NCBI RefSeq assembly: GCF_004116465.1
Contig: NZ_PDJV01000009.1
Span: 62,001 to 126,000 of the forward strand
Direction: 5' to 3'
Source of the DNA: Arcobacter sp. F2176
Lineage (GTDB): Bacteria; Campylobacterota; Campylobacteria; Campylobacterales; Arcobacteraceae
DNA length: 64,000 nt
The notes beneath the pieces are model-generated. The model had not been told where the DNA came from, did no database searches, and saw only the letters and a list, made by a program, of their open reading frames with translations. Made by a program: the position numbers and the translations under genes. Below are positions 1 to 64,000 of this stretch, in pieces (position 1 is the first letter of the stretch; each line of letters begins with the position of its first letter).

Positions 1-6
1 ATGTGC

Positions 7-91
7 GCGGATGTGGTGAAATTGGTATACACGCCAGACTTAGGATCTGGTGCCGCAAGGTGTGAAGGTTCAAGTCCTTTCATCCGCACCA
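7..91 (+). tRNA. tRNA-Leu (anticodon TAG)
   Basis: An 85-nt class II tRNA. The acceptor arms GCGGATG (7-13) and CATCCGC (81-87) pair perfectly and are followed by discriminator A and an encoded CCA (89-91). The anticodon stem CCAGA/TCTGG encloses the loop CTTAGGA, giving anticodon TAG at 41-43, which reads CUN leucine codons. The long variable arm expected of tRNA-Leu and the T-loop GTTCAAGTC are visible. Confidence 0.97.
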
Positions 92-188
92 TCTACTTTA
101 AAATAAATTCAATATTTATAAGCTCTTTAATTTTTAAATACTCCTTTGGGACTTTAATCTTATTTTACTTTATATAATATTTACTTAG

Positions 189-265
<77 letters not shown>

Positions 266-334
266 AAACAATAATACAAAGATTTAATACCCTAATTTAG
301 ATTTTTAAAATTAAATAAAAAATGAAAGGAATAC

Positions 335-475
335 ATGTCAATAACGAACATAAAATTAACAGATAAAGTTGAAGTTTTTATTAGATTAATACAAAATAAT
401 GAAAACATAAAAGATGCTTGTAGCAAAGCTGGAATAAAAATATCTACTGCTTCAAAATTAAACCCCTCAAAGTAA
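335..475 (+). CDS. Small HTH-like protein (46 aa), possible remnant
   Basis: An ORF of 46 codons begins with ATG at 335, preceded by AAAGGA at a suitable distance, and ends with TAA. I do not recognise a named family. Residues about 24-42 (IKDACSKAGIKISTASKL) have the spacing of a helix-turn-helix like those in phage terminase small subunits or resolvase-type binders, in which an alanine/cysteine-rich first helix is followed by a G-I-S-x-S-T turn. The protein stops straight after that motif, so it may be a truncated domain rather than a complete regulator. It lies just downstream of the first initiator tRNA. Coding status is uncertain. Confidence 0.4.
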   Translation: MSITNIKLTDKVEVFIRLIQNNENIKDACSKAGIKISTASKLNPSK

Positions 476-565
476 AAAAATACTAATTCAAATGTAAATT
501 AATTATGTACATTGGTTCAATGATAAATAATCATTAAACTAATAGTATTTAATTACTTTGTATAG

Positions 566-925
566 TTATTTAATAAATCTTTTTTCAATCTCATCAAAAC
601 TTAGTTCTATATTCTCTTCATTTAAAAAGCCATAATAATAAGTATCATTTTTATCACTTACTTCGATTATTAAGATATTTTCATCAGAGTGATTCTCAAC
701 AAACTTTTCCACTGCTTCTATTGCTGAGTTTTTCCAATATTTTTCTATTTCATCATTATTTCCTGCATCAAAAAATAAACAATCTTCACACATTGAAAAT
801 AAATAATTTCCTGCACCTTCGTATATTTCAAAAGAGTTATTATCATTATCAAGTTTTTCATTTGTAAAAGGGCAATATAAACTAAATTTTTTGTTTTCAT
901 TTGATTTTAATACTATTTTATTCAT
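566..925 (-). CDS. Hypothetical acidic protein (119 aa)
   Basis: I do not recognise this protein. It starts at ATG 925 with an upstream AAAGGAT-type ribosome-binding sequence. It is acidic and rich in Asn and Glu, with no signal peptide or membrane segment. Near the N-terminus are YCPFTNEKL and, about 28 residues later, MCEDCLFF. These two cysteine-containing patches could bind a metal or be a redox pair, but this is inference. It is monocistronic and divergent from the betaine transporter operon. No homology-based function can be given. Confidence 0.6.
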   Translation of the reverse strand: MNKIVLKSNENKKFSLYCPFTNEKLDNDNNSFEIYEGAGNYLFSMCEDCLFFDAGNNDEIEKYWKNSAIEAVEKFVENHSDENILIIEVSDKNDTYYYGFLNEENIELSFDEIEKRFIK

Positions 926-1048
926 AAAATATCCTTTATATTTGATTTTTGAATTATACTATTTGATTCTTTTATTTATATCAAATTGACTTGTTTATTA
1001 ATTATACAAGATATATTATCAGAAAATAAAAGAAATTTTGAAATTTAC

Positions 1049-1081
1049 TGTATAGCCTTTATCATGGGTATTAGCTATACA
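1049..1081. promoter_or_regulatory. Inverted repeat upstream of proV
   Basis: TGTATAGC (1049-1056) and GCTATACA (1074-1081) form a perfect 8-bp inverted repeat separated by 17 nt. It lies in the 250-nt non-coding space between the divergent hypothetical gene and the betaine transporter operon. It could be a two-turn operator or a leader hairpin. Osmotic regulation of proVWX makes a regulator site plausible, but nothing identifies the protein. Confidence 0.35.
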
Positions 1082-1178
1082 AATAATTTTCTTAACAGAA
1101 CCCCGTCTTATTGTAGCTTAACCTAGTTTTTGTTAGTTTGTTAGGGTAGGTGACAATTATTTTTAAAAGGAGCTAGTT

Positions 1179-2384
1179 ATTAGTTTAGAAAAAAAGAAAA
1201 AACTCACGATAAAAAATGTATTCAAGGTTTTTGGAGATAAACCTAAAAAAGCACTAGAAATGCTCAAAAATGGTCTTTCAAAAGAAGAGATTTTTGAAAA
1301 AACAAATATGACTATTGGTGTTCAAGATGCAAGTTTTGAAATCAATGAAGGCGAAATATTTGTAATCATGGGACTATCAGGTTCAGGAAAATCAACACTA
1401 GTAAGACTTTTAAATAGACTTATTGAGCCAACTTCAGGTCAGATATTCATTGATGAAACTGACATAACAAATTTAAATGACAAAGAATTGATTGATATAC
1501 GACGAAATAAAATATCAATGGTATTCCAATCTTTTGCACTAATGCCACATATGAACATTATAGATAATGCGTCATTTGGGCTAGAATTAAGTGGAATTAG
1601 TAAAGAAGATAGATACAAAAAAGCACAAGCAGCATTAGATCAAGTTGGATTATCACATCATGCTTTATCTTATCCTGATGAGTTAAGTGGTGGTATGCAA
1701 CAAAGAGTTGGTTTAGCAAGAGGTTTAGCAAATGATCCAGATATTATGCTAATGGATGAAGCTTTTTCAGCCCTTGACCCACTTATAAGAACTGAGATGC
1801 AAGATGAACTTCTAACGCTACAAAGTGAACACCAAAGAACGATTGTCTTTATTTCCCATGATTTAGATGAAGCAATTAGAATCGGTGATAGAATTGCAAT
1901 CATGCAAAATGGTGAGATATCTCAAGTGGGAACACCTGAAGAGATTATTAATAACCCTGCAAACGATTATGTAAAATCATTCTTTAAAGGCGTTGATGTG
2001 ACAACAGTTTTAACTGCATCACATATCGCTAAAAAAAGTTATCCTACAATTATAAAAAAAGATGGTTTTGGAATTAACTCTGCAATTCAATATATAAATG
2101 ATTATGATTTTGATTTTGCATATTATCTTACAAAAGATAATAAATACTTAGGAATACTTACTCTTGAAGCTTTAAAAGAACAGAAAAAAATAAATGGAAA
2201 TCTTGAAGACTCTTTGATAAAACAAGAAGTTGTAAATGAAAATGATTCTATTTCAGATTTTATAAATATTATTGCAGAATCGGCTTTTCCTCTTGCAGTT
2301 ATTGCTGAGAATGGCAAATATAAAGGGGTCATTTCAAAACGAACTCTATTAAAAACAATTGATGAAGGAGCAATAAATGGCTAA
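1179..2384 (+). CDS. proV: Glycine betaine/proline ABC transporter ATPase
   Basis: This is the ATP-binding subunit of an osmoprotectant importer. The Walker A motif is GLSGSGKST, the signature LSGGMQQR, and the Walker B region [12 protein letters not shown]. The C-terminal ~110 residues form a CBS-like regulatory region, as in E. coli ProV. The first in-frame ATG is at 1260 and has no SD. Family homology ([13 protein letters not shown]) continues upstream of it to a point where no ATG, GTG or TTG exists. AAGGAG at 1167-1172 is followed six bases later by ATT at 1179, which would give 401 residues, matching the usual ProV length of about 400. I therefore place the start at ATT 1179 and give 1260 as the conservative alternative. 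The gene overlaps proW by 8 nt. Confidence 0.9.
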
Positions 2385-3402
2385 TGATCCATGGGGAAAT
2401 GCCTCAACGGCACAAGCAGATAAAGCATCGAGTGTTGATTGGTCGCATGTTGCCCCTGACTCAACTCCCCTTCCATCTTTTGATGTAAGAAATCCATTTG
2501 ACCATAGTATTATTCCTTTTGATTCTTGGGTAAATGATGGGATTAATTGGACAGTAGAGAACTTTAGAGAATTCTTTTTATCTGCAAAAGCACCCGTTGA
2601 TGTGATTTTGAGATTTATAGAAACTTTTTTACAATCTCTTTCACCTTATGTAGTGATTGGATTTTTTGTTTTATTAGCTTTACAAGTATCTAGTAAAAAA
2701 ATGGCACTTGGAACTTTTCTTTCACTTGCATTTATAGGGTTTATTGGGGCTTGGGATGCTAGTATGACTACTTTGGCATTGGTTATTACTTCAGTATTAT
2801 TTTCAGTTCTCATTGGCTTACCACTTGGAATATGGAGTGCAAAAAGTGATATGGTAGAAAAAATATTAAGACCTATTTTAGATGGTATGCAGACAACACC
2901 TGCCTTTGTATATTTAATACCTATTGTTATGTTATTTGGAATAGGAAATGTTCCAGGTGTAATAGTAACTATTATTTTTGCTTTACCACCACTTATTAGA
3001 CTTACAAATTTAGGAATTAGACAAGTGCCAGCTGATTTGATTGAAGCTTCTAGATCATTTGGGGCAAGTTCGTCTCAAATGCTTTTTAAAGTACAACTTC
3101 CAGTTGCTATGCCTACTATTATGGCAGGAGTTAATCAGACTTTAATGCTTTCATTATCTATGGTTGTAATTGCTTCTATGATTGCAGTTGGAGGATTAGG
3201 TCAAATGGTTCTAAGAGGTATTGGAAGACTTGATATTGGTCTTGCAGCTGTTGGTGGTATAGGAATAGTTATCCTAGCAGTAATACTAGATAGAATAACT
3301 CAAGAAATGGGTAAAAAAGATAAAAAGAAAAAAAATAAATGGTATGAACAAGGACCAGTTGGTTTAGTTTATAATTTAATAAATAAGGAGAAAAAGATAT
3401 GA
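2377..3402 (+). CDS. proW: Glycine betaine/proline ABC transporter permease
   Basis: This is the membrane subunit of the betaine importer. It has a hydrophilic N-terminal extension of about 75 residues ([13 protein letters not shown]...) like that of ProW, then several transmembrane helices. The BPD-transporter coupling loop [20 protein letters not shown] carries the conserved EAA-type motif that docks on the ATPase. The 341-aa length is near that of E. coli ProW. Its start overlaps the end of proV and its stop overlaps the start of proX by 4 nt, so the three genes are translationally coupled. Confidence 0.95.
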
Positions 3403-4367
3403 AGAAAATATTAATTAGTTTAATGGCTATTTTTTTAACATCAAGTTTGTTTGGTGCTAAAGTTACATTTTTAAAGACAAGTATTGCAGAAGAAGGTTTT
3501 CAAATGTATATTGCTGCTGATGCAGTAAAAAAATTAGGTTATGATGTAGAAATTACAAATGATGTTAGTTATGAAGTTGCTTATCAAACAATTGCTCAAA
3601 ATGCAAAAAATAAAGATGCTTATATTATGGCAGCAGCATGGGTTCCCCTTCATGATGAAAAAATAAAAGGTGCTGGAGGAAGTGAAAAAATTGCTGTTAT
3701 TGGAGCATATATTAGAAATTGTGCTCAAGGTTATTTAATAGATAAAAAAACAGCAGATAAATACAATATCAAATATATCAATGATTTAAAAGATCCCAAA
3801 ATAGCAAAACTATTTGATTCAAATGGTGATGGAAAAGCTGATTTATCAGGGTGTGATGCTGGTTGGGGTTGTGAAAAAGTAATTGAGTACCAATTAGATG
3901 CATATAAATTAAGAGATACAATCACACATAATCAAGGGCAATATGCTTCAATCATAACAGATACAATAGCAAGATATAAAAGTGGAAAACCAATTTTATA
4001 TTATACTTGGACTCCATATTGGGTAAGTGGGAAATTAGTTCCTGGTAAAGATACTGTATTTTTACAAGTAACTCATTCAGCTCATCCTGTAACAAAATCT
4101 ACAAAGCTTCCAAATGGTGCTGATTATGGATTTAATGTAAATACTCAAAAATTTGCAGCAAATGCATCTTTACTTAAAGAACATAAAGATATTGCTAAAT
4201 TATTAGAAATAATGAAATTAGATGTAAATGATGTAAGTGGTGAGAATATGCTTATGGCACAAGGTCAAAATAAAGAAGCTGATATTAAAAGACATGCTCA
4301 AATGTGGCTTAAAAGTAATGCTGACAAAATAAATAGCTGGGTAGCAGAAGCTAAAAAAGCTAAATAA
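3399..4367 (+). CDS. proX: Glycine betaine-binding periplasmic protein
   Basis: This is the substrate-binding subunit of the ProVWX importer. Residues 1-20 ([20 protein letters not shown]) form a Sec signal peptide. The mature protein is an OpuAC-type binding protein with multiple tryptophans ([26 protein letters not shown]) able to form the aromatic cage for the quaternary ammonium group. The two Cys residues in [10 protein letters not shown] are close enough to form a disulfide. It is the last gene of the operon and overlaps proW by 4 nt. Confidence 0.94.
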
Positions 4368-4379
4368 TTTGTAGAAAAT

Positions 4380-4413
4380 ATCATTCCTATAAAAAATATA
4401 TTATAGGAATGAT
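4380..4413 (+). terminator. Stem-loop after proX
   Basis: ATCATTCCTATAA (4380-4392) pairs perfectly over 13 bp with TTATAGGAATGAT (4401-4413) around an 8-nt A/T loop, just 13 nt past the proX stop. A strong U-run is missing on the plus strand (AATAAAG follows), so this may act as a 3'-end stabiliser or a weak terminator. Confidence 0.55.
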
Positions 4414-4488
4414 AATAAAGTTAAGTTCCTATTTGGTTTGTTTGTAATACACTGAAAAAAGTTTAGAAAAGCACTTCAATTTACATAC

Positions 4489-4565
<77 letters not shown>

Positions 4566-4673
4566 ATCACTTAAACATATCTATATCAACTAATAATTCT
4601 ATTAACTTATTTTTTAAAGGTCTTTTCAACTATAATAACATTTCAAAGAAATTATATTATTATATAGGATATT

Positions 4674-5453
4674 ATGTTGGAAAATGAAATCAATAAAGAC
4701 ATAGCTACAACCTTCTTAAAAGGACTTAGTGTTATTGAAGCCTTTGACCACGAAAATCCTAGCATGACACTAACTGATGTTGCAAAAAAAGTTAATATTA
4801 CTCGTTCAAGCGCAAGAAGATTTTTACTTTCTCTTGAATCTTTAGGTTATGCAACTCAAAATGATAAACTTTTTTCTCTTACTCCTAAAATCATAAATTT
4901 AGGTTATAGTTATTTTGCTTCATTATCATGGACAGACTTAGCCTATAAATATGTAAAAATGGTCGTAAAAGAGTGCAAATTGTCTTGTGCAGTTTCTATT
5001 TTAGATGGAGAAAATATTACTTGTATTATGAGAGTAAATTCTTCTAAAATTTTAAAAGGTGGTATTCATGTAGGTGGTAAATTACCTGCACCATACACTG
5101 CAACAGGAAGATTATTTATGGCAGAGATGGATGATAACGAACTATATGAGTATATTTCAAAAACTCCTCTAAGAAAATACACTTCCAAAACAATCACAGA
5201 TCCTAATAAACTTTTTGAAAAAATCAAATCAGAAAGAAATCAACCCTATCAAGTAATAGAAGAAGAGTTAGAAGATGGCCTTTTAGCTATTGCTGCTCCA
5301 ATTTATGACTCTCACCATAAAATTCTTGGCTGTATGACTATTGGTACTTATATGAGTGAGGAAAATGCTAAATACTTAAAAGAGTATGTATTACCTATGT
5401 TAATTGATGCAGCAAATAATGCTACTGAAGCAATAGTACTTTTAAAACACTAA
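4674..5453 (+). CDS. IclR-family transcriptional regulator
   Basis: This is a DNA-binding regulator of 259 residues, the usual IclR length. Residues about 10-75 form the winged helix-turn-helix (MTLTDVAKKVNITRSSARRF). The rest is the IclR effector-binding domain, with the typical GGKLPAPYTATGRLFMAEM and LEDGLLAIAAPIYD segments. It is closest in style to the PcaR/PcaU/PobR branch, which controls aromatic and dicarboxylate catabolism. It lies directly upstream of the TctCBA-type importer on the same strand, and an IclR-type operator sits in the intervening 242 nt. It is therefore the likely local regulator of that operon. The ligand is unknown. Confidence 0.9.
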   Translation: MLENEINKDIATTFLKGLSVIEAFDHENPSMTLTDVAKKVNITRSSARRFLLSLESLGYATQNDKLFSLTPKIINLGYSYFASLSWTDLAYKYVKMVVKECKLSCAVSILDGENITCIMRVNSSKILKGGIHVGGKLPAPYTATGRLFMAEMDDNELYEYISKTPLRKYTSKTITDPNKLFEKIKSERNQPYQVIEEELEDGLLAIAAPIYDSHHKILGCMTIGTYMSEENAKYLKEYVLPMLIDAANNATEAIVLLKH

Positions 5454-5613
5454 AATTCAATTTATAATCCTTTTAATACATTTTATTCTACTTTCTTTTG
5501 TAAATATTTTAATATATTTATAAAATCTATTTTTCTTATATTTTTAGATAAATTTATAAAGCACTATATATAGGTGATTTTAGAGACAAAAATCTATTTT
5601 TCTTTTTTAAAAT

Positions 5614-5653
5614 GTTCATTTATCGAACTTTTATAAATTAAGCGAACTTTTAT
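5614..5653 (+). promoter_or_regulatory. Candidate IclR-type operator
   Basis: GTTC (5614-5617) and GAAC (5625-5628) form a 15-nt GTTC-N7-GAAC palindrome. The 11-mer CGAACTTTTAT at 5624-5634 recurs exactly at 5643-5653, 19 nt later. A palindrome plus a direct-repeat half-site is the known layout of PcaU/PobR-class IclR operators. It lies 43 to 82 nt before the tctC start and just downstream of the iclR gene. Confidence 0.6.
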
Positions 5654-5695
5654 TTTGCCAATGTTATAGTTTCTAATCACAATAAAGGAGTGAAA

Positions 5696-6667
5696 ATGAG
5701 AAAATTTGATTATTTATTAAAAATAATAATAAGTGCAGCTGCTTTTTTAGCATTAACTGCAACTGCTGCTCTGGCAAAGTATCCAGATAGACCAATTACA
5801 ATGATTGTTGCTTATAGTGCTGGGGGTGGTACTGATATAGCAGCAAGAACACTTGCCCCATATATTGAAAAATATATTGGAACATCAATCACTGTTATAA
5901 ATAAAGCAGGGGCTGGGGGACAAATTGGTTTTACAGAACTTGCTCATTCAAAACCTGATGGTTATACAATTGGTTTTATTAATACACCAAATGTATTAAC
6001 AATCCCAATTCAAAGAAAAACTAAATATTCTTTAAAAGATTTAGCACCAGTTGCTAATGTTGTGTATGATCCAGGTGCTTTTTCTATGCTTGCAACTAGT
6101 AAGATTAAGACTTTAAAAGATCTTATTGCCTTTGCAAAAGAAAATCCAGGTGCTGTAACTTATGGAACTACAGGAATAGGTTCAGATGATCACTTAGCAG
6201 CTTTACAATTTGAAAGACAAAATGGAATTGTAATGACTCATATTCCATATAAAGGTAATAACAAAGTAAGAGCTGCATTATTAGGTGGACATATCATGAT
6301 GGCAAGTATGAATATAAGCCAGTCAATTGATGACTTTAAAGATGGGAAAATAACAATCTTTGGACAAATGTCAGAAAAAAGATGGTCAGGAGCACCTCAA
6401 ATTCCTACTTTTAAAGAACAAGGATTTGACATAATTATGGGTTCAGATAGAGGTATAGGTGCACCAGCAGGAATAGATCCAAAAATTGTTTCAACAATTT
6501 CTGATGCTGTTGCTAAAGCAATAGCTGATCCAGAATTTCAAGAGAAAGCAAAAAAACAAAGTCTTCCTTTAACATATATGTCAGCTAAAGAGTTTACAGA
6601 GCATTTAGAAAAATCAGAAAAAAACTTTCAAAAAATTTGGGATGAAACCCCTTGGGCCAAAAAATAG
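5696..6667 (+). CDS. tctC: Tripartite tricarboxylate transporter substrate-binding protein (TctC/Bug)
   Basis: This is the periplasmic binding protein of a TTT-type importer. The signal peptide has a long hydrophobic core ending near ALAKYPDRPI. The Bug-family signature YSAGGGTDIAARTLAP and the GYTIGFINTPN and HIPYKGN segments are present. I chose ATG 5696 because AAAGGAG at 5684-5690 is correctly spaced for it, whereas the in-frame GTG at 5690 overlaps the SD. The protein is about 323 aa, the usual length. The substrate is not predictable from sequence; family ligands are citrate and other carboxylates. Confidence 0.93.
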   Translation: MRKFDYLLKIIISAAAFLALTATAALAKYPDRPITMIVAYSAGGGTDIAARTLAPYIEKYIGTSITVINKAGAGGQIGFTELAHSKPDGYTIGFINTPNVLTIPIQRKTKYSLKDLAPVANVVYDPGAFSMLATSKIKTLKDLIAFAKENPGAVTYGTTGIGSDDHLAALQFERQNGIVMTHIPYKGNNKVRAALLGGHIMMASMNISQSIDDFKDGKITIFGQMSEKRWSGAPQIPTFKEQGFDIIMGSDRGIGAPAGIDPKIVSTISDAVAKAIADPEFQEKAKKQSLPLTYMSAKEFTEHLEKSEKNFQKIWDETPWAKK

Positions 6668-6676
6668 TTTTTTTAC

Positions 6677-6703
6677 AATAGAAGATATTTAATATCTTCT
6701 ATT
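6677..6703 (+). terminator. Intra-operon stem-loop between tctC and tctB
   Basis: AATAGAAGATATT (6677-6689) pairs perfectly with AATATCTTCTATT (6691-6703) around a single central base. The hairpin lies 9 nt past the tctC stop. It is well placed to act as an attenuator or mRNA-stabilising hairpin so that the binding protein outnumbers the membrane subunits, a common arrangement in binding-protein-dependent transporters. Confidence 0.6.
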
Positions 6704-6729
6704 ATTACTTTAAATTTAGGGGAAGGGAA

Positions 6730-7203
6730 ATGATAAAGAAAATTTATTTAGAAATTATTATATCAATAAGTTTGGTAGGAATATGCTTAGCGGGATTAAT
6801 ATTTGAAGTAAGTACTTATAGTGGAACATCATCAATTATGCCTTATGGTGTATTAACTATAGCAGGTGTGCTTTCGTTATTTTGGTTTATTCAATCAATT
6901 TTAGAATTAAGAAAAACTCAAGTATTAGAAAAAGATGTATTTGAAGGTAGTATTGAAAGTAAAAGATTTTTTGTATTTTTTTGTATTACTTTAATATATG
7001 TAATTGGTATTACCTTAATTGGATTTTTTACAGCAACAATTATTGCCATACCAATTATATCTATAAGTATGGGATATAGAAGTTTGGTGGGAATTGCTGT
7101 CACAACAGTTTTATTTACTGCAATTATATTTATTGTATTTAGTTTATTTTTAAAAGTTCCTCTTCCTCTTGAGATTTGGAATAAATTATTGGGGGCTTCA
7201 TAA
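6730..7203 (+). CDS. tctB: TTT transporter small membrane subunit (TctB)
   Basis: A 157-aa protein with four hydrophobic helices and the poorly conserved sequence typical of TctB. The segments include EIIISISLVGICLAGLIF at the N-terminus and FFCITLIYVIGITLIGFFTA in the second half. It starts at ATG 6730 behind GGGGAAGGG. Its TAA overlaps the tctA ATG by one base. TctB partners the large TctA channel in carboxylate uptake. Confidence 0.88.
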   Translation: MIKKIYLEIIISISLVGICLAGLIFEVSTYSGTSSIMPYGVLTIAGVLSLFWFIQSILELRKTQVLEKDVFEGSIESKRFFVFFCITLIYVIGITLIGFFTATIIAIPIISISMGYRSLVGIAVTTVLFTAIIFIVFSLFLKVPLPLEIWNKLLGAS

Positions 7204-8705
7204 TGGATATTTTAAATCATATTATTGCAGCTATTCCATTAGTATTTACAGTAGAAGTTTTTATAGCAATGATTGTTGGTACAACTATTGGGATTGCAGT
7301 AGGGGCATTACCAGGACTTTCTGCGACAATGGGGATTGCGGTACTTATTCCTATTACATTTACAATGCATCCTTTGACTGCATTAGGAATGATTGCAGGT
7401 ATTTATAATGGTGCCATGTATGGTGGTTCTATTCCTGCAATTTTGTTAAGAATTCCTGGAACTCCAGCGGGTGTTGCAACTGTATTTGATGGTTACCCAA
7501 TGGCGCAACAAGGAAGAGGACCTTTGGCTTTAAATATTTCATTGGCTTCTTCTGCCATAGGTAGTGGATTTAGTGCAATTGCTTTATTACTTTTAGCTCC
7601 ACCATTAGCATCTATTGCTATAAATTTTGGCCCTGCTGATTATTTTTGGTTGGCGCTATTTGGACTGACAACTATTTCAGTGTTGATGAGTAATAATCCA
7701 GTTAAAGGCTTGTTAAGTGCTTGTTTTGGATTAGTTGTAGGTATGGTAGGGATTGATTTTACAACAGGAGACCAAAGGTTTGTATTTGATACAACTGAAT
7801 TGTTAGGTGGGGTTAATATAATTATTATATTAACAGGTCTTTATGCTATTCCTCCAGCAATAGAATTAGCTATAAAATCTAGTTCAGCAGATGCCAATGG
7901 ACTTAAACTTGAACAAAAGAAAGAGAACTTTCGTTGGCTTTCTCTGACAATGGTTTGGTTAAAGTCTTCTGCTATTGGTATTGTAATAGGAATTATTCCA
8001 GCATTAGGTGGAAATGTAGCTGCTTTATTAGCTTGGAATGAACAAAGACGCTCAGATAAAGATAAATCAAAATATATGAATGGGGCACCAGAAGGTGTTG
8101 CCGCAGCTGAATGTGCAAATAATGCAGATACAGCAGCTACACTAATTCCTGCAATTACACTTGGAATTCCAGGAAATGCAGTTGCAGCAGTTATTCTTGG
8201 AGCTTTATTGGTTCATGGATTAAGACCTGGCCCTGATTTATTTACTGAAAATGGTGATATTGTATATGGCTTTATGCTTACTATGTTTATAACGGCTATT
8301 TTAATGTTTGTTATAGGTAGAATCGGGGCAAAAGCTTATATTCATGTCTTAAAACTACCCTCAGCTCTTTTAGCACCAATGATATTATCATTAACTTTAA
8401 TTGGAGTATATGCGGTACATAACAGTATGTTTGAAGTAGGATTAATGTTGTGTTTTGGATTAATTGGATTTATAATGGAAAAATTATCAATACCAACTGC
8501 ACCTGCTGTACTTGCAGTAATTCTTGGACCAATGGCTGAAGAGTCATTGAGAAGAGCGATGTTAATATCAAGAGATTCAGTCGGGTATTTATTTCAAAGT
8601 TATATTTCATGGATTATTATTGCAATGATTGCTGTTACACTCATTACTCCTATATTGAAATATTTTAGAAATAGATCTAAAAAAACTATAATTAATGAAG
8701 AGTAA
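7203..8705 (+). CDS. tctA: TTT transporter large membrane subunit (TctA)
   Basis: This is the 500-aa channel-forming subunit with about 11-12 hydrophobic helices. TctA hallmarks are the N-terminal GALPGLSATMGIAVLIP and the repeat-related ALGGNVAALLAW. ITLGIPGNAVAAVILGALL follows, along with GPMAEESLRRAMLIS near the C-terminus. It overlaps tctB by one base and is followed 3 nt later by the RraA-like gene, so the transporter and the enzyme are co-translated. Confidence 0.95.
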   Translation: MDILNHIIAAIPLVFTVEVFIAMIVGTTIGIAVGALPGLSATMGIAVLIPITFTMHPLTALGMIAGIYNGAMYGGSIPAILLRIPGTPAGVATVFDGYPMAQQGRGPLALNISLASSAIGSGFSAIALLLLAPPLASIAINFGPADYFWLALFGLTTISVLMSNNPVKGLLSACFGLVVGMVGIDFTTGDQRFVFDTTELLGGVNIIIILTGLYAIPPAIELAIKSSSADANGLKLEQKKENFRWLSLTMVWLKSSAIGIVIGIIPALGGNVAALLAWNEQRRSDKDKSKYMNGAPEGVAAAECANNADTAATLIPAITLGIPGNAVAAVILGALLVHGLRPGPDLFTENGDIVYGFMLTMFITAILMFVIGRIGAKAYIHVLKLPSALLAPMILSLTLIGVYAVHNSMFEVGLMLCFGLIGFIMEKLSIPTAPAVLAVILGPMAEESLRRAMLISRDSVGYLFQSYISWIIIAMIAVTLITPILKYFRNRSKKTIINEE

Positions 8706-8708
8706 TAA

Positions 8709-9344
8709 ATGAATAATGATAAGTTAAAAAAACTAGAAAATATAGCAACAACCTTAATTAGTGATACTCGTTCGAGAATGTCAGGAATTGTTGGATTAAA
8801 AAGAATAGATAGTGGTTTTAGAACTGTGGGGCGTGCTTTTACAATAAAGACGCGACCCTCTGATAATCTTGCTATTTATGAAGCTCTTACAAAGGTAAAG
8901 CCTGGTGATTTTTTAGTAGTAGAATCTGGTGATAATTGTACTAATGCTCTTGTTGGAGAATTAATAACTTTACAATTAGAAAAATTAGGTGGTGTGGGAA
9001 TTATTCTTGATGGGGCAATCAGAGATTATGACAAACTACATGCTTCTACAACTTTGGCATGTTATGCTAGAGGAATATCACACAAAGGACCATTTAAAAC
9101 TGGACCTGGTTTTTTAAATGTTCCAGTAAGTATTTGTGGACAAATAGTAAATCCTGGAGATATTGTTGTGGCCGATGATGATGGAATTGTTACTTTTCCC
9201 CAAGAAGAATTAGAGGCAGTTTTATTAGCAGTCCAAGAGAGAATAAAAATAGAAGAAAAAGTCATGGATGAAATAAATACAACACCTCATTCAATGGCAT
9301 GGATTCAAGATATTATAAATGTAGCAAAAAGTACTAGTAAATAA
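8709..9344 (+). CDS. RraA-family protein (aldolase/decarboxylase-like)
   Basis: A 211-aa member of the RraA/dimethylmenaquinone-methyltransferase-like fold family. It shows the metal and substrate motif GIILDGAIRDYDKL and the C-terminal NPGDIVVADDDGIVTFP. Family members with these residues include 4-hydroxy-4-methyl-2-oxoglutarate/oxaloacetate aldolases, and others are RNase E inhibitors. Its place between a carboxylate importer and an aminotransferase favours a catabolic enzyme acting on the imported acid rather than an RNase regulator. This is inference from context. Confidence 0.85.
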   Translation: MNNDKLKKLENIATTLISDTRSRMSGIVGLKRIDSGFRTVGRAFTIKTRPSDNLAIYEALTKVKPGDFLVVESGDNCTNALVGELITLQLEKLGGVGIILDGAIRDYDKLHASTTLACYARGISHKGPFKTGPGFLNVPVSICGQIVNPGDIVVADDDGIVTFPQEELEAVLLAVQERIKIEEKVMDEINTTPHSMAWIQDIINVAKSTSK

Positions 9345-9370
9345 AAGTTAAATCTTAGGAGTAAATAATT

Positions 9371-10657
9371 ATGAATGATAATTTGAAAAATGGAGAACTA
9401 TTTGATATTGAATTATTGAAAAAAATAAGAAAAAAGTTTTCACATATAAATATTGATCCTAAATCAAAAGAAAAAAGACTTTTCTTTGATAATTCTGGCG
9501 GAGCTTTTAGATTAAAAGCTGCCAGTAAAGTATTTAAATATATCGATGAGTACCCAGATTGTCCAGAGCATGGAAATAAAACTGCAAAATGGTTGATGGA
9601 AATACAAGAAAAAGGATATGAGTCAATTAAAACTATGTTAAATTTTGATTCAGGAAGTATTATTACCTCATATACTGCATCAACTGTTATGTTTAATATG
9701 ATAAGAGCAGTGATTGAAAATGTTGCAGGAAAAAATATTGTTACAACTGCTTTAGAACATCCTTCTTCTTATGATGCTGTAGTAAGTTATGCAAATAAAA
9801 ATAATAAAGAAGTAAGAGTTGCTAAAACAAACCCCAAAACAGGTGGAGTAGATGTCCAAGAGATAGTGAAACTCATTGATAAGAATACTTCTCTTTTAGT
9901 ATTTATGTATGCTTCAAATATATCAGGAGCCCTATTAGATGCCCAAAAAATAGTAAAAGAGTGTAGAAAAATAAAGCCAGACCTTTTTATCATAGCAGAT
10001 GCTGTTCAACATGCACCACATGGGATTATTGATATAAAAAAAGTACCTGTAGATGGTCTAAATTTTGCACCTTATAAGTTTTTTGGTCCAAGGGGTTTTG
10101 GAGTGGGATATGCTTCTAAAAGATTAGCAAAACTCTCACATGATAAATTAATAGCAAAGCCAGAAGACTTTTGGGAATTGGGAAGTCCTGCTCCATCGCA
10201 TTTTGCAGCTTTAACAGAAGTACTTAATTATGTTTGTTGGATAGGTAAACATTATCTAAAAAGTAAAAATAAAAGAGAACTTTTTGAAGAAGGAATGACT
10301 CGTATAAAACTACATGAAAGAGCATTAATGTATTTTATGTTAGAGGGAACTTCAAAAACACAAGGATTAAGAAGTCTTAATGGAGTAAAAGTTTATTTAG
10401 ACTGTGAAGATTTAAGAAAAAAAGATTTTATCATGGCAATTGGTTTTGATAAGTTGAGATTTAAAAAAGCAGTAAAAGAGTATGAAAAACAAGGGGTGAT
10501 TACATTTGAAAGAGTTATTTCTAGTCCTTTTTCTTCTCGTATGCTCGAATCCTTTGATTTAAAAGGAAGTATAAGAGTTTCTCCTCTTCATTGCCATAGT
10601 TTAAAAGATATAGAAAAGTTCTTAAAAATCACAAGAAAAATTTCTCAACTATCATAA
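9371..10657 (+). CDS. Class V aminotransferase-like PLP enzyme
   Basis: A 428-aa fold-type I PLP enzyme related to cysteine desulfurases and selenocysteine lyases. DAVQHAPHGIIDIKKV contains the Asp that would contact the pyridine nitrogen. The Schiff-base lysine is in APYKFFGPRGFG. An active-site Cys loop of the IscS/SufS type is not evident, so cysteine desulfuration is unlikely. It is the last gene of the IclR-linked operon (SD TTAGGAGT, 26 nt after the RraA-like gene). A transaminase or lyase step on a keto or hydroxy acid is plausible. The substrate is unknown. Confidence 0.8.
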   Translation: MNDNLKNGELFDIELLKKIRKKFSHINIDPKSKEKRLFFDNSGGAFRLKAASKVFKYIDEYPDCPEHGNKTAKWLMEIQEKGYESIKTMLNFDSGSIITSYTASTVMFNMIRAVIENVAGKNIVTTALEHPSSYDAVVSYANKNNKEVRVAKTNPKTGGVDVQEIVKLIDKNTSLLVFMYASNISGALLDAQKIVKECRKIKPDLFIIADAVQHAPHGIIDIKKVPVDGLNFAPYKFFGPRGFGVGYASKRLAKLSHDKLIAKPEDFWELGSPAPSHFAALTEVLNYVCWIGKHYLKSKNKRELFEEGMTRIKLHERALMYFMLEGTSKTQGLRSLNGVKVYLDCEDLRKKDFIMAIGFDKLRFKKAVKEYEKQGVITFERVISSPFSSRMLESFDLKGSIRVSPLHCHSLKDIEKFLKITRKISQLS

Positions 10658-10664
10658 TAGGTAC

Positions 10665-10934
10665 TTAATATTTGATTTGAAATTCATTAGTATATAAAGC
10701 ACCAATTGAGGTTTGCTTTATATGGCTTATTTTACTATGTTGACTACCACTTTTTAAAATTGTAATAAATTCATTTAATCTATTCTCTTTACAAGTTACA
10801 GCAGCTTCAACATCTCCATTGGCTAAGTTTTTAATGTAACCACTAAATTTAGCTCTATTAGCATTAGTTGTTACACTTTTTCTATAAAATACACCTTGTA
10901 CTTTTCCACTTATTATAAATTTGTAGCTTTTCAT
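10665..10934 (-). CDS. acyP: Acylphosphatase
   Basis: An 89-aa acylphosphatase with the complete catalytic signature. The phosphate-binding loop GKVQGVFYRKS has the catalytic Arg, and GYIKNLANGDVEAAV has the catalytic Asn. The enzyme hydrolyses acyl phosphates such as acetyl phosphate and carbamoyl phosphate in the cytoplasm. The length is typical. It is convergent with the aminotransferase gene, with only 7 nt between stops. Confidence 0.93.
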   Translation of the reverse strand: MKSYKFIISGKVQGVFYRKSVTTNANRAKFSGYIKNLANGDVEAAVTCKENRLNEFITILKSGSQHSKISHIKQTSIGALYTNEFQIKY

Positions 10935-11056
10935 TAGTATTTACTTTATTCAAGAATTTTGTTTTTAGAGTATAACCTTATTATTGATATTTTCTATTTA
11001 ACTTATAAAGATAACCTTGAGTTTAAAATTACAAAAAAATCAGGTAAAATTAAGTT

Positions 11057-14000
11057 ATGAAAAAAATATCAAATAAATTAAAAGAATTCTTTTTTATATT
11101 TATATTATTCTCCTTTATATTAGCTTTTGTAAATATTATTGTAGAAAAATTCTTTTTTTTAGATAATGTTCAAAAAATAGCTATGGGAGTTGCTTTAAAA
11201 AAAGTAAAAGAGAGAGAACACACTTTACAGGAATTTTTAAATGAATCAAAACATTTAATAATATTTCTTAGAAAAATAAAAGCCTTCAATGATTTTTTGG
11301 AAAATAGTAATTCAAAAAATGAAGTAGAAGAGATATTTTTAAAATATATTCAAAGCCACAAAAGGTTTATGCAAGTTCGATATATTGATAAAAATGGTTT
11401 AGAAAGAATAAGAGTACAAAGAGATAATCAGAACAGTATTTCTTATAAAGTTTCAAATGAAAAACTCCAAAATAAAGCCAATAGAGATTATTTTATTACT
11501 TCAAAAACAAAACCTTTGGAAGAAGTCTGGTTTCCAAAGATTGATCTAAATATAGAAAATAATGAAATTGAAATTCCATTTAATCCCACTCTAAGAGTAA
11601 TTTTACCTGTAAAATATAAAAATAAATTTGATGGTATTATAATTATAAACTATTTTTTTAACGAATTTCTAAATGATTTTATGAATACTTCCTTATATGA
11701 TATGATTCTTTTTGATGGAAAAGGCTTTCCTTTAGTACATTATGAAAAAGATAAAAGTTGGGGTTTTTATAGTTCTGGGATGTATAATATTTCACAAGAG
11801 TACCCAAAAGATTATAAAAGAATTTTAGGCAATGAAATCATTGTAACTAACACTTATGTTTCAAAAAAGATAGAGACATCTATATCTGATAATTTATTCT
11901 TAGTATTAAAATTAAAACAAAAGTATATAGAAGAACAAAATAAAAATTTAGCATATAAATATACTATTATTTCTACTTCTATAGCTATTCTTACATTTCT
12001 TTTAACATTAATTTTAATTAAATTATTTGGGGATAGATTATTTAATCTAAAAGAAATCTCACAACTTAATAATAATTTACAAACAGTATCAAATATTGCA
12101 AAGGTAGGCTTTTGGGAAGTTGATTGGAAAACAAATAAAATTACTTTTAGTGATGAACTTTATAATATTTTTGAAATAGAAGATAAAAGTACTGTTATTA
12201 CTTTAGAAAAACTTTTTACATATTTTCCTACAAATATGTTAAACGAATATAAACAGGAGATAGAAAATTCTATAAATGAAAAAAGGGAATACTTTATCAC
12301 TCAATCAATTATTACCGAAAAGGGTAATATAAAATATCTTCAAAGAAGAGGTAAACACTATTTTAATCATAACTCAGAGCTTATAAAATCTGTTGGAAGT
12401 AGTTATGATATAACAGAACAATATTTATCTGAAAAAAAGTATAAAACACTATTGGAATATGCCTCAGATGGAATTCATATTTTAGATAAACAGGGGAATC
12501 TTGTAGAGTTTAGTCAATCATTTGTCCAATCACTTGGTTATACAAATGAAGAGATGTGGGAATTAAATATTGTAGATTGGGATATCTTTATTTTAGAAGT
12601 AGAGGTAAAAAATAGAATAAAAGAGCTAATAGATTTTCCAACTTCTTTTGAAGCAAAACATAAAAGAAAAGATGGCTCGATTATTGATGTTCAAATCAAT
12701 GCAAAAGGAATAGAAATAAATGGAGAAGAATACCTTTATGCTTCCCAAAGGGATATAACAAAACAAAAAAAACTAGAAAAAGAGATTCTTAGTGAGAAAG
12801 ATTTTATTTCAACTATTATTGATAATGCAAATGCAATTATTGCAGTAATTGATAGTAAGGGAAGAATGATTAAGATAAATAAATATGCCCAAGACTTTGT
12901 TGGATATACAGAAGAAGAAATAGCTAGCGAGCCATATTTTTGGTCAAGATTTTTGACAAAAGAAAAAGAACAAAAAGTTTTAGAAATAGTAAAAAAAGCA
13001 AATAAAGGTGAGATAGTAAAAAACTTTAAAAATAGTTGGATTTCTAAAGATGGCGAAGAAAAAGTATTTGAGTGGTCAAATATGCTTGTTCAAAAAGCTG
13101 ATGGAAGCATGGATTATATTGCTACTATAGGAATAGATGTAACAGAAAATAATAAATTATTAGAAGAATTAAAAGGCGCTAAAAAAAATGCAGAAAAAGC
13201 AAATGTAGTAAAATCTGAATTTTTGGCAAATATGTCCCACGAAATAAGAACTCCTATAAGTGGAGTAACTGGGCTTATATCTCTTATATTAGATATGCCA
13301 TTAGAACCACTACAAAGAGACTATTTAAATAAAGCGAAAAAATCTTCAAATGCCTTATTGAGTATTATTAATGATATTTTAGATTATTCAAAAATTGAAG
13401 CTGGAAAACTAGATATTATTGAGCAAGATTTCAATTTAGAAGATATTTTTAAAAATATCTCCAATCTTTTTGGATATGAAACATATAAAAAACAACTAGA
13501 ATTTACTTTTGTATTAGATGGAAATATCCCTTCATTGATAATTGGAGATTCACTTCGATTAACACAAATATTAAATAATCTTGTGGGAAATGCAATAAAG
13601 TTTACTGAAAATGGATATGTTGCATTAAAAAGTGAAATAAAAGAGATAAATGAAGATGAGGTTATTTTAAAATTTTGTATTGAAGATACAGGTATTGGGA
13701 TAAATAAAGAAGGTCAAAAAAAGCTTTTTAATACCTTTGAACAACTTGATACTTCAAATAAAAGAAAATATAGTGGTTCAGGATTGGGACTTTCTATTAC
13801 TAAACAATTAATTGAGCTTATGCATGGAAAAATTTGGGTTGAAAGTGAAGAAAGCATTGGAAGTAAGTTTTATTTTGAGATAAAGTTTAACTATATCAAG
13901 GAGTTTTACAAAAAGAAGAAAAATAGAACTGTCAATAATGACAAATTTTTGATTATTGATGATAATAAAATGGAAAGTGAGTATATAAAAAATATATTAA

Positions 14001-15322
14001 ATTCCTGGAAATTAGACTCTATTATTGAGTCAAATGAAGTGAATGCTTTAGAAATAATCAATAATGAAAAAATAGATTGTTTGATTATTAATTGGAATAC
14101 TTCAACTACTCGTCGATTGATATTTTTAGAAAAATTAAAAAATATCAATAAAGAAATAGATTATATTGTTTTGGTGACGCCATATAATAAAAAGCTTATT
14201 TTAGATCTTTTTGAAAAACAAGAATTTAAAGTTACAAAATTACTGGAAAAACCTTTTACTCCATCAACTTTATATAATACAATTTTTGATAAAAATAATA
14301 AAGATATTAAAAATAGAGAAAGCTCAACACAAGTTGTATTGGTAAATAAAAAAAGAGCCTTATTGGTCGAAGATAATGAGACTAATCAAATAGTTTCAAA
14401 AGCAATTTTAGAAAAATTGGGGTTTATTATAGATATTGCAAATGATGGAGTAGAGGCTATAAAAAGTGCTAAAGATTTTTCTTATGATATTATCTTTATG
14501 GACTTGCAAATGCCAAATATTGATGGTTTTGAAGCCACACAAAGAATTAGAGAGTTTGACAAAAAAATACCTATTATCGCATTAAGTGCAGCTGTAATGC
14601 AAAAGGATAAGATGTTAACTAAAGAAGCTGGTATGAATGCTCATATCCCTAAACCAATCGTAGAAGAAGAATTAGAGGGTGTAGTAACAGAATTTTTTGA
14701 AGTAACTTATAAAGATGCACATATAAAAAAGATACATAACAATAAATTACATAATATAGATGGAATAAATTTTAGAAAATTGATGGAGATATTGTCATTT
14801 GATGATAAAGAGGCTTTGTCTTTAATAAAAAAATATTACAAAAACTACAGTAATATAGAATCACAACTTGAAATCTTCAGTCTAAAAAGTGATGATTTTA
14901 ATAGCTTTATACATAAATTAAAAGGGGTAAGTGGAAATATACAAGCAATGAAAGTTTATGATATTTGTTTTGAAATAGAAAAAGTAAGTGATGCAACAAA
15001 AGTATCTGAATTGATAAGTAACTTAAAAAATGAAATGAAAAAAATATTTGAATCTATAGAAGTCAATATCTTAAAAAAGAAAAATGAAGATAAACCAAAT
15101 CACAGCAATAAACAGATTGATAAAATGATAGAAGAGTTAATAAAAGATGTTAATGAAGATAATTTTATTAAAAACTCGATAGTAGAAGAACTAATTAATT
15201 CTCTAAGAGATAAGATAGAAGAGAATCTATTAGAAAAAGTTGATAATAGTTTTTCTAATTATGAATATGAAAATTTGATAGAAGATTTAAAAAGTATTCA
15301 AAATATACTCAAGAAAGGTTAA
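11057..15322 (+). CDS. Hybrid sensor histidine kinase (1421 aa)
   Basis: A membrane-bound multidomain kinase. TM1 is about residues 12-34, followed by a ~265-residue periplasmic sensor (Cache-like) and TM2 at about 303-326. Three PAS domains follow (about 335-450, 463-575 and 585-700). The HisKA H-box MSHEIRTPISG has the phospho-accepting His about residue 728. HATPase motifs NLVGNAIKFTENG and GSGLGLSITKQLI are intact. Next come two receiver-like modules. The first (about 960-1080) lacks the acceptor Asp, reading CLIINWNTS; the second is canonical with Asp about residue 1149 in IIFMDLQMP. A C-terminal HPt has His about residue 1286 in FIHKLKGVSGN. The architecture is that of a full phosphorelay. 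The OmpR-type regulator gene starts 2 nt after its stop and is its likely output. Confidence 0.93.
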   Translation: MKKISNKLKEFFFIFILFSFILAFVNIIVEKFFFLDNVQKIAMGVALKKVKEREHTLQEFLNESKHLIIFLRKIKAFNDFLENSNSKNEVEEIFLKYIQSHKRFMQVRYIDKNGLERIRVQRDNQNSISYKVSNEKLQNKANRDYFITSKTKPLEEVWFPKIDLNIENNEIEIPFNPTLRVILPVKYKNKFDGIIIINYFFNEFLNDFMNTSLYDMILFDGKGFPLVHYEKDKSWGFYSSGMYNISQEYPKDYKRILGNEIIVTNTYVSKKIETSISDNLFLVLKLKQKYIEEQNKNLAYKYTIISTSIAILTFLLTLILIKLFGDRLFNLKEISQLNNNLQTVSNIAKVGFWEVDWKTNKITFSDELYNIFEIEDKSTVITLEKLFTYFPTNMLNEYKQEIENSINEKREYFITQSIITEKGNIKYLQRRGKHYFNHNSELIKSVGSSYDITEQYLSEKKYKTLLEYASDGIHILDKQGNLVEFSQSFVQSLGYTNEEMWELNIVDWDIFILEVEVKNRIKELIDFPTSFEAKHKRKDGSIIDVQINAKGIEINGEEYLYASQRDITKQKKLEKEILSEKDFISTIIDNANAIIAVIDSKGRMIKINKYAQDFVGYTEEEIASEPYFWSRFLTKEKEQKVLEIVKKANKGEIVKNFKNSWISKDGEEKVFEWSNMLVQKADGSMDYIATIGIDVTENNKLLEELKGAKKNAEKANVVKSEFLANMSHEIRTPISGVTGLISLILDMPLEPLQRDYLNKAKKSSNALLSIINDILDYSKIEAGKLDIIEQDFNLEDIFKNISNLFGYETYKKQLEFTFVLDGNIPSLIIGDSLRLTQILNNLVGNAIKFTENGYVALKSEIKEINEDEVILKFCIEDTGIGINKEGQKKLFNTFEQLDTSNKRKYSGSGLGLSITKQLIELMHGKIWVESEESIGSKFYFEIKFNYIKEFYKKKKNRTVNNDKFLIIDDNKMESEYIKNILNSWKLDSIIESNEVNALEIINNEKIDCLIINWNTSTTRRLIFLEKLKNINKEIDYIVLVTPYNKKLILDLFEKQEFKVTKLLEKPFTPSTLYNTIFDKNNKDIKNRESSTQVVLVNKKRALLVEDNETNQIVSKAILEKLGFIIDIANDGVEAIKSAKDFSYDIIFMDLQMPNIDGFEATQRIREFDKKIPIIALSAAVMQKDKMLTKEAGMNAHIPKPIVEEELEGVVTEFFEVTYKDAHIKKIHNNKLHNIDGINFRKLMEILSFDDKEALSLIKKYYKNYSNIESQLEIFSLKSDDFNSFIHKLKGVSGNIQAMKVYDICFEIEKVSDATKVSELISNLKNEMKKIFESIEVNILKKKNEDKPNHSNKQIDKMIEELIKDVNEDNFIKNSIVEELINSLRDKIEENLLEKVDNSFSNYEYENLIEDLKSIQNILKKG

Positions 15323-15324
15323 AG

Positions 15325-16005
15325 ATGGAAAAATTAACTATTTTAGTTGTAGATGATGAGTCTATAAATATTCAAATAATATCTGAAATATTAACTGATG
15401 TGTATAATATAAAAATCGCTAAAAATGGGGAAAGTGGATATGAAGCCTATGAAAAATATTCTCCTGCTTTAATAATCTCAGACATAAATATGCCTATTCT
15501 GAATGGAATTGAAATGGTTTCAAAGATTAGACAAAAAGATCAAAATACAAAAGTGATATTTACAACATCCCATTCAGACTTAGATTATTTACTTCAATCA
15601 AGTTCATTAAAACTCATAAAATATATTTTAAAGCCAATAAAAAGAGAAGAGTTACTTGAAGCTGTAAACATAGCAGTTGAAGAGTTGCAAAAATATAAAA
15701 TAGTCTCAAGTCATATTTTACAGTTAGATAAAGAGTATGTCTGGGATTTTAAAACTTTAAATTTAATGAAATCAGACCAAGCTATCTCTTTAACACCCAC
15801 GGAGAGAAAAATATTAAATTATCTTTTTTCAAATGTTGGTTCTATGGTTACTTATGATGATATTCTTTATGAAGCCTGGGAAGATTATGACATGCCAAGC
15901 AAACAAACACTAAAAACAATGATAACAAATCTTAGAAAAAAAATCCCCGAAAATATAATTCACAATATTTATGGCATAGGCTATAAAATCTTGACTACTT
16001 CCTGA
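15325..16005 (+). CDS. OmpR-family response regulator
   Basis: A 226-aa two-domain regulator. The receiver domain has the phosphorylatable Asp at about residue 53 in IISDINMP and the conserved Lys in LKPIKREE. The C-terminal winged helix (LTPTERKILNYLFSNVGS to IYGIGYKI) binds DNA. It starts almost at the stop of the hybrid kinase and so is probably translationally coupled and phosphorylated by its HPt. A hairpin follows the stop. Targets are unknown; the adjacent carbonic anhydrase/chemoreceptor operon is the nearest candidate. Confidence 0.93.
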   Translation: MEKLTILVVDDESINIQIISEILTDVYNIKIAKNGESGYEAYEKYSPALIISDINMPILNGIEMVSKIRQKDQNTKVIFTTSHSDLDYLLQSSSLKLIKYILKPIKREELLEAVNIAVEELQKYKIVSSHILQLDKEYVWDFKTLNLMKSDQAISLTPTERKILNYLFSNVGSMVTYDDILYEAWEDYDMPSKQTLKTMITNLRKKIPENIIHNIYGIGYKILTTS

Positions 16006-16033
16006 CTATTTAATTTTATACTTTCATTATAAC

Positions 16034-16057
16034 TTGTATTTCCTATGAGAAATACAA
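16034..16057 (+). terminator. Hairpin between response regulator and carbonic anhydrase
   Basis: TTGTATTTC (16034-16042) pairs with GAAATACAA (16049-16057) over 9 bp with a 6-nt loop. It lies 28 nt after the regulator stop and 22 nt before the carbonic anhydrase start, so it separates the two-component pair from the next transcription unit or attenuates readthrough. The downstream U-run is weak. Confidence 0.45.
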
Positions 16058-16079
16058 ATTCTTAAAATAAGGATTTATA

Positions 16080-16868
16080 ATGAAAAAGTATGTAATTAGT
16101 CTACTTGTAAGTGGGATTTTGTTAACAGTAAATGCTAGCGAAAATGGTGAAGTAAAAGCTTCTAATGAAACACATAAAAAACATGATTCACATTGGAGTT
16201 ATGAGGGTACGAATGGTCCAAAATTTTGGGGGACAATTAATCCTTCTTTTCAAAGATGTGAAAATGGTGAAAGACAATCTCCTATAAATATAACAAAAGA
16301 ATCAACTGTTGCTACAAATTCTTTAGGAAATCTTTTCTTTGATTATAAAGACACAGATATTAGTATAGTAAATAATGGACATACTATACAAGTAAATTCT
16401 GATAATCAAAGTTTTGCATTATTTCAAGGTAAAAAATTCAAACTTTTACAATTTCATTTTCACTCAAAAAGTGAGCACACAGTAAATGGAGAATACTATC
16501 CTTTAGAGTTACATTTAGTTCATCAAGCAGAAGATGGTGAGTTAGGGGTTATTGGAGTATTTTTTAAATTAGGTGAATATAATAGTTCCCTACAAAAAGT
16601 ATTAAAATTTATGCCTAAAGATGCTGGAGCTAAAAATGAGAGTGATAAGTTTACTCTTAATCCAAATGACTTTTTACCAAAAGATAGAGGTTATTATCAT
16701 TATTTAGGTTCTCTTACAACACCTCCTTGTACACAAATCGTAGAATGGTATGTGATGAAAAATCCAATAACTTTATCACAAAAACAATTGGAACAATTTC
16801 AAAATTTATATAATGGAAATTTTAGACCAACTTATCCTCTTAATAAGAGAATAGTATTAGAAAAGTAA
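16080..16868 (+). CDS. Periplasmic alpha-carbonic anhydrase
   Basis: A 262-aa alpha-class carbonic anhydrase that interconverts CO2 and bicarbonate in the periplasm. A Sec signal peptide (MKKYVISLLVSGILLTVNA) precedes HWSYEGTNGPKFWG, then RQSPINI. The zinc ligands are in LLQFHFHSKSEH and LELHLVHQ, and SLTTPPCTQIVEWYV is the hydrophobic-pocket signature. The Cys in RCENGE and the Cys in PPCTQ could form the usual disulfide. The chemoreceptor gene begins only 9 nt after its stop, so the two are probably co-transcribed. Confidence 0.95.
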   Translation: MKKYVISLLVSGILLTVNASENGEVKASNETHKKHDSHWSYEGTNGPKFWGTINPSFQRCENGERQSPINITKESTVATNSLGNLFFDYKDTDISIVNNGHTIQVNSDNQSFALFQGKKFKLLQFHFHSKSEHTVNGEYYPLELHLVHQAEDGELGVIGVFFKLGEYNSSLQKVLKFMPKDAGAKNESDKFTLNPNDFLPKDRGYYHYLGSLTTPPCTQIVEWYVMKNPITLSQKQLEQFQNLYNGNFRPTYPLNKRIVLEK

Positions 16869-16877
16869 GGAAAAACA

Positions 16878-18791
16878 ATGATTAAGAATATGAAAATAAA
16901 AATAAAAATATTTTTATTAATAACAATAACATTAAGCTCTTTATTAATAGTTTCAGTAAGTTCATATGTTGGGATAAGTTCTGTGGGACATGAGATTGAA
17001 GAGTTAGCAGAATCTCATATTCCTTTAAATAAAGTAATTACAAATATTGAAGCTAGTATTTTAAAAGAAGAGGTTTTAACATATGCGTTAATAATTGCTT
17101 CAGAAGATGTATTTAGTGAAAAATTCCAAAAAGTTAAAGGTGAAATAGAAAAAATTGAAAAGGTTTCAGTAAAAAATATAAAAGAGTGTGAAGAAATAGC
17201 AGCAAAAGCTATAAATAAAAGTAGTGATGATGAAATCAAAAAAAGATATGAAGAGTTTTTAAAAGAGTGTATAGAACTTGAGAAAAGACAAAAAATGTTT
17301 GAAATCGGTATATCAAAATTAGTGCATGACTTAGAATCTGGAAATATTCAAGATATAGAAAAAGAGAAAGAAGAACTACACAAATTGCTTCTTGGCTTGG
17401 ACAAGTTTGTAATAAATTTGACAAAACAAATCCAAGATTTAGTTAAAAAAGCAACAGCAAAAGCTAAAGATGACGAACATAGTGTAACTCTAACTATAGA
17501 GATAATCTCTATTTTAGCATTTATTATTTCGATTACATTTGGAATTTATTTAGCAAATAATATTAAAAACTTGATTAACACTTTCCAAACTGGATTATTA
17601 GGATTTTTTTCTTATCTTAATCGTGAAAGTGATGAGGTAAAACCTATAACAATTAATTCAAATGATGAAATAGGTCTTATGTCAAAAGTAGTAAATGAGA
17701 ATATCAATAGAACAAGAGATTTATTAGAAGAAGATAGAGAACTAATTGAGGAAGTTAAAAAAATAGTTACAAAAGTAAATAGTGGAATATTTAAACAAGA
17801 AATAACAAAAAATACATCAAATGAGAGTTTAAATGAATTGAAATCTCTTTTAAATGAGATGTTAAAAGTTTTGACGGCTAATGTTTCTGAAGATTTAAAT
17901 AAGATTCAAGTAGCTCTTGATCACTACCAACAGTTAGACTTTAGATATAGAATTGAAGGTTGTAGTGGAAAAACAAGCGTGGGATTGACAAAATTAGCTG
18001 AAATAATAAATACAATGTTAGTGGAAAACAAAAAATCAGGAGTATCATTAAATATTTCTGCACAAGCCCTATTAGGTAATATTACAACATTAAATAGTTC
18101 TTCAAATCAAGCTGCAGCTTCACTAGAAGAAACAGCTGCTGCTTTGGAAGAGATTACAAGTACAATTGTTAGTAATACTGAAAATGTAGTTAAGATGTCA
18201 AACTATGCAAATGAGTTGTCAGTTTCTGCAAATGAAGGTCAATCATTAGCTACTCAAACAACAACATCGATGGATGAGATAAATGCACAAGTAAGTGCAA
18301 TAAATGATGCAATTAGTGTAATTGATCAAATTGCTTTTCAAACAAATATTCTTTCACTTAATGCAGCAGTGGAAGCAGCAACTGCTGGAGAAGCTGGGAA
18401 AGGATTTGCTGTTGTTGCTGGAGAAGTGAGAAATCTAGCATCAAGAAGTGCAGAAGCTGCTAAAGAGATAAAATCTTTAGTTGAAAATGCTACATTAAAA
18501 GCATCTGAAGGTAAAGAAATAGCAACAAGAATGATAAATGGATACTCTGGCTTAAATGAAAATGTTGATAAAACATTAGCTATTATAAAAGATATTGAGT
18601 TAGCATCAAAAGAGCAACAAACGGGAATTGTACAAATAAATGATGCGGTAAATCAGCTTGACCAACAAACTCAAGCAAATGCAAGTGCCGCAGCAGAAGC
18701 ACAAGAAGTTGCAAATAATACATCTACAATTGCTAACAAAATAATTGAAGATGCCAATGAAAAAGAGTTCATTGGAAAAGAAGACATCTAA
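16878..18791 (+). CDS. Methyl-accepting chemotaxis protein (4HB-type sensor)
   Basis: A 637-aa chemoreceptor. TM1 is about residues 10-32, followed by a mostly helical periplasmic region of about 175 residues consistent with a four-helix-bundle ligand domain. TM2 is about 208-228. A long helical linker leads to the signalling domain, with the highly conserved hairpin tip [19 protein letters not shown] and [15 protein letters not shown]. It ends in EFIGKEDI with no CheR-tether pentapeptide. It is joined to the periplasmic carbonic anhydrase, so its stimulus might be related to CO2, bicarbonate or pH, which is inference from position. Confidence 0.93.
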
Positions 18792-18798
18792 AAATACA

Positions 18799-18831
18799 AT
18801 AAATAAGAGAGTTTTTACTTCTCTTATTTAT
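18799..18831 (+). terminator. Terminator hairpin after chemoreceptor
   Basis: ATAAATAAGAGA (18799-18810) pairs over 12 bp with TCTCTTATTTAT (18820-18831) around a 9-nt loop, starting 8 nt after the chemoreceptor stop. It is well placed to end the carbonic anhydrase-chemoreceptor transcript. Confidence 0.6.
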
Positions 18832-18921
18832 CTTAAAACTTTCTAGAAACACCTATTACAAGTATCTTATAAATCCTTTTTTGTTACAATCTTAAAAATA
18901 AATAAACAAATGAGATAAAAG

Positions 18922-19755
18922 ATGAAACAAAAACTTATTAGAAAGTGTCTTTTTCCAGCTGCTGGATATGGGACTAGATTTTTACCTGCTACAAAAGCAA
19001 CACCTAAAGAGATGTTACCAATACTTACTAAACCACTTATTCAATATGGAGTAGAAGAAGCAATTGCTGCTGGTATGGATACCATGGCAATAGTAACAGG
19101 ACGAGGTAAAAGAGCTATCGAAGATCATTTTGATATTTCTTATGAGTTAGAACATCAAATAAAAGGTACAAGCAAAGAACACTACTTAACTGAAATAAGA
19201 AGTGTAATAGAAAAGTGTACATTTTCATATACAAGACAAATAGAGATGAAAGGTTTAGGTCATGCTATTTTAACAGGTGGGGAAACTTTAATAGGCAATG
19301 AACCTTTTGCTGTAATACTTGCAGATGATTTATGTGACCATGAAGGAAGTGGAGTTTTAGCGCAAATGGTAGAGCTTTATGAAAAGTACAAATGCTCAAT
19401 CGTAGCCATTGAAGAAGTGCCAAGAGATGAAACATATAAGTATGGAGTAATAGAGGGTAAAGAGATAGAAGATGGTATTTTTATGATAAGCAATATGGTA
19501 GAAAAACCAGATCCTAAAGATGCTCCATCAAATCTTGCAATTATTGGAAGATATATTTTAACACCTGATATTTATGAAATAATAAAAAATACAAAACCAG
19601 GTAAAAATGGAGAACTTCAAATCACTGATTCTCTTATGATACAAGCAAAAGAGAATATGGTAATAGGATATAAGTTCAAAGGTAAAAGGTTTGATTGTGG
19701 AAGTATAGATGGTTTTGTAGAAGCTACAAATCATTTTTATAATAAAGCGAAATAA
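18922..19755 (+). CDS. galU: UTP-glucose-1-phosphate uridylyltransferase
   Basis: A 277-aa nucleotidyltransferase making UDP-glucose from UTP and glucose-1-phosphate. The nucleotide-binding signature FPAAGYGTRFLPATKATPKE lies near the N-terminus. The metal-binding acidic motif is ILADDLCDHEGSG. VEKPDPKDAPSNLAIIGRYIL and GKRFDCGSIDGFVEA are the usual GalU segments. It starts at ATG 18922. It is followed after 1 nt by pgi, giving a sugar-phosphate operon. Confidence 0.96.
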   Translation: MKQKLIRKCLFPAAGYGTRFLPATKATPKEMLPILTKPLIQYGVEEAIAAGMDTMAIVTGRGKRAIEDHFDISYELEHQIKGTSKEHYLTEIRSVIEKCTFSYTRQIEMKGLGHAILTGGETLIGNEPFAVILADDLCDHEGSGVLAQMVELYEKYKCSIVAIEEVPRDETYKYGVIEGKEIEDGIFMISNMVEKPDPKDAPSNLAIIGRYILTPDIYEIIKNTKPGKNGELQITDSLMIQAKENMVIGYKFKGKRFDCGSIDGFVEATNHFYNKAK

Positions 19756-19756
19756 G

Positions 19757-20953
19757 ATGAAATATAATAAAAACTTTTATCAAATAAAATCAAATAAAGA
19801 AATATTTGAAAAAATAGAAAAAGAGAAGGGTTATATTGGTTATTATAATCTTCCTTATCAAGATACAAGTGATATAAAAGAGTTTGCTAAAAGTGTAACT
19901 CAAAAAGATATAGTAGTTGTAGGAATTGGTGGAAGTTCTTTAGGAACTTTTGCTATTCATAAGTTTTTACAACACAAAGAAAATGATAAAAAGCTTCACT
20001 TTTTAGAATCTACTGACCCTTTAGATTTACAAAGAAGAATTAGTAAAATAAATCTAAATGATGCACTTTTTATAATAATAAGTAAGTCAGGAACAACAGT
20101 TGAAACAGTTAGTATCTTAAAGTATTTACATACACTTATAAATATAGATTCTAAAAATACCATATGCATAACAGAAAATGATAGTAAGCTAAAAACTTTT
20201 GCAAACTCTAGGGATATTAAAACCTTTGAAATCCCAAAAGATGTGGGTGGTAGGTTTTCTGTATTTTCAACTGTGGGACTTGTACCATTAGCAATTATGG
20301 GTTTGGATATAGATGAGTTATTAAGTGGTTGTAAAGAAGTAAGTGATAGCTTTTTTTCTAAAGATGAATATTATTCTTTACTTATGGAAAAAGCTAGATT
20401 TTTGGTTGAAAATAAAAATAGATTTAATATAAATGTTGTATTTTCTTATTCACTTTTGCTTGAGGGTTTTAATAAATGGTATGTTCAACTTTGGGGAGAG
20501 AGTTTAGGAAAGATAAATATAAATGGAACAAAACAAGCCTTAACACCTATTGGCTTAGTGGGACCAATTGACCAACACTCTTTTTTACAACTAATAGTTG
20601 AGGGTAAAAGGGATAAGACGGTTACCTTTATAAAAATAGAAGATTTTCAAGATGAGATGACCATTCCTGATTTATCTTTGGAGGGATTGGAAGAGTTAGA
20701 TTATTTAAATGATATTAAATTTAAAGATTTGATAAATAAACAAGCTGATGCAACAATTGAAGCAATAGGTACATTAGATGATATCCCTTGTGATGTGATA
20801 ACTATCCAATCACAAGATGAATTTAATATTGGGAAACTAATGTTTTCATATGAGTTATTAACTTCAATTGTAGGAAAATTTGTACAAATAAATACCTATG
20901 ACCAACCAGGTGTTGAAACAGGTAAAATCATCTTAAAAGAAAAACTAAAATAA
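19757..20953 (+). CDS. pgi: Glucose-6-phosphate isomerase
   Basis: A 398-aa phosphoglucose isomerase interconverting glucose-6-P and fructose-6-P. The SIS-fold motifs are VVVGIGGSSLGTFAIHKFL, IIISKSGTTVETVSIL and DVGGRFSVFSTVGL. The catalytic-region segment GPIDQHSFLQLIVEG is present, and the C-terminus has YDQPGVETGKI. It is shorter than the 550-aa E. coli enzyme but matches the compact Campylobacterota type. It sits between galU and the PLD-helicase gene with 1-nt spacers. Confidence 0.95.
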   Translation: MKYNKNFYQIKSNKEIFEKIEKEKGYIGYYNLPYQDTSDIKEFAKSVTQKDIVVVGIGGSSLGTFAIHKFLQHKENDKKLHFLESTDPLDLQRRISKINLNDALFIIISKSGTTVETVSILKYLHTLINIDSKNTICITENDSKLKTFANSRDIKTFEIPKDVGGRFSVFSTVGLVPLAIMGLDIDELLSGCKEVSDSFFSKDEYYSLLMEKARFLVENKNRFNINVVFSYSLLLEGFNKWYVQLWGESLGKININGTKQALTPIGLVGPIDQHSFLQLIVEGKRDKTVTFIKIEDFQDEMTIPDLSLEGLEELDYLNDIKFKDLINKQADATIEAIGTLDDIPCDVITIQSQDEFNIGKLMFSYELLTSIVGKFVQINTYDQPGVETGKIILKEKLK

Positions 20954-20954
20954 A

Positions 20955-23732
20955 GTGAACTCTCTTATTACAAATGGGTCTAATAGTAATTTTTATACCC
21001 ATTTAACAAAACTTTTAAGAGAATGTAAAAGCTACTATTTTTCTGTAGCTTTTATAAACTTCTCTGGAGTTCAACTTTTACTTGATAGTCTAGAGTTTTG
21101 TCAAAAAAATGGAATAAAAGGTAAAATCCTAACTTCCACTTATCTAAACTTTACCCAACCAAAAGCTTTAGAAAAACTACTTGAATATGAAAATATTGAG
21201 CTTAAAATATATGATACAAGTCATTTCCAAAAAGGTTTCCATACAAAGGCATATATTTTTGAGTTTGCAGATAATTACAAGATACTGCTTGGGTCTTCAA
21301 ATATAACTGCAAGTGCTTTTAAAAGTAATGTGGAATGGAATATAAAAACAGTCTCAAAAAAAGATGATATTTTTGCAAATGAGATATTAAGGGAATTTGA
21401 TATTTTATTTAAACAAAGTTTTGAAGTTGATAGTGGATTTCTAAATGATTATGAAAACTTTTATCATAAAAACAAAATAGAAGAGTTTTCTTATAAAAGC
21501 AGTTTTACACTAAATCGTATGCAAGAAGAGACTTTATATAACTTACAACATCTAAGAGATAAAAAACAAACAAAAGCCTTAGTGCTTGCAGCAACTGGTA
21601 CAGGGAAAACTTATCTTGCAGCTTTTGATGTAAAAGCATATAAGCCTAAAAGAGTTTTATTTATAGTTCATCGGGAAAATATTTTAATAAAAGCAAAAAA
21701 TAGTTTTGAGAAGATTATTTCAAATAAAACTATGGGTCTATATACAGGAAATAAAAAAGAGATTGATAAAGAGTATTTATTTACAACTATTCAAACGCTT
21801 AGTTCAAATTATGAGAACTTTTTAAAAGAGGAGTTTGATTATATAATTATTGATGAAGCTCACCATATCACAAGTCCTAGTTATGAAAAAGTTTGTGATT
21901 ATTTTGAGCCTAAGTTTTTATTAGGACTTACAGCTACTCCAAATAGAAGTGATGAGGGAAATATTTATGAAGTCTTTGATGAAAATATTGCTTGTGATAT
22001 AAGGCTTAGTGATGCTTTGGAGCATAGTTTAATCTCACCTTTTCATTATTATGGAATATGCGATATTGAATCAATTGATTATGAAAATATTGATATTTTA
22101 AATATATCACAGTTATCTAAAGCTTTGATGGTAAATAAAAGGGTCGATTATATTATTGAAAAGATGGATTTTTATTCCTTTGATGGTAAGAAAAGAAAAG
22201 CTTTAGCTTTTTGTGCTTCAAAAGAGCATGCAAACTTTATGGCTGAAGAGTTTAGCAAAAAAGGAATCATGTCTATTGGCTTAACAAGTGGTGACTCCAT
22301 AGAAAAAAGAGAAGAGTATATAAAAAACTTGGAAGATGATACTCATGACTTAGAAGTGATTTGTAGCGTGGATATTTTTAATGAAGGAATTGATATTCCC
22401 TCAATCAATAGTGTACTTTTTTTGCGACCAACAAACTCTTCAATAGTCTTTGTGCAACAACTTGGTCGAGGTTTACGAAAACATAAAAACAAAGAGTTCG
22501 TGACTATTTTAGATTTTATTGGTAATCACAATAGAGCTTATATGGTAGCCTTTGGATTATTAGGTGATAAGATTATAGATAAAGAGAGTTTGAAAATTGC
22601 ACTTTCAAATGATTTTGCAAATATTGCTCGTGCTTTTATTAGCATGGATGAGATATCTAAAAAAAGAGTATTGGAACAAATTGAAAAAGAGAATTTCTAT
22701 TCTATGAGGTATTTAAAACAAAAGTACTATGAGTTTAAATCTCTACTTTCAAATAAAATTCCTATGCTAGAAGATTATATTGCTTTTAGTGACCACATTA
22801 CTCCACTTGATTTTATTTCCGAGTCAAAATCATATATCGAGTTTTTACAAAAAGTTGAAGATAAAGATGAGATAAAAGCTTTATGCCAAGATGAAAATTT
22901 TATAAAAGCAATAAGATTTTTTGAGTTTTTATTACCCATAAAAAGAGTTTATGAGTTTGTTATTTTGAAGTATTTATTGACTCATAAATCCTGTGATGAA
23001 AAACAGATTTTTGATTTACTAAATAAAGAGTTAGATTTTGTTTCTAAGGATACAATAAAGCACTCTTTTAGATATCTAAATCAAGAGTTCTTTGATAAAT
23101 TACAAGTGCAAAGATATCTAAAACTTGTAGATTTAAAAGATGAAAAACTATTTATTACAAAAGAGTTTGAAAAGATATTAGAAAAAAATGAAGCAAAAAC
23201 TTTTGTGGAACATAGTTTAAATTATGGAATTATAACTTACAAACAAACTTTCAAAGAAAAGAATTATGGTTTACCATTTTTAAAACTTCATGAAAATTAC
23301 AACATGCTAAATATAGCTTTAGTATGTAATCTTGACAAAATACATACTTCCTTTAGAGGAAGTGGTTTTCTAAAGCATAAGGACGATTTCTTTTTATTTA
23401 TAACTTTACAAAAAGATAAGATGTCTAAGTCCTCAAAGTATAAAAACAATTTTTTAGATAAAAATTTGATTACTTATGTTAGTAAACCAAATATGAGTAG
23501 TGATAAAAGTGATGGATTAAGGCTAACTCAAAATATAAAATACAAAACAAGGTTGCATCTGTTTGTAAGAAAGATCTCCCATGAAGATAAAAAGGTTCAA
23601 CCCTTTATTTATCTGGGACGTTGTAATAGTAAATCTTATGATGGTAATAAACCTATAAATATAACTTTAGAGCTTGAAAGAGAAGTTCAAAATGGACTTT
23701 ATGAAGAGTTTACGAAGGTTTTAGAAGAGTAG
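20955..23732 (+). CDS. PLD-nuclease/DEAH helicase fusion (DUF3427-type)
   Basis: A 925-aa fusion. Residues about 1-170 are a phospholipase-D-like nuclease half-site, with HTKAYIFEF followed by GSSNITASAF. Residues about 185-560 are a superfamily 2 helicase with Walker A AATGTGKTYLAAF, Walker B IIDEAHHIT, TATPNRSDE and the motif VI region QQLGRGLRKHKNKEF. The C-terminal ~350 residues resemble the DUF3427 extension. Proteins of this layout are thought to act on DNA and are often met near restriction or defence genes; here it sits in a sugar-metabolism operon. GTG 20955 is the start, with no strong SD and one nucleotide after the pgi stop, so translation is probably coupled. Confidence 0.9.
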   Translation: MNSLITNGSNSNFYTHLTKLLRECKSYYFSVAFINFSGVQLLLDSLEFCQKNGIKGKILTSTYLNFTQPKALEKLLEYENIELKIYDTSHFQKGFHTKAYIFEFADNYKILLGSSNITASAFKSNVEWNIKTVSKKDDIFANEILREFDILFKQSFEVDSGFLNDYENFYHKNKIEEFSYKSSFTLNRMQEETLYNLQHLRDKKQTKALVLAATGTGKTYLAAFDVKAYKPKRVLFIVHRENILIKAKNSFEKIISNKTMGLYTGNKKEIDKEYLFTTIQTLSSNYENFLKEEFDYIIIDEAHHITSPSYEKVCDYFEPKFLLGLTATPNRSDEGNIYEVFDENIACDIRLSDALEHSLISPFHYYGICDIESIDYENIDILNISQLSKALMVNKRVDYIIEKMDFYSFDGKKRKALAFCASKEHANFMAEEFSKKGIMSIGLTSGDSIEKREEYIKNLEDDTHDLEVICSVDIFNEGIDIPSINSVLFLRPTNSSIVFVQQLGRGLRKHKNKEFVTILDFIGNHNRAYMVAFGLLGDKIIDKESLKIALSNDFANIARAFISMDEISKKRVLEQIEKENFYSMRYLKQKYYEFKSLLSNKIPMLEDYIAFSDHITPLDFISESKSYIEFLQKVEDKDEIKALCQDENFIKAIRFFEFLLPIKRVYEFVILKYLLTHKSCDEKQIFDLLNKELDFVSKDTIKHSFRYLNQEFFDKLQVQRYLKLVDLKDEKLFITKEFEKILEKNEAKTFVEHSLNYGIITYKQTFKEKNYGLPFLKLHENYNMLNIALVCNLDKIHTSFRGSGFLKHKDDFFLFITLQKDKMSKSSKYKNNFLDKNLITYVSKPNMSSDKSDGLRLTQNIKYKTRLHLFVRKISHEDKKVQPFIYLGRCNSKSYDGNKPINITLELEREVQNGLYEEFTKVLEE

Positions 23733-23753
23733 ATTATACTCTTCTAAATAAAA

Positions 23754-24866
23754 CTATTTTAATAAGTGCTCATACTTTTTATCAGTAAGTAGTTTTAGAA
23801 ATGCCACAAGTGCATCAACTTTTCTATCAGTTAATTTTTGTGCTTTTAATTCTTCTTTCGCAATAGTTTCTTCAACTTCTGGATCAGCCCATTTTTTACC
23901 AGTTTCTGGATTTATTGTTCGTTCTTGATTATTATATTTATCATAAAACTCAATAACAGTTCTTAACTCTTTAAATACACCATTATGCATATATGGACCT
24001 GTAACTGCTACATTTCTTAGTGTTGGAACTTTAAATTTCCCTTTTTGATTTACATCTGTAACTGTTGGATTTGCTAATAATCCTTCATCAGCACTTTTTG
24101 TACCACTTTTTTTATTTAAAGCATGATTTACAGGTACTCCAATATTGTGATATTGGAAGTTTGTAAATGTCTCACCTTCTTTATCTTCACCTTTTAAAAC
24201 ATGACAAGTTGAACAAGAGTTATTATTATTTGAGAAAAATAGAGCTTTCCCTAAATCTTCAAGTGGAGTTAAGTCATATTCATCTCTTAAATATCTATCA
24301 TATTTAGAATCAAATGGTGAAAATTCTGTTGTTCTTTCAAAGCTTGCGATACTTTTTGTCAAAGCTACAAAAGCTTTTTTAGGATCTTTGAATATGTCTT
24401 TTCCATAAATATCTTTGAAAGCACTTACATAATATGGATTTTCTAGTACTCTTTTCATAACCTCATTTTCATTTGGCATTTCCATTTCTACTGGATTTAA
24501 AGGTGGTCCTCCTGCTTGGTCTTCTAAAGTACTAGCTCTCCCATCCCAAAATTGTCCACCAACATAAGCTTTTTCTTTTTTGTCATAATGAAAGCTTGGT
24601 GTTTGATTCGCATATGATGCTGTTGGTGCATTTCTTCCACCAACTGATTTACCATTATCTCCCAATGATGCCATATTTGAAACACCATTTCCTCTATGGT
24701 CACTAAATCCCATATCAGGATTGTGACATGTTGCACAAGACATAGTTTTATTTTTTGATAGGTTTTTATCAAAAAATAGGCTTTTACCTAAGGTTTCTTG
24801 TGGGGTTAATTCACTACTGTACATGCTTACAAAAAGTAAACTTGCAATTAAAATCGATTTTGTCAT
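23754..24866 (-). CDS. Di-haem cytochrome c peroxidase family protein
   Basis: A 370-aa periplasmic protein with a signal peptide (MTKSILIASLLFVSMYSS) and two c-type haem sites, SCATCHNPDMGFSD and SCSTCHVLKG. It has the peroxidase-type segments FFDKNLSKN, GQFWDGRASTLEDQ and VPTLRNVAVTGPYMHNG. Bacterial members reduce H2O2 with electrons from small cytochromes; MauG-like members oxidise protein side chains. It is the last gene of the five-gene imelysin operon, with its ATG overlapping the fatty-acid hydroxylase gene by 4 nt. Confidence 0.92.
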   Translation of the reverse strand: MTKSILIASLLFVSMYSSELTPQETLGKSLFFDKNLSKNKTMSCATCHNPDMGFSDHRGNGVSNMASLGDNGKSVGGRNAPTASYANQTPSFHYDKKEKAYVGGQFWDGRASTLEDQAGGPPLNPVEMEMPNENEVMKRVLENPYYVSAFKDIYGKDIFKDPKKAFVALTKSIASFERTTEFSPFDSKYDRYLRDEYDLTPLEDLGKALFFSNNNNSCSTCHVLKGEDKEGETFTNFQYHNIGVPVNHALNKKSGTKSADEGLLANPTVTDVNQKGKFKVPTLRNVAVTGPYMHNGVFKELRTVIEFYDKYNNQERTINPETGKKWADPEVEETIAKEELKAQKLTDRKVDALVAFLKLLTDKKYEHLLK

Positions 24867-25780
24867 AATTGTCTCCTATTAAATAAGTTTCTGAAAGGAA
24901 AAAATAAAATACCTCTAATAGTTGTGTATTCTTTCATTTGTTCTTTTCTAAGTCCGAATTTTAAAACTTTTACATCTTTTGAGAGTTTTAAACTTCCAAA
25001 CATATAATCCCAAATAGCCAAATATCCTCCATAGTTTTTATCAAAGTGTTTATTACTATGGTGTATTTGGTGCTGCTTTGGGGAAATAAATATTTTTTCT
25101 AAATATTTACCATATGAGATTGGTACATGTGTATGTCTTAAGTTTGACCCTAAAAGGGAAAAAATAACAATAAATACATTTGCACCAAATATCATATAAA
25201 TATCAATCATAGCTCCAAAAAAATATACAAATATACCAGTTACAAAACCAACACTTAAACTATATCTTAGTCCAAAAAGTATATTTTCAACTGGATGAAC
25301 TCTGTAAAAAGTAAGTGGGTTTAGAACTTTTGCACTATGATGAACTTTGTGAAATTCCCATAAGAATTTTACTTCATGTAAAAGTCTATGTAATATATAC
25401 CTTGTAAAGTCACTACAAACAAAAAGAGCTAAGGTATATAAAAGTAGGGTTTCTTTATATGAAAAAAAAGTGTTTTGAACCATTCCAAAATTTAGATATA
25501 AAAATCTTGAAACAGCAAAAGCCACTGATTTTGCACTTAAAATAAATGGTATTAATAAAAAAACATTTATAAAGTATCCCAAAAAAAAGTAAGAGTAATC
25601 AAGTTTTGCACTTGGATGTAACCATAACTTTGATGACAATATTACTTTATTACTTTTTTTTGTATAGATAAAATATATAAATGTTATTAAAATTGATGAA
25701 ATAATATAAACCCAAAATATTCTTTTATTTGGATTTATAAGGTATTCAAATACGATTAGATCGTTCAAATCAATCTCCAT
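24863..25780 (-). CDS. Fatty-acid hydroxylase/sterol desaturase family membrane protein
   Basis: A 305-aa membrane protein with several hydrophobic helices and the three histidine clusters of the di-iron hydroxylase superfamily: HRLLHE, HKVHH and HQIHH. These bind a non-haem di-iron centre that hydroxylates lipid substrates. The substrate is unknown. It is embedded in an operon of haem proteins and imelysins, overlapping its neighbours by 11 nt and 4 nt. Such an enzyme is not part of the usual irpA-type operon, which makes the context noteworthy. Confidence 0.9.
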   Translation of the reverse strand: MEIDLNDLIVFEYLINPNKRIFWVYIISSILITFIYFIYTKKSNKVILSSKLWLHPSAKLDYSYFFLGYFINVFLLIPFILSAKSVAFAVSRFLYLNFGMVQNTFFSYKETLLLYTLALFVCSDFTRYILHRLLHEVKFLWEFHKVHHSAKVLNPLTFYRVHPVENILFGLRYSLSVGFVTGIFVYFFGAMIDIYMIFGANVFIVIFSLLGSNLRHTHVPISYGKYLEKIFISPKQHQIHHSNKHFDKNYGGYLAIWDYMFGSLKLSKDVKVLKFGLRKEQMKEYTTIRGILFFPFRNLFNRRQL

Positions 25781-26657
25781 CAGCCTCTAAAATTTTAGCT
25801 GTGATACTAAGTTGTTCAATCAAAGATAAAAAGTAAGATACATGAAGTTCATTTACTGCATCATACAAATCTTTTGAATTATTTTTTGCGCTTTTAAGAG
25901 CTTTGTTTAATAAAGCTTGTGCTTCTATAGTCTCTTTTTTTGCTCCATTTTCTTTCGCCATATTTGCAAAATTGTAATATTTTTGTTCACCTATAATCTC
26001 TTCATTTGCTTCTAATATAGCTACAATTGCTGCATTTGTATTATTACTTAAAATATACTCTTTTTCTTTATGGGGAACCTTTATTCTCCACTCTTTTAGT
26101 TTATAAGTACTAGCAATTAAAGTATTCATAACTAAACTATTTTCCCATAGGTCATCTTTTTTAGTTCTAGTTAAATAACCCTCATAAACTTCTTTTATAT
26201 CATCTAACTTAGAGATAATAGAATCAACAATAACATCTGCTATTGCTTTTTCTCTTTTTGTAATTGTTTTATCATTAAATAAAATATACTCTAAAGCATT
26301 TACCGTTTTAAATGAGTTTTTAAAAAGTGCAATTTGTGGTTCATCTTTTGAGTCAATAACTCTTTGCATTTGAACACTAAGATCTTCTTTTAGATTATGA
26401 AATACATCAATATATCTTGGAGTATCAATATAATTATCATCAATATCTCCTGCAAAATAAAATGCTTCAACTTTTTTCCATGATTTTATGAAAGTAGTAA
26501 AGTTTTGTGCAGAATAATCTTTTTTTAGAATTTGTGCATTTTTTATAGTATTGTCAACATTTACTATTGAAACATTTTTTAAAATAGAATCAAGCATAGT
26601 ATCTTTTGCAAATAATGACATGAAACTTATAATAAGTATCAAAAATATTTTTTTCAT
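25770..26657 (-). CDS. Imelysin-family protein (short, degenerate motif)
   Basis: A 295-aa exported protein (signal peptide MKKIFLILIISFMSLFA). It has imelysin-like helical content, including SWKKVEAFYFAGDIDDNYIDTP near the N-terminus and a C-terminal helical pair. The GxHxxE motif of imelysins is replaced here by NALEYILF, so the His is missing. It is therefore probably a non-catalytic or altered partner of the full-length imelysin two genes upstream. It shares one base with the DUF1111 gene and overlaps the hydroxylase gene by 11 nt. Confidence 0.8.
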   Translation of the reverse strand: MKKIFLILIISFMSLFAKDTMLDSILKNVSIVNVDNTIKNAQILKKDYSAQNFTTFIKSWKKVEAFYFAGDIDDNYIDTPRYIDVFHNLKEDLSVQMQRVIDSKDEPQIALFKNSFKTVNALEYILFNDKTITKREKAIADVIVDSIISKLDDIKEVYEGYLTRTKKDDLWENSLVMNTLIASTYKLKEWRIKVPHKEKEYILSNNTNAAIVAILEANEEIIGEQKYYNFANMAKENGAKKETIEAQALLNKALKSAKNNSKDLYDAVNELHVSYFLSLIEQLSITAKILEADGD

Positions 26658-27943
26658 TATAATCCTTTTAGAAACTCAATTAAAAGTTTCTTTTCTTTTT
26701 TATTTAAAGCAACATAATTTTCTTTTGCCTTTGTTGCTTCTCCTCCATGCCATAAAATAGCCTCTTGAAATGTATTCGCTCGTCCATCATGTAATAATCT
26801 ATAAGCTTTTCTTTCAACAGTATATCCCCACAATGGAGTTGTTCTAAATTCATTTTTTGAAGCTTGAAACTCACTTCTTCCATCACTTAAACCCTCTCCC
26901 ATATCATGTAATAAAAGATCCGAAAAAGTATAAATATCTGTACCGTCATTTGCTTTTAATGAGGGCACATGACAAGAAGTACATCCAATCTTAGAAAATA
27001 CTTCTATACCTTTTTCAAAGTTTTTACTTTTTGTTGGAGTATAAGTTGGAAGATTTTCTAAATAATAAGTAATTGCATCTAATCTTTCATCTGTAATATC
27101 TATCTCATCTCTAGCTTTTGGAGCTTTTAAACAAGCAGTTTGAGATTTAGTACAATTCTCACCTTTTAAAAGACTTGTTGTCAATCCCATATCATTAAAT
27201 GCTGCATTTGCTATTTGTTCTTTTACAAAAGCAACACTTGCTTTATATGTAAATCTCCCTAACTCTTCTTTTTTTGTAATTTTTGAGTAAACATAATTTG
27301 CTCTTCCACTTATTCCATCATGATTTGAATCATTTTCATCCACATTTGCAAGAATTGATTTTTCATCTATTTTTGAAAGCAAACCCATTCCATAAAGCGT
27401 TGGAGCAATTCTGTATGATATATTTGTTGAATTAGTAAGATGACCATAATTTAGATTTTTTAAAGTATATTTTGGTTTATAAATATAGTGTTCTTTATTG
27501 TCAAAAAAAAGTTTTATTTTCTCAAAGTCAATATTTACATTTGCTTCATATGGAACACCTTGTACCCCACTTATAGATATTTGAGCACCATAAACTGAAT
27601 CAGGAATAAAACCATCTCTTTTTAAAATATTTTTATGCAATTTTGAATTATCTGAGTCAATTGAAAGTTTTGGAATTAAAGACTTTGAAGCTTCATTTTT
27701 TTTATTGTATAAAACACCTCTTGCAGTGTTTGGGTGACATGCTATGCAAGCATTTGCATTAAACAAAGGTCCAAGACCATCCCTTGCAGTTGTGGCACTA
27801 GGTGCCTCAACCCAAGGAATAGTAAAAAAACTTCTTCCTAATATATATTTATCATAATCTTCATTATTCATCTCTTGTTGAGATGAATATAGAGTTGTTG
27901 TAAATAATAGTAAAAATGCTAAGAGATTAAAGTTTAGTTTCAT
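26657..27943 (-). CDS. DUF1111 di-haem oxidoreductase (irpA-operon type)
   Basis: A 428-aa periplasmic protein with a signal peptide and two CxxCH haem motifs, ACIACHPNTARG near residue 65 and GCTSCHVPSL near residue 320. C-terminal segments such as TTPLWGYTVERKAYRLLHDG and IEFLKGL match the DUF1111 family, often called thiol oxidoreductases in imelysin operons. It starts inside the end of the upstream imelysin gene (17-nt overlap) and ends on the start of the short imelysin. It probably passes electrons in an iron-linked periplasmic reaction. The substrate is unproven. Confidence 0.9.
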   Translation of the reverse strand: MKLNFNLLAFLLLFTTTLYSSQQEMNNEDYDKYILGRSFFTIPWVEAPSATTARDGLGPLFNANACIACHPNTARGVLYNKKNEASKSLIPKLSIDSDNSKLHKNILKRDGFIPDSVYGAQISISGVQGVPYEANVNIDFEKIKLFFDNKEHYIYKPKYTLKNLNYGHLTNSTNISYRIAPTLYGMGLLSKIDEKSILANVDENDSNHDGISGRANYVYSKITKKEELGRFTYKASVAFVKEQIANAAFNDMGLTTSLLKGENCTKSQTACLKAPKARDEIDITDERLDAITYYLENLPTYTPTKSKNFEKGIEVFSKIGCTSCHVPSLKANDGTDIYTFSDLLLHDMGEGLSDGRSEFQASKNEFRTTPLWGYTVERKAYRLLHDGRANTFQEAILWHGGEATKAKENYVALNKKEKKLLIEFLKGL

Positions 27944-29276
27944 CTGCGTCTGTTACATCATCTTTTGTTAAGCTTATTCCATTTGCACTAGCAACATCAA
28001 CCATAGTATCACCAAGTTTTCTCATTTCATTTTTAAGTTTTACAATCACTTTTGACATAGGACTTGTTGGTCTTATTTGATAATCAAAATGTTCTTTTGT
28101 TTTTGCAGTTTCGTCTACTAAGGCAATTTTTTCTTCAATTGATTTCATAAGTTTTTCAATTTTTGCTTTAGAATCTCCATCCACTTTATCTAAAAGAGAT
28201 GGGCCATATTTTTTCCCATTATAAGTTGAAGTTAAAATGTTTTTGAAACCTTGATAATTCATAGCGATATCTCTATGCGTGTTATCAGAAAAACAAGAGT
28301 GTTCATCTTCTTCAGATGGTGTTAATACCGCAACTGCAATTCTTTCATTTGCTAATTCTGATTTCATAAATACACCCATACCTGCAATGATTTGTTTTAA
28401 AGCATCATTTTGAGATATGTTTTTTGATGCATTATCACCTTTTAATTGATCTAAAATAGCAGCTCTATATAATCCTTTAGTTCCATCAACATTTTTTGCC
28501 CAAGCAGAAGTTACAACTTCTAAGTCACTTACTATTTTTTGTGAAGCAGCTTTTAAATACTCTAATCTTCTTGGAGCATCTACATCACTTGTAAAGTCAC
28601 TAAGTGGTCTTTGACCTGCTGTCATTGGTCCATTAGTAATTGAATCTTTTAAGAAATTTGAATAATCTTGATCTTGTCCCCATAATAAAAATTCTACGGC
28701 ATGGTATCCACTTGCAACATTTGCCTCTCCACCATTTTCATTTAATTCTGAAATAGCATTAGCAGTAATTTTTGTTACATCAACTGGTTTTGCATCTTCT
28801 CCTCCTGGATTAAATACTCCAACAGTATCAATAATATTACCTGCTGTTTTTTTACCATTTGCATCAATTGTATAATCAATCATATTTTCATCTAATGGCC
28901 AAGCATTAATTTGTCCTTCTAAGGCATCATAACTTTTTGCAACCCATCCATCTTCTGCATCAATTGGACCATTTGATAATCTAAATGCTTCAGTTTGACC
29001 ATAACTTTCTCTTGAAGTTAACCAAGCATTTTTTGCATTTTGTAAACTTTCTTCTGTAGGATTAGAAGCAAATTTATCAATTGCTGTTACCAAAGCTTTT
29101 GCATCATTTAATGCATCTGTATAATTATCAATTGCAATATTAGCATAAGCTTCTAATATTGTTTTTGATTTAACAACTTCTTGTTTAGTGCCAGTATTTG
29201 ATTCCGTAACGCAACCAGTTAGTGCAATTGCAGTTACAACTGAAAGTGAGATTAGTAGTTTTTTTGTGTTATTCAT
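27927..29276 (-). CDS. irpA: Imelysin-family lipoprotein (IrpA-like)
   Basis: A 449-aa lipoprotein with a signal peptide ending in the lipobox LTGC, so it is tethered to a membrane. Imelysin hallmarks are the GxHxxE motif in SGYHAVEFLLWGQDQD and the surrounding FRLSNGPID and GEANVASGYH segments. Imelysins are iron-regulated outer-surface or periplasmic proteins. Peptidase activity is doubtful, and a metal-binding role like that of EfeO is likely. It heads a tightly overlapping operon of imelysin, DUF1111, short imelysin, hydroxylase and peroxidase genes. A -10-like TATAAT lies about 50 nt upstream of the ATG. Confidence 0.9.
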   Translation of the reverse strand: MNNTKKLLISLSVVTAIALTGCVTESNTGTKQEVVKSKTILEAYANIAIDNYTDALNDAKALVTAIDKFASNPTEESLQNAKNAWLTSRESYGQTEAFRLSNGPIDAEDGWVAKSYDALEGQINAWPLDENMIDYTIDANGKKTAGNIIDTVGVFNPGGEDAKPVDVTKITANAISELNENGGEANVASGYHAVEFLLWGQDQDYSNFLKDSITNGPMTAGQRPLSDFTSDVDAPRRLEYLKAASQKIVSDLEVVTSAWAKNVDGTKGLYRAAILDQLKGDNASKNISQNDALKQIIAGMGVFMKSELANERIAVAVLTPSEEDEHSCFSDNTHRDIAMNYQGFKNILTSTYNGKKYGPSLLDKVDGDSKAKIEKLMKSIEEKIALVDETAKTKEHFDYQIRPTSPMSKVIVKLKNEMRKLGDTMVDVASANGISLTKDDVTDADETKL

Positions 29277-29297
29277 ATTTTATTTTCCTTTTAAAAT

Positions 29298-29330
29298 GCG
29301 TAAGTTACGCTTGGTTTAGATTTTATTATA
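29298..29330 (-). promoter_or_regulatory. Promoter and palindrome upstream of the imelysin operon
   Basis: On the minus strand TATAAT (29330-29325) is a good -10 element. About 15 nt downstream, in the predicted 5' leader, is the perfect 13-nt palindrome GCGTAAGTTACGC (29298-29310), ending 21 nt before the imelysin ATG. The GC-rich ends stand out in AT-rich DNA. It could bind a repressor over the transcription start region or form a short hairpin. Confidence 0.5.
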
Positions 29331-29425
29331 ATTGTTATACCATCATAATCAACATAAGTCAGATGTCAGAGAAAAACGCAATATCTCATGATTCTGTATC
29401 TTTTTCATTTATTCCTTTCTTTAGA

Positions 29426-29590
29426 TTAAGCAAGCAACTCTTTTGCAAATAAATGTGCTTTAGTTGAATCAATATTCTTATGTTTCATATTCAAAACTTT
29501 AACTATTGAACATACCATTCTTGAACTCTTTTCAAGACCAGATTCTCTAAGTACTTTTCTAATTTCTCTTTTCAAAAGTAAATCAGACAT
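29426..29590 (-). CDS. Small Fur-linked protein (54 aa), unrecognised
   Basis: The ORF begins with ATG at 29590, with AAAGGA nine bases upstream, and ends with TAA at 29426. The product is basic and probably all-helical (MSDLLLKREIRKVLRESG at the N-terminus, HLFAKELLA at the C-terminus), without signal peptide or membrane segment. I do not recognise a family. Fur-like boxes lie directly upstream (29604-29620 and 29654-29672). The gene faces the same way as the imelysin operon, so it may be an iron-responsive small protein and the first cistron of that unit. Coding status rests on the SD, start, length and context only. Confidence 0.55.
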   Translation of the reverse strand: MSDLLLKREIRKVLRESGLEKSSRMVCSIVKVLNMKHKNIDSTKAHLFAKELLA

Positions 29591-29603
29591 GAATTAATCC
29601 TTT

Positions 29604-29620
29604 ATGATAATAATTCTCAT
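29604..29620. promoter_or_regulatory. Fur-box-like palindrome (site 1)
   Basis: ATGATAATAATTCTCAT is a near-perfect palindrome resembling the Fur 7-1-7 consensus (TGATAAT-A-ATTATCA) with one mismatch. It overlaps the SD region of the 54-aa minus-strand ORF, so bound Fur could block its transcription or translation start region. Confidence 0.65.
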
Positions 29621-29653
29621 AATCCTACAAAAAGAAAACTTAATTTATGATAA

Positions 29654-29672
29654 AATGATAATTATTATCATT
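29654..29672. promoter_or_regulatory. Fur box (site 2, perfect palindrome)
   Basis: AATGATAATTATTATCATT is a 19-nt site matching the classical Fur consensus almost exactly. It sits between the divergent 54-aa ORF/imelysin side and the TolC-MacAB operon, so one repressor could control both directions. Confidence 0.8.
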
Positions 29673-29678
29673 AAAATT

Positions 29679-29754
29679 TAAGATATTTTATGTTTTTTTT
29701 GCTAAAAGGTAAAATATCTTATAATATTAATAATGATTATCTAAATTGATTATG
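29679..29754 (+). promoter_or_regulatory. TolC-operon promoter with inverted repeat and third Fur-like site
   Basis: TAAGATATTTTA (29679-29690) and TAAAATATCTTA (29710-29721) form a perfect 12-bp inverted repeat around a T-rich 19-nt spacer. Its right arm runs into a -10-like TATAAT at 29720-29725. Immediately downstream, 29729-29754 contains two Fur-like half sites (ATAATGATTATC and TTGATTATG). This is consistent with an iron-repressed promoter for the exporter genes beginning at 29808. Confidence 0.55.
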
Positions 29755-29807
29755 TTAATAAACTATTAATTAATTACTTATATAATACAAATAAAAAAAG
29801 GTAATTT

Positions 29808-30995
29808 TTGTATAAACTAATTATTATGCTAGTTCTCTGTTCATTACTTAATGCAAATGAATTAGAAGTGTTAAAAGATAGCAAAAAAGTACTAAGACAA
29901 ACAGAAAAGAAGATAATCCAAAAGAACTATGAATCTTCAAAAAATGATTGGATATCTCCAATTACTATTAGCTCAGGATTAAACAGAAGTCATTCTTTTA
30001 ATTCTGAAAGTGATAGTTTAACAAAAAGTGTTTCAATTGGATTTTCTCAATCAATATATAAATCAGGAGGAATAGAGTTTACAATCAAGAATGCAAAAGA
30101 TGTGCTAAACTCTGATCTAATAGCTTGGGAGATTGAAAATAAAGCAATTTTAGAGACAATTTACGAGACTTTATTAGAAATTAAAAAGGTAAAACTGCAA
30201 ATTGAACAAAGTGAATACTCTTTAAAAAATAAAGAAATAGAGTTAATCTTAAAAAAAATTCAATATGAAGCTGGAAATGCAGATATTACAGAATTAAATG
30301 ATGCAATTATGTCAAAAAATACTCAATACAAAGAGAATATATCTTTAAAAAATTCACTAAAAGATAAAGAATATGAATTGTCTAAATATACAAATTTAAA
30401 ATATAACCAAATAGATTTGATTGACTTTAAAATAATAGACAAAAATGAATTTTTGAAAAATAATTTGAATATTAAATATGAAAATTCTAAAGTGAAAGTT
30501 TTAGATAGTTCTTATAAAAAGTTAAAGAGCTCGTATCTTCCTCAACTTTCAGTGGGAACAAATTATTCATATTCAAGAAATGAAAATCTTCAAAGTGATA
30601 CGCAATCAACTTCAAAAAATGGTTCTATTTCTTTGAATTTATCTATGCCTATTTATGATATAAATAAATCTAGTACAGTAGAAAAATCAAGATTAGAACT
30701 TCTTAAACAAAAAATTGCACTTAATGATATAAAAGATGAAACTTTGTATGAGTATGAACAAATATTAACTCAAATAGATACATATGAACAACAAAGTAAA
30801 ATTATAAAAGAAAATTTAAATTTATATGATGAATTAATAAATGCTAATCGGAATTCAAATGAATCAGGAATGAGTTCTGATTATGATTTAGAGATATTGG
30901 AAAACACAAAAAAAATTAATGAATATGATTTGACAATAAATAATATTGATATAAAACTTCAATATTCTAAATTATATTTTAAAACAAAGGTATAA
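29808..30995 (+). CDS. TolC-family outer-membrane efflux protein
   Basis: A 395-aa outer-membrane factor with a signal peptide (LIIMLVLCSLLNA) and long coiled-coil helices rich in Lys, Glu and Asn. The paired domains have the TolC-like SVSIGFSQSIYKSGG and SLNLSMPIYD repeats. It would form the exit duct of a tripartite exporter. TTG 29808 is chosen as the start, with AAGG a few bases upstream. The adaptor gene starts 4 nt after its stop. Fur-type sites upstream suggest iron-repressed expression and a role in siderophore or metal-complex efflux. Confidence 0.85.
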   Translation: MYKLIIMLVLCSLLNANELEVLKDSKKVLRQTEKKIIQKNYESSKNDWISPITISSGLNRSHSFNSESDSLTKSVSIGFSQSIYKSGGIEFTIKNAKDVLNSDLIAWEIENKAILETIYETLLEIKKVKLQIEQSEYSLKNKEIELILKKIQYEAGNADITELNDAIMSKNTQYKENISLKNSLKDKEYELSKYTNLKYNQIDLIDFKIIDKNEFLKNNLNIKYENSKVKVLDSSYKKLKSSYLPQLSVGTNYSYSRNENLQSDTQSTSKNGSISLNLSMPIYDINKSSTVEKSRLELLKQKIALNDIKDETLYEYEQILTQIDTYEQQSKIIKENLNLYDELINANRNSNESGMSSDYDLEILENTKKINEYDLTINNIDIKLQYSKLYFKTKV

Positions 30996-30999
30996 AAAG

Positions 31000-32259
31000 A
31001 TGAATGAAACTTTACAAAATGATTTAGATAAATATAAAAGTAAAAAAGGAAAGAAAAGTAATCTTTTTATAGGAATATTTTTATTATTGATTATTGTTGG
31101 ACTTTGTTTTTATTTTTTTATGTTTAATCAAAATGAACAAAAAGAGTTTCATTATGATACTTCCAAAATCAAGAAAGGTGATTTAGAAGTAGTAGTTTCA
31201 GCTACAGGAAATTTAAAACCAACAAATAGTGTAGATATTGGAATTGAAGTTTCAGGAACAATAAAAGATATATATGTAGATTTTAATGATGAAGTTAAAG
31301 TAGGGCAAATATTAGCAAAACTTGATACTACAAAATTACAATCACAAGTAGATAGTTCAAAAGCTTCATTAACTATTGCAAAAGCAAATTTAAAAGAAAA
31401 TGAAGTAAATGTAAAAAGTAAAAAATTAACTTATACTAGAACATTAAGAATGTATGAACAGTCAGGTGGAAAATATCCTTCTCAAAATATACTTGATGAA
31501 TCAAAATTTGATTATGAAAGTGCTCTTTCAAGCTTTGATTCAATGGAAGCAAAAGTAAAACAAGCAGAGTTTAATCTAAAAACTGATGAACAAAATCTTG
31601 ATAAAGCAGTTGTAAAATCATCTATTAATGGAATAGTTTTAAATAGAGCAGTAGAAGTAGGACAAACAGTTGCTGCATCTATGTCAACACCTGTATTATT
31701 CACTTTAGCAAAAGATTTATCAAAAATGGATTTAGTAGTAAGTATAGATGAAGCAGATGTTGCAGATATAAAAAAAGGGTTAAATGTCACCTTTACAGTT
31801 GATGCTTATCCAAAAGAGACATTTAAAGGAAAGATAAAACAAGTAAGACTAAATCCTGTAGAAGTAAATGGGGTAGTTACATATGAAACTGTAGTTTTAG
31901 TAGACAATGAAAAACTATTTTTAAGACCAGGAATGACTGCTAGTGCAGAGATTATTACAAAAGAATCAAAAGATAAATTACTTGTACCAAATAGTGCTTT
32001 AAGATTTAAGCCTACTTTGAAAAATAAAGAGAACAAAAATGGGGCTGGAATAGTTGGTCCTAAGAGACCAATGGTAAAAAGAGAAGCAAAAAGTGTAGGG
32101 AAAATAGAATTTGGGAATGTTTGGATATTAAAAGACAATAAACCACAAAGAATAAGAATAAAAATTTTGGATACAAACGGTACGGTTACAAGTGTTGAAT
32201 CAAAAGACTTAAAAGTAGATGATGAAGTAATTATTTCTCAAAGTAGTGATGATGAATGA
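31000..32259 (+). CDS. macA: MacA/HlyD-type periplasmic adaptor
   Basis: A 419-aa membrane-fusion protein. One TM helix lies at about residues 22-44, followed by a biotinyl-lipoyl half (GNLKPTNSVDIGIEVSGTI), a coiled-coil hairpin, the second lipoyl half (KSSINGIVLNRAVEVGQTV) and beta-barrel domains. It links the inner-membrane MacB parts to the TolC-like duct. Its last codons overlap the ATPase start by 14 nt. Similar systems secrete siderophores (for example PvdRT-OpmQ) or macrolides. Confidence 0.9.
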   Translation: MNETLQNDLDKYKSKKGKKSNLFIGIFLLLIIVGLCFYFFMFNQNEQKEFHYDTSKIKKGDLEVVVSATGNLKPTNSVDIGIEVSGTIKDIYVDFNDEVKVGQILAKLDTTKLQSQVDSSKASLTIAKANLKENEVNVKSKKLTYTRTLRMYEQSGGKYPSQNILDESKFDYESALSSFDSMEAKVKQAEFNLKTDEQNLDKAVVKSSINGIVLNRAVEVGQTVAASMSTPVLFTLAKDLSKMDLVVSIDEADVADIKKGLNVTFTVDAYPKETFKGKIKQVRLNPVEVNGVVTYETVVLVDNEKLFLRPGMTASAEIITKESKDKLLVPNSALRFKPTLKNKENKNGAGIVGPKRPMVKREAKSVGKIEFGNVWILKDNKPQRIRIKILDTNGTVTSVESKDLKVDDEVIISQSSDDE

Positions 32260-32956
32260 TAATGAAGTAGTAATTGAGTTTAAAAATATAGTTAAGACCT
32301 ATGGAAAAGGGGAAGCTATAACTCATGCCTTAAATGGTATAGATTTTTCTATAAGAAGAGGAGAATTCATATCTATAATGGGAGCAAGTGGAAGTGGTAA
32401 ATCAACTTCTATGAATATAATAGGTTGTTTAGATTCTCCAAGTAGTGGAGAATATCTGTTTAATAACATAAATGTAGAAAAACTAAATAGAAACCAATTA
32501 GCAGTAATAAGAAAGAATTATATTGGTTTTGTTTTTCAAGGCTTCAATCTTTTAGGCAGAACAAGCGCTTTAGAAAATGTGGAATTACCATTAATTTATA
32601 GAAAGGTTCCAACAAAACAAAGAAAAATCTTAGCAATGGAAGCTTTAAAAAAAGTTGGTTTAGAAAGTGTTGCAAATAATGCACCTTCTCAACTTTCAGG
32701 TGGACAACAACAGCGTGTTGCAATTGCAAGAGCATTAGTAACCGATCCTTTAATACTTTTAGCAGATGAGCCAACTGGAAATTTAGACAGTATAAAAAGT
32801 GTTGAAATATTGAATTTATTAAAACAGTTAAATGAAGAGTTAAATATCACAATTATTATGATAACCCATGAAGAGGAGATGGCAGCTTATTCAAATAGGA
32901 TAATTTATTTTAGAGATGGACATATCGATGATAGTTTGAAAAAAGGATTTAAATAA
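32246..32956 (+). CDS. MacB-like ABC transporter ATP-binding protein
   Basis: A 236-aa ATPase of the MacB/LolD class with Walker [10 protein letters not shown]-loop FVFQGFNLL, signature [15 protein letters not shown] and Walker [12 protein letters not shown]. Start codons at GTG 32246, ATG 32249 and ATG 32252 are consecutive and in frame, and the exact choice is open. All overlap the adaptor stop. Unlike E. coli MacB, where ATPase and permease are fused, here they are separate genes that share a single base. Confidence 0.93.
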
Positions 32957-34167
32957 TGTTATTAAAAGCCTTTTTAATTGCCATAAAAGAGATAAGAAGA
33001 AATATCTTACGCTCTATTTTAACAGTTTTGGGAATAGTAATTGGAGTTGCTTCTGTTATAGGAATGGTTATGCTAGGTGATGGAACAACCGCTAGTGTAA
33101 AAGAAAATATTGAAAAACTTGGAACAAATATGTTAATCCTTCGTGTTGGACAAGAAAGAAGAGGAGGGCCTAGAACTGATAACAGTGCAAAAGCTTTCAA
33201 GATTGATGATGTTACTGCAATAAAGAATCAAATTGATAATATGAAAGCAGTAGCACCTGATAATAGTACAGGAGTCAATTTAATCTATTTAAATAAGAGT
33301 TATACCTCAAGTGTTGTTGGTACAAACAATGATTATTTTGTAATAAAAGATTGGAAACTAAAAGAGGGAAGATATTTTGATGAAAGTGAATTAAATAGTG
33401 GAAAATCATCTTGTATTTTAGGTACCACAATTGTCAAACAACTATTTGGAAGTGAAAATCCAGTGGGAGCTAAAATAAGACTAAAAAACTTTTCCTGTAA
33501 TGTCATTGGAGTATTAGAGTCAAAGGGAGCTTCAACTTTTGGACAAGATCAAGATGAGATAGTAGTTGTTCCTTTACGAATGTTACAAAGAAAGATTCAA
33601 GGAAATAAAGATGTAAAATCTATAATTATTTCTGTAAATTCAAATAAAAACATCAAAAAAGCCAAAAAAGATATTACACTTTTGATGCAAGATAGAAGAA
33701 GTATAAAAGTAGGGGAAAGTGATAACTTCTATATAAGGGATATGGAAGATTTACTTTCTTCTATGACTTCTACAACACAAATGTTAACTTATTTATTAGG
33801 TTCAATTGCAGCAATTAGTTTACTTGTGGGAGGTATTGGTATTATGAATATTATGCTTGTATCTGTAACTGAGAGAACAAAAGAGATAGGAATAAGACTT
33901 GCTATTGGTGCAATGGAGAGTGAAGTTTTGCTTCAATTCTTAGTTGAAGCTATAGTTTTATCTACACTTGGTGGAATTATTGGAATAATATTAGGTATTA
34001 GTATAGGTTATATCGGTGTTTCATCTTTTGATTTACCATTTATAATAAATGAAAAAATAATTTTAATAGCATTTTTCTTTTCTACTCTTATAGGTGTTGT
34101 TTTTGGATATTTCCCTGCAAGAAAAGCTGCAAGACTTAACCCAATTGATGCATTAAGATATGAATAG
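32956..34167 (+). CDS. MacB-like FtsX-family permease
   Basis: A 403-aa permease. It has an N-terminal TM helix (TVLGIVIGVASVIGMVML), a ~220-residue periplasmic domain, then three TM helices with the FtsX segments GIGIMNIMLVSVTERTKEIG and PARKAARLNPIDALRYE. With the preceding ATPase it forms a MacB-type mechanotransmission exporter. It is the last gene of the TolC-adaptor-ATPase-permease operon and ends 10 nt before a Fur-like site that precedes hemP. Confidence 0.93.
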   Translation: MLLKAFLIAIKEIRRNILRSILTVLGIVIGVASVIGMVMLGDGTTASVKENIEKLGTNMLILRVGQERRGGPRTDNSAKAFKIDDVTAIKNQIDNMKAVAPDNSTGVNLIYLNKSYTSSVVGTNNDYFVIKDWKLKEGRYFDESELNSGKSSCILGTTIVKQLFGSENPVGAKIRLKNFSCNVIGVLESKGASTFGQDQDEIVVVPLRMLQRKIQGNKDVKSIIISVNSNKNIKKAKKDITLLMQDRRSIKVGESDNFYIRDMEDLLSSMTSTTQMLTYLLGSIAAISLLVGGIGIMNIMLVSVTERTKEIGIRLAIGAMESEVLLQFLVEAIVLSTLGGIIGIILGISIGYIGVSSFDLPFIINEKIILIAFFFSTLIGVVFGYFPARKAARLNPIDALRYE

Positions 34168-34176
34168 ATTATAATT

Positions 34177-34194
34177 ATAATAACGATTATCAAT
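34177..34194. promoter_or_regulatory. Fur-box-like site upstream of hemP
   Basis: ATAATAACGATTATCAAT resembles a Fur site, with TAA/ATTATCAAT half-sites and one central deviation. It lies 97 nt before the hemP start, in front of the siderophore receptor operon, which is the expected place for iron control. Confidence 0.6.
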
Positions 34195-34230
34195 TTTAAT
34201 TGAAACTTAAGCTTCTCTTTGTTAATATCC

Positions 34231-34270
34231 CATTAACTTTTAGTTAACCTCATTAACTCTGTGTTAACTA
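34231..34270 (+). repeat. Two 20-bp tandem repeats upstream of hemP
   Basis: CATTAACTTTTAGTTAACCT (34231-34250) is followed directly by CATTAACTCTGTGTTAACTA (34251-34270), with 15 of 20 bases identical. Both carry ATTAAC and GTTAAC half sites two helical turns apart. They lie between the Fur-like site and the hemP start, so they are candidates for a second, activator-type binding region. Confidence 0.6.
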
Positions 34271-34290
34271 AATGAAAATGGAGTATTAGC

Positions 34291-34425
34291 ATGAATGGAA
34301 ACAAAGATAGAAAGATTGAATCAAAAGAGATATTTCAAAAAGGAAACTCTATTCAAATCATCCATGATGGACAAGCTTATTATCTAAAAATAACAAAATC
34401 AAATAAACTAATACTTACCAAATAA
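34291..34425 (+). CDS. hemP: HemP/HmuP family hemin-uptake protein
   Basis: A 44-aa ORF from ATG 34291 to TAA 34425. The C-terminal half (IIHDGQAYYLKITKSNKLIL) matches the HemP family pattern of a short beta-stranded protein ending in KLILTK. HemP/HmuP homologues lie next to haem or siderophore receptor genes and are needed as activators of their expression in several bacteria. Here hemP precedes the TonB-dependent receptor gene and follows a Fur-like site and tandem repeats. A SD is weak (GGAG at 34280-34283). Confidence 0.85.
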   Translation: MNGNKDRKIESKEIFQKGNSIQIIHDGQAYYLKITKSNKLILTK

Positions 34426-34490
34426 ACAAAGTCTAGCCAGCAAAAGTAATTTTTCTACATATAGCCAGCCAAAAAATCAAATCAAATCTT

Positions 34491-34520
34491 TTTAAATAGT
34501 CAAATTATTTTCTATTTAAA
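34491..34520 (+). promoter_or_regulatory. Leader hairpin between hemP and the receptor gene
   Basis: TTTAAATAG (34491-34499) pairs with CTATTTAAA (34512-34520) over 9 bp with a 12-nt loop. It ends 14 nt before the SD GGAGG of the receptor gene. It may be an attenuator or stability element. A short direct repeat TAGCCAGC occurs nearby at 34434-34441 and 34462-34469. Confidence 0.35.
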
Positions 34521-34544
34521 ACTTTTATTTCTTGGAGGAAATGA

Positions 34545-36824
34545 GTGGAAAAATATATCGTAAGTAAAAAACATAAAACTACAAACTATTTAGGTGCATC
34601 AGTTGTAACAGCTAGTGTATTATTATCAAGTCCAGTTATTCTAAATGCGGATACAACTATGTCGAATCCTACAGTTTTACCCATAAATGTAGTAGAGACA
34701 AAAGAAAAAGAACAAAACTATACAAATAGTTATAAAGTAAATAAATCTTCTTCATCAAAAATCACACAAGATTTAATTGATACTCCCCAAACAATTTCTG
34801 TAGTAACTGAAAAAGTATTAAAAGAACAACAAGCAACAACTCTACAAGAAGCTTTGAGAAATACTCCTGGTATTACTTTAAACTTAGGTGAAAATGGTAG
34901 TACAAATGATAAAAATAATATCATGATGAGAGGTTTTGATACTCAATCTAGTATTTATAAAGATGGGGTAAGAGATAGTTCAAACTCTGTAAAAGATATG
35001 TATAATACTGAAGCTGTAGAAATTACAAAAGGTGCAGTTGGAGCTGATAATGGAAGAGGTGTTTCATCTGGATATATAAATCAAGTAACAAAATCACCTA
35101 AAAATAAAGATGCTGCTGAGATTAGTTTGGGTTATAGTACAGGTGAAAATGGAAGGGTAACAGCTGATTTAAATAAAAAATTAAATGAAACAACTGGTTT
35201 AAGAATAAATTTACTAAAACATAAAGGCGATGTAGCAGGAAGAGATGTTCTAGAGATAGATAGAACAGGAATAGCTGCTTCATTGGGGTTTGGAATAGGA
35301 ACAAACACTAGAACTACAATCAATTATGAAAGATTTAAGCAAGATGATATCCCTGATGCAGGAGTACCTACTATTGGGCTTAATAGTGTACCTTATTTTG
35401 CATTAGAAGCTGCAGGTATAAGTCCTAAAAAAGCTGATAGAGAAGACTTTTATGGTAGTAAATCTGATTTTGAAAAAGCTACTTCAGATACATTTGGTTT
35501 ATTATTTGAACATGATTTCTCTGATTCTACAACAATAAGTAATATTACGAAATATTCAAAAACGAAACAAAGAATGATAACAAGAGGATTAGCCTCTGCT
35601 GATGTAACAGATGTAAATAATCCTAATTCTTGGACTGTTAATAGGTTTTCTAATCAAAAGTGGGAAGAAAATGAAATAATTGTAAATAAAACAAATCTTT
35701 CGTCAAGCTTTGAAACAGGGAGTATTTCACATAGTTTGAGTACAGGATTAGAGTTTATAAAAGAGAAAAAGACATCAAAATCTTATAAAAATGTAGGAGC
35801 TATGTCAGCTGCAAATTTATATAATCCAAATCCAAGTGATTCACTTACAGGAAGAGATTTATCATTTACTCCTAAAAATCTTAAAGTTGAGGTTGAAACT
35901 GCAGGTGTATATTTATTTGATTCTATTTCCTTAACTGATAAATTTATGTTTATAGGGGGAGGAAGACTTGATAAATATAAATTAAAAGAATCAGGTATTG
36001 AAAGTTATACTGAAGTAAGAAGAGGACCTACATTATATCGTCCTGTTGATATTGAAGATAGTGGTACTTTAAAAAGTTGGAAATTAGGTTTTGTTTATAA
36101 ACCACTAGAAAATGGAAGCATATACATTTCTCATGCCACTTCTCAGTTACAACCAGGAGGAAAATTATCACCTTTATCAACTTCTGATACTAGTTTAGAT
36201 AATCCAAATAAAGACCCTGAGGAATCAACAACGACTGAGATAGGTACAAAATGGAATTTCTTAGATAATCGATTATCTTTAACAGCAGCCATATATAAAA
36301 CTTTGGCAAAGAATCAAATAACAGAAGAAGATGATGGAACATATACACAAGAAGGTGAAAAAGAGGTAAAAGGTATCGAAATTGGAATTGTTGGTCAAGT
36401 TACTGATAAATTTTCAATTAGTGCAGGGTTTGCTAAAGATAAAACAAAATCTAAAGCAAAAGGTAGAAGTGATGATGGTGCAGCTTTAAGATTTACACCT
36501 GATTGGAGTGCAACTTTATGGAGTACTTATAACTTTACGCCAGCCTTTACTGTTGGGTTAGGTGCCACATATATGGGTGAACAAAAAGTTTCATCATCAA
36601 AATCAGGACAAGATACTCCTGTAAATGGAAGAATGACAGTAATAGAAGACTTCTTAGTATTTGATGCTATGGCTTCATATAAAATAGATAAACATTCATC
36701 TTTGCAGTTAAATGTTTACAACATTGCAGATGAAGAGTATGTCGCAAATACCAATAAAGATGGATTTAGATATACACCAGGAGCTGCAAGGTCAGCTTTA
36801 TTAACTTATAGTTATAAATTTTAA
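34545..36824 (+). CDS. TonB-dependent siderophore receptor
   Basis: A 759-aa outer-membrane receptor. The N-terminal signal region ends near VILNADTT. The plug domain begins with DTPQTISVVTEKVLKEQQA and contains NTPGITLNLGENGS and IMMRGFDTQSSIYKDGVRD. The beta-barrel ends with the aromatic C-terminal signature LTYSYKF. The closest resemblance is to the Fiu/FhuE/FpvA-like catecholate or hydroxamate receptors. GTG 34545 is the start, with GGAGG at 34534-34538; the nearby ATG at 34541 is out of frame. It lies in a Fur-linked operon with hemP upstream and piuC downstream. Confidence 0.93.
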   Translation: MEKYIVSKKHKTTNYLGASVVTASVLLSSPVILNADTTMSNPTVLPINVVETKEKEQNYTNSYKVNKSSSSKITQDLIDTPQTISVVTEKVLKEQQATTLQEALRNTPGITLNLGENGSTNDKNNIMMRGFDTQSSIYKDGVRDSSNSVKDMYNTEAVEITKGAVGADNGRGVSSGYINQVTKSPKNKDAAEISLGYSTGENGRVTADLNKKLNETTGLRINLLKHKGDVAGRDVLEIDRTGIAASLGFGIGTNTRTTINYERFKQDDIPDAGVPTIGLNSVPYFALEAAGISPKKADREDFYGSKSDFEKATSDTFGLLFEHDFSDSTTISNITKYSKTKQRMITRGLASADVTDVNNPNSWTVNRFSNQKWEENEIIVNKTNLSSSFETGSISHSLSTGLEFIKEKKTSKSYKNVGAMSAANLYNPNPSDSLTGRDLSFTPKNLKVEVETAGVYLFDSISLTDKFMFIGGGRLDKYKLKESGIESYTEVRRGPTLYRPVDIEDSGTLKSWKLGFVYKPLENGSIYISHATSQLQPGGKLSPLSTSDTSLDNPNKDPEESTTTEIGTKWNFLDNRLSLTAAIYKTLAKNQITEEDDGTYTQEGEKEVKGIEIGIVGQVTDKFSISAGFAKDKTKSKAKGRSDDGAALRFTPDWSATLWSTYNFTPAFTVGLGATYMGEQKVSSSKSGQDTPVNGRMTVIEDFLVFDAMASYKIDKHSSLQLNVYNIADEEYVANTNKDGFRYTPGAARSALLTYSYKF

Positions 36825-36827
36825 TCA

Positions 36828-36856
36828 AAATTAGTCCCCCTTTTTGGGACTAGTTT
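36828..36856 (+). terminator. Hairpin between receptor gene and piuC
   Basis: AAATTAGTCCC (36828-36838) pairs with GGGACTAGTTT (36846-36856) over 11 positions including one G-T wobble, with a 7-nt loop. It begins 4 nt after the receptor stop and 44 nt before piuC. It is likely to reduce readthrough, giving more receptor than enzymes. No long U-run follows. Confidence 0.5.
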
Positions 36857-36871
36857 ATAAAAAGGAATAAA

Positions 36872-37552
36872 ATGCTTTTACACATACCAAATGTATTAAC
36901 AAAGGAACAAATAAAAGAGTGTAGAAAACTCTTAGATGAAGCTACTTGGATTGATGGAAAACTAACAGCTGGAAGTCAAGCTATTAATGTAAAAAGTAAT
37001 CTACAACTAGCCGAAAATGATCCTTTGTTAAAACATTTAAGAGATATTATTACTTCTACTTTAAAATCAAATCCTCTTTTTGTCTCAGCTGCCTTGCCAA
37101 ATCATATAATTTCACCTTTTATAAATAGATACGAAAATAGTGGTGCTTATGGAAATCATGTTGATAACTCAATTTTATATGATACAACAGTTGGTAAAAA
37201 CTTTCGTACTGATATCTCTTGCTCTTTGTTTTTTACAGAACCTGAAGAGTATGAAGGTGGGGAAATGATTATAGAAGATACTTTTGGAACCCATGAAGTG
37301 AAACTTCCAGCAGGTGATCTGATACTCTATCCTTCTACTAGTTTACACAGAGTTGAACCAGTTGTCAGCGGTGTAAGAATGGTAAGTTTTATGTGGACTC
37401 AAAGTATGATTAGAAGTGCGTGGAAAAGAAGTATTTTATTTGAACTTGATAATACAATTCAAAGTTTAAGGTCAAAATATGGAGAGACTAAAGAAGCTGT
37501 AGATTTATCAATTCATTATCATAAACTAATTCAAGAATGGGCGGAACTTTAG
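36872..37552 (+). CDS. piuC: Fe(II)/2-oxoglutarate-dependent hydroxylase, PiuC/PKHD type
   Basis: A 226-aa cytoplasmic dioxygenase. The iron-binding triad appears as H and D in GNHVDNSIL and H in SLHRVEPV; the downstream R in SGVRMVSF is the 2-oxoglutarate anchor. PiuC-type genes occur beside Fiu/PiuA-like siderophore receptors and are iron-repressed, as here. It has an SD, AAAGGA, and starts at ATG 36872. The next gene starts 1 nt after its stop. The substrate is unknown in the family. Confidence 0.93.
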   Translation: MLLHIPNVLTKEQIKECRKLLDEATWIDGKLTAGSQAINVKSNLQLAENDPLLKHLRDIITSTLKSNPLFVSAALPNHIISPFINRYENSGAYGNHVDNSILYDTTVGKNFRTDISCSLFFTEPEEYEGGEMIIEDTFGTHEVKLPAGDLILYPSTSLHRVEPVVSGVRMVSFMWTQSMIRSAWKRSILFELDNTIQSLRSKYGETKEAVDLSIHYHKLIQEWAEL

Positions 37553-37553
37553 A

Positions 37554-38651
37554 TTGAATACTATAGAAGCAAAACTGGATTATATTCCAAATGAGATTGT
37601 TTGTGTTGATGATTATGAAAGCTTTGCAAAATCTAGGGTAGATACAAATGCTTGGGCTTATATTTCATCTGCATCAGCAGATGAAATCACTTATAGGACA
37701 AATAAGAAAGCCTTTGATAGAATACATCTTCTAAGTAGAACTTTAGAAGATGTAAAAGGTGGGAATACAAAGTTAAATCTATTTGGGCAAGAGTATGCCC
37801 ATCCTATTTTTTTGGCTCCTGTTGCTTATCAAAAATTAGTCCATGATGATGGAGAAATTGCAACAGTGCAAGCTGCAAGCGCCATGGAATCTTGTATGAT
37901 AGTAAGTGGTTTTTCAAGTACTTCTTTAAAAGATATATCTGATTATACTAATTCACCCTTATGGTTTCAATTATATATGCAAATTGATATGAATGACAAT
38001 TTGTTTTTAATAAAAAAAGCTGAAAACTTAGGATATAAAGCACTAGTAATTACAATAGATGCTCCAATTGCAGGAATTAGAAATAAAGAACAAAAAGCAG
38101 GCTTTTGTTTACCTTCTCATATAGAAGCTATAAATTTACGAGGAATGAAACAATTAACTTTAGATTTAAACTCAACTCAAAGTAGCATTTTCGATGGGGT
38201 TATGGCACATTCTCCTACTTGGGCAGATATAAAATTTATAAAAGAAAATACGAAACTACCAGTTATTTTAAAAGGTATTACTCACCCCTCTTATGCAAGA
38301 AAAGCACTTGAACTTGGGATTGATGGTATTATTGTCTCAAATCATGGAGGAAGAACTTTAGATACCCTTGTTCCAACAATTGATATTTTACCAAAGATTG
38401 TTGAGGCAGTTGGTGGAAAAATCCCAGTTTTACTAGATGGTGGAATTAGAAGAGGAACTGATATTTTAAAAGCTCTTGCTTTTGGAGCAAGTGCTGTTTT
38501 AGTTGGCAGACCACTTATGTTTGCACTTGCTACATCAGGAGCTTTAGGTGTGGCACATATTATAAAAATATTAAGGGATGAGTTAGAAATCTCTATGGCA
38601 CTTACGGGATGTAAAACCCTTGAAGATGTTACAAAAGAAATTTTATTTTGA
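37554..38651 (+). CDS. FMN-dependent alpha-hydroxyacid oxidase/dehydrogenase
   Basis: A 365-aa TIM-barrel flavoenzyme of the lactate oxidase/glycolate oxidase family. It shows SNHGGRTLDTLVPTID (catalytic His and substrate Arg), VILKGITHPSYA (FMN lysine) and LLDGGIRRGTDILKALAFGA with GRPLMFAL (phosphate site). It oxidises 2-hydroxy acids to 2-keto acids. TTG 37554 follows the piuC stop by 1 nt. Its presence between piuC and a PepSY protein in an iron-uptake operon suggests action on a hydroxycarboxylate siderophore or its product. This is inference. Confidence 0.9.
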   Translation: MNTIEAKLDYIPNEIVCVDDYESFAKSRVDTNAWAYISSASADEITYRTNKKAFDRIHLLSRTLEDVKGGNTKLNLFGQEYAHPIFLAPVAYQKLVHDDGEIATVQAASAMESCMIVSGFSSTSLKDISDYTNSPLWFQLYMQIDMNDNLFLIKKAENLGYKALVITIDAPIAGIRNKEQKAGFCLPSHIEAINLRGMKQLTLDLNSTQSSIFDGVMAHSPTWADIKFIKENTKLPVILKGITHPSYARKALELGIDGIIVSNHGGRTLDTLVPTIDILPKIVEAVGGKIPVLLDGGIRRGTDILKALAFGASAVLVGRPLMFALATSGALGVAHIIKILRDELEISMALTGCKTLEDVTKEILF

Positions 38652-38665
38652 AAAGAAGGATTTAA

Positions 38666-39817
38666 ATGCATAAAAAGTTTTTATTTAAAGTGCATATGAT
38701 TTTAGGGTTAACAGCTGGAGTTATTTTACTAATTATGGGAATAACTGGTGCAATGTTATCTTATCAAAAAGAGATATTAAAATATATAAATAAAGATAGT
38801 TATATAATAGAAGTTCCAAGTACAAAAAGACTATCTTCAAAAGCGATATTAGAAAAATTTGAACAAAAATTTCCTGATGCTAAAATAAATTCATTTATTT
38901 TTTCTAGTAGTGCAAATAGATCTGTAGTTATTAATATAAAAGCTAATGGTGAGGGCAAACAAGCAAGAAGAGGAATAAATTATTATATTAATCCCTATAC
39001 GGCTGAAATATTACCAAATACAAAGGGTTATGAATTCTTTAAATTTATTGAAATAGTTCATAGAGGACTAATCATTGGGAATATTGGAAAACAGATAACT
39101 GGAATCTGTACCTTTGCCCTTTTAATACTTATGTTTAGTGGAATATATGTTTATTGGAAAAGAATAAAAAACTCATTTTTCAAAAGTTTTATTTTTAGTT
39201 TTAAGGATAAAAAAAGAGCATTTTTGTCTAATATGCACTTTGCAATTGGAATGTGGGTCATACCTTTTTATTTGTTTTTGTCTTTTACTGGACTTGCCTT
39301 GTCTTATGATTGGGTGAAAGATGGATTATATAAAGTATCAGGGGTTGAAAAACCTATACGACAAAAAAGAATGCCAACACCAAAAAATAAAAAAGATGAA
39401 GTTACAGTTTCTATATCAAATGAGAAGATAGAAAAAATAGTTCAATTATTTAATAAAAATGTCAAAGAGTATGAAAATGCTAATTTACAAATTGGTAAAA
39501 AAAGTGATGTAATAAAAATAAGTTATTTTGCAAAAAATGCCATACATGATAGAGCAAGAAGTGAAATAACACTAAATACAAAAACAAATAAAGTAATAAA
39601 AAATGATAAATTTGAAGATAAAGCATTAAGTGATAGATTGATGAAAAGTCTTGTTCCTCTTCATACAGGAGAATACTTTGGTCTTATAGTTCAAGGAATA
39701 TTAGGACTATCATCTTTAATGATGGTACTATTTACAATAACTGGTTTTATGATGTACTTTAAAAGAAAAAAGAAAAAAGCTACAAAAAAATATAATCTAA
39801 CAAAAAACACCTACTAA
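38666..39817 (+). CDS. PepSY-domain iron-regulated membrane protein (PiuB-like)
   Basis: A 383-aa inner-membrane protein with four hydrophobic segments. They are at the N-terminus (GLTAGVILLIMGITGAML), mid-protein (ICTFALLILMFSGIYVYW and IPFYLFLSFTGLALSY) and C-terminus (SSLMMVLFTITGFMMYF). PepSY-like periplasmic domains lie between them. PiuB-type proteins are found beside siderophore receptors and probably reduce or release ferric siderophores in the periplasm. It ends the iron operon, 46 nt before the photolyase gene. Confidence 0.9.
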   Translation: MHKKFLFKVHMILGLTAGVILLIMGITGAMLSYQKEILKYINKDSYIIEVPSTKRLSSKAILEKFEQKFPDAKINSFIFSSSANRSVVINIKANGEGKQARRGINYYINPYTAEILPNTKGYEFFKFIEIVHRGLIIGNIGKQITGICTFALLILMFSGIYVYWKRIKNSFFKSFIFSFKDKKRAFLSNMHFAIGMWVIPFYLFLSFTGLALSYDWVKDGLYKVSGVEKPIRQKRMPTPKNKKDEVTVSISNEKIEKIVQLFNKNVKEYENANLQIGKKSDVIKISYFAKNAIHDRARSEITLNTKTNKVIKNDKFEDKALSDRLMKSLVPLHTGEYFGLIVQGILGLSSLMMVLFTITGFMMYFKRKKKKATKKYNLTKNTY

Positions 39818-39824
39818 TTGGCTA

Positions 39825-39859
39825 TTTTTCCTAGTAATATAAATAAAAACTAGGAAAAA
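39825..39859 (+). promoter_or_regulatory. Hairpin masking the photolyase SD
   Basis: TTTTTCCTAGT (39825-39835) pairs perfectly with ACTAGGAAAAA (39849-39859), 11 bp with a 13-nt loop. The 3' arm contains the only SD-like sequence, AGGA at 39852-39855, which is 8 nt before the GTG start at 39864. It could therefore act as a translational switch or RNA thermometer, or alternatively as a terminator for the upstream PepSY gene. Confidence 0.55.
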
Positions 39860-39863
39860 GCTT

Positions 39864-41195
39864 GTGAAACAAATTCTTTGGTTTAGACGTGATTTAAGAA
39901 TAAGAGATAATAAAATCTTAGAAAAAGCATCTAATGAAGTAATGCCCATATTTATTTTTGATAAAAATATTTTAGAGAAACTTGATATTGAGGATAAAAG
40001 AGTCACTTTTATTTATGATGCAGTATTAGCTTTAAGAAAATCACTTCAAAGTCTTGGTTTAGATTTATATATATTTTATGATATTCCTAAAAATGTATTT
40101 ATTGAACTTGAGAAGTTAGGTTTTGATGAAGTTTTATGTTCAAGTGATTTTGATTCATATGCTATAAAAAGAGATAAACAGATAAATGAAATAATACCTT
40201 TAAAAAGATATTTAGACTCATTTTTAATCAATCCCAGAAAAAACCTAAAAAAAGATGGAATACCTTATAAGGTATTTACTCCTTTTTACAAATCATTATC
40301 TTGGTTGAGTTCCTCAGATAAAATAGGAGAAGCCCAAATAAATCAAAATCAAAAACTATATAAATATGAAAATAAAACTCCTTCTTTAGAAGAGTTAGGA
40401 TTTAAAAGAGCTGATTTACCAGAGTTTTTAAAAAAAACACCAGAAGATAGACTAAATGATTTTAGAGAAAAAGTAGAAGAGTATGGAAAAAACAGAGATA
40501 TATTTTATAAAGATGGAACTTCAAATTTAGGAGTTGATTTAAGATTTGGAACTTTATCACCCAGAATGATTTTTAATGAAATAAAAGAACTAAATAAAAA
40601 AAACAGTGAAATATTTATAAGACAGCTTTTTTGGAGAGAGTTTTATAACTATATTTTATTTCATTTTCCAAAAAGTGAAAATGAAAACTGGAAGAACATA
40701 GAAATATCTTGGAGTGAAGATGAAGAAGATTTTCAAAAGTGGTGCGAAGGAAAAACGGGAGTTCCCATAATAGATGCAGCAATGAGACACTTTAATAAAA
40801 CAGGAATGATGCACAATCGACTTAGAATGATTGTCTCTTCTTTTTTATGTAAAAATTTACTAATAGACTGGAAAAAAGGTGAGCAATATTTTGCAAAAAG
40901 ACTGCTTGATTATGATGCTAGTTCAAATATAGGCTCTTGGCAATGGGCTGCAAGTACAGGGGCTGATAGTGTTCCTTATTTTAGAATTTTTAATCCATAC
41001 TTGCAATCAGCAAAATTTGATAAAGAAGCTATATTTATAAAAAGTGTAATTCCTGAACTTAAAGATGTAGATGCGAAACTAATACATGTAGAAGGTGCTT
41101 TAAAAGATAAATATATAAGTTCAATAGTAAATATGAAGTATTCAAGAGATAGAGCAATAAGAGCGTTTAAAGAGGCAAAAAATGCAAAAGTATGA
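39864..41195 (+). CDS. phrB: Cryptochrome/photolyase family protein (deoxyribodipyrimidine photolyase)
   Basis: A 443-aa flavoprotein. The N-terminal antenna domain begins with KQILWFRRDLRIRDN. The FAD domain has DGTSNLGVDLRFGTLSPR, the adenine-pocket segment FIRQLFWREFYNYIL and WCEGKTGVPIIDAAMRHFN, then MHNRLRMIVSSFLCKNLLIDW and SSNIGSWQWAASTGADSVPYF. The Trp residues of the electron-transfer chain are in these segments. It repairs UV-induced pyrimidine dimers using blue light. Its last 14 nt overlap the following FAD-oxidoreductase gene. Confidence 0.95.
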   Translation: MKQILWFRRDLRIRDNKILEKASNEVMPIFIFDKNILEKLDIEDKRVTFIYDAVLALRKSLQSLGLDLYIFYDIPKNVFIELEKLGFDEVLCSSDFDSYAIKRDKQINEIIPLKRYLDSFLINPRKNLKKDGIPYKVFTPFYKSLSWLSSSDKIGEAQINQNQKLYKYENKTPSLEELGFKRADLPEFLKKTPEDRLNDFREKVEEYGKNRDIFYKDGTSNLGVDLRFGTLSPRMIFNEIKELNKKNSEIFIRQLFWREFYNYILFHFPKSENENWKNIEISWSEDEEDFQKWCEGKTGVPIIDAAMRHFNKTGMMHNRLRMIVSSFLCKNLLIDWKKGEQYFAKRLLDYDASSNIGSWQWAASTGADSVPYFRIFNPYLQSAKFDKEAIFIKSVIPELKDVDAKLIHVEGALKDKYISSIVNMKYSRDRAIRAFKEAKNAKV

Positions 41196-42600
41196 TTTAG
41201 CAATAATTGGTTCTGGTATTGGGGGATCGTTAATTGGAGCATTGAATAAAGATAAAAGTCATATTCTTTTTGAAAAGGATTCTAATCTTGGGGGATGTGC
41301 TAGTACTTTTAAAAGATTTGGAAATTATTATAACGCAGGAGCTACTACTTTTGTAGGATATGAAGATAATCATCTTATAAAGAATATATTTAAACAAATT
41401 GGCTATGTACCTGATATAGTTGAATCAAAAATAGCAATAAGAACAATTCAAAATAAAAAAGTAGTAGATAGAATAAGAGATTTTGAAATTTTTTTATCTC
41501 AAATACAAGAAAACTATCCCAATAAAAATAATAGGATTTTTTGGGAAAAAATTAAAAGTATTGATGAAAAATTTTGGCAAATAAAAAATATACATTTTGC
41601 AAAATATAGTCTAAAGTCTTATTTGAAATCCTTGCTTACTTTTAAAGATTTGATTGGGACTTTTGAAATGGATTTATTTAAAAGTGCAAACTCTTTTATA
41701 AAAGAGACTTTGGGTGAGATAAGCCAAGAATATCAAAGTTTTATAGATGCTCAACTTCTTATTACGGTACAGAGTAAATCAAAAGATGTTTCTTTATTAT
41801 CTATGTCTTTAGGATTATCTTACCCTTTTCATAAAGTATTTTATGTAAATAATGGCATGGGAACTATAATTGAAGATTTATTAAAAGATGTAAATGTTCA
41901 CAAAAATGAAGAGATAATTAAAATCAGAAAATCAAAAGATTCTTATATAATTAATTCCTCAAAAGGTGAATATAAAGCAAAAAATATTGTGTTAAATACA
42001 ACTATATATGATAGTAAAAATCTTTTTGATAAAAAAATAAAGAACTATTATGAAAAGTTTGATTTTAGTGATCAAAGTGCTTTTACGACATACCTTACAA
42101 TTAATAGTAAAGAAGAGTTTTTAGAACACTATCAAATCATATTAAAGCCTGATATCCCAAATTGTATTTCCAACTCATTTTTTATCTCTTTTTCAAAACT
42201 AAGTGATGAGAAAATGAGTCAAAATGGATATAGTGTAACTATTTCAACTCATACAAAAGTCACTACTTGGAAAATTTTATCAAAAGATGATTATAAAAAA
42301 CAAAAAGAGTTGACACAAAACTTTATATTAGAGCATTTTTTAGATTATTTTGATAATATAAATATAGAACAAATAACAAAAATATTCTCTGCTACTTGTT
42401 TGACTTTTCAAAGATTTATAGGAAGAGCAAATTGTGGAGGAAAAGCTATAAATGTAAAATCAGCTTTACAAATTCCTTCTTGTAGAACTCCTTTTAAGGG
42501 CTTATACAATGTAGGAGATACCATATTTGCTGGTCAAGGTTGGCCAGGTGTTGCTTTAGGTGCTAGTATATTAAATAAGGAGCTAAATGAAAAGCTTTGA
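41182..42600 (+). CDS. FAD-dependent oxidoreductase, phytoene-desaturase-like
   Basis: A 472-aa amine-oxidase/CrtI-type flavoprotein. The FAD-binding dinucleotide fold is at the very N-terminus (LAIIGSGIGGSLIGAL and LGGCASTFKRFG). The C-terminal GLYNVGDTIFAGQGWPGVALGA is the second FAD-contact motif of carotenoid desaturases/isomerases. No crtB or crtE gene accompanies it in this window. It overlaps both the photolyase and the LytS-like kinase by 14 nt, so all are one translation-coupled unit. The substrate is unknown. Confidence 0.88.
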   Translation: MQKYDLAIIGSGIGGSLIGALNKDKSHILFEKDSNLGGCASTFKRFGNYYNAGATTFVGYEDNHLIKNIFKQIGYVPDIVESKIAIRTIQNKKVVDRIRDFEIFLSQIQENYPNKNNRIFWEKIKSIDEKFWQIKNIHFAKYSLKSYLKSLLTFKDLIGTFEMDLFKSANSFIKETLGEISQEYQSFIDAQLLITVQSKSKDVSLLSMSLGLSYPFHKVFYVNNGMGTIIEDLLKDVNVHKNEEIIKIRKSKDSYIINSSKGEYKAKNIVLNTTIYDSKNLFDKKIKNYYEKFDFSDQSAFTTYLTINSKEEFLEHYQIILKPDIPNCISNSFFISFSKLSDEKMSQNGYSVTISTHTKVTTWKILSKDDYKKQKELTQNFILEHFLDYFDNINIEQITKIFSATCLTFQRFIGRANCGGKAINVKSALQIPSCRTPFKGLYNVGDTIFAGQGWPGVALGASILNKELNEKL

Positions 42601-43576
42601 ATTACAAATTTCTTATAAAGATTGGCTTTATATAATTATTATAGGAATATTCTTTGGTTTTTTGATTTCTTTAGTTTTTTATTATATAAATGAAGAGATT
42701 AGATATTTTTCAACTATAGCTTTTAGTACTTCATGTGCTTTTTTTATCTCTTTTTTTTCCTTTTTATTTATCTCTATTTCAAACTTTTATATTTTGCCAA
42801 ATATTCAAAAAAAGTATTGGTATTTTATTAGTTTCATTTTCTCTTTTTTAGCTGGTTGGTGTGGTTTTTCTTTAACATTTTTTCTATTTGATGATACATA
42901 CCCAATAGTAAAACTCATATCTTTTTATTGGTTAGATATAAGTTTTACTATTGGACTATTGACTTTTTTGATTGGTTTAATATTGCATCAGTTCATCTCA
43001 ATGAAATATAAAAATGAAATAGCCCATAGTGAAGTTTTACAGACGAAATTAGAAGCTTTAGAAAGTGAGTTAAATCCTCACTTTTTATTTAATGCTTTAA
43101 ATTCTATTTCTGAACTAATTTATCAAGACCAGAAAAAAGCAGAAGAATCAGTTTTAAAATTATCAAAGTTTTTAAGAAATGCGATTACAAAAAAAGGTTT
43201 GATTGATTTAAAAAGTGAAATTGATATGTTAAATACATATTTGCATATAGAAAATATAAGATTTGATGAAAAAATAGTTTTTAATTTAAATTGTGATGAA
43301 AAATACTATGATATGCTTTTACCGAAATTTTCAATACAACTCTTGGTAGAAAATGCAATAAAACACGGTTTTACAGGAAAAAGTTTAATTATTGATGTAA
43401 ATGTAAATGATAAAAAAATAGAAGTAACAAATAGCGGAAAGATTACTTCAAAAGTTATTTTTGGAGTAGGATTAAACAATTTGCAAAAAAGATTACAAAT
43501 TCTTAAAATTGGGTATTTAAAAAGTTCAATAGAAAATGATAAAATGAAGTTTACAATATATAGGAGTAATAGATGA
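42587..43576 (+). CDS. LytS/YehU-type sensor histidine kinase
   Basis: A 329-aa kinase. There are four hydrophobic helices in the N-terminal ~130 residues (no large periplasmic sensor), then a short coiled region and the His_kinase domain with acceptor His at about residue 165 in LESELNPHFLFNALNSI. ATP-binding segments are SIQLLVENAIKHG and FGVGLNNLQKRL. SD AAGGAG is well placed. It overlaps the upstream flavoprotein gene by 14 nt and the LytTR regulator by 4 nt. A membrane-embedded sensor could monitor envelope or redox state. Confidence 0.93.
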   Translation: MKSFELQISYKDWLYIIIIGIFFGFLISLVFYYINEEIRYFSTIAFSTSCAFFISFFSFLFISISNFYILPNIQKKYWYFISFIFSFLAGWCGFSLTFFLFDDTYPIVKLISFYWLDISFTIGLLTFLIGLILHQFISMKYKNEIAHSEVLQTKLEALESELNPHFLFNALNSISELIYQDQKKAEESVLKLSKFLRNAITKKGLIDLKSEIDMLNTYLHIENIRFDEKIVFNLNCDEKYYDMLLPKFSIQLLVENAIKHGFTGKSLIIDVNVNDKKIEVTNSGKITSKVIFGVGLNNLQKRLQILKIGYLKSSIENDKMKFTIYRSNR

Positions 43577-44283
43577 AAATAATGATAGTCGATGATGAAA
43601 AATTAGCTCTAAGTAGATTAACAAGACTTTTAAATGAAGAGGGAATAGAGGATATTGTAAGTTTTGATTCTCCAAGTCTTGCATTGGTAGAAGCTACAAA
43701 GCAAAAATTCGATGTAGTTTTTCTAGACATCTCAATGCCTCAAATGAATGGCCTAGAACTTGCAAATACTATTTTATCTCTTGAACCAAAGACTTTTATT
43801 GTATTTCAAACAGCATATAGTGAGTATGCAATAGAGGCTTTTAAAATTGGTGGAATAGATTATTTAATGAAACCAATAGAAAGCGATGATATAAAAAGAG
43901 TACTAGAAAAAATAAAGAGTTTTAAACAATCAAGCCAATCAAGTGATGAAAAACTTCTAGGAAAAAGAGGAAATAAAATATATCTAATCAAACTTGATGA
44001 TATATATTTTATAAAAGCAGATTTGGATGAGGTACTGGTTCGTATAAAAGATGCAGATGTATATGTGAAAAGGAAAATTGGAGATTTAGAAAAGCTTTTA
44101 GATAAAAAGAAATTTTTTAGAATACATCGTTCAATCATTGTAAATGTTGATAAAATAAAATCAATGGAAAGTGTTGAACAATCAAAACTTACTATTAGCT
44201 TTGAAAATATTGATTCAGTTGTGACAAGTTCTAAAGATGGAGCAAAAGAATTTAGAGAATATTTAGAAAGAAGAAGTCTTTAA
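43573..44283 (+). CDS. LytTR-family response regulator
   Basis: A 236-aa regulator with a CheY-like receiver (Asp at about residue 52 in VVFLDISMPQMNGLEL, Lys in LMKPIESDD). It has a C-terminal LytTR DNA-binding domain (KIYLIKLDDIYFIKADLD and FFRIHRSIIVNVDKIKSME). It is cognate to the overlapping LytS-type kinase. LytTR regulators bind pairs of imperfect direct repeats upstream of targets. The surrounding photolyase and ferrochelatase genes are the likeliest regulon. Confidence 0.94.
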   Translation: MKIMIVDDEKLALSRLTRLLNEEGIEDIVSFDSPSLALVEATKQKFDVVFLDISMPQMNGLELANTILSLEPKTFIVFQTAYSEYAIEAFKIGGIDYLMKPIESDDIKRVLEKIKSFKQSSQSSDEKLLGKRGNKIYLIKLDDIYFIKADLDEVLVRIKDADVYVKRKIGDLEKLLDKKKFFRIHRSIIVNVDKIKSMESVEQSKLTISFENIDSVVTSSKDGAKEFREYLERRSL

Positions 44284-44302
44284 ACTGACAAAAAACTACT
44301 AC

Positions 44303-44347
44303 TAATCCTTTTATTTTGATGATAAAATTTTGAAAATAGAAGGATTA
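44303..44347 (+). promoter_or_regulatory. Hairpin masking the glutathione peroxidase SD
   Basis: TAATCCTTTTATTTT (44303-44317) pairs over 15 positions (one G-T wobble) with AAAATAGAAGGATTA (44333-44347), around a 15-nt loop. The 3' arm includes the SD AAGGA (44340-44344), which lies only five bases before the ATG at 44350. Translation should require melting of the stem. The same arrangement occurs before the photolyase gene four genes upstream. Confidence 0.65.
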
Positions 44348-44349
44348 AT

Positions 44350-44883
44350 ATGAAAAGATTACTATCAACTTTACTTTTTTTTATTCCTATGTTAGGAATA
44401 TCTCAAACATCAATTTATGACATTAAAGTAAAAACTATAGATAATGAAGAAATATCTTTATCAAAATATAAAAATAGAGTTATGTTAATAGTAAATGTTG
44501 CTAGTAAATGTGGCTTTACTTATCAATATGAAGGCTTAGAAAAATTACATGAAAAATATTCTTCAAAAGGTTTAAGTATTTTGGGTTTTCCTTGTAACCA
44601 ATTTATGAATCAAGAACCAGGAACAAATGAAGATATAAAAGAGTTTTGTTCCTTGACTTATCAAGTAAAATTTGACATGTTCTCAAAAATAGATGTAAAT
44701 GGTGATGATACTTCACCTTTATATAAATATTTAAAATCATCTCAATCAGGTTTATTTGGTACAGGTATTATAAAATGGAATTTTACAAAGTTTTTAGTTG
44801 ATAGAAATGGTAAAGTAATAAAAAGATACTCACCTTCCACTAATCCAAGTGAAATAGAAAATGACATAAAAGAGTTATTATGA
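44350..44883 (+). CDS. Glutathione peroxidase family protein (exported, Cys type)
   Basis: A 177-aa thioredoxin-fold peroxidase. A signal peptide (LLSTLLFFIPMLGISQT) indicates export. The catalytic Cys is at about residue 54 in NVASKCGFTYQYEGLE, and the Gln and Trp of the catalytic set are in LGFPCNQFMNQEPG and IKWNFTKFLVDRNG. The second Cys in FPCNQF makes a thioredoxin-dependent mechanism likely. It reduces organic and lipid hydroperoxides. It overlaps the next gene by 4 nt. Confidence 0.93.
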   Translation: MKRLLSTLLFFIPMLGISQTSIYDIKVKTIDNEEISLSKYKNRVMLIVNVASKCGFTYQYEGLEKLHEKYSSKGLSILGFPCNQFMNQEPGTNEDIKEFCSLTYQVKFDMFSKIDVNGDDTSPLYKYLKSSQSGLFGTGIIKWNFTKFLVDRNGKVIKRYSPSTNPSEIENDIKELL

Positions 44884-45335
44884 AAAGATACGAAAAAACA
44901 TCACTTATCTCATGTAGTATAGATGAGCTATTTGAGTTTCATTTAGACTCAAATAATATAAAGAAAATTACCCCAAAAGATACAAAAGTAGAACTTCTAA
45001 GTAAAGATTTTGTACCAACAGAAGGCAAAGTTTTGAAAATAAAAACTACAAAATTTTTTGTACCAACTTTATGGGAAGTTGAAATTAGTTTGATTAAAAA
45101 ACCAAATATGCTAGTAGATACTGCTGTTAAGTCACCTTTTGAATTTTGGAGACACTCTCATATTTTTACAAAAAAAGGTAATGTTTGTGAATTAAAAGAT
45201 GTAATTGAATATGAAATGCCATTTGGCTTTATAGGTAATATTTTTTCTTCTTTTATGGAAAAACAACTTGATAGTATGTTCTCATACAGACATAAACAAA
45301 CTAAAATAATATTAGAAAAGAAGGATAAAGCTTGA
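44880..45335 (+). CDS. SRPBCC (START-like) family protein
   Basis: A 151-aa cytoplasmic protein with the polyketide-cyclase/SRPBCC helix-grip fold, SLISCSIDELFEFHLDSNN at the N-terminus and a terminal helix MEKQLDSMFSYRH. Such proteins bind hydrophobic ligands. Homologues described as cell-cycle-inhibitor or cyclase/dehydrase proteins recur beside photolyase genes in light-responsive clusters. It overlaps the peroxidase and ferrochelatase genes by 4 nt each. Confidence 0.85.
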   Translation: MKRYEKTSLISCSIDELFEFHLDSNNIKKITPKDTKVELLSKDFVPTEGKVLKIKTTKFFVPTLWEVEISLIKKPNMLVDTAVKSPFEFWRHSHIFTKKGNVCELKDVIEYEMPFGFIGNIFSSFMEKQLDSMFSYRHKQTKIILEKKDKA

Positions 45336-46264
45336 AAAAAGCAGTTGTATTGATGAATATGGGTGGACCAAATAATTTAGATGAAGTAAAAGTTTTTTTG
45401 ACAAATATGTTTAATGACAAATATATAATAGGCGCTCCTCAACCAATAAGAGCAATGATTGGATTTTTAATTACAAGTTTAAGAACAAAAGAATCACAAA
45501 AAAACTATGCTTTGCTTGGTGGAATATCACCAATAGTTGGACATACAAAAAGACTTGTTAGAAGATTAAATGAAAGAATGGAAGATAAAGATATCTTTTA
45601 TGCCATGAGATATACTCCTCCTTTTTCAAAAGAAGTAGTAAAACAACTAAGAGAGTATGATGAAATTATTGCTTTTCCTATGTATCCACATTACTCTAGT
45701 ACAACGACAAAGTCTTCAATTGAAGACTTTCAAAAGGCTTTAAAAAAGGCAAAGATAAATACTCCTGTTAAGACTATAAATAGTTATTATGACAATGAAA
45801 AATACAATAAAGTAATAGTTGAAAGAATAAAAGAGAGATTAGCTGGAGATAACTCAGAAGAGTTTGAATTGGTCTTTTCTGCCCATGGACTTACTCAAAG
45901 AGTTATTGACAAAGGTGATTTATATCAAAAACACATTTTAGCAAATGTTGAGTGTGCAAAAAAAGAGTTAGAAAAACAAGGGATAAAATTCAAAGATATC
46001 CATGTAGCTTATCAATCAAGACTTGGTCCTATGGAGTGGTTAAGACCTTATATGGATGATAAGTTAAGAGAACTTGGAGATAAAGTTTTAGTCTATCCTA
46101 TCTCATTTACAGTAGATAATTCAGAGACAGAATTTGAACTTGTAATGGAGTATAAAGAGATAGCGGATGAGGTAGGAATAAAAGATTATAGAGTTGCAAA
46201 AGCTCCAAATCATCATCCACTTTTTATGGAAGCTTTAAGTGAGCTTTTTGAGCAGGCAGTATAA
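45332..46264 (+). CDS. hemH: Ferrochelatase
   Basis: A 310-aa enzyme inserting Fe2+ into protoporphyrin IX, the last step of protohaem synthesis. The N-terminal VVLMNMGGPNNLDEVKVFL, the active-site FSAHGLTQRVID with the catalytic His, YQSRLGPMEWLRPY and the acidic FTVDNSETEFELVMEY metal-path motif are present. TTG 45332 is the start with AAGGA about 8 nt upstream. It is translationally coupled to the SRPBCC gene. Removal of photosensitising protoporphyrin would fit a light-stress cluster. Confidence 0.95.
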   Translation: MKKAVVLMNMGGPNNLDEVKVFLTNMFNDKYIIGAPQPIRAMIGFLITSLRTKESQKNYALLGGISPIVGHTKRLVRRLNERMEDKDIFYAMRYTPPFSKEVVKQLREYDEIIAFPMYPHYSSTTTKSSIEDFQKALKKAKINTPVKTINSYYDNEKYNKVIVERIKERLAGDNSEEFELVFSAHGLTQRVIDKGDLYQKHILANVECAKKELEKQGIKFKDIHVAYQSRLGPMEWLRPYMDDKLRELGDKVLVYPISFTVDNSETEFELVMEYKEIADEVGIKDYRVAKAPNHHPLFMEALSELFEQAV

Positions 46265-46265
46265 A

Positions 46266-47801
46266 CTATTTGTAAAAAAGTTTTATAATACCTGCTAAAA
46301 ATAATACTAAGGCAAAGCTTTTTAAATCTTTATCATACAAAAGAATAAAAAAGCTAGATAGAATTAGAATTAAAGAGTTTGTGATTCCTTTTACATAACT
46401 TTTTAACTCTTTTGCTAAATACTCAATTTGATTATTTGAAACTTCAATTTGTAAAGTTCCCTCACTAGCTTTTTTTACTACATTTTTTAACTCTTTTACA
46501 AAAAATGGCAAATCTTTTACTTCATCAATAATTGTCTCTGTAATTGTATCTTTTGCCCCAAGAGCTTTAGGAAGATTATTTTGCAAGATTGGTAGAATAT
46601 CTTTTATTCCATTGAAATTTTCTATATAAGTAGTTCCTAAACCTTCTACAATAGCACTAACTCTTAAGATATAAATCGCATCACTTGGTAGTTTAAAAGG
46701 CATATTTCTAGTTGTTTCTAAAATCTCAAAGGCAAGTTTTTGCATAGATTCACTACTTAAATTATCATTTGAAAATATATCAAACATATTTGAAGTAAAT
46801 TCTGCAAGTTCGGAAGTAGGGGCTTCATATGATATGGTTCCAAGTTTTTTACTCGCAGCAATATAGAGTTCATAATTTTGTTCATTGGCTGCTTTAATTA
46901 ACTCAATTATTGCGATTCTTTTATCGTTTGGTACAGTTTTTACCATACCAAAATCAAGTAAAATAAGTTCACCCTTTTTATTTACAAGTAAATTCCCAGG
47001 GTGGGGGTCTGCATGAAAGTATCCATTTATAAGCATTTGAGTAGTATAAAAATCAACCAAATTGGCAATTATTTTTTTAAAATCAATTTTATGTTTAAAG
47101 ATATTTTCTTTATCATCAAATCTAAATCCTTCTTCATAACTCATAACAATAGCATCATCACTACAATACTCTTCATATGGTTTAGGAAATTTTATACCAC
47201 TATTTTCATATACATGGGAAAATTTTTTTAGATTTGATAACTCTTTATTTAGTGAAACTTCTTCTTTAATCATTTTTGAAAATTCTACAATAACAGCTTC
47301 TATAGAGTTTTTAGTATAGTGTGAAAATAGGGGTTTAAATAAAAAATTAAAAAAGCTTATGATTTTTATATCAGCTAAAATTTGTTTTTTTATGCCATCT
47401 CTTCTTAATTTTACAGCAACTTTTTCTCCACTATTTAAATATGCCACATGAACTTGTCCAATAGAGGCAGAAGCTATGGCATTTTTATCAAAGCTCTTGA
47501 AAGTAAGATTTTTAAAGGCTTTATTATAAATCTTTTCATAACTTTTTTCATTCATTGGTGGGATTTGATCATGAAGATTTTTTAATTCATCAAGATAGTC
47601 TTGTGAGAAAAAATCAGATCTAGTAGCCAATACTTGAGCTAATTTTATAAAACTAGCTCCCAAATCAACAATAGTATTTTTTAATTTTTTTGGTTTAAGG
47701 GGTTTTAAAAATAAAAAGCTATCTTTTCTTTTTATAACTAAATAAATAGTTAATAAAAAAAGAAATACACTTAGTATTCTTTTTGGTGAATAATTATTTA
47801 T
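46266..47801 (-). CDS. ABC1/UbiB-family atypical kinase
   Basis: An ABC1-family protein kinase-like protein. It has the family segment DLGASFIKLAQVLATRSD (KxGQ-type), the ATP-site AVKLRRDG, YFHADPHPGNLLVN with the catalytic residues, and LLDFGMVK. A C-terminal TM pair (SLILILSSFFILLYD and FALVLFLAGIIKLFY) anchors it to the membrane. The first in-frame canonical start (TTG 47663) would cut away the DLGASF motif. The frame is open for about 46 more codons, including a TM helix, with no ATG/GTG/TTG. AGAGGA precedes an ATA codon at 47801 that overlaps the phasin-like stop as ATAA. I therefore extend to 47801, giving 511 aa, near the family norm. Confidence 0.85.
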   Translation of the reverse strand: MNNYSPKRILSVFLFLLTIYLVIKRKDSFLFLKPLKPKKLKNTIVDLGASFIKLAQVLATRSDFFSQDYLDELKNLHDQIPPMNEKSYEKIYNKAFKNLTFKSFDKNAIASASIGQVHVAYLNSGEKVAVKLRRDGIKKQILADIKIISFFNFLFKPLFSHYTKNSIEAVIVEFSKMIKEEVSLNKELSNLKKFSHVYENSGIKFPKPYEEYCSDDAIVMSYEEGFRFDDKENIFKHKIDFKKIIANLVDFYTTQMLINGYFHADPHPGNLLVNKKGELILLDFGMVKTVPNDKRIAIIELIKAANEQNYELYIAASKKLGTISYEAPTSELAEFTSNMFDIFSNDNLSSESMQKLAFEILETTRNMPFKLPSDAIYILRVSAIVEGLGTTYIENFNGIKDILPILQNNLPKALGAKDTITETIIDEVKDLPFFVKELKNVVKKASEGTLQIEVSNNQIEYLAKELKSYVKGITNSLILILSSFFILLYDKDLKSFALVLFLAGIIKLFYK

Positions 47802-48061
47802 TTTAAATCCTCTTTTAGTTTTTCTAAGTCTTGTTTTGTCGCAAGTCCTAGTTCATCAATTACTTCTTTTAATATTCTTTTCATTTCATCTTTTGCTTTT
47901 TGTTCTTCATCTTTACCTTTTTGTTCAAGGGATTCTAAAAAGCTTTTTGCATCATCTTTTTTTAATTTACCTTTTTCTTCTAAGGCTTTTATCTCTTCTT
48001 CAACTTTTTCTCTGATAATGGCTGCTGCTCCAAAGCCTGTATTTAATAACTCTTTTAGCAT
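47798..48061 (-). CDS. Phasin-like/PhaF-related small coiled protein
   Basis: An 87-aa lysine- and glutamate-rich helical protein (LNTGFGAAAIIREKVEEE, ELGLATKQDLEKLKEDL at the end). The C-terminal GLATKQDLEKL pattern matches the phasin/PhaF/ubiquinone-accessory (UbiK-like) helical families. It starts at ATG 48061 behind AAAGGA. Its stop overlaps the ABC1-kinase start. Such small helical proteins are often paired with ABC1 kinases, suggesting a lipid or quinone-associated complex. Confidence 0.8.
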   Translation of the reverse strand: MLKELLNTGFGAAAIIREKVEEEIKALEEKGKLKKDDAKSFLESLEQKGKDEEQKAKDEMKRILKEVIDELGLATKQDLEKLKEDLK

Positions 48062-48155
48062 TTTGATATCCTTTTAGATTTTTATTATTGTATATTATAA
48101 AATAATAATATATACCTTGGTAGTAAAAAAATGTTAATTAGTATTTTAAAGTTAA

Positions 48156-48929
48156 CTAAATACTAATAATTTCACCTGCTAACTTATGGGCAATTGGACC
48201 TTTCCCTGCACCTAAATTTGGTGCATTTTTTATTGCATGGAAAATAAATTCTTTCGAGATACTAATTGATTCCTCAAGTGTTTTTCCAAGAGCTAAATTT
48301 GCTGCAATTGCACTTGAAAAACTACAACCTGTACCATGGGTATTTGAGGTATCTATAAAATCAGATTGAAAAATCTTTTTTTGCTCATTTTTATAAAATA
48401 ATATATCTATAGAGACTTTTTTATTATCAATTTGTTCTGTATGATTTTTTATTAAAACTTCACAAGGTATATTAGAAATCTTTTTTAAAGCATCCTTTCC
48501 AAAAAGTTCTTTTGCTTCATATAAATTTGGAGTAGTAACTTTTGAATATGGAAATAGAGTTTTTAAATTTTCAATTGCATCCTCATTTAAAAGTTTTGAA
48601 CCAGCTTTTGATATAAAAACAGGATCAAAAACTATAGGAATGTTGAAATCTTTTATAGAATCTCTGACAACATCAATAATATCATTTGAAAAAAGCATAC
48701 CAATTTTTATGCAAGTTACATCAAAATCATCCAAAACTGCATCAATTTGGTCTTTTATAAAAGATGGACTTACTTCTTGAACATTTGTCACACCTTTTGT
48801 ATTTTGTGAAGTCAAAACTGTGATTACACTACATCCAAAAACTCCAAATGCTTCAAATGTTTTTAAGTCAGCTTGAATTCCAGCTCCTGCACTACAATCA
48901 CTTCCTGCTATGGTTAATACTACTTTCAA
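48156..48929 (-). CDS. thiD: Hydroxymethylpyrimidine/phosphomethylpyrimidine kinase
   Basis: A 257-aa ribokinase-fold enzyme phosphorylating HMP and HMP-P for thiamine synthesis. The N-terminal VVLTIAGSDCSAGAGIQADLK, KIGMLFSNDIID, VFDPVFISKAGSKLL and the catalytic DTSNTHGTGCSFSSAIAANL are all characteristic. TTG 48929 is the start, with AAAGGAA upstream. It is monocistronic here. Confidence 0.95.
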   Translation of the reverse strand: MKVVLTIAGSDCSAGAGIQADLKTFEAFGVFGCSVITVLTSQNTKGVTNVQEVSPSFIKDQIDAVLDDFDVTCIKIGMLFSNDIIDVVRDSIKDFNIPIVFDPVFISKAGSKLLNEDAIENLKTLFPYSKVTTPNLYEAKELFGKDALKKISNIPCEVLIKNHTEQIDNKKVSIDILFYKNEQKKIFQSDFIDTSNTHGTGCSFSSAIAANLALGKTLEESISISKEFIFHAIKNAPNLGAGKGPIAHKLAGEIISI

Positions 48930-49106
48930 TTTAATTCCTTTATTTAGTTCCTAATTCTATTGGATTTATCATTATGTTAGGATAATTAAGTACAAAAAAT
49001 AAAGAAAATATAGTAAGAATAATCATTAAAGTTATTTTAATAAAAGGAAAGGTTTTTATGCTACAATTTGGCTACAAATTATGAAGAAAGAATAAAAGGG
49101 GATTTA

Positions 49107-51662
49107 ATGTTAAAATCATTATCTATAAAAGCAAGACTTTTACTTATAGTTATAAGTTCAATAGTTATTGTTTCTGCTGTTATGCTTGTGCAATCAGTTA
49201 TTTCTTTACAAGAAACATCTGCTACAGTAATAGAAAAATTTAAAGAGAATGCTTATGCTACAAAAAATGAAGAGTTAAAAAACTATGTCTCTTTGGTCAT
49301 GAAAACAGTAGAATCTTATCATGCAAGAACAGCTCCTGAAAAAATAAAAGTTGAAGTTCAAGCTAAATTAAAAGAACAAACTGAATTTATGCTATCTATC
49401 ATGCAAGGGGAGTATGATAAATATAAAGGGACAGTTCCAGATGATGAGTTGAAAAATATCATTAGAACTTCAGTAGAAAAAGCAAGATATGGTAATACTG
49501 GTTATTTTTGGATAAATGATTTAGATGCAAAAATTATTATGCATCCAATAAAACCAGCCTTAGATGGCAAAGATATGTCTGAATACAAAGATAAAGGTGG
49601 AAAAAGAATTTTTTATGAATTTGCCCAAGTTGCAAAAAAATCAGGTTCTGGCTTTGTTGATTATGTTTGGCCAAAGCCAGGGTTTGAAGAACCACAAGAA
49701 AAAGTATCTTTTGTAAAACTTTTTGAACCATTTGGATGGGTTATAGGAACAGGTGAATATGTTGATAATGTTACTGATAAATTAAAAAAAGAGGCTTTAA
49801 AAGCAATCGGTCAAATGAAATATGGTAAAGATGGTTATTATTGGATTAATGACTCAAATCATGTTGTTATATTACACCCTATAAAACCGAGTTTAGAGGG
49901 TAAAAATATGTATGATCTTAAAGATTCAGATGGTAAGTATTTATATCGAGAAATTGTAAAAGCTGCTAATGCAAAAGAAGAGGGTGGATTAGTTAAATAT
50001 ACATGGCCAAAACCAGGTAAAAAAGGTGCTCAACCTAAGTTCTCTTATGTACAAAAGTTTGGACCTTGGGATTGGATTATAGGAACAGGTGCCTATGTAG
50101 ATGATATCGAAGATAAAATTTTACAAATGCACGATGAAACTGAAGCTCAAATCAAAGCAGTAATTATTAGAAATTGTATAATAATCTTTATTATTATGGT
50201 TATTTTAGCGATAATTATGGGAATGCTATCTAATAGATCTATTTTTGTACCTTTAAATAAATTTCAAGATGGATTATTAGGATTCTTTAAATATTTAAAT
50301 AAAGAACAACCTGATGTTGATAATCTTGATGACTCAGCAAATGATGAGATTGGTGCAATGGCTAAGATAATAAACCAAAATTTAGATAAAACAAAATCTT
50401 TAATAAGACAAGATGATGAGTTAATTCAAGATGTTACAAGAGTAGTTGGAGAGATTGAAAAAGGGTATTTATTCAATAGAGTTGAAAAAAGAACAGAAAA
50501 TGAGTCTTTACAAAAACTTCAAAATAAACTAAATGAAATGTTAGATAATCTTGAGACTAATATTGGGAAAGATACAAATATTATATTAGATTGTCTAGCA
50601 AATTATGGAAAACTTGACTTTAGAGATAATATAAAAAATGCTCAAGGAAAAGTTGAAGTAGCTATAAATGAGTTGTCAGATATTATTAATAATATGCTAA
50701 AAGAGAATAAACAAAATGGTTTAACATTAGATGCAAGTTCTGATGTTCTACTCAAAAATGTTGATATATTAAACAGAAATTCTACTTCAACAGCTGCATC
50801 ACTTGAAGAAACAGCAGCAGCTTTAGAAGAGATAACTTCTGCAATTGTTAGCAATACAAATAATATTTCTACAATGGCAACATATTCTAATGAATTGGTT
50901 GAATCAATTAATGTAGGTAAAACTTTAGCTGAATCAACTGTTATTGCAATGGATGAAATCAATACTCAAACAGAAGCAATTGCTGATGCTATTGTTTTAA
51001 TTGACCAAATAGCTTTCCAAACAAATATTTTATCACTAAATGCTGCAGTTGAAGCGGCAACAGCAGGAGAAGCTGGAAAAGGATTTGCAGTTGTTGCAGC
51101 AGAAGTTCGAAACCTAGCATCAAGAAGTGCAGATGCAGCTAAAGAGATAAAAGCCTTAGTTGAAAATGCAACACAAAAAACTAATGCTGGTAAAGAAGGA
51201 ACTGATAAGATGATTAAAGGTTATGAAATCTTACATCTTAATATCAAAAAAACATCAGAAACAATACAATCAATTGAAGAGTCATCAAAAGAGCAAAGAG
51301 CTGGTATTGAGCAAATAAATGATGCTGTTAACAGATTAGACCAACAAACACAAGAAAATGTTGCTATATCTAATACAACTCACTCAATTGCTGTTGAAAC
51401 TGATGAGTTAGCTAAACTTATTGTTACAGTTACAAATGAAAAAGAGTTTAGAGGGAAAAATGATTTAAAAGCAAAAATTTCTAATTATGAGACACCAAAA
51501 GTTACTGTGCCTGTAAAAAAAATAGAAGTAAAAAAAGTAGAAAAATCTTCTGATAAAAATAAAGAAGTAAAAAAAGAGACTACTACTTTAAAAGAATCTA
51601 AACCAAAAGTTGAAGTAATCAAAAGTCAGAGTAGTTCTGATGATGAATGGGAAAGTTTTTAA
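49107..51662 (+). CDS. Methyl-accepting chemotaxis protein, tandem Cache sensor
   Basis: A chemoreceptor of about 851 aa. I start at ATG 49107 because AAGGGGA precedes it by 4 nt, although the frame stays open to 49068. TM1 is at about residues 7-28. The periplasmic part carries two tandem Cache domains repeating [19 protein letters not shown] and [19 protein letters not shown], each ending in [10 protein letters not shown] or [12 protein letters not shown]2 is about 360-380. The signalling tip is [20 protein letters not shown] flexible Lys/Glu/Val/Pro-rich tail ends in the pentapeptide EWESF, matching the CheR/CheB tether NWETF type. Confidence 0.94.
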
Positions 51663-51695
51663 TAACTAATAATTACGAAGAGATATAAAATAGAT

Positions 51696-52052
51696 CTATA
51701 TCTCTTCTGATATTATTGTGCTTATTTTTTGTGATGAACCAAAGTGTGGAAATAGTTTGAATTTTATATTTGGATATTTATTTTCTAAGGCTATTAATAT
51801 ATTTGGAATATCACTTACCACATGTTTTCCAGAATTTAAAAAATAAGGATAAATACTAATTTCAATAACATTTTCTATAGAGAGTTCTTTTACAACTTCT
51901 TCAATAGAAGGTTCTGCAAATTCTAAAAAAGCATTTTTTATTTTTTCATACTTGTTTGAATTAAGTACTTTTATTTCTTTTACTAAATGTCTAAACTCTT
52001 CATTTGATTTGTCTTTTTTACTGCCATGCGCTACTAATAATAATGCTCTCAT
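51696..52052 (-). CDS. Short CbiX/SirB-type chelatase
   Basis: A 118-aa small chelatase of the CbiX(S)/SirB class with N-terminal ALLLVAHGSKKDKSNEEF (His ligand) and YPYFLNSGKHVVSDIPN (second His). Such one-domain enzymes insert Co2+ or Fe2+ into sirohydrochlorin, probably as homodimers. It is convergent with the chemoreceptor gene. A siroheme or B12 role cannot be told apart here. Confidence 0.9.
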   Translation of the reverse strand: MRALLLVAHGSKKDKSNEEFRHLVKEIKVLNSNKYEKIKNAFLEFAEPSIEEVVKELSIENVIEISIYPYFLNSGKHVVSDIPNILIALENKYPNIKFKLFPHFGSSQKISTIISEEI

Positions 52053-52222
52053 TGTTTTCCTTTTTTAATAATAGATGTTTTGTAGCAACTTTTATTTATT
52101 TGCTAAATATGATAAAATAAATTCATATAATATGTATTAAAGCTTAGTGTTAAATTAATAGGCTTGTTTAATTTCATTAATTACATTATAAGAGATATTT
52201 GATATAATTTGTACCTTTAAAT

Positions 52223-52299
<77 letters not shown>

Positions 52300-52378
52300 C
52301 TTTTAGATTCCGAAAACTTATAAAATATATTGTTGATAATTGTTTAATTTGATTGTATTAAAATGTAGATTGAACTAG

Positions 52379-52454
52379 TGGTGGCGCGGGGCAGAATCGA
52401 ACTGCCGACACAAGGATTTTCAGTCCTTTGCTCTACCGACTGAGCTACCGAGCC
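52379..52454 (-). tRNA. tRNA-Phe (GAA)
   Basis: A 76-nt minus-strand tRNA with anticodon GAA in the loop CTGAAAA and an encoded CCA (complement of 52379-52381). The acceptor GGCTCGG pairs with CCGCGCC except at position 4-69, which is T opposite C. All other arms pair normally. It lies 5 nt from tRNA-Tyr. Confidence 0.93.
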
Positions 52455-52459
52455 ACTAG

Positions 52460-52544
52460 TGGTGGTGAGGGAAGGATTTGAACCTTCGAAGCCGTAGGCG
52501 GCGGATTTACAATCCGCAGGATTTGACCACTCTCCAACCTCACC
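52460..52544 (-). tRNA. tRNA-Tyr (GTA)
   Basis: An 85-nt class II tRNA on the minus strand. GGTGAGG pairs with CCTCACC, the anticodon loop TTGTAAA gives GTA, a long variable arm (CGCCTACGGCTTCG region) is present, and CCA is encoded at the complement of 52460-52462. It precedes tRNA-Phe in the same direction. Confidence 0.95.
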
Positions 52545-52609
52545 TTTTGTTTGAAGAGCGTAATAATATTCAAAAAAAGATTAAAGTTATATGAAATTTG
52601 AGTATAAGT

Positions 52610-53308
52610 TCAGTCTTTTTTCGTAAATTTTAACCATTGGTTCAAAAAATCATCTCTTTTTAGTATAATAGAGCCTAAATCAAGCTTATATTGCAAACAT
52701 GCATGACCTAAATTCCAAAACTCATAGTTCTCTTTTTCAAGTAGTTGTCCTAAAAGAACTAATTGCAGTTTACCATAATTATTGTACTTTTTATCTCTAC
52801 TTGAAAACCCACTTAGACTTGTATACACTTTGCCAACTTTATACCCGATTTCACCTGCAATTAATGTATCATTCTTGCTATCATATAATTCAAAAGTCAA
52901 TAATTCAAAATTCTCATGCTTATTAGAAAATATATCTAAAAGCATATTTTTATAATCTTCATTTATCCATGAATCTTTGTGAAATTGATTTATTTTTTCT
53001 ATAATTTGATTTATATCTTTATTTTTGACAAATAAATAAGTATTCTTTTTTAATAACTTTTTTATTTTTTTACTTATATGAAGATTTTCAAAGTACAAAA
53101 CGGCATATTCAAACTGAAGTTCTGGAAGTAAATAGCTTTTATTGTTTGCTAAAGTAGCAGTAGTGCTAATAAAACCTGCTTGGGCTAACTTTATATATAA
53201 AGAAGGAGAAAAGTGCTCACAGGCATAGTAATTCTCTTTCATATTTGGATAAATATGATTTCTTAATATTTGTTCATTGGAAATTATTTCCTCATCTATT
53301 AGATAAAT
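52610..53308 (-). CDS. Leucyl/phenylalanyl-tRNA-protein-transferase-like (GNAT fold)
   Basis: The conserved block IAGEIGYKVGKVYTSLSGF, GKLQLVLLGQLLEKEN and FWNLGHACLQYKLDLGS resembles the Aat leucyl/phenylalanyl-tRNA-protein transferase family, which adds N-degron residues to proteins. The first in-frame ATG (53242) has no SD. Coding-like sequence (YLIDEEIISNEQILRNHIYP) continues upstream, with no ATG/GTG/TTG before the in-frame stop. AAAAGGA at 53322-53316 precedes two adjacent ATT codons (53311 and 53308). I place the start at 53308, giving about 232 aa, near the family size. The family call is moderate. Confidence 0.6.
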   Translation of the reverse strand: MYLIDEEIISNEQILRNHIYPNMKENYYACEHFSPSLYIKLAQAGFISTTATLANNKSYLLPELQFEYAVLYFENLHISKKIKKLLKKNTYLFVKNKDINQIIEKINQFHKDSWINEDYKNMLLDIFSNKHENFELLTFELYDSKNDTLIAGEIGYKVGKVYTSLSGFSSRDKKYNNYGKLQLVLLGQLLEKENYEFWNLGHACLQYKLDLGSIILKRDDFLNQWLKFTKKD

Positions 53309-53351
53309 AATAAAATCCTTTTATGTGATTAGAAAAGGGGAAATTCATCAG

Positions 53352-53383
53352 TTAAGACTTTTTCCTTAAGAAAGAAGTCTTAA
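53352..53383 (-). terminator. Hairpin at the 3' end of the flagellin gene
   Basis: TTAAGACTT (53352-53360) pairs with AAGTCTTAA (53375-53383) over 9 bp, with the flagellin stop codon (53366-53368) inside the loop. It is likely to be the transcript end, although a U-run after the stem on the minus strand is weak. Confidence 0.45.
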
Positions 53384-54205
53384 TACTGATTGTTGATTGA
53401 TATTATTAGCTTGTGATTGTCCAAAAGAACCAATTTGAGCCAAAATATTTTGTTTTGAGAAGCTTGATACTTCTTTTGCAAAATCTACATTTGAAATAGT
53501 AGATAATGCTGAACCATTATTTACAACTTGCGATGACATTGAAGTATATGAAGATTCTAATTGTTGTGCAGTAGAACCAATATCACTTCTAAAATCTTGA
53601 AGTTTTGAAGATGCTTGATCAATTGTATCTAAGAATGTTCTTGCATCATCAGCTGAAAATGTTCCATCTTGCAAAAATCCATCCAATCCTAAACCTTGGG
53701 TATTTGATTGAAGTGGATTGAGTGTTGTATTGTCTTGAGAATCAGTGCCTGTTTGAACATCAAAAGTATCACTTTCCCCTTTATCATCTCGACTATTTTG
53801 CAAAATAGAGTTATCACCATAACTAGTACTTGAGGCAATGTTATCAAATTGTTCTAAAAGTTTAGTAATATCATTTCTAATAATATTTCTTTGATCATCA
53901 CTTGTTGTATCAGTTGCTGCTTGTAAAGTTTTTTCTCTAATTGTGTCTAAAATATCAGATTGTTCCCCTAGTGCACTATCTCCTATTTGTAAATAAGATA
54001 AAGCACTATTGATATTTTCAACACCTTGAGTTAATCCACTTTGTTGATAATTTAATTGTTCAGAAATAGCTAAAAGTGCAGGATCATCTGATGCTTTTGT
54101 TAATTCTTTATTTGTTGCAATCTTTTCTAAAGGATTACTTGACCTGACTCCTTGAAGCTCTTCTGGTACATATAAATAATTAGTATAATCATTTGATATA
54201 GTCAT
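53366..54205 (-). CDS. Flagellin-family protein
   Basis: A 279-aa flagellin. The N-terminal D0/D1 segment has TKASDDPALLAISEQLNYQ, the chaperone-region SALSYLQIGDSALGEQS and TLQAATDTTSDDQRNIIRND. The C-terminal D1/D0 segment is NILAQIGSFGQSQANNIN followed by VLRLLS. The short central part (~50 variable residues) makes it a compact flagellin of the Arcobacter type. SD GAAAGGAG precedes ATG 54205. I could not find a convincing sigma-28 or sigma-54 promoter. No flagellar genes are next to it. Confidence 0.9.
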   Translation of the reverse strand: MTISNDYTNYLYVPEELQGVRSSNPLEKIATNKELTKASDDPALLAISEQLNYQQSGLTQGVENINSALSYLQIGDSALGEQSDILDTIREKTLQAATDTTSDDQRNIIRNDITKLLEQFDNIASSTSYGDNSILQNSRDDKGESDTFDVQTGTDSQDNTTLNPLQSNTQGLGLDGFLQDGTFSADDARTFLDTIDQASSKLQDFRSDIGSTAQQLESSYTSMSSQVVNNGSALSTISNVDFAKEVSSFSKQNILAQIGSFGQSQANNINQQSVLRLLS

Positions 54206-54284
54206 TGAGTCTCCTTTCTTCAGTTTTTCTTTATTTTACAACTACTAGTATTAAACCAACTTTAAGCATTAATACTAATATAAT

Positions 54285-54317
54285 CTTTTGTTAACCTTTT
54301 GTTAACCTTTTGTTGTT
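54285..54317 (+). repeat. Triple 11-bp tandem repeat in the flagellin/sRNA intergenic region
   Basis: CTTTTGTTAAC occurs at 54285-54295 and again directly at 54296-54306. A third, degenerate copy CTTTTGTTGTT is at 54307-54317. The 11-bp period is about one helical turn, so bound factors would align on one DNA face. The site lies 80-112 nt upstream of the flagellin start and 22-54 nt upstream of the -10 of the candidate sRNA. Confidence 0.6.
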
Positions 54318-54350
54318 TCATAGTTAACTCAATAATCGTATAATAAATTT

Positions 54351-54463
54351 ATAAGTAAATAGGAAGCGCGAACACTAGGCTTGTTTACTAAGATTAAAGT
54401 TCTCCTTGAAATAAAATTAAATCAGTTAAAAAAGGCACTCTAAAGGGTTAGGTGTCTTTTTTT
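54351..54463 (+). ncRNA. Candidate small RNA with intrinsic terminator
   Basis: The region holds no credible ORF yet has a complete transcription unit. TATAAT is at 54339-54344. The start would be about 54351, followed by a comparatively GC-rich stretch (GGAAGCGCGAACACTAGG). An intrinsic terminator follows, with AAAAAAGGCAC (54428-54438) pairing GTGTCTTTTTT (54452-54462) and a run of seven T. The transcript would be about 110 nt. It lies divergent to flagellin and upstream of truD on the plus strand. It is not a family I recognise. The 5' end is inferred from the -10 only. Confidence 0.55.
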
Positions 54464-54530
54464 ATGTCTAAAATCTTTTTAAATCAATAATAATTTGGGT
54501 ATTATGTCAAAATTATTAAAAAGGTTAGAG

Positions 54531-55529
54531 ATGAAAAGAGTTTTTTTACAAAATTATAAACCCCTAGAATTTAAGTTCTATCAAAACAAAGAAGATTTTA
54601 TTGTTACAGAAAATCCAATAAAATTTACAAATAGAGGTAATTTTATAATTTTAAAAATAGAAAAAGAGAGATTGGGAACTTGGGATTTAATTGATTCACT
54701 TGCTAGAAATTTAAATATATATGATAATGAAATAGGCTATGCTGGATTAAAAGATAAAAATGCAACTACTACTCAACACATCTCAATACCTAGAAAATAT
54801 GCAAAAGATATAAAAAAATTCAAACATCCAAAAATAAAAATATTAGAGACCTTTTTACACAGTACAAAACTAAACATTGGTGATTTGATTGGTAACTCAT
54901 TTGAAATAAATCTTCACGAAGTTGAATCTTGTGATGTGGGTGTTATAGAAAAAAGATTACACGAACTTGCAAAAAATGGTATGCCAAACTTTTTTGGTTA
55001 TCAAAGATTTGGTAAAGATGTAAAAGAAAACCTTGAAAAAGCAAATAAAATTATTTATGGTGATTTGAAAATTAGAGATAGAAAATTAGAGAAAATGTTA
55101 ATCTCTATTTATCAAAGTGATTTATTTAATAAATGGCTTGCTAAAAGAGTTGAAATGTCTGATGGAAAATTTAAATTATTAGATGGTGAAGTAATGAAGT
55201 CACTTGATGATTTGAAGTTTTTTACACCAAATAAAATAAATGAAAAGATAATAAAAGACTTTGAAGATAAAAAAATTGTTCCTACAGGACTTTTATGTGG
55301 AAGAGAAGTTTATCGAGCAAGAAATGAAGCACAACTTATTGAAAAAGAGTTTGATGATACTTATATTCAAGAAAAAGGTTTAAGAAGAGATGCTATTATA
55401 TTTCCAAAAGATATTTTTGTAAATTATGATGTTGAAAATAAAAAGTGTAAACTAAAATTTACACTTCCCAAAGCTTCATATGCTACAGTTGTAGTGGAGA
55501 ATATTGCAAATCAAAATCTAAGAGTTTAA
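54531..55529 (+). CDS. truD: tRNA pseudouridine(13) synthase
   Basis: A TruD-family pseudouridine synthase acting at U13 of tRNA-Glu-type substrates. The catalytic Asp is in GYAGLKDKNATTTQHISIP, at about residue 75. Other TruD segments are FIVTENPIKFTNRGNFIILK, GMPNFFGYQRFGKD and GREVYRARNEAQL. I prefer ATG 54531 over upstream in-frame starts (54504 and TTG 54495), because AAGG/AGAG precedes it and the E. coli-like N-terminus begins here. The last 12 nt overlap the convergent histidine kinase gene. Confidence 0.93.
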   Translation: MKRVFLQNYKPLEFKFYQNKEDFIVTENPIKFTNRGNFIILKIEKERLGTWDLIDSLARNLNIYDNEIGYAGLKDKNATTTQHISIPRKYAKDIKKFKHPKIKILETFLHSTKLNIGDLIGNSFEINLHEVESCDVGVIEKRLHELAKNGMPNFFGYQRFGKDVKENLEKANKIIYGDLKIRDRKLEKMLISIYQSDLFNKWLAKRVEMSDGKFKLLDGEVMKSLDDLKFFTPNKINEKIIKDFEDKKIVPTGLLCGREVYRARNEAQLIEKEFDDTYIQEKGLRRDAIIFPKDIFVNYDVENKKCKLKFTLPKASYATVVVENIANQNLRV

Positions 55530-57617
55530 ACTAATTGGTATTTTTATTTTAAAATTTGCTCCAAAGTATTCTTTGTCTTTATATAAAAAGTTTATATTTT
55601 GAACATTAATTTCACCACCAAAATGTTTTGTGATAATTTGTTCACTCATATAAAGACCAATACCAGTTCCTTGAGATTTGTGTTTAGTTGTAAAATAAGG
55701 TTCAAATACTTTTTCAATATCTGATTCTTTTATCCCTCCTGCATTATCTAGAATAGAAAATGTTATATTGTTATTAGTTTTTTCTATTTCTATTTTTATT
55801 AGTTTATTAACACTTTTTGTAGTATTTAAAATATCTTTAGCATTACTGAAGATATTGAGAAATACTTGAATTAATTCGTTTTTATACCCAAGAATTTCGC
55901 AGTCTTCATAAACTGTAACTATTTCTATATCGGTATTTTTAATGTTGGCTAATTTTATAGAAGTATTTATCAGTGTAGAAAGTTTAAAATTTTCTTTGTT
56001 TTTACTTTGTTTAAAGAAGTCTCTAAAATCATCAATTGTTTGTGAAAGATAAGTTGCAGCCCTTATTATTAAGTCAACTGAATCATAAAAGAATTCATCA
56101 TCTAAGTCTCCAAATTCTTTTTTTATTTTTGCACCACTTGCGGCTGTTGTTATTGTTGAAAGTGGTTGTCTCCATTGGTGTGCAATATTTTCAAGCATTT
56201 CACCCATTGAGGCCATTTTTGCTTGTTGATAAAAGAGTTTTTGTTTTTTATTAAACTCATTTTTTTCTTTTAATTCATCTGTTATATCTCTGATAATAGA
56301 ATAAACAAAAGTCTTTTTATCTATTTGTATTGCAGAAGCATAAATCTCCACATCTTTTATTTCTCCATTAGACAAAATATTTTTAGAAATAAAGACATTT
56401 TGTCTATTTTCTAATATATTAATGAATTCTTTTTTTTGTTTATCTACTGTAGACATTGATATGTCATTTGCTTTTAAATTTATAAAATCTGCTCTTTTAT
56501 AACCATAAAAATTAATTGCAGAAGCATTAATATCAATTATATTTAATGTTATTGGATCATATATAATTTTTATTGCTTTTGAGCCTTCAAAAATTTGGTG
56601 ATATTTTTTTGTTAGTTCGTTTAATTCTTGAGTTCTTCTTTTTACATTTTTTTCTAATTCAGTTGTATACTTTGATTTATTATAAAAATGAATTGAACTA
56701 AAAATAGCAATTACTACTAAGGTTAAAAGAATACCAATAAATTTAATAAATTTGTCAAACTCATAGATATCATTTAAGTCTATCTCTTTTTTTTGCTTAA
56801 AGATTATGAAATATCCAATATTGGATTCTTTTTCATTTTTTAATGTAAATGTAGTGGCTATGTGATTATCAATTAATTTATAATCTTTTATTGATAAAAA
56901 TTCATCAATATTTTCCTTTACGGTTTTTTTTAATTCACTTTTAGCATCTAAATTTGCTACATAATAATCGCCTATAAAATCTTTTGTAAAAGGTTTTTTA
57001 ATTTGATTTTTAAATTTTTTATCTGCAAGAATAATTAAATCAATTCCTTTTTCTTTAAACTCTTCTGCAATAGAATTCATTTTTGTAATTACTTCAACTA
57101 AACCTAAAAATTGATTTCCATCATAAATTGGAACAATATTTTTAAAAGTTATATCAAATATACCTACACTTATTATTGAGACGACTTTTGGGTTCTTTAA
57201 TAAAGTTGGTAACTCTTTTCTTATTGTTGAAACATTATCATTTTTTTCTTTTGTCCAACTTCTATATTTACTTATTCCATTCTTATCTATTAAATGTATC
57301 CATAGATTTTTGAAGTTGCTATATTTTTTTATTTTTTCAGATACAACATTTAAACTAGGATAAGGAACTTTTTCATTTTTTAAAAACTTTTTGAAGTTAT
57401 TATCTTCTGATAGTGCTAATGCAACATTAAAAGTTGAATTCTTTTTATTAAATATTGCTTCTTTAATTTGATTTTTTAAACTATTTGAAGTTTGTAAATA
57501 TTTATTTTTAGTCAATCCTTCTATCTTGTTTGATAGAAAATAGTTAACACATGAAAAAGCAGAAATTAAAAGTATAATTAATAAAAGTAGATAAATTGGT
57601 TTTGTAGAATATTGCAC
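55518..57617 (-). CDS. PAS-containing sensor histidine kinase (699 aa)
   Basis: A membrane sensor kinase. TM1 is at about residues 8-28, followed by a ~260-residue periplasmic dCache-like sensor and TM2 at about 290-312. Next is a PAS domain (about 345-450, with YDPITLNIIDINASAINF). The HisKA-type H-box MLENIAHQWRQPLSTI has its His at about residue 480. The HATPase motifs are FLNIFSNAKDIL, LDNAGGIKESDIEKVF and GTGIGLYMSEQII. No response regulator gene is adjacent, so it is an orphan. It is convergent with truD. Confidence 0.93.
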   Translation of the reverse strand: MQYSTKPIYLLLLIILLISAFSCVNYFLSNKIEGLTKNKYLQTSNSLKNQIKEAIFNKKNSTFNVALALSEDNNFKKFLKNEKVPYPSLNVVSEKIKKYSNFKNLWIHLIDKNGISKYRSWTKEKNDNVSTIRKELPTLLKNPKVVSIISVGIFDITFKNIVPIYDGNQFLGLVEVITKMNSIAEEFKEKGIDLIILADKKFKNQIKKPFTKDFIGDYYVANLDAKSELKKTVKENIDEFLSIKDYKLIDNHIATTFTLKNEKESNIGYFIIFKQKKEIDLNDIYEFDKFIKFIGILLTLVVIAIFSSIHFYNKSKYTTELEKNVKRRTQELNELTKKYHQIFEGSKAIKIIYDPITLNIIDINASAINFYGYKRADFINLKANDISMSTVDKQKKEFINILENRQNVFISKNILSNGEIKDVEIYASAIQIDKKTFVYSIIRDITDELKEKNEFNKKQKLFYQQAKMASMGEMLENIAHQWRQPLSTITTAASGAKIKKEFGDLDDEFFYDSVDLIIRAATYLSQTIDDFRDFFKQSKNKENFKLSTLINTSIKLANIKNTDIEIVTVYEDCEILGYKNELIQVFLNIFSNAKDILNTTKSVNKLIKIEIEKTNNNITFSILDNAGGIKESDIEKVFEPYFTTKHKSQGTGIGLYMSEQIITKHFGGEINVQNINFLYKDKEYFGANFKIKIPISLNS

Positions 57618-57778
57618 TAAAAGTCCTATTTAATTGTTAATCATCTAATAATTTTATATATAAAGCAATTAATTATACTCTATTAATATTAAAATATGAA
57701 CAAAGTAAGAAAAATGAATTTTTGGTGTAATTAAATTATTTTATATAAACAAGAGGATTTAGAAGAGATATTTAAATG

Positions 57779-57814
57779 GTTAAATTAAAGTAGAAGTTTC
57801 TACTTTAATTTAAC
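57779..57814. terminator. Perfect 17-bp hairpin at the end of the BamB-like gene
   Basis: GTTAAATTAAAGTAGAA (57779-57795) is the exact reverse complement of TTCTACTTTAATTTAAC (57798-57814) with a 2-nt loop. The right arm covers the last codons and stop of the minus-strand BamB-like gene. It is the probable transcript end, although no clear U-run follows. Confidence 0.6.
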
Positions 57815-58771
57815 ATATTCATCGTTGATATACATAGTATCTCCAAAAACTATCACTTTATCTTCTTCGTCAAAAGAAAAATCATATATTTTATCAGTTT
57901 TAAAATCATCTGAGATATTTATCATATATCCTTGAGATTCTAAGGCATATAAAGAATCACCATAAGCTAAGGCATAAAATTTAGCAAATTTGTATTTTTT
58001 TCTATTCATTACATTTAGTGAAATATCAGTTTTAATAATTTGACCATCAATTGTTGCTAAATAGATATCTTTTCCATGTGCAATAATATCACTTAAATCA
58101 TATTGTTTGATATTTAAAATACCATCTCCAACAGAGATAACTTTTTTTGAACTTGCTGCTATAAGAGTGTCATTTACTACATTTAAGTAAATAATATTAT
58201 TAAATTGACTATCTGCATCAACAATGATATTTCTAACTACTTTGTAGTTTTGTGCAGAAACAACTAAAATCTTACCATCTAATGTTGGAAATAAAATAAG
58301 ATTTTGCATAAAATAAGGCGCTGCAATTCTTGTATCATTTGCTAAAGATTTTGTTAAATACTCTTTAAAAATGATTTTCCCATCTCTTAAGTCATAAGCC
58401 ATAATTGAATTATCACTATTTACTATTGCTAAAATATCATCTTTTAGCGATGCTGCAACAACAGCTGTATTTGTAACTATCTCTTTTTTATCAACATAAA
58501 TTTTATCTTTTATATTTGTTGAAAGTACTTTTCCTTCACTTAGGTTTAAGAATTGAAAACCTTCAGGCATTTTTATACTTGAAACCCCTTGTGCACTAAT
58601 AAATTGCCCATTATCTAAAGTTGCACCATCTCTATTAAATGAGACAATGTATGAATCAATAGATTTAGTACTTTTATTAAAAGACAAAGTATCTTCTGGT
58701 TCAAAATATTGCTTTTTAGAACAAGCAGAAAATAGAATGATTGCTGAAATTAAAATTAATAAATGTCTCAT
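57800..58771 (-). CDS. PQQ-like beta-propeller lipoprotein (BamB-like)
   Basis: A 323-aa lipoprotein with lipobox FSACSKKQY. The rest shows repeated strands such as AVVAASLKDDILAIVNSD, AYDLRDGKIIFKEYL and FPTLDGKILVVSAQN, which fit a PQQ-type beta-propeller. BamB is an outer-membrane assembly factor. The gene directly upstream (10 nt away) encodes a YfgM-like TM plus helical protein, reproducing the E. coli yfgM-bamB order. The role is therefore likely in outer-membrane protein assembly, though overall identity to BamB cannot be judged here. Confidence 0.75.
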   Translation of the reverse strand: MRHLLILISAIILFSACSKKQYFEPEDTLSFNKSTKSIDSYIVSFNRDGATLDNGQFISAQGVSSIKMPEGFQFLNLSEGKVLSTNIKDKIYVDKKEIVTNTAVVAASLKDDILAIVNSDNSIMAYDLRDGKIIFKEYLTKSLANDTRIAAPYFMQNLILFPTLDGKILVVSAQNYKVVRNIIVDADSQFNNIIYLNVVNDTLIAASSKKVISVGDGILNIKQYDLSDIIAHGKDIYLATIDGQIIKTDISLNVMNRKKYKFAKFYALAYGDSLYALESQGYMINISDDFKTDKIYDFSFDEEDKVIVFGDTMYINDEYVKLK

Positions 58772-58780
58772 TATATACCT

Positions 58781-59359
58781 TTATTTTGTGATTAAGTAAT
58801 GATTTAGTAAAGCAACTAAATCTTTAACTTGTGATGTTTCAGGGATCAATTTTAAAGCATCTTTTGATTCTTTATATTTCCCATTCTCTGCTAGAATTAA
58901 TGCTTTATTAAATATCGCAAACTCTTTTAATAAAAAATTATTTTCCATTGAAAGATCACCTAATTTATTTACATTTTGTTCTTTCATGGCTTTTTCATAT
59001 GCATATAATTCTTTAAAAAATTTAGCATTGATAGAAATATCTTTTTTATTATCTCTTTGACTATAAAGAACTATATCATGCAGATTTGTATTAAGCCCTT
59101 TTAGCGTCTCTAATGCTTTCTCATCATTTGGATTTTTCAATAATTCTTGAAAAACAATGTTTGCTTTTGCCGTATTTTGTTCTTTAAAATATGAAGTAAG
59201 ATACATAGCTACTATTGCAAGTATAATTATCACAACAGCCGATATTATTATAAGTTTATATTTTTTGAAAATTCTTTCAACTCTAACAAAGCTTTCTAGG
59301 AATTTTTCTTCACTACTAAGCCCCTCTTTTACGAAATCCATATTGTCTTTTAAACTCAT
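58781..59359 (-). CDS. YfgM-like TM/TPR-type protein
   Basis: A 192-aa protein. A cytoplasmic N-terminus of about 35 residues is followed by one TM helix (LIIISAVVIIILAIVAMYL) and a periplasmic helical domain with TPR-like repeats (KANIVFQELLKNPNDEKALE, EFAIFNKALILAENGKYKES). This is the YfgM layout, an ancillary SecYEG/periplasmic chaperone partner. It precedes the BamB-like gene with 9 nt between. Confidence 0.75.
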   Translation of the reverse strand: MSLKDNMDFVKEGLSSEEKFLESFVRVERIFKKYKLIIISAVVIIILAIVAMYLTSYFKEQNTAKANIVFQELLKNPNDEKALETLKGLNTNLHDIVLYSQRDNKKDISINAKFFKELYAYEKAMKEQNVNKLGDLSMENNFLLKEFAIFNKALILAENGKYKESKDALKLIPETSQVKDLVALLNHYLITK

Positions 59360-59467
59360 TGATTAACCTTATAAAAAATTAGTTATAAGTGTACAAAAAT
59401 TTTCATAAAATCTTACTTTTATAAAAAGTTCTATATAATACAAACCTATTAAAGCACTGGGGTTAAA

Positions 59468-60766
59468 ATGAATAAGTTTATATTATCAATTATAGTTTTA
59501 GTTATTTCACTGAATTTTTTGCACGCTGATGTAAAAGCAGATAAAAAAGAAGAACAAAGTAGATTTGAGTCTTTGTCTAAATTAACAAATGTTATTGGCA
59601 CTGTAGAAAAATATTATGTAGATGATTTAAAATTACAAGAAATCGTAAATAAGGCATTAAAAGGTTTAATGCAAGAATTGGATGCACATTCAACATATAT
59701 GGATAAAAAGTATTTCAAAGAAATGCAAATCCAAACTGATGGTGAATTTGGTGGATTAGGAATTACTGTTGGAATGAGAGATGGAGCATTGACTGTTATT
59801 TCACCAATTGATGGAACTCCTGCATATGAAGCTGGTATTAAATCAGAAGATATTATTTTAAAAATTGATGATAAATCAACTTTAAATATGAGTTTAGATG
59901 AAGCGGTAAGTTTAATGAGAGGAAAACCTAAAACTCCAATAACACTTACTGTTGTTAGAAAAGCAGAGAGAAAACCTTTAGAAATAAAGATTGTAAGGGA
60001 TATTATTAAAATAGAATCTGTAAAAACAAAAACTATTGGAAAAGATATTTTATACCTAAGAGTTACAAGTTTTGACAAAAATGTTGTAGATGGATTAACT
60101 AAGGCAATCAAAGATGCTAAAGCTATTAAAGGAATTATTTTAGACTTAAGAAATAATCCAGGTGGATTATTAACTCAAGCAATAGGAACAACTGATTTAT
60201 TTGTAGACAAAGGAATCATAGTTTCACAAAAAGGTAGAGATGCTTCAAGTGAAGAAACTTTTAATGCAAACTATTCAAAAACATTGACAAGAGTACCATT
60301 AATAGTTTTAGTAAATGGTGGTAGTGCATCTGCTTCAGAGATTGTAAGTGGTGCGTTACAAGATCATAAAAGAGCAATTTTAGTTGGAGAAAAAACTTTT
60401 GGAAAAGGTTCTGTTCAAGTTGTATTACCAATTACTTCTGATAAGAGTGAAGCTATTAAATTAACTATTGCAAAATATTACTTACCAAGTGGTAGAACAA
60501 TCCAAGCAACAGGTATTACTCCTGATGTTATTTCTTATCCAGGTGAAGCTGTAAAAGCTCCAGATATGGATTTTATGATAAAAGAAGCTGATTTAAAAAA
60601 ACATTTAAAAAGTGAATTAGAAAAAGTTGATGGAAAAGAAAAAGAAGTAAAAAAAGAAGTAAAAAAAGATGATGCAAAAATCATTACAGATGAAGATCTA
60701 TTTAAAGATAATCAACTAAAAACCGGTGTTGATATATTAAAAAGTTTAATAATTACAAATAAATAG
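59468..60766 (+). CDS. ctpA: S41 C-terminal processing peptidase
   Basis: A 432-aa periplasmic protease with signal peptide FILSIIVLVISLNFLHADV. The N-terminal helical region includes VIGTVEKYYVDDLKLQEI. The PDZ domain (about 90-170) carries FGGLGITVGMRDGALTVIS. The S41 domain includes ILDLRNNPGGLL. The catalytic Ser is in VNGGSASASEIVSGALQ, and the Lys is in LVGEKTFGKGSVQ. It cleaves C-terminal tails of periplasmic proteins. It starts at ATG 59468 behind TGGGG and lies 27 nt before purC. Confidence 0.95.
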   Translation: MNKFILSIIVLVISLNFLHADVKADKKEEQSRFESLSKLTNVIGTVEKYYVDDLKLQEIVNKALKGLMQELDAHSTYMDKKYFKEMQIQTDGEFGGLGITVGMRDGALTVISPIDGTPAYEAGIKSEDIILKIDDKSTLNMSLDEAVSLMRGKPKTPITLTVVRKAERKPLEIKIVRDIIKIESVKTKTIGKDILYLRVTSFDKNVVDGLTKAIKDAKAIKGIILDLRNNPGGLLTQAIGTTDLFVDKGIIVSQKGRDASSEETFNANYSKTLTRVPLIVLVNGGSASASEIVSGALQDHKRAILVGEKTFGKGSVQVVLPITSDKSEAIKLTIAKYYLPSGRTIQATGITPDVISYPGEAVKAPDMDFMIKEADLKKHLKSELEKVDGKEKEVKKEVKKDDAKIITDEDLFKDNQLKTGVDILKSLIITNK

Positions 60767-60793
60767 TAATAAAATATAAGTAAAGGAAAATAA

Positions 60794-61762
60794 ATGAATA
60801 TTAGTGATATTGTAGCTCTTGGTCTTTGGCCACAATCAAAGAAAACAACTACACAAAAAGGTATTGCACAATTAGAAGATTTAGGTTATAACCTATTTTA
60901 TATTGGTAAAAATGCTGATCTTTATACTTGCCCAGGAGATGGAGCAAAAGTATTACTTGTAAGAAGTGATAGATGTTCAGTATTTGATATTCCTTTAAAT
61001 TTAGAGATTGAAGAAAAGGGAGTTTGGCAAACAGCTATTTCAAATAGTGGAGCTAAATTTGCAAATAAAGCAGGTATAAGAACAGCTGTTTTATCTGAAA
61101 ATGTAGACCCTACTTTAAGTATAGCACCAAGATGCCAAATAATGGAGTTGTGCAAAGCCTTAGAAGCTGAAATTGATGGAGATGTTGTACAGTTTGAATT
61201 TATTTTTAGAAACTATTTAACAGGTTCTTTATTTGAAGCTACAAAAAGTGGTAATGATCCTTATGGTTTAAATTTATCATCAGATTTAAATGAGTGGCAT
61301 AAATTTGAAACTCCAATCTTTACTCCAACTACAAAAGGTGTAAAAGATATTCCTCTAAACTCGGCAAGTGTAAGAGAAAAATTTCCTGAAATTATCTCTA
61401 GTTTAGAAAGACTTTTTAAAGAGTTTACTCAATATGCACAAGATAATGGCATAGTTGTTGTAGATACAAAACTTGAAGTATTTGTGAATGCAAAAGGTGA
61501 ATGGATTTTAGGTGATGAGATTTTAACTCCAGAGAGTTCAAGATTTATCTCAAAAGAGAACTTTGATGCTAAAAACTTTATCTCAATGGATAAACAAATT
61601 CTTAGAAACTTTGCTAAAGAAAACAATTGGAAAGAAAAAGCAAAAGATTTAAAAGCTGGGGAAAAATTGAATGTTGAAGTTCCTGATTCTATAAAGAATG
61701 AGGTTTTAAATGGATATAAAACTATCCATAACAGATTAAGCAGTAGCATTATTAAGAAATAG
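60794..61762 (+). CDS. purC: SAICAR synthetase (PurC)
   Basis: A 322-aa phosphoribosylaminoimidazole-succinocarboxamide synthase. SAICAR-synthetase features are YIGKNADLYTCPGDGAKVLLVRSDR, then FEFIFRNYLTGSL, GIVVVDTKLEVFVN and ILGDEILTPESSRFI. The length is longer than the 240-aa short form. It catalyses the ATP-dependent addition of aspartate to CAIR. It begins a purine operon with purS and purQ. A TATAAT-like -10 at 61797-61802 may allow purS to be transcribed on its own. Confidence 0.93.
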   Translation: MNISDIVALGLWPQSKKTTTQKGIAQLEDLGYNLFYIGKNADLYTCPGDGAKVLLVRSDRCSVFDIPLNLEIEEKGVWQTAISNSGAKFANKAGIRTAVLSENVDPTLSIAPRCQIMELCKALEAEIDGDVVQFEFIFRNYLTGSLFEATKSGNDPYGLNLSSDLNEWHKFETPIFTPTTKGVKDIPLNSASVREKFPEIISSLERLFKEFTQYAQDNGIVVVDTKLEVFVNAKGEWILGDEILTPESSRFISKENFDAKNFISMDKQILRNFAKENNWKEKAKDLKAGEKLNVEVPDSIKNEVLNGYKTIHNRLSSSIIKK

Positions 61763-61829
61763 TTTTTTTAGAAAAACTACTTCAGCTAGTTTTAGATATA
61801 ATCGCAAAAATATAAATTGAAGGTAATAA

Positions 61830-62075
61830 ATGAAAGCAATCGTAAATGTAGCGTTAAAACAAGGTGTTTTAGATGATCAAGGTAAAGCAACACACCATGC
61901 GTTAGACACTTTAGGATTTAAAGAAGTTGTTAAAGATGTAAGAATTGGAAAACAAATTATTTTAGAATTAAATTCTAGCTCAAAAGAAGAAGCACAAATT
62001 GAAGTTACAAAAATGTGTGAAAAATTACTAGCTAATACTGTAATTGAAGATTACAATATTACAATTACTGAGTAG
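61830..62075 (+). CDS. purS: FGAM synthase subunit PurS
   Basis: An 81-aa PurS dimer subunit (VNVALKQGVLDDQGKATHHAL, LGFKEVVKDVRIGKQIIL). It bridges PurQ and PurL in the three-part FGAM synthase that makes FGAM from FGAR, glutamine and ATP. SD AAGGTAAT precedes ATG 61830. It is followed 4 nt later by purQ. Confidence 0.95.
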   Translation: MKAIVNVALKQGVLDDQGKATHHALDTLGFKEVVKDVRIGKQIILELNSSSKEEAQIEVTKMCEKLLANTVIEDYNITITE

Positions 62076-62079
62076 AATT

Positions 62080-62754
62080 ATGAATGTAGCAGTATTACAA
62101 TTTCCAGGTACAAATTGTGAGTATGATACAAAATATGCATTTGAAAAATTAGGTGCTAATGTTCAAATTATATGGCATAAAGAGAGTACATTACCCCAAA
62201 ATGTTGATTTAATAGTTATTCCAGGTGGATTTTCTTATGGTGATTATTTAAGATCAGGTGCGATTGCAAGATTTGCAAATATTATGGAATCAGTAAAAGA
62301 GTATGCAGCAAATGGTGGAAAGATTTTAGGTATTTGTAATGGTTTCCAGATTTTACTTGAAGCTGGACTTCTTCCGGGTGCTATGAAAAGAAATAGTTCA
62401 TTACATTTTATTTCAAAATATAACCATTTAAAAGTAATAAACAATAACAATAAATTTCTTAATAAATTAAAAGTAAATGATGTAGTTAATATCCCAATTG
62501 CACATCATGATGGAAATTATTTTATTGATGCAAATGGATTAAAAGAGCTTGAAGAAAATGATCAAATATTGTTAAAATATTGTGATGAAAAAGGGAACCT
62601 TTCAAATGTAAATGGTTCTGTTTCAAATATTGCAGGTATTTGTAATAAAGAAAAAAATATTTATGGACTTATGCCTCATCCTGAAAGAGCAATTGAAACA
62701 CTTCTTGGATGTGATGATGGTGTTAAGATGCTAGAAGGTTTTTTAAATAATTAA
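62080..62754 (+). CDS. purQ: FGAM synthase glutaminase subunit PurQ
   Basis: A 224-aa class I glutamine amidotransferase. The nucleophile Cys is in KILGICNGFQILLEAGLLPGA, and the His-Glu pair in LMPHPERAIE. It supplies ammonia to PurL. I start at ATG 62080 (VAVLQFPGTNCEYDT is the normal N-terminus), although the frame is open to 62044, overlapping purS. The distance of 4 nt from the purS stop suggests coupling. purL is not in this window. Confidence 0.95.
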   Translation: MNVAVLQFPGTNCEYDTKYAFEKLGANVQIIWHKESTLPQNVDLIVIPGGFSYGDYLRSGAIARFANIMESVKEYAANGGKILGICNGFQILLEAGLLPGAMKRNSSLHFISKYNHLKVINNNNKFLNKLKVNDVVNIPIAHHDGNYFIDANGLKELEENDQILLKYCDEKGNLSNVNGSVSNIAGICNKEKNIYGLMPHPERAIETLLGCDDGVKMLEGFLNN

Positions 62755-62776
62755 GAAGTAGTTTTCTACTTCTTAA
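62751..62776 (+). terminator. Hairpin after purQ
   Basis: TTAAGAAGTAG (62751-62761) pairs perfectly with CTACTTCTTAA (62766-62776) around TTTT. It begins inside the purQ stop codon and would end or stabilise the purC-purS-purQ transcript. AAAAAT follows rather than a T-run. Confidence 0.55.
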
Positions 62777-62789
62777 AAATAGGAAAAAT

Positions 62790-63989
62790 ATGAAGAATAT
62801 TTTTTATTTACTACTCATTTCACTTACATTATTCGCAAATGAATCACAAAATAGTACTGAGCTAACTAACACTGAAACTTCGGTTTTTGATGCTAATAAT
62901 AGCACTAAAGCAGAAGAATTAAAACCAGATTATTATCAAGAAATAATAAAGCCAGATGCACAAGATATATCAGCAGAAAAAAATATATACCTAAGTTATA
63001 AATCTTTTCCAAACAATATTTTCAAAAATCAAAGATTTGAAATTATTTTAAAAGCAATAATAACAAGTGATGATTATGACAGAATAGAAACAAGGTTTAT
63101 TAATTCAAAAAATATGAATGTAATAAATCCTCAATCTCCTTGGACAGAAGTTGAAGATAAAACCTTTGAAAATATGTTCTATTTCAAAGCAAGTCAATCA
63201 GATTTTGCAATACCAACTTTTCAAGTTGCGATATATAAAAGTAATGTTTTAATTGAAGTTGAAAATATACAAGCAAAAAAAGTTTCTTTCACAGAAATTG
63301 GTAAAAATATAGAAAATTTTTCTTCAATAATTGCAAAGAATTTAGTAATAAATGCTTATAAAACAAAACAATATAATAATGACGAATTAATCACAATTAT
63401 GGACATTAATGCAAATGAATCAAATTTGGAAGATTTTTATATAAAAAATGTAAAAGAACAAGGAGTATCGAGTATTGATGATAAATATCCTGAACAAAAT
63501 TTATTATACTATTTAGTTTTACCTGTTCATACTAAAAAGATTGATTTTTCTTATTATAATAGTGATCAGAAAAAATTTATAACTATCAATATTCCAATTG
63601 TATTGGAAAATGAACTAGTAAGTACACAAACAGATTTAAATCCAAATAAAAGTAATATCTTATTTTACAAAAGAGTCGTTTTTGGAAGTTTATTTGTATT
63701 GTTTTTTATAATATATATTTGGAAGAGAAAAAAAATTTATTTAATTATTGCATTAATAAGTGCCATTATATTACTTCTTTATTCTATTCCTAATAAAACA
63801 AAAATATTAAAAAAGGATAGTTATATTTATATTCTTCCTACAAAAAAATCAACTATTTTCCAAAAAACTGATAAAGAATATGAAGTGAAAGTTTCTATTA
63901 AAAGAGGTGACTTTGTAAAGGTTATTTTAGGAGAAGGCGATAAAAGTATGATTGGATGGGTTAAAGAAAATGATCTTAGCAAGAATTAG
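62790..63989 (+). CDS. Hypothetical membrane protein with C-terminal SH3-like domain
   Basis: A 399-aa protein. The signal peptide is MKNIFYLLLISLTLFA, followed by a large extracytoplasmic region of about 260 residues with beta-strand content. Two adjacent TM helices follow (VVFGSLFVLFFIIYIW and IYLIIALISAIILLLYS). The C-terminal ~55 residues resemble a bacterial SH3 fold (IYILPTKKSTIFQKTD, FVKVILGEGDKSMIGWVKEND). I do not know the function; a cell-wall or periplasmic protein-binding role is possible. It is the last complete gene of the window. Confidence 0.75.
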   Translation: MKNIFYLLLISLTLFANESQNSTELTNTETSVFDANNSTKAEELKPDYYQEIIKPDAQDISAEKNIYLSYKSFPNNIFKNQRFEIILKAIITSDDYDRIETRFINSKNMNVINPQSPWTEVEDKTFENMFYFKASQSDFAIPTFQVAIYKSNVLIEVENIQAKKVSFTEIGKNIENFSSIIAKNLVINAYKTKQYNNDELITIMDINANESNLEDFYIKNVKEQGVSSIDDKYPEQNLLYYLVLPVHTKKIDFSYYNSDQKKFITINIPIVLENELVSTQTDLNPNKSNILFYKRVVFGSLFVLFFIIYIWKRKKIYLIIALISAIILLLYSIPNKTKILKKDSYIYILPTKKSTIFQKTDKEYEVKVSIKRGDFVKVILGEGDKSMIGWVKENDLSKN

Positions 63990-64000
63990 AGGAATAATTG

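Follow-up and report, generated by a model that had tools for sequence, protein, structure and literature searches.

The window, a stretch of 64,000 nucleotides from Arcobacter sp. F2176 that we analysed as a whole, carries near its beginning two tRNA genes and three consecutive open reading frames on the forward strand (Table 1). The first frame, proV, codes for the ATPase component of a glycine betaine/proline ABC importer, a system for uptake of the salt protectant glycine betaine; the frames adjoining it overlap and have the sizes expected of permease and binding-protein genes. The 3' end of proV overlaps proW by 8 nt, and proW overlaps proX by 4 nt (ATGA). In profile searches, the 401-residue ProV scored 533 bits against NF007480 (curated cut-off 444) and 472.8 bits against TIGR01186 (curated cut-off 326.6), with an ABC ATPase domain (PF00005) at residues 49–196 and a CBS domain (PF00571) at residues 351–394. 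It thus resembles the ProV/OpuAA proteins (NF007480, TIGR01186, PDB 7ahc) over nearly its full sequence, in its CBS domain and in the overlap with the next gene, whereas the ProV/OpuAA members that we examined outside the clade described below start with ATG. One of the two tRNA genes, a tRNA-Met(cat), was called an initiator from the three G-C pairs below its anticodon loop, a hallmark of that tRNA; this probable initiator gene lies 0.9 kb 5' of the AUU-start proV.

Between the in-frame TAA and the first ATG of the frame, at 1260, the window contains no ATG, GTG or TTG in the proV frame. It does contain AAGGAG at 1167–1172, followed by a CTAGTT spacer and an ATT at 1179–1181, and translation from this ATT to the stop codon at 2382–2384 yields the 401-residue product. 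An earlier note on this DNA, which proposed the ATT as the start of proV, had described the stop, the AAGGAG six bases before the ATT and the length of the product, all of which we recovered on re-reading the window. Its figure of 27 codons holds for the distance from the ATT to ATG 1260; the distance from the stop to that ATG, for which the note gave it, is 31 codons.

Table 1. Coordinates of the features discussed here, in the window unless another locus is named.
Feature	Position	Strand	Remarks
tRNA-Leu (tag)	7–91		
tRNA-Met (CAT), read as initiator	189–265	+	three G-C pairs below anticodon loop
In-frame TAA 5' of proV	1164–1166	+	
Shine-Dalgarno sequence (SD), AAAAGGAG	1165–1172	+	6 bases 5' of ATT
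ATT, probable start codon of proV	1179–1181	+	from SD spacing and clade-wide codon comparison
First in-frame ATG of proV	1260–1262	+	SD absent 5' of it
proV, 401 aa	1179–2384	+	glycine betaine/proline ABC importer ATPase, C-terminal CBS domain
proW, permease	2377–3402	+	ATG start; named from gene order and sequence
proX, substrate-binding protein	3399–4367	+	named from gene order and sequence
aat-like gene	52613–53308	-	PF03588, 1.2e-14; AAAAGGA then ATT ATT; no NTG before codon 26
MerR-type regulator	L236:148–504	-	
MerR-type regulator	L230:2596–2931		
MerR-type regulator	G000:C20:34543–34890		

Start codons of related proV genes

With a cut-off of E ≤ 1e-90, 21 of the 397 genomes in the class and 29 of the 104 in the family had a ProV match; we read the family as Arcobacteraceae, with Halarcobacter and Arcobacter. 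These matches, a set of nine Campylobacterota loci and one further locus (L174), after removal of eight duplicates present as one record in two collections, gave 41 distinct Campylobacterota proV loci. For comparison outside the phylum we used 71 proV loci, 69 of them with the anchor motif; translations of the two that lack this motif (L083, L110) carry a methionine at the expected place.

A non-canonical start stands 3' of the SD in 36 of the 41 loci, which belong to Arcobacteraceae, some Sulfurospirillaceae and one further family. Read by hand, the codon is ATT in 18 loci, ATC in 15, ATA in two and GTC in one. An ATT, ATC or ATA lies exactly 5–7 nt 3' of GGAG or its equivalent in 32 of the 36 and 4–9 nt after the SD in 33, the additional locus (L135) having its ATT at 9 nt; in the other three (ATC in L122 and L146, GTC in L145), a 5-nt spacing depends on accepting AAGGGG as a wobble SD. 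No ATG, GTG or TTG occurs 3–14 nt after the SD in any of the 36, and in 20 of them, L174 included, the frame holds no NTG whatsoever from the upstream stop to the conserved block. Since the distance from the start to this block ranges from 11 to 15 codons among the loci, the odd codon is more than a conserved isoleucine. The window's genus includes a single-contig genome (G001) with the same SD and ATT and a ProV that is 97% identical; its third genome yielded no ProV at the search level used. In L145, the proV of genome G412, the GTC replaces the ATC of close relatives and is the same triplet as the proven start of Streptomyces sigR.

Canonical starts are found outside this group. All five loci of one genus (g35; L125–L129) in family f10, which includes Sulfurospirillum arcachonense, have an ATG 5 nt after the SD, and outside the phylum an ATG lies 5–20 codons 5' of the conserved block in 69 of 69 loci with the anchor motif. 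The earlier note had named an alignment with relatives as the check on its proposal, and this alignment bears the proposal out: not one of the clade's 36 distinct loci has an ATG at the start site, and homologues outside the clade do. Six relatives (L033, L111, L112, L132, L134, L137) contain an in-frame ATG within the SD itself (ATGGAG), L133 has one just 5' of the SD, and L116 has a TTG in the SD. These seven ATGs could be usable as starts in those loci, and gene finders may well choose the six within the SD.

Other non-canonical starts and the region upstream of proV

The rarity of such starts was assessed in 381 open reading frames of the window's genome. The 464 kb surveyed combine the window with 340 kb from contig 1 and 60 kb from contig 9, and the pattern sought was an SD followed at 5–7 nt by ATT, ATC or ATA (ATH) with no NTG for at least eight codons. 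Only two frames fit, proV and the aat-like gene, so we rejected a free use of AUU, AUC and AUA starts across the lineage. Ten other triplet classes gave zero or one frame each in the same survey, and the first SD-backed NTG codons of the set were 123 ATG, 21 TTG and nine GTG. The aat-like gene is a candidate second start of this kind, less conserved than that of proV. All three genomes in the genus retain its ATT ATT, and an ATC stands 3' of the SD in L179 and L183; among the 30 of its 71 matches that we read, seven lack any NTG and 23 have one.

Upstream of the proV SD we noticed a dyad, TACAT-N5-ATGTA, in 27 of the 35 loci with AUU, AUC or AUA starts (for instance L111, L114 and L032). We counted 45 copies where 1.5 would be expected, and 13 cases are tandems with a 22-bp period; the dyad was found at proV in none of the five g35 loci, none of 69 outside the phylum and not in the window's genus. 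A search of eight genomes returned similar tandem sites before genes read as ectA-ectB (L229, L235, L236) and, in L230, close to a radical-SAM gene that we take for a lysine aminomutase. Dyad matches with three mismatches carry little weight, since a backwards-pattern control also matched in four of these eight genomes. A MerR-type regulator (PF13411) is encoded in 16 of 20 genomes and lies near proVWX in several; it is absent from four g7 and g35 genomes, whose proV lacks the dyad, and present in others without a proV dyad, including the window's own. The dyad is likely an operator, and with the regulator it suggests a putative osmoprotectant regulon, on which the AUU finding does not rely.

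Origin, selection and alternative readings of the start

To place the odd starts we used a tree of 65 proteins, which includes 25 of the 71 loci outside the Campylobacterota; L174 was excluded, its match covering only residues 3–372 within a longer open frame. One branch with support of 100/100 separates odd-start from ATG sequences, and on this tree the odd-start proV group has a single origin. The ATG genus g35 falls among the proV sequences of other phyla, which suggests a separate acquisition of its gene. The five start-codon states need 12 changes on the tree, at least 11 of them among ATT, ATC, ATA and GTC, and no change from an odd codon to NTG occurs on it. For the first 21 codons of the conserved block, pN/pS is 0.247, and for the 21 that follow it is 0.342; judged by these ratios, purifying selection acts on the N-terminal codons. 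The DNA further upstream has diverged, with an ungapped difference of 0.64, and the two observations together argue that the stretch 5' of ATG 1260 is translated protein.

These data bear directly on where translation of the window's proV could otherwise begin. ATG 1260 is the first canonical codon of the frame, and most relatives have an NTG codon near the same place; a start there would give a protein of 374 residues with a non-protein region upstream. We consider this very improbable, since no SD precedes the codon, the N-terminal codons are under selection, homologues of the ATG type begin 5' of the conserved block, and ProV would lose its conserved N-terminal strand. Both PDB 7ahc and NF007480 cover the N-terminal block: the alignment to 7ahc opens at residue 8, and that to NF007480 opens there with profile position 4, which places the expected start at about residue 5, a position near the ATT and well upstream of residue 28. 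It is equally improbable that a canonical codon in or before the SD, or a frameshift from an upstream frame, supplies the start, as the ATG or TTG triplets of the eight loci named above might suggest. By eye, none of those ATGs is preceded by an SD and no upstream frame common to all loci is seen; a canonical start upstream is impossible in 20 of the 36 loci, and in the window it is barred by the TAA and thus excluded, unless frameshifting occurs. An error of sequencing or assembly that removed an ATG might be imagined in a genome of 98 contigs, but the single-contig genome has the same ATT and SD, and another 34 loci carry a codon of the same class, leaving this explanation next to no probability. 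Given the strong and well-spaced SD, the lack of a canonical alternative, the selected N-terminus and a geometry kept in 36 of 36 loci, translation of proV very probably begins at AUU 1179, as read from comparative sequence data.

A different question is whether the AUU start, though real, is a neutral relic, which arose once in an ancestor and has since drifted among AUU, AUC and AUA with the help of a strong SD. The single origin on the tree fits this reading, and passages of PMC5622118 report stronger SDs at non-AUG starts. The missing AUG would also be expected from mutation alone: in the same genes, 13% of changes at fourfold sites go to G, and finding no G among ten changes at the third base of the start has a neutral P of ~0.24, so that the record of codon changes is by itself no proof of selection against AUG. 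Against neutrality, the same passages of PMC5622118 describe switches from GUG or UUG to AUG that outnumber the reverse in 36 genome groups, with two switches to AUU reconstructed among ~66,000 AUG and GUG starts. At such rates, a weak start kept in at least two families is unusual. Moreover, in these genomes the aat-like gene alternates between ATH and NTG. The comparative argument from retention of the proV codon is the stronger one: weak starts elsewhere reportedly move to AUG more often than AUG gives way to them, and the aat-like gene varies. We take the neutral reading seriously but incline against it.

A possible brake on proVWX translation

Initiation at AUU 1179 would require no special decoding, given the CAT anticodon of the tRNA read as initiator: an ordinary CAU initiator tRNA would decode AUU or AUC with a third-base mismatch. 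According to PMC4611024, IF3 discriminates against AUU, AUC and AUA and not against triplets ending in G. In the in vitro fMet initiation experiments described in PMC10158994, with AUU and a CAU anticodon, more IF3 led to less full-length product. The AUU and AUC of proV belong to this discriminated class, and their pairing with a strong SD would therefore make initiation slow and IF3-sensitive. With each of the three genes overlapping the next, this single weak start may restrain the whole operon and set the level of betaine uptake. The proV/proW overlap is present in all 35 loci with AUU, AUC or AUA starts, and equally where proV has an ATG (5 of 5 g35 loci, 67 of 69 outside the phylum), so that coupling is general, is not peculiar to the odd-start clade and forms no part of the novelty. 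We also looked for a sequestering RNA structure in the 75 nt 5' of the conserved block. Folding there is weak in the odd-start clade (mean -4.6 kcal/mol; g35, -10.9; loci outside the phylum, -6.8), which argues that a hairpin is not the cause of the weak start.

Noncanonical starts with regulatory roles provide two points of comparison. The infC gene, which encodes IF3, starts with AUU and is autoregulated, and E. coli pcnB also has an AUU start. As in infC, the proV AUU lies behind a good SD and is of a codon class subject to IF3. However, infC encodes IF3 itself, and its start codon in these relatives is TTG (all 21 Campylobacterales genomes read, loci L148–L168), the odd start sitting on proV instead; the comparison with infC drawn in the earlier note thus does not carry over to this order as far as infC's own start is concerned, although finding the gene indicates that IF3 is present. 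Passages of PMC5472188, which also mention the noncanonical start of infC, describe the GTC start of Streptomyces sigR, which IF3 represses. By that account, sigR resembles proV in that a strong SD precedes a start other than NTG, which is conserved within a lineage, and in a misleading canonical triplet inside the SD, which is GTG in sigR and ATG in six proV relatives. The same passages present sigR as a sigma factor gene conserved in one genus, its start proven by N-terminal sequencing and mutants, whereas the proV start is read from sequence. proV, unlike sigR, encodes a transporter ATPase, uses AUU or AUC and spans more than one family.

Taken as a whole, an AUU start well supported by the sequence together with a putative brake on proVWX is, in our judgement, a highly probable account of this locus. 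For a lasting translational brake at the proV start in its own right we lean only slightly in favour, and a release of this brake by signals such as osmotic state or growth rate appears unlikely. Similarly doubtful is the idea that the AUU or AUC start acts as a physiological switch, with IF3 and ionic conditions setting the acceptance of the mismatched codon. If such a switch operated, translation of proVWX would track the osmotic and growth state of the cell, amounting to an osmosensor that needs neither a riboswitch nor an RNA structure.

Our search of the open-licence PMC literature found no earlier report of an AUU or AUC start of proV. Gene finders restricted to NTG codons are unable to place such starts, and ProV in these genomes is likely annotated short (from 1260 in the window) or from a false upstream ATG. 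Conserved start codons beyond ATG, GTG and TTG are known in very few bacterial genes, and a transport operon whose AUU or AUC start is stable beyond a single family would offer a natural system in which to study what weak starts are for.
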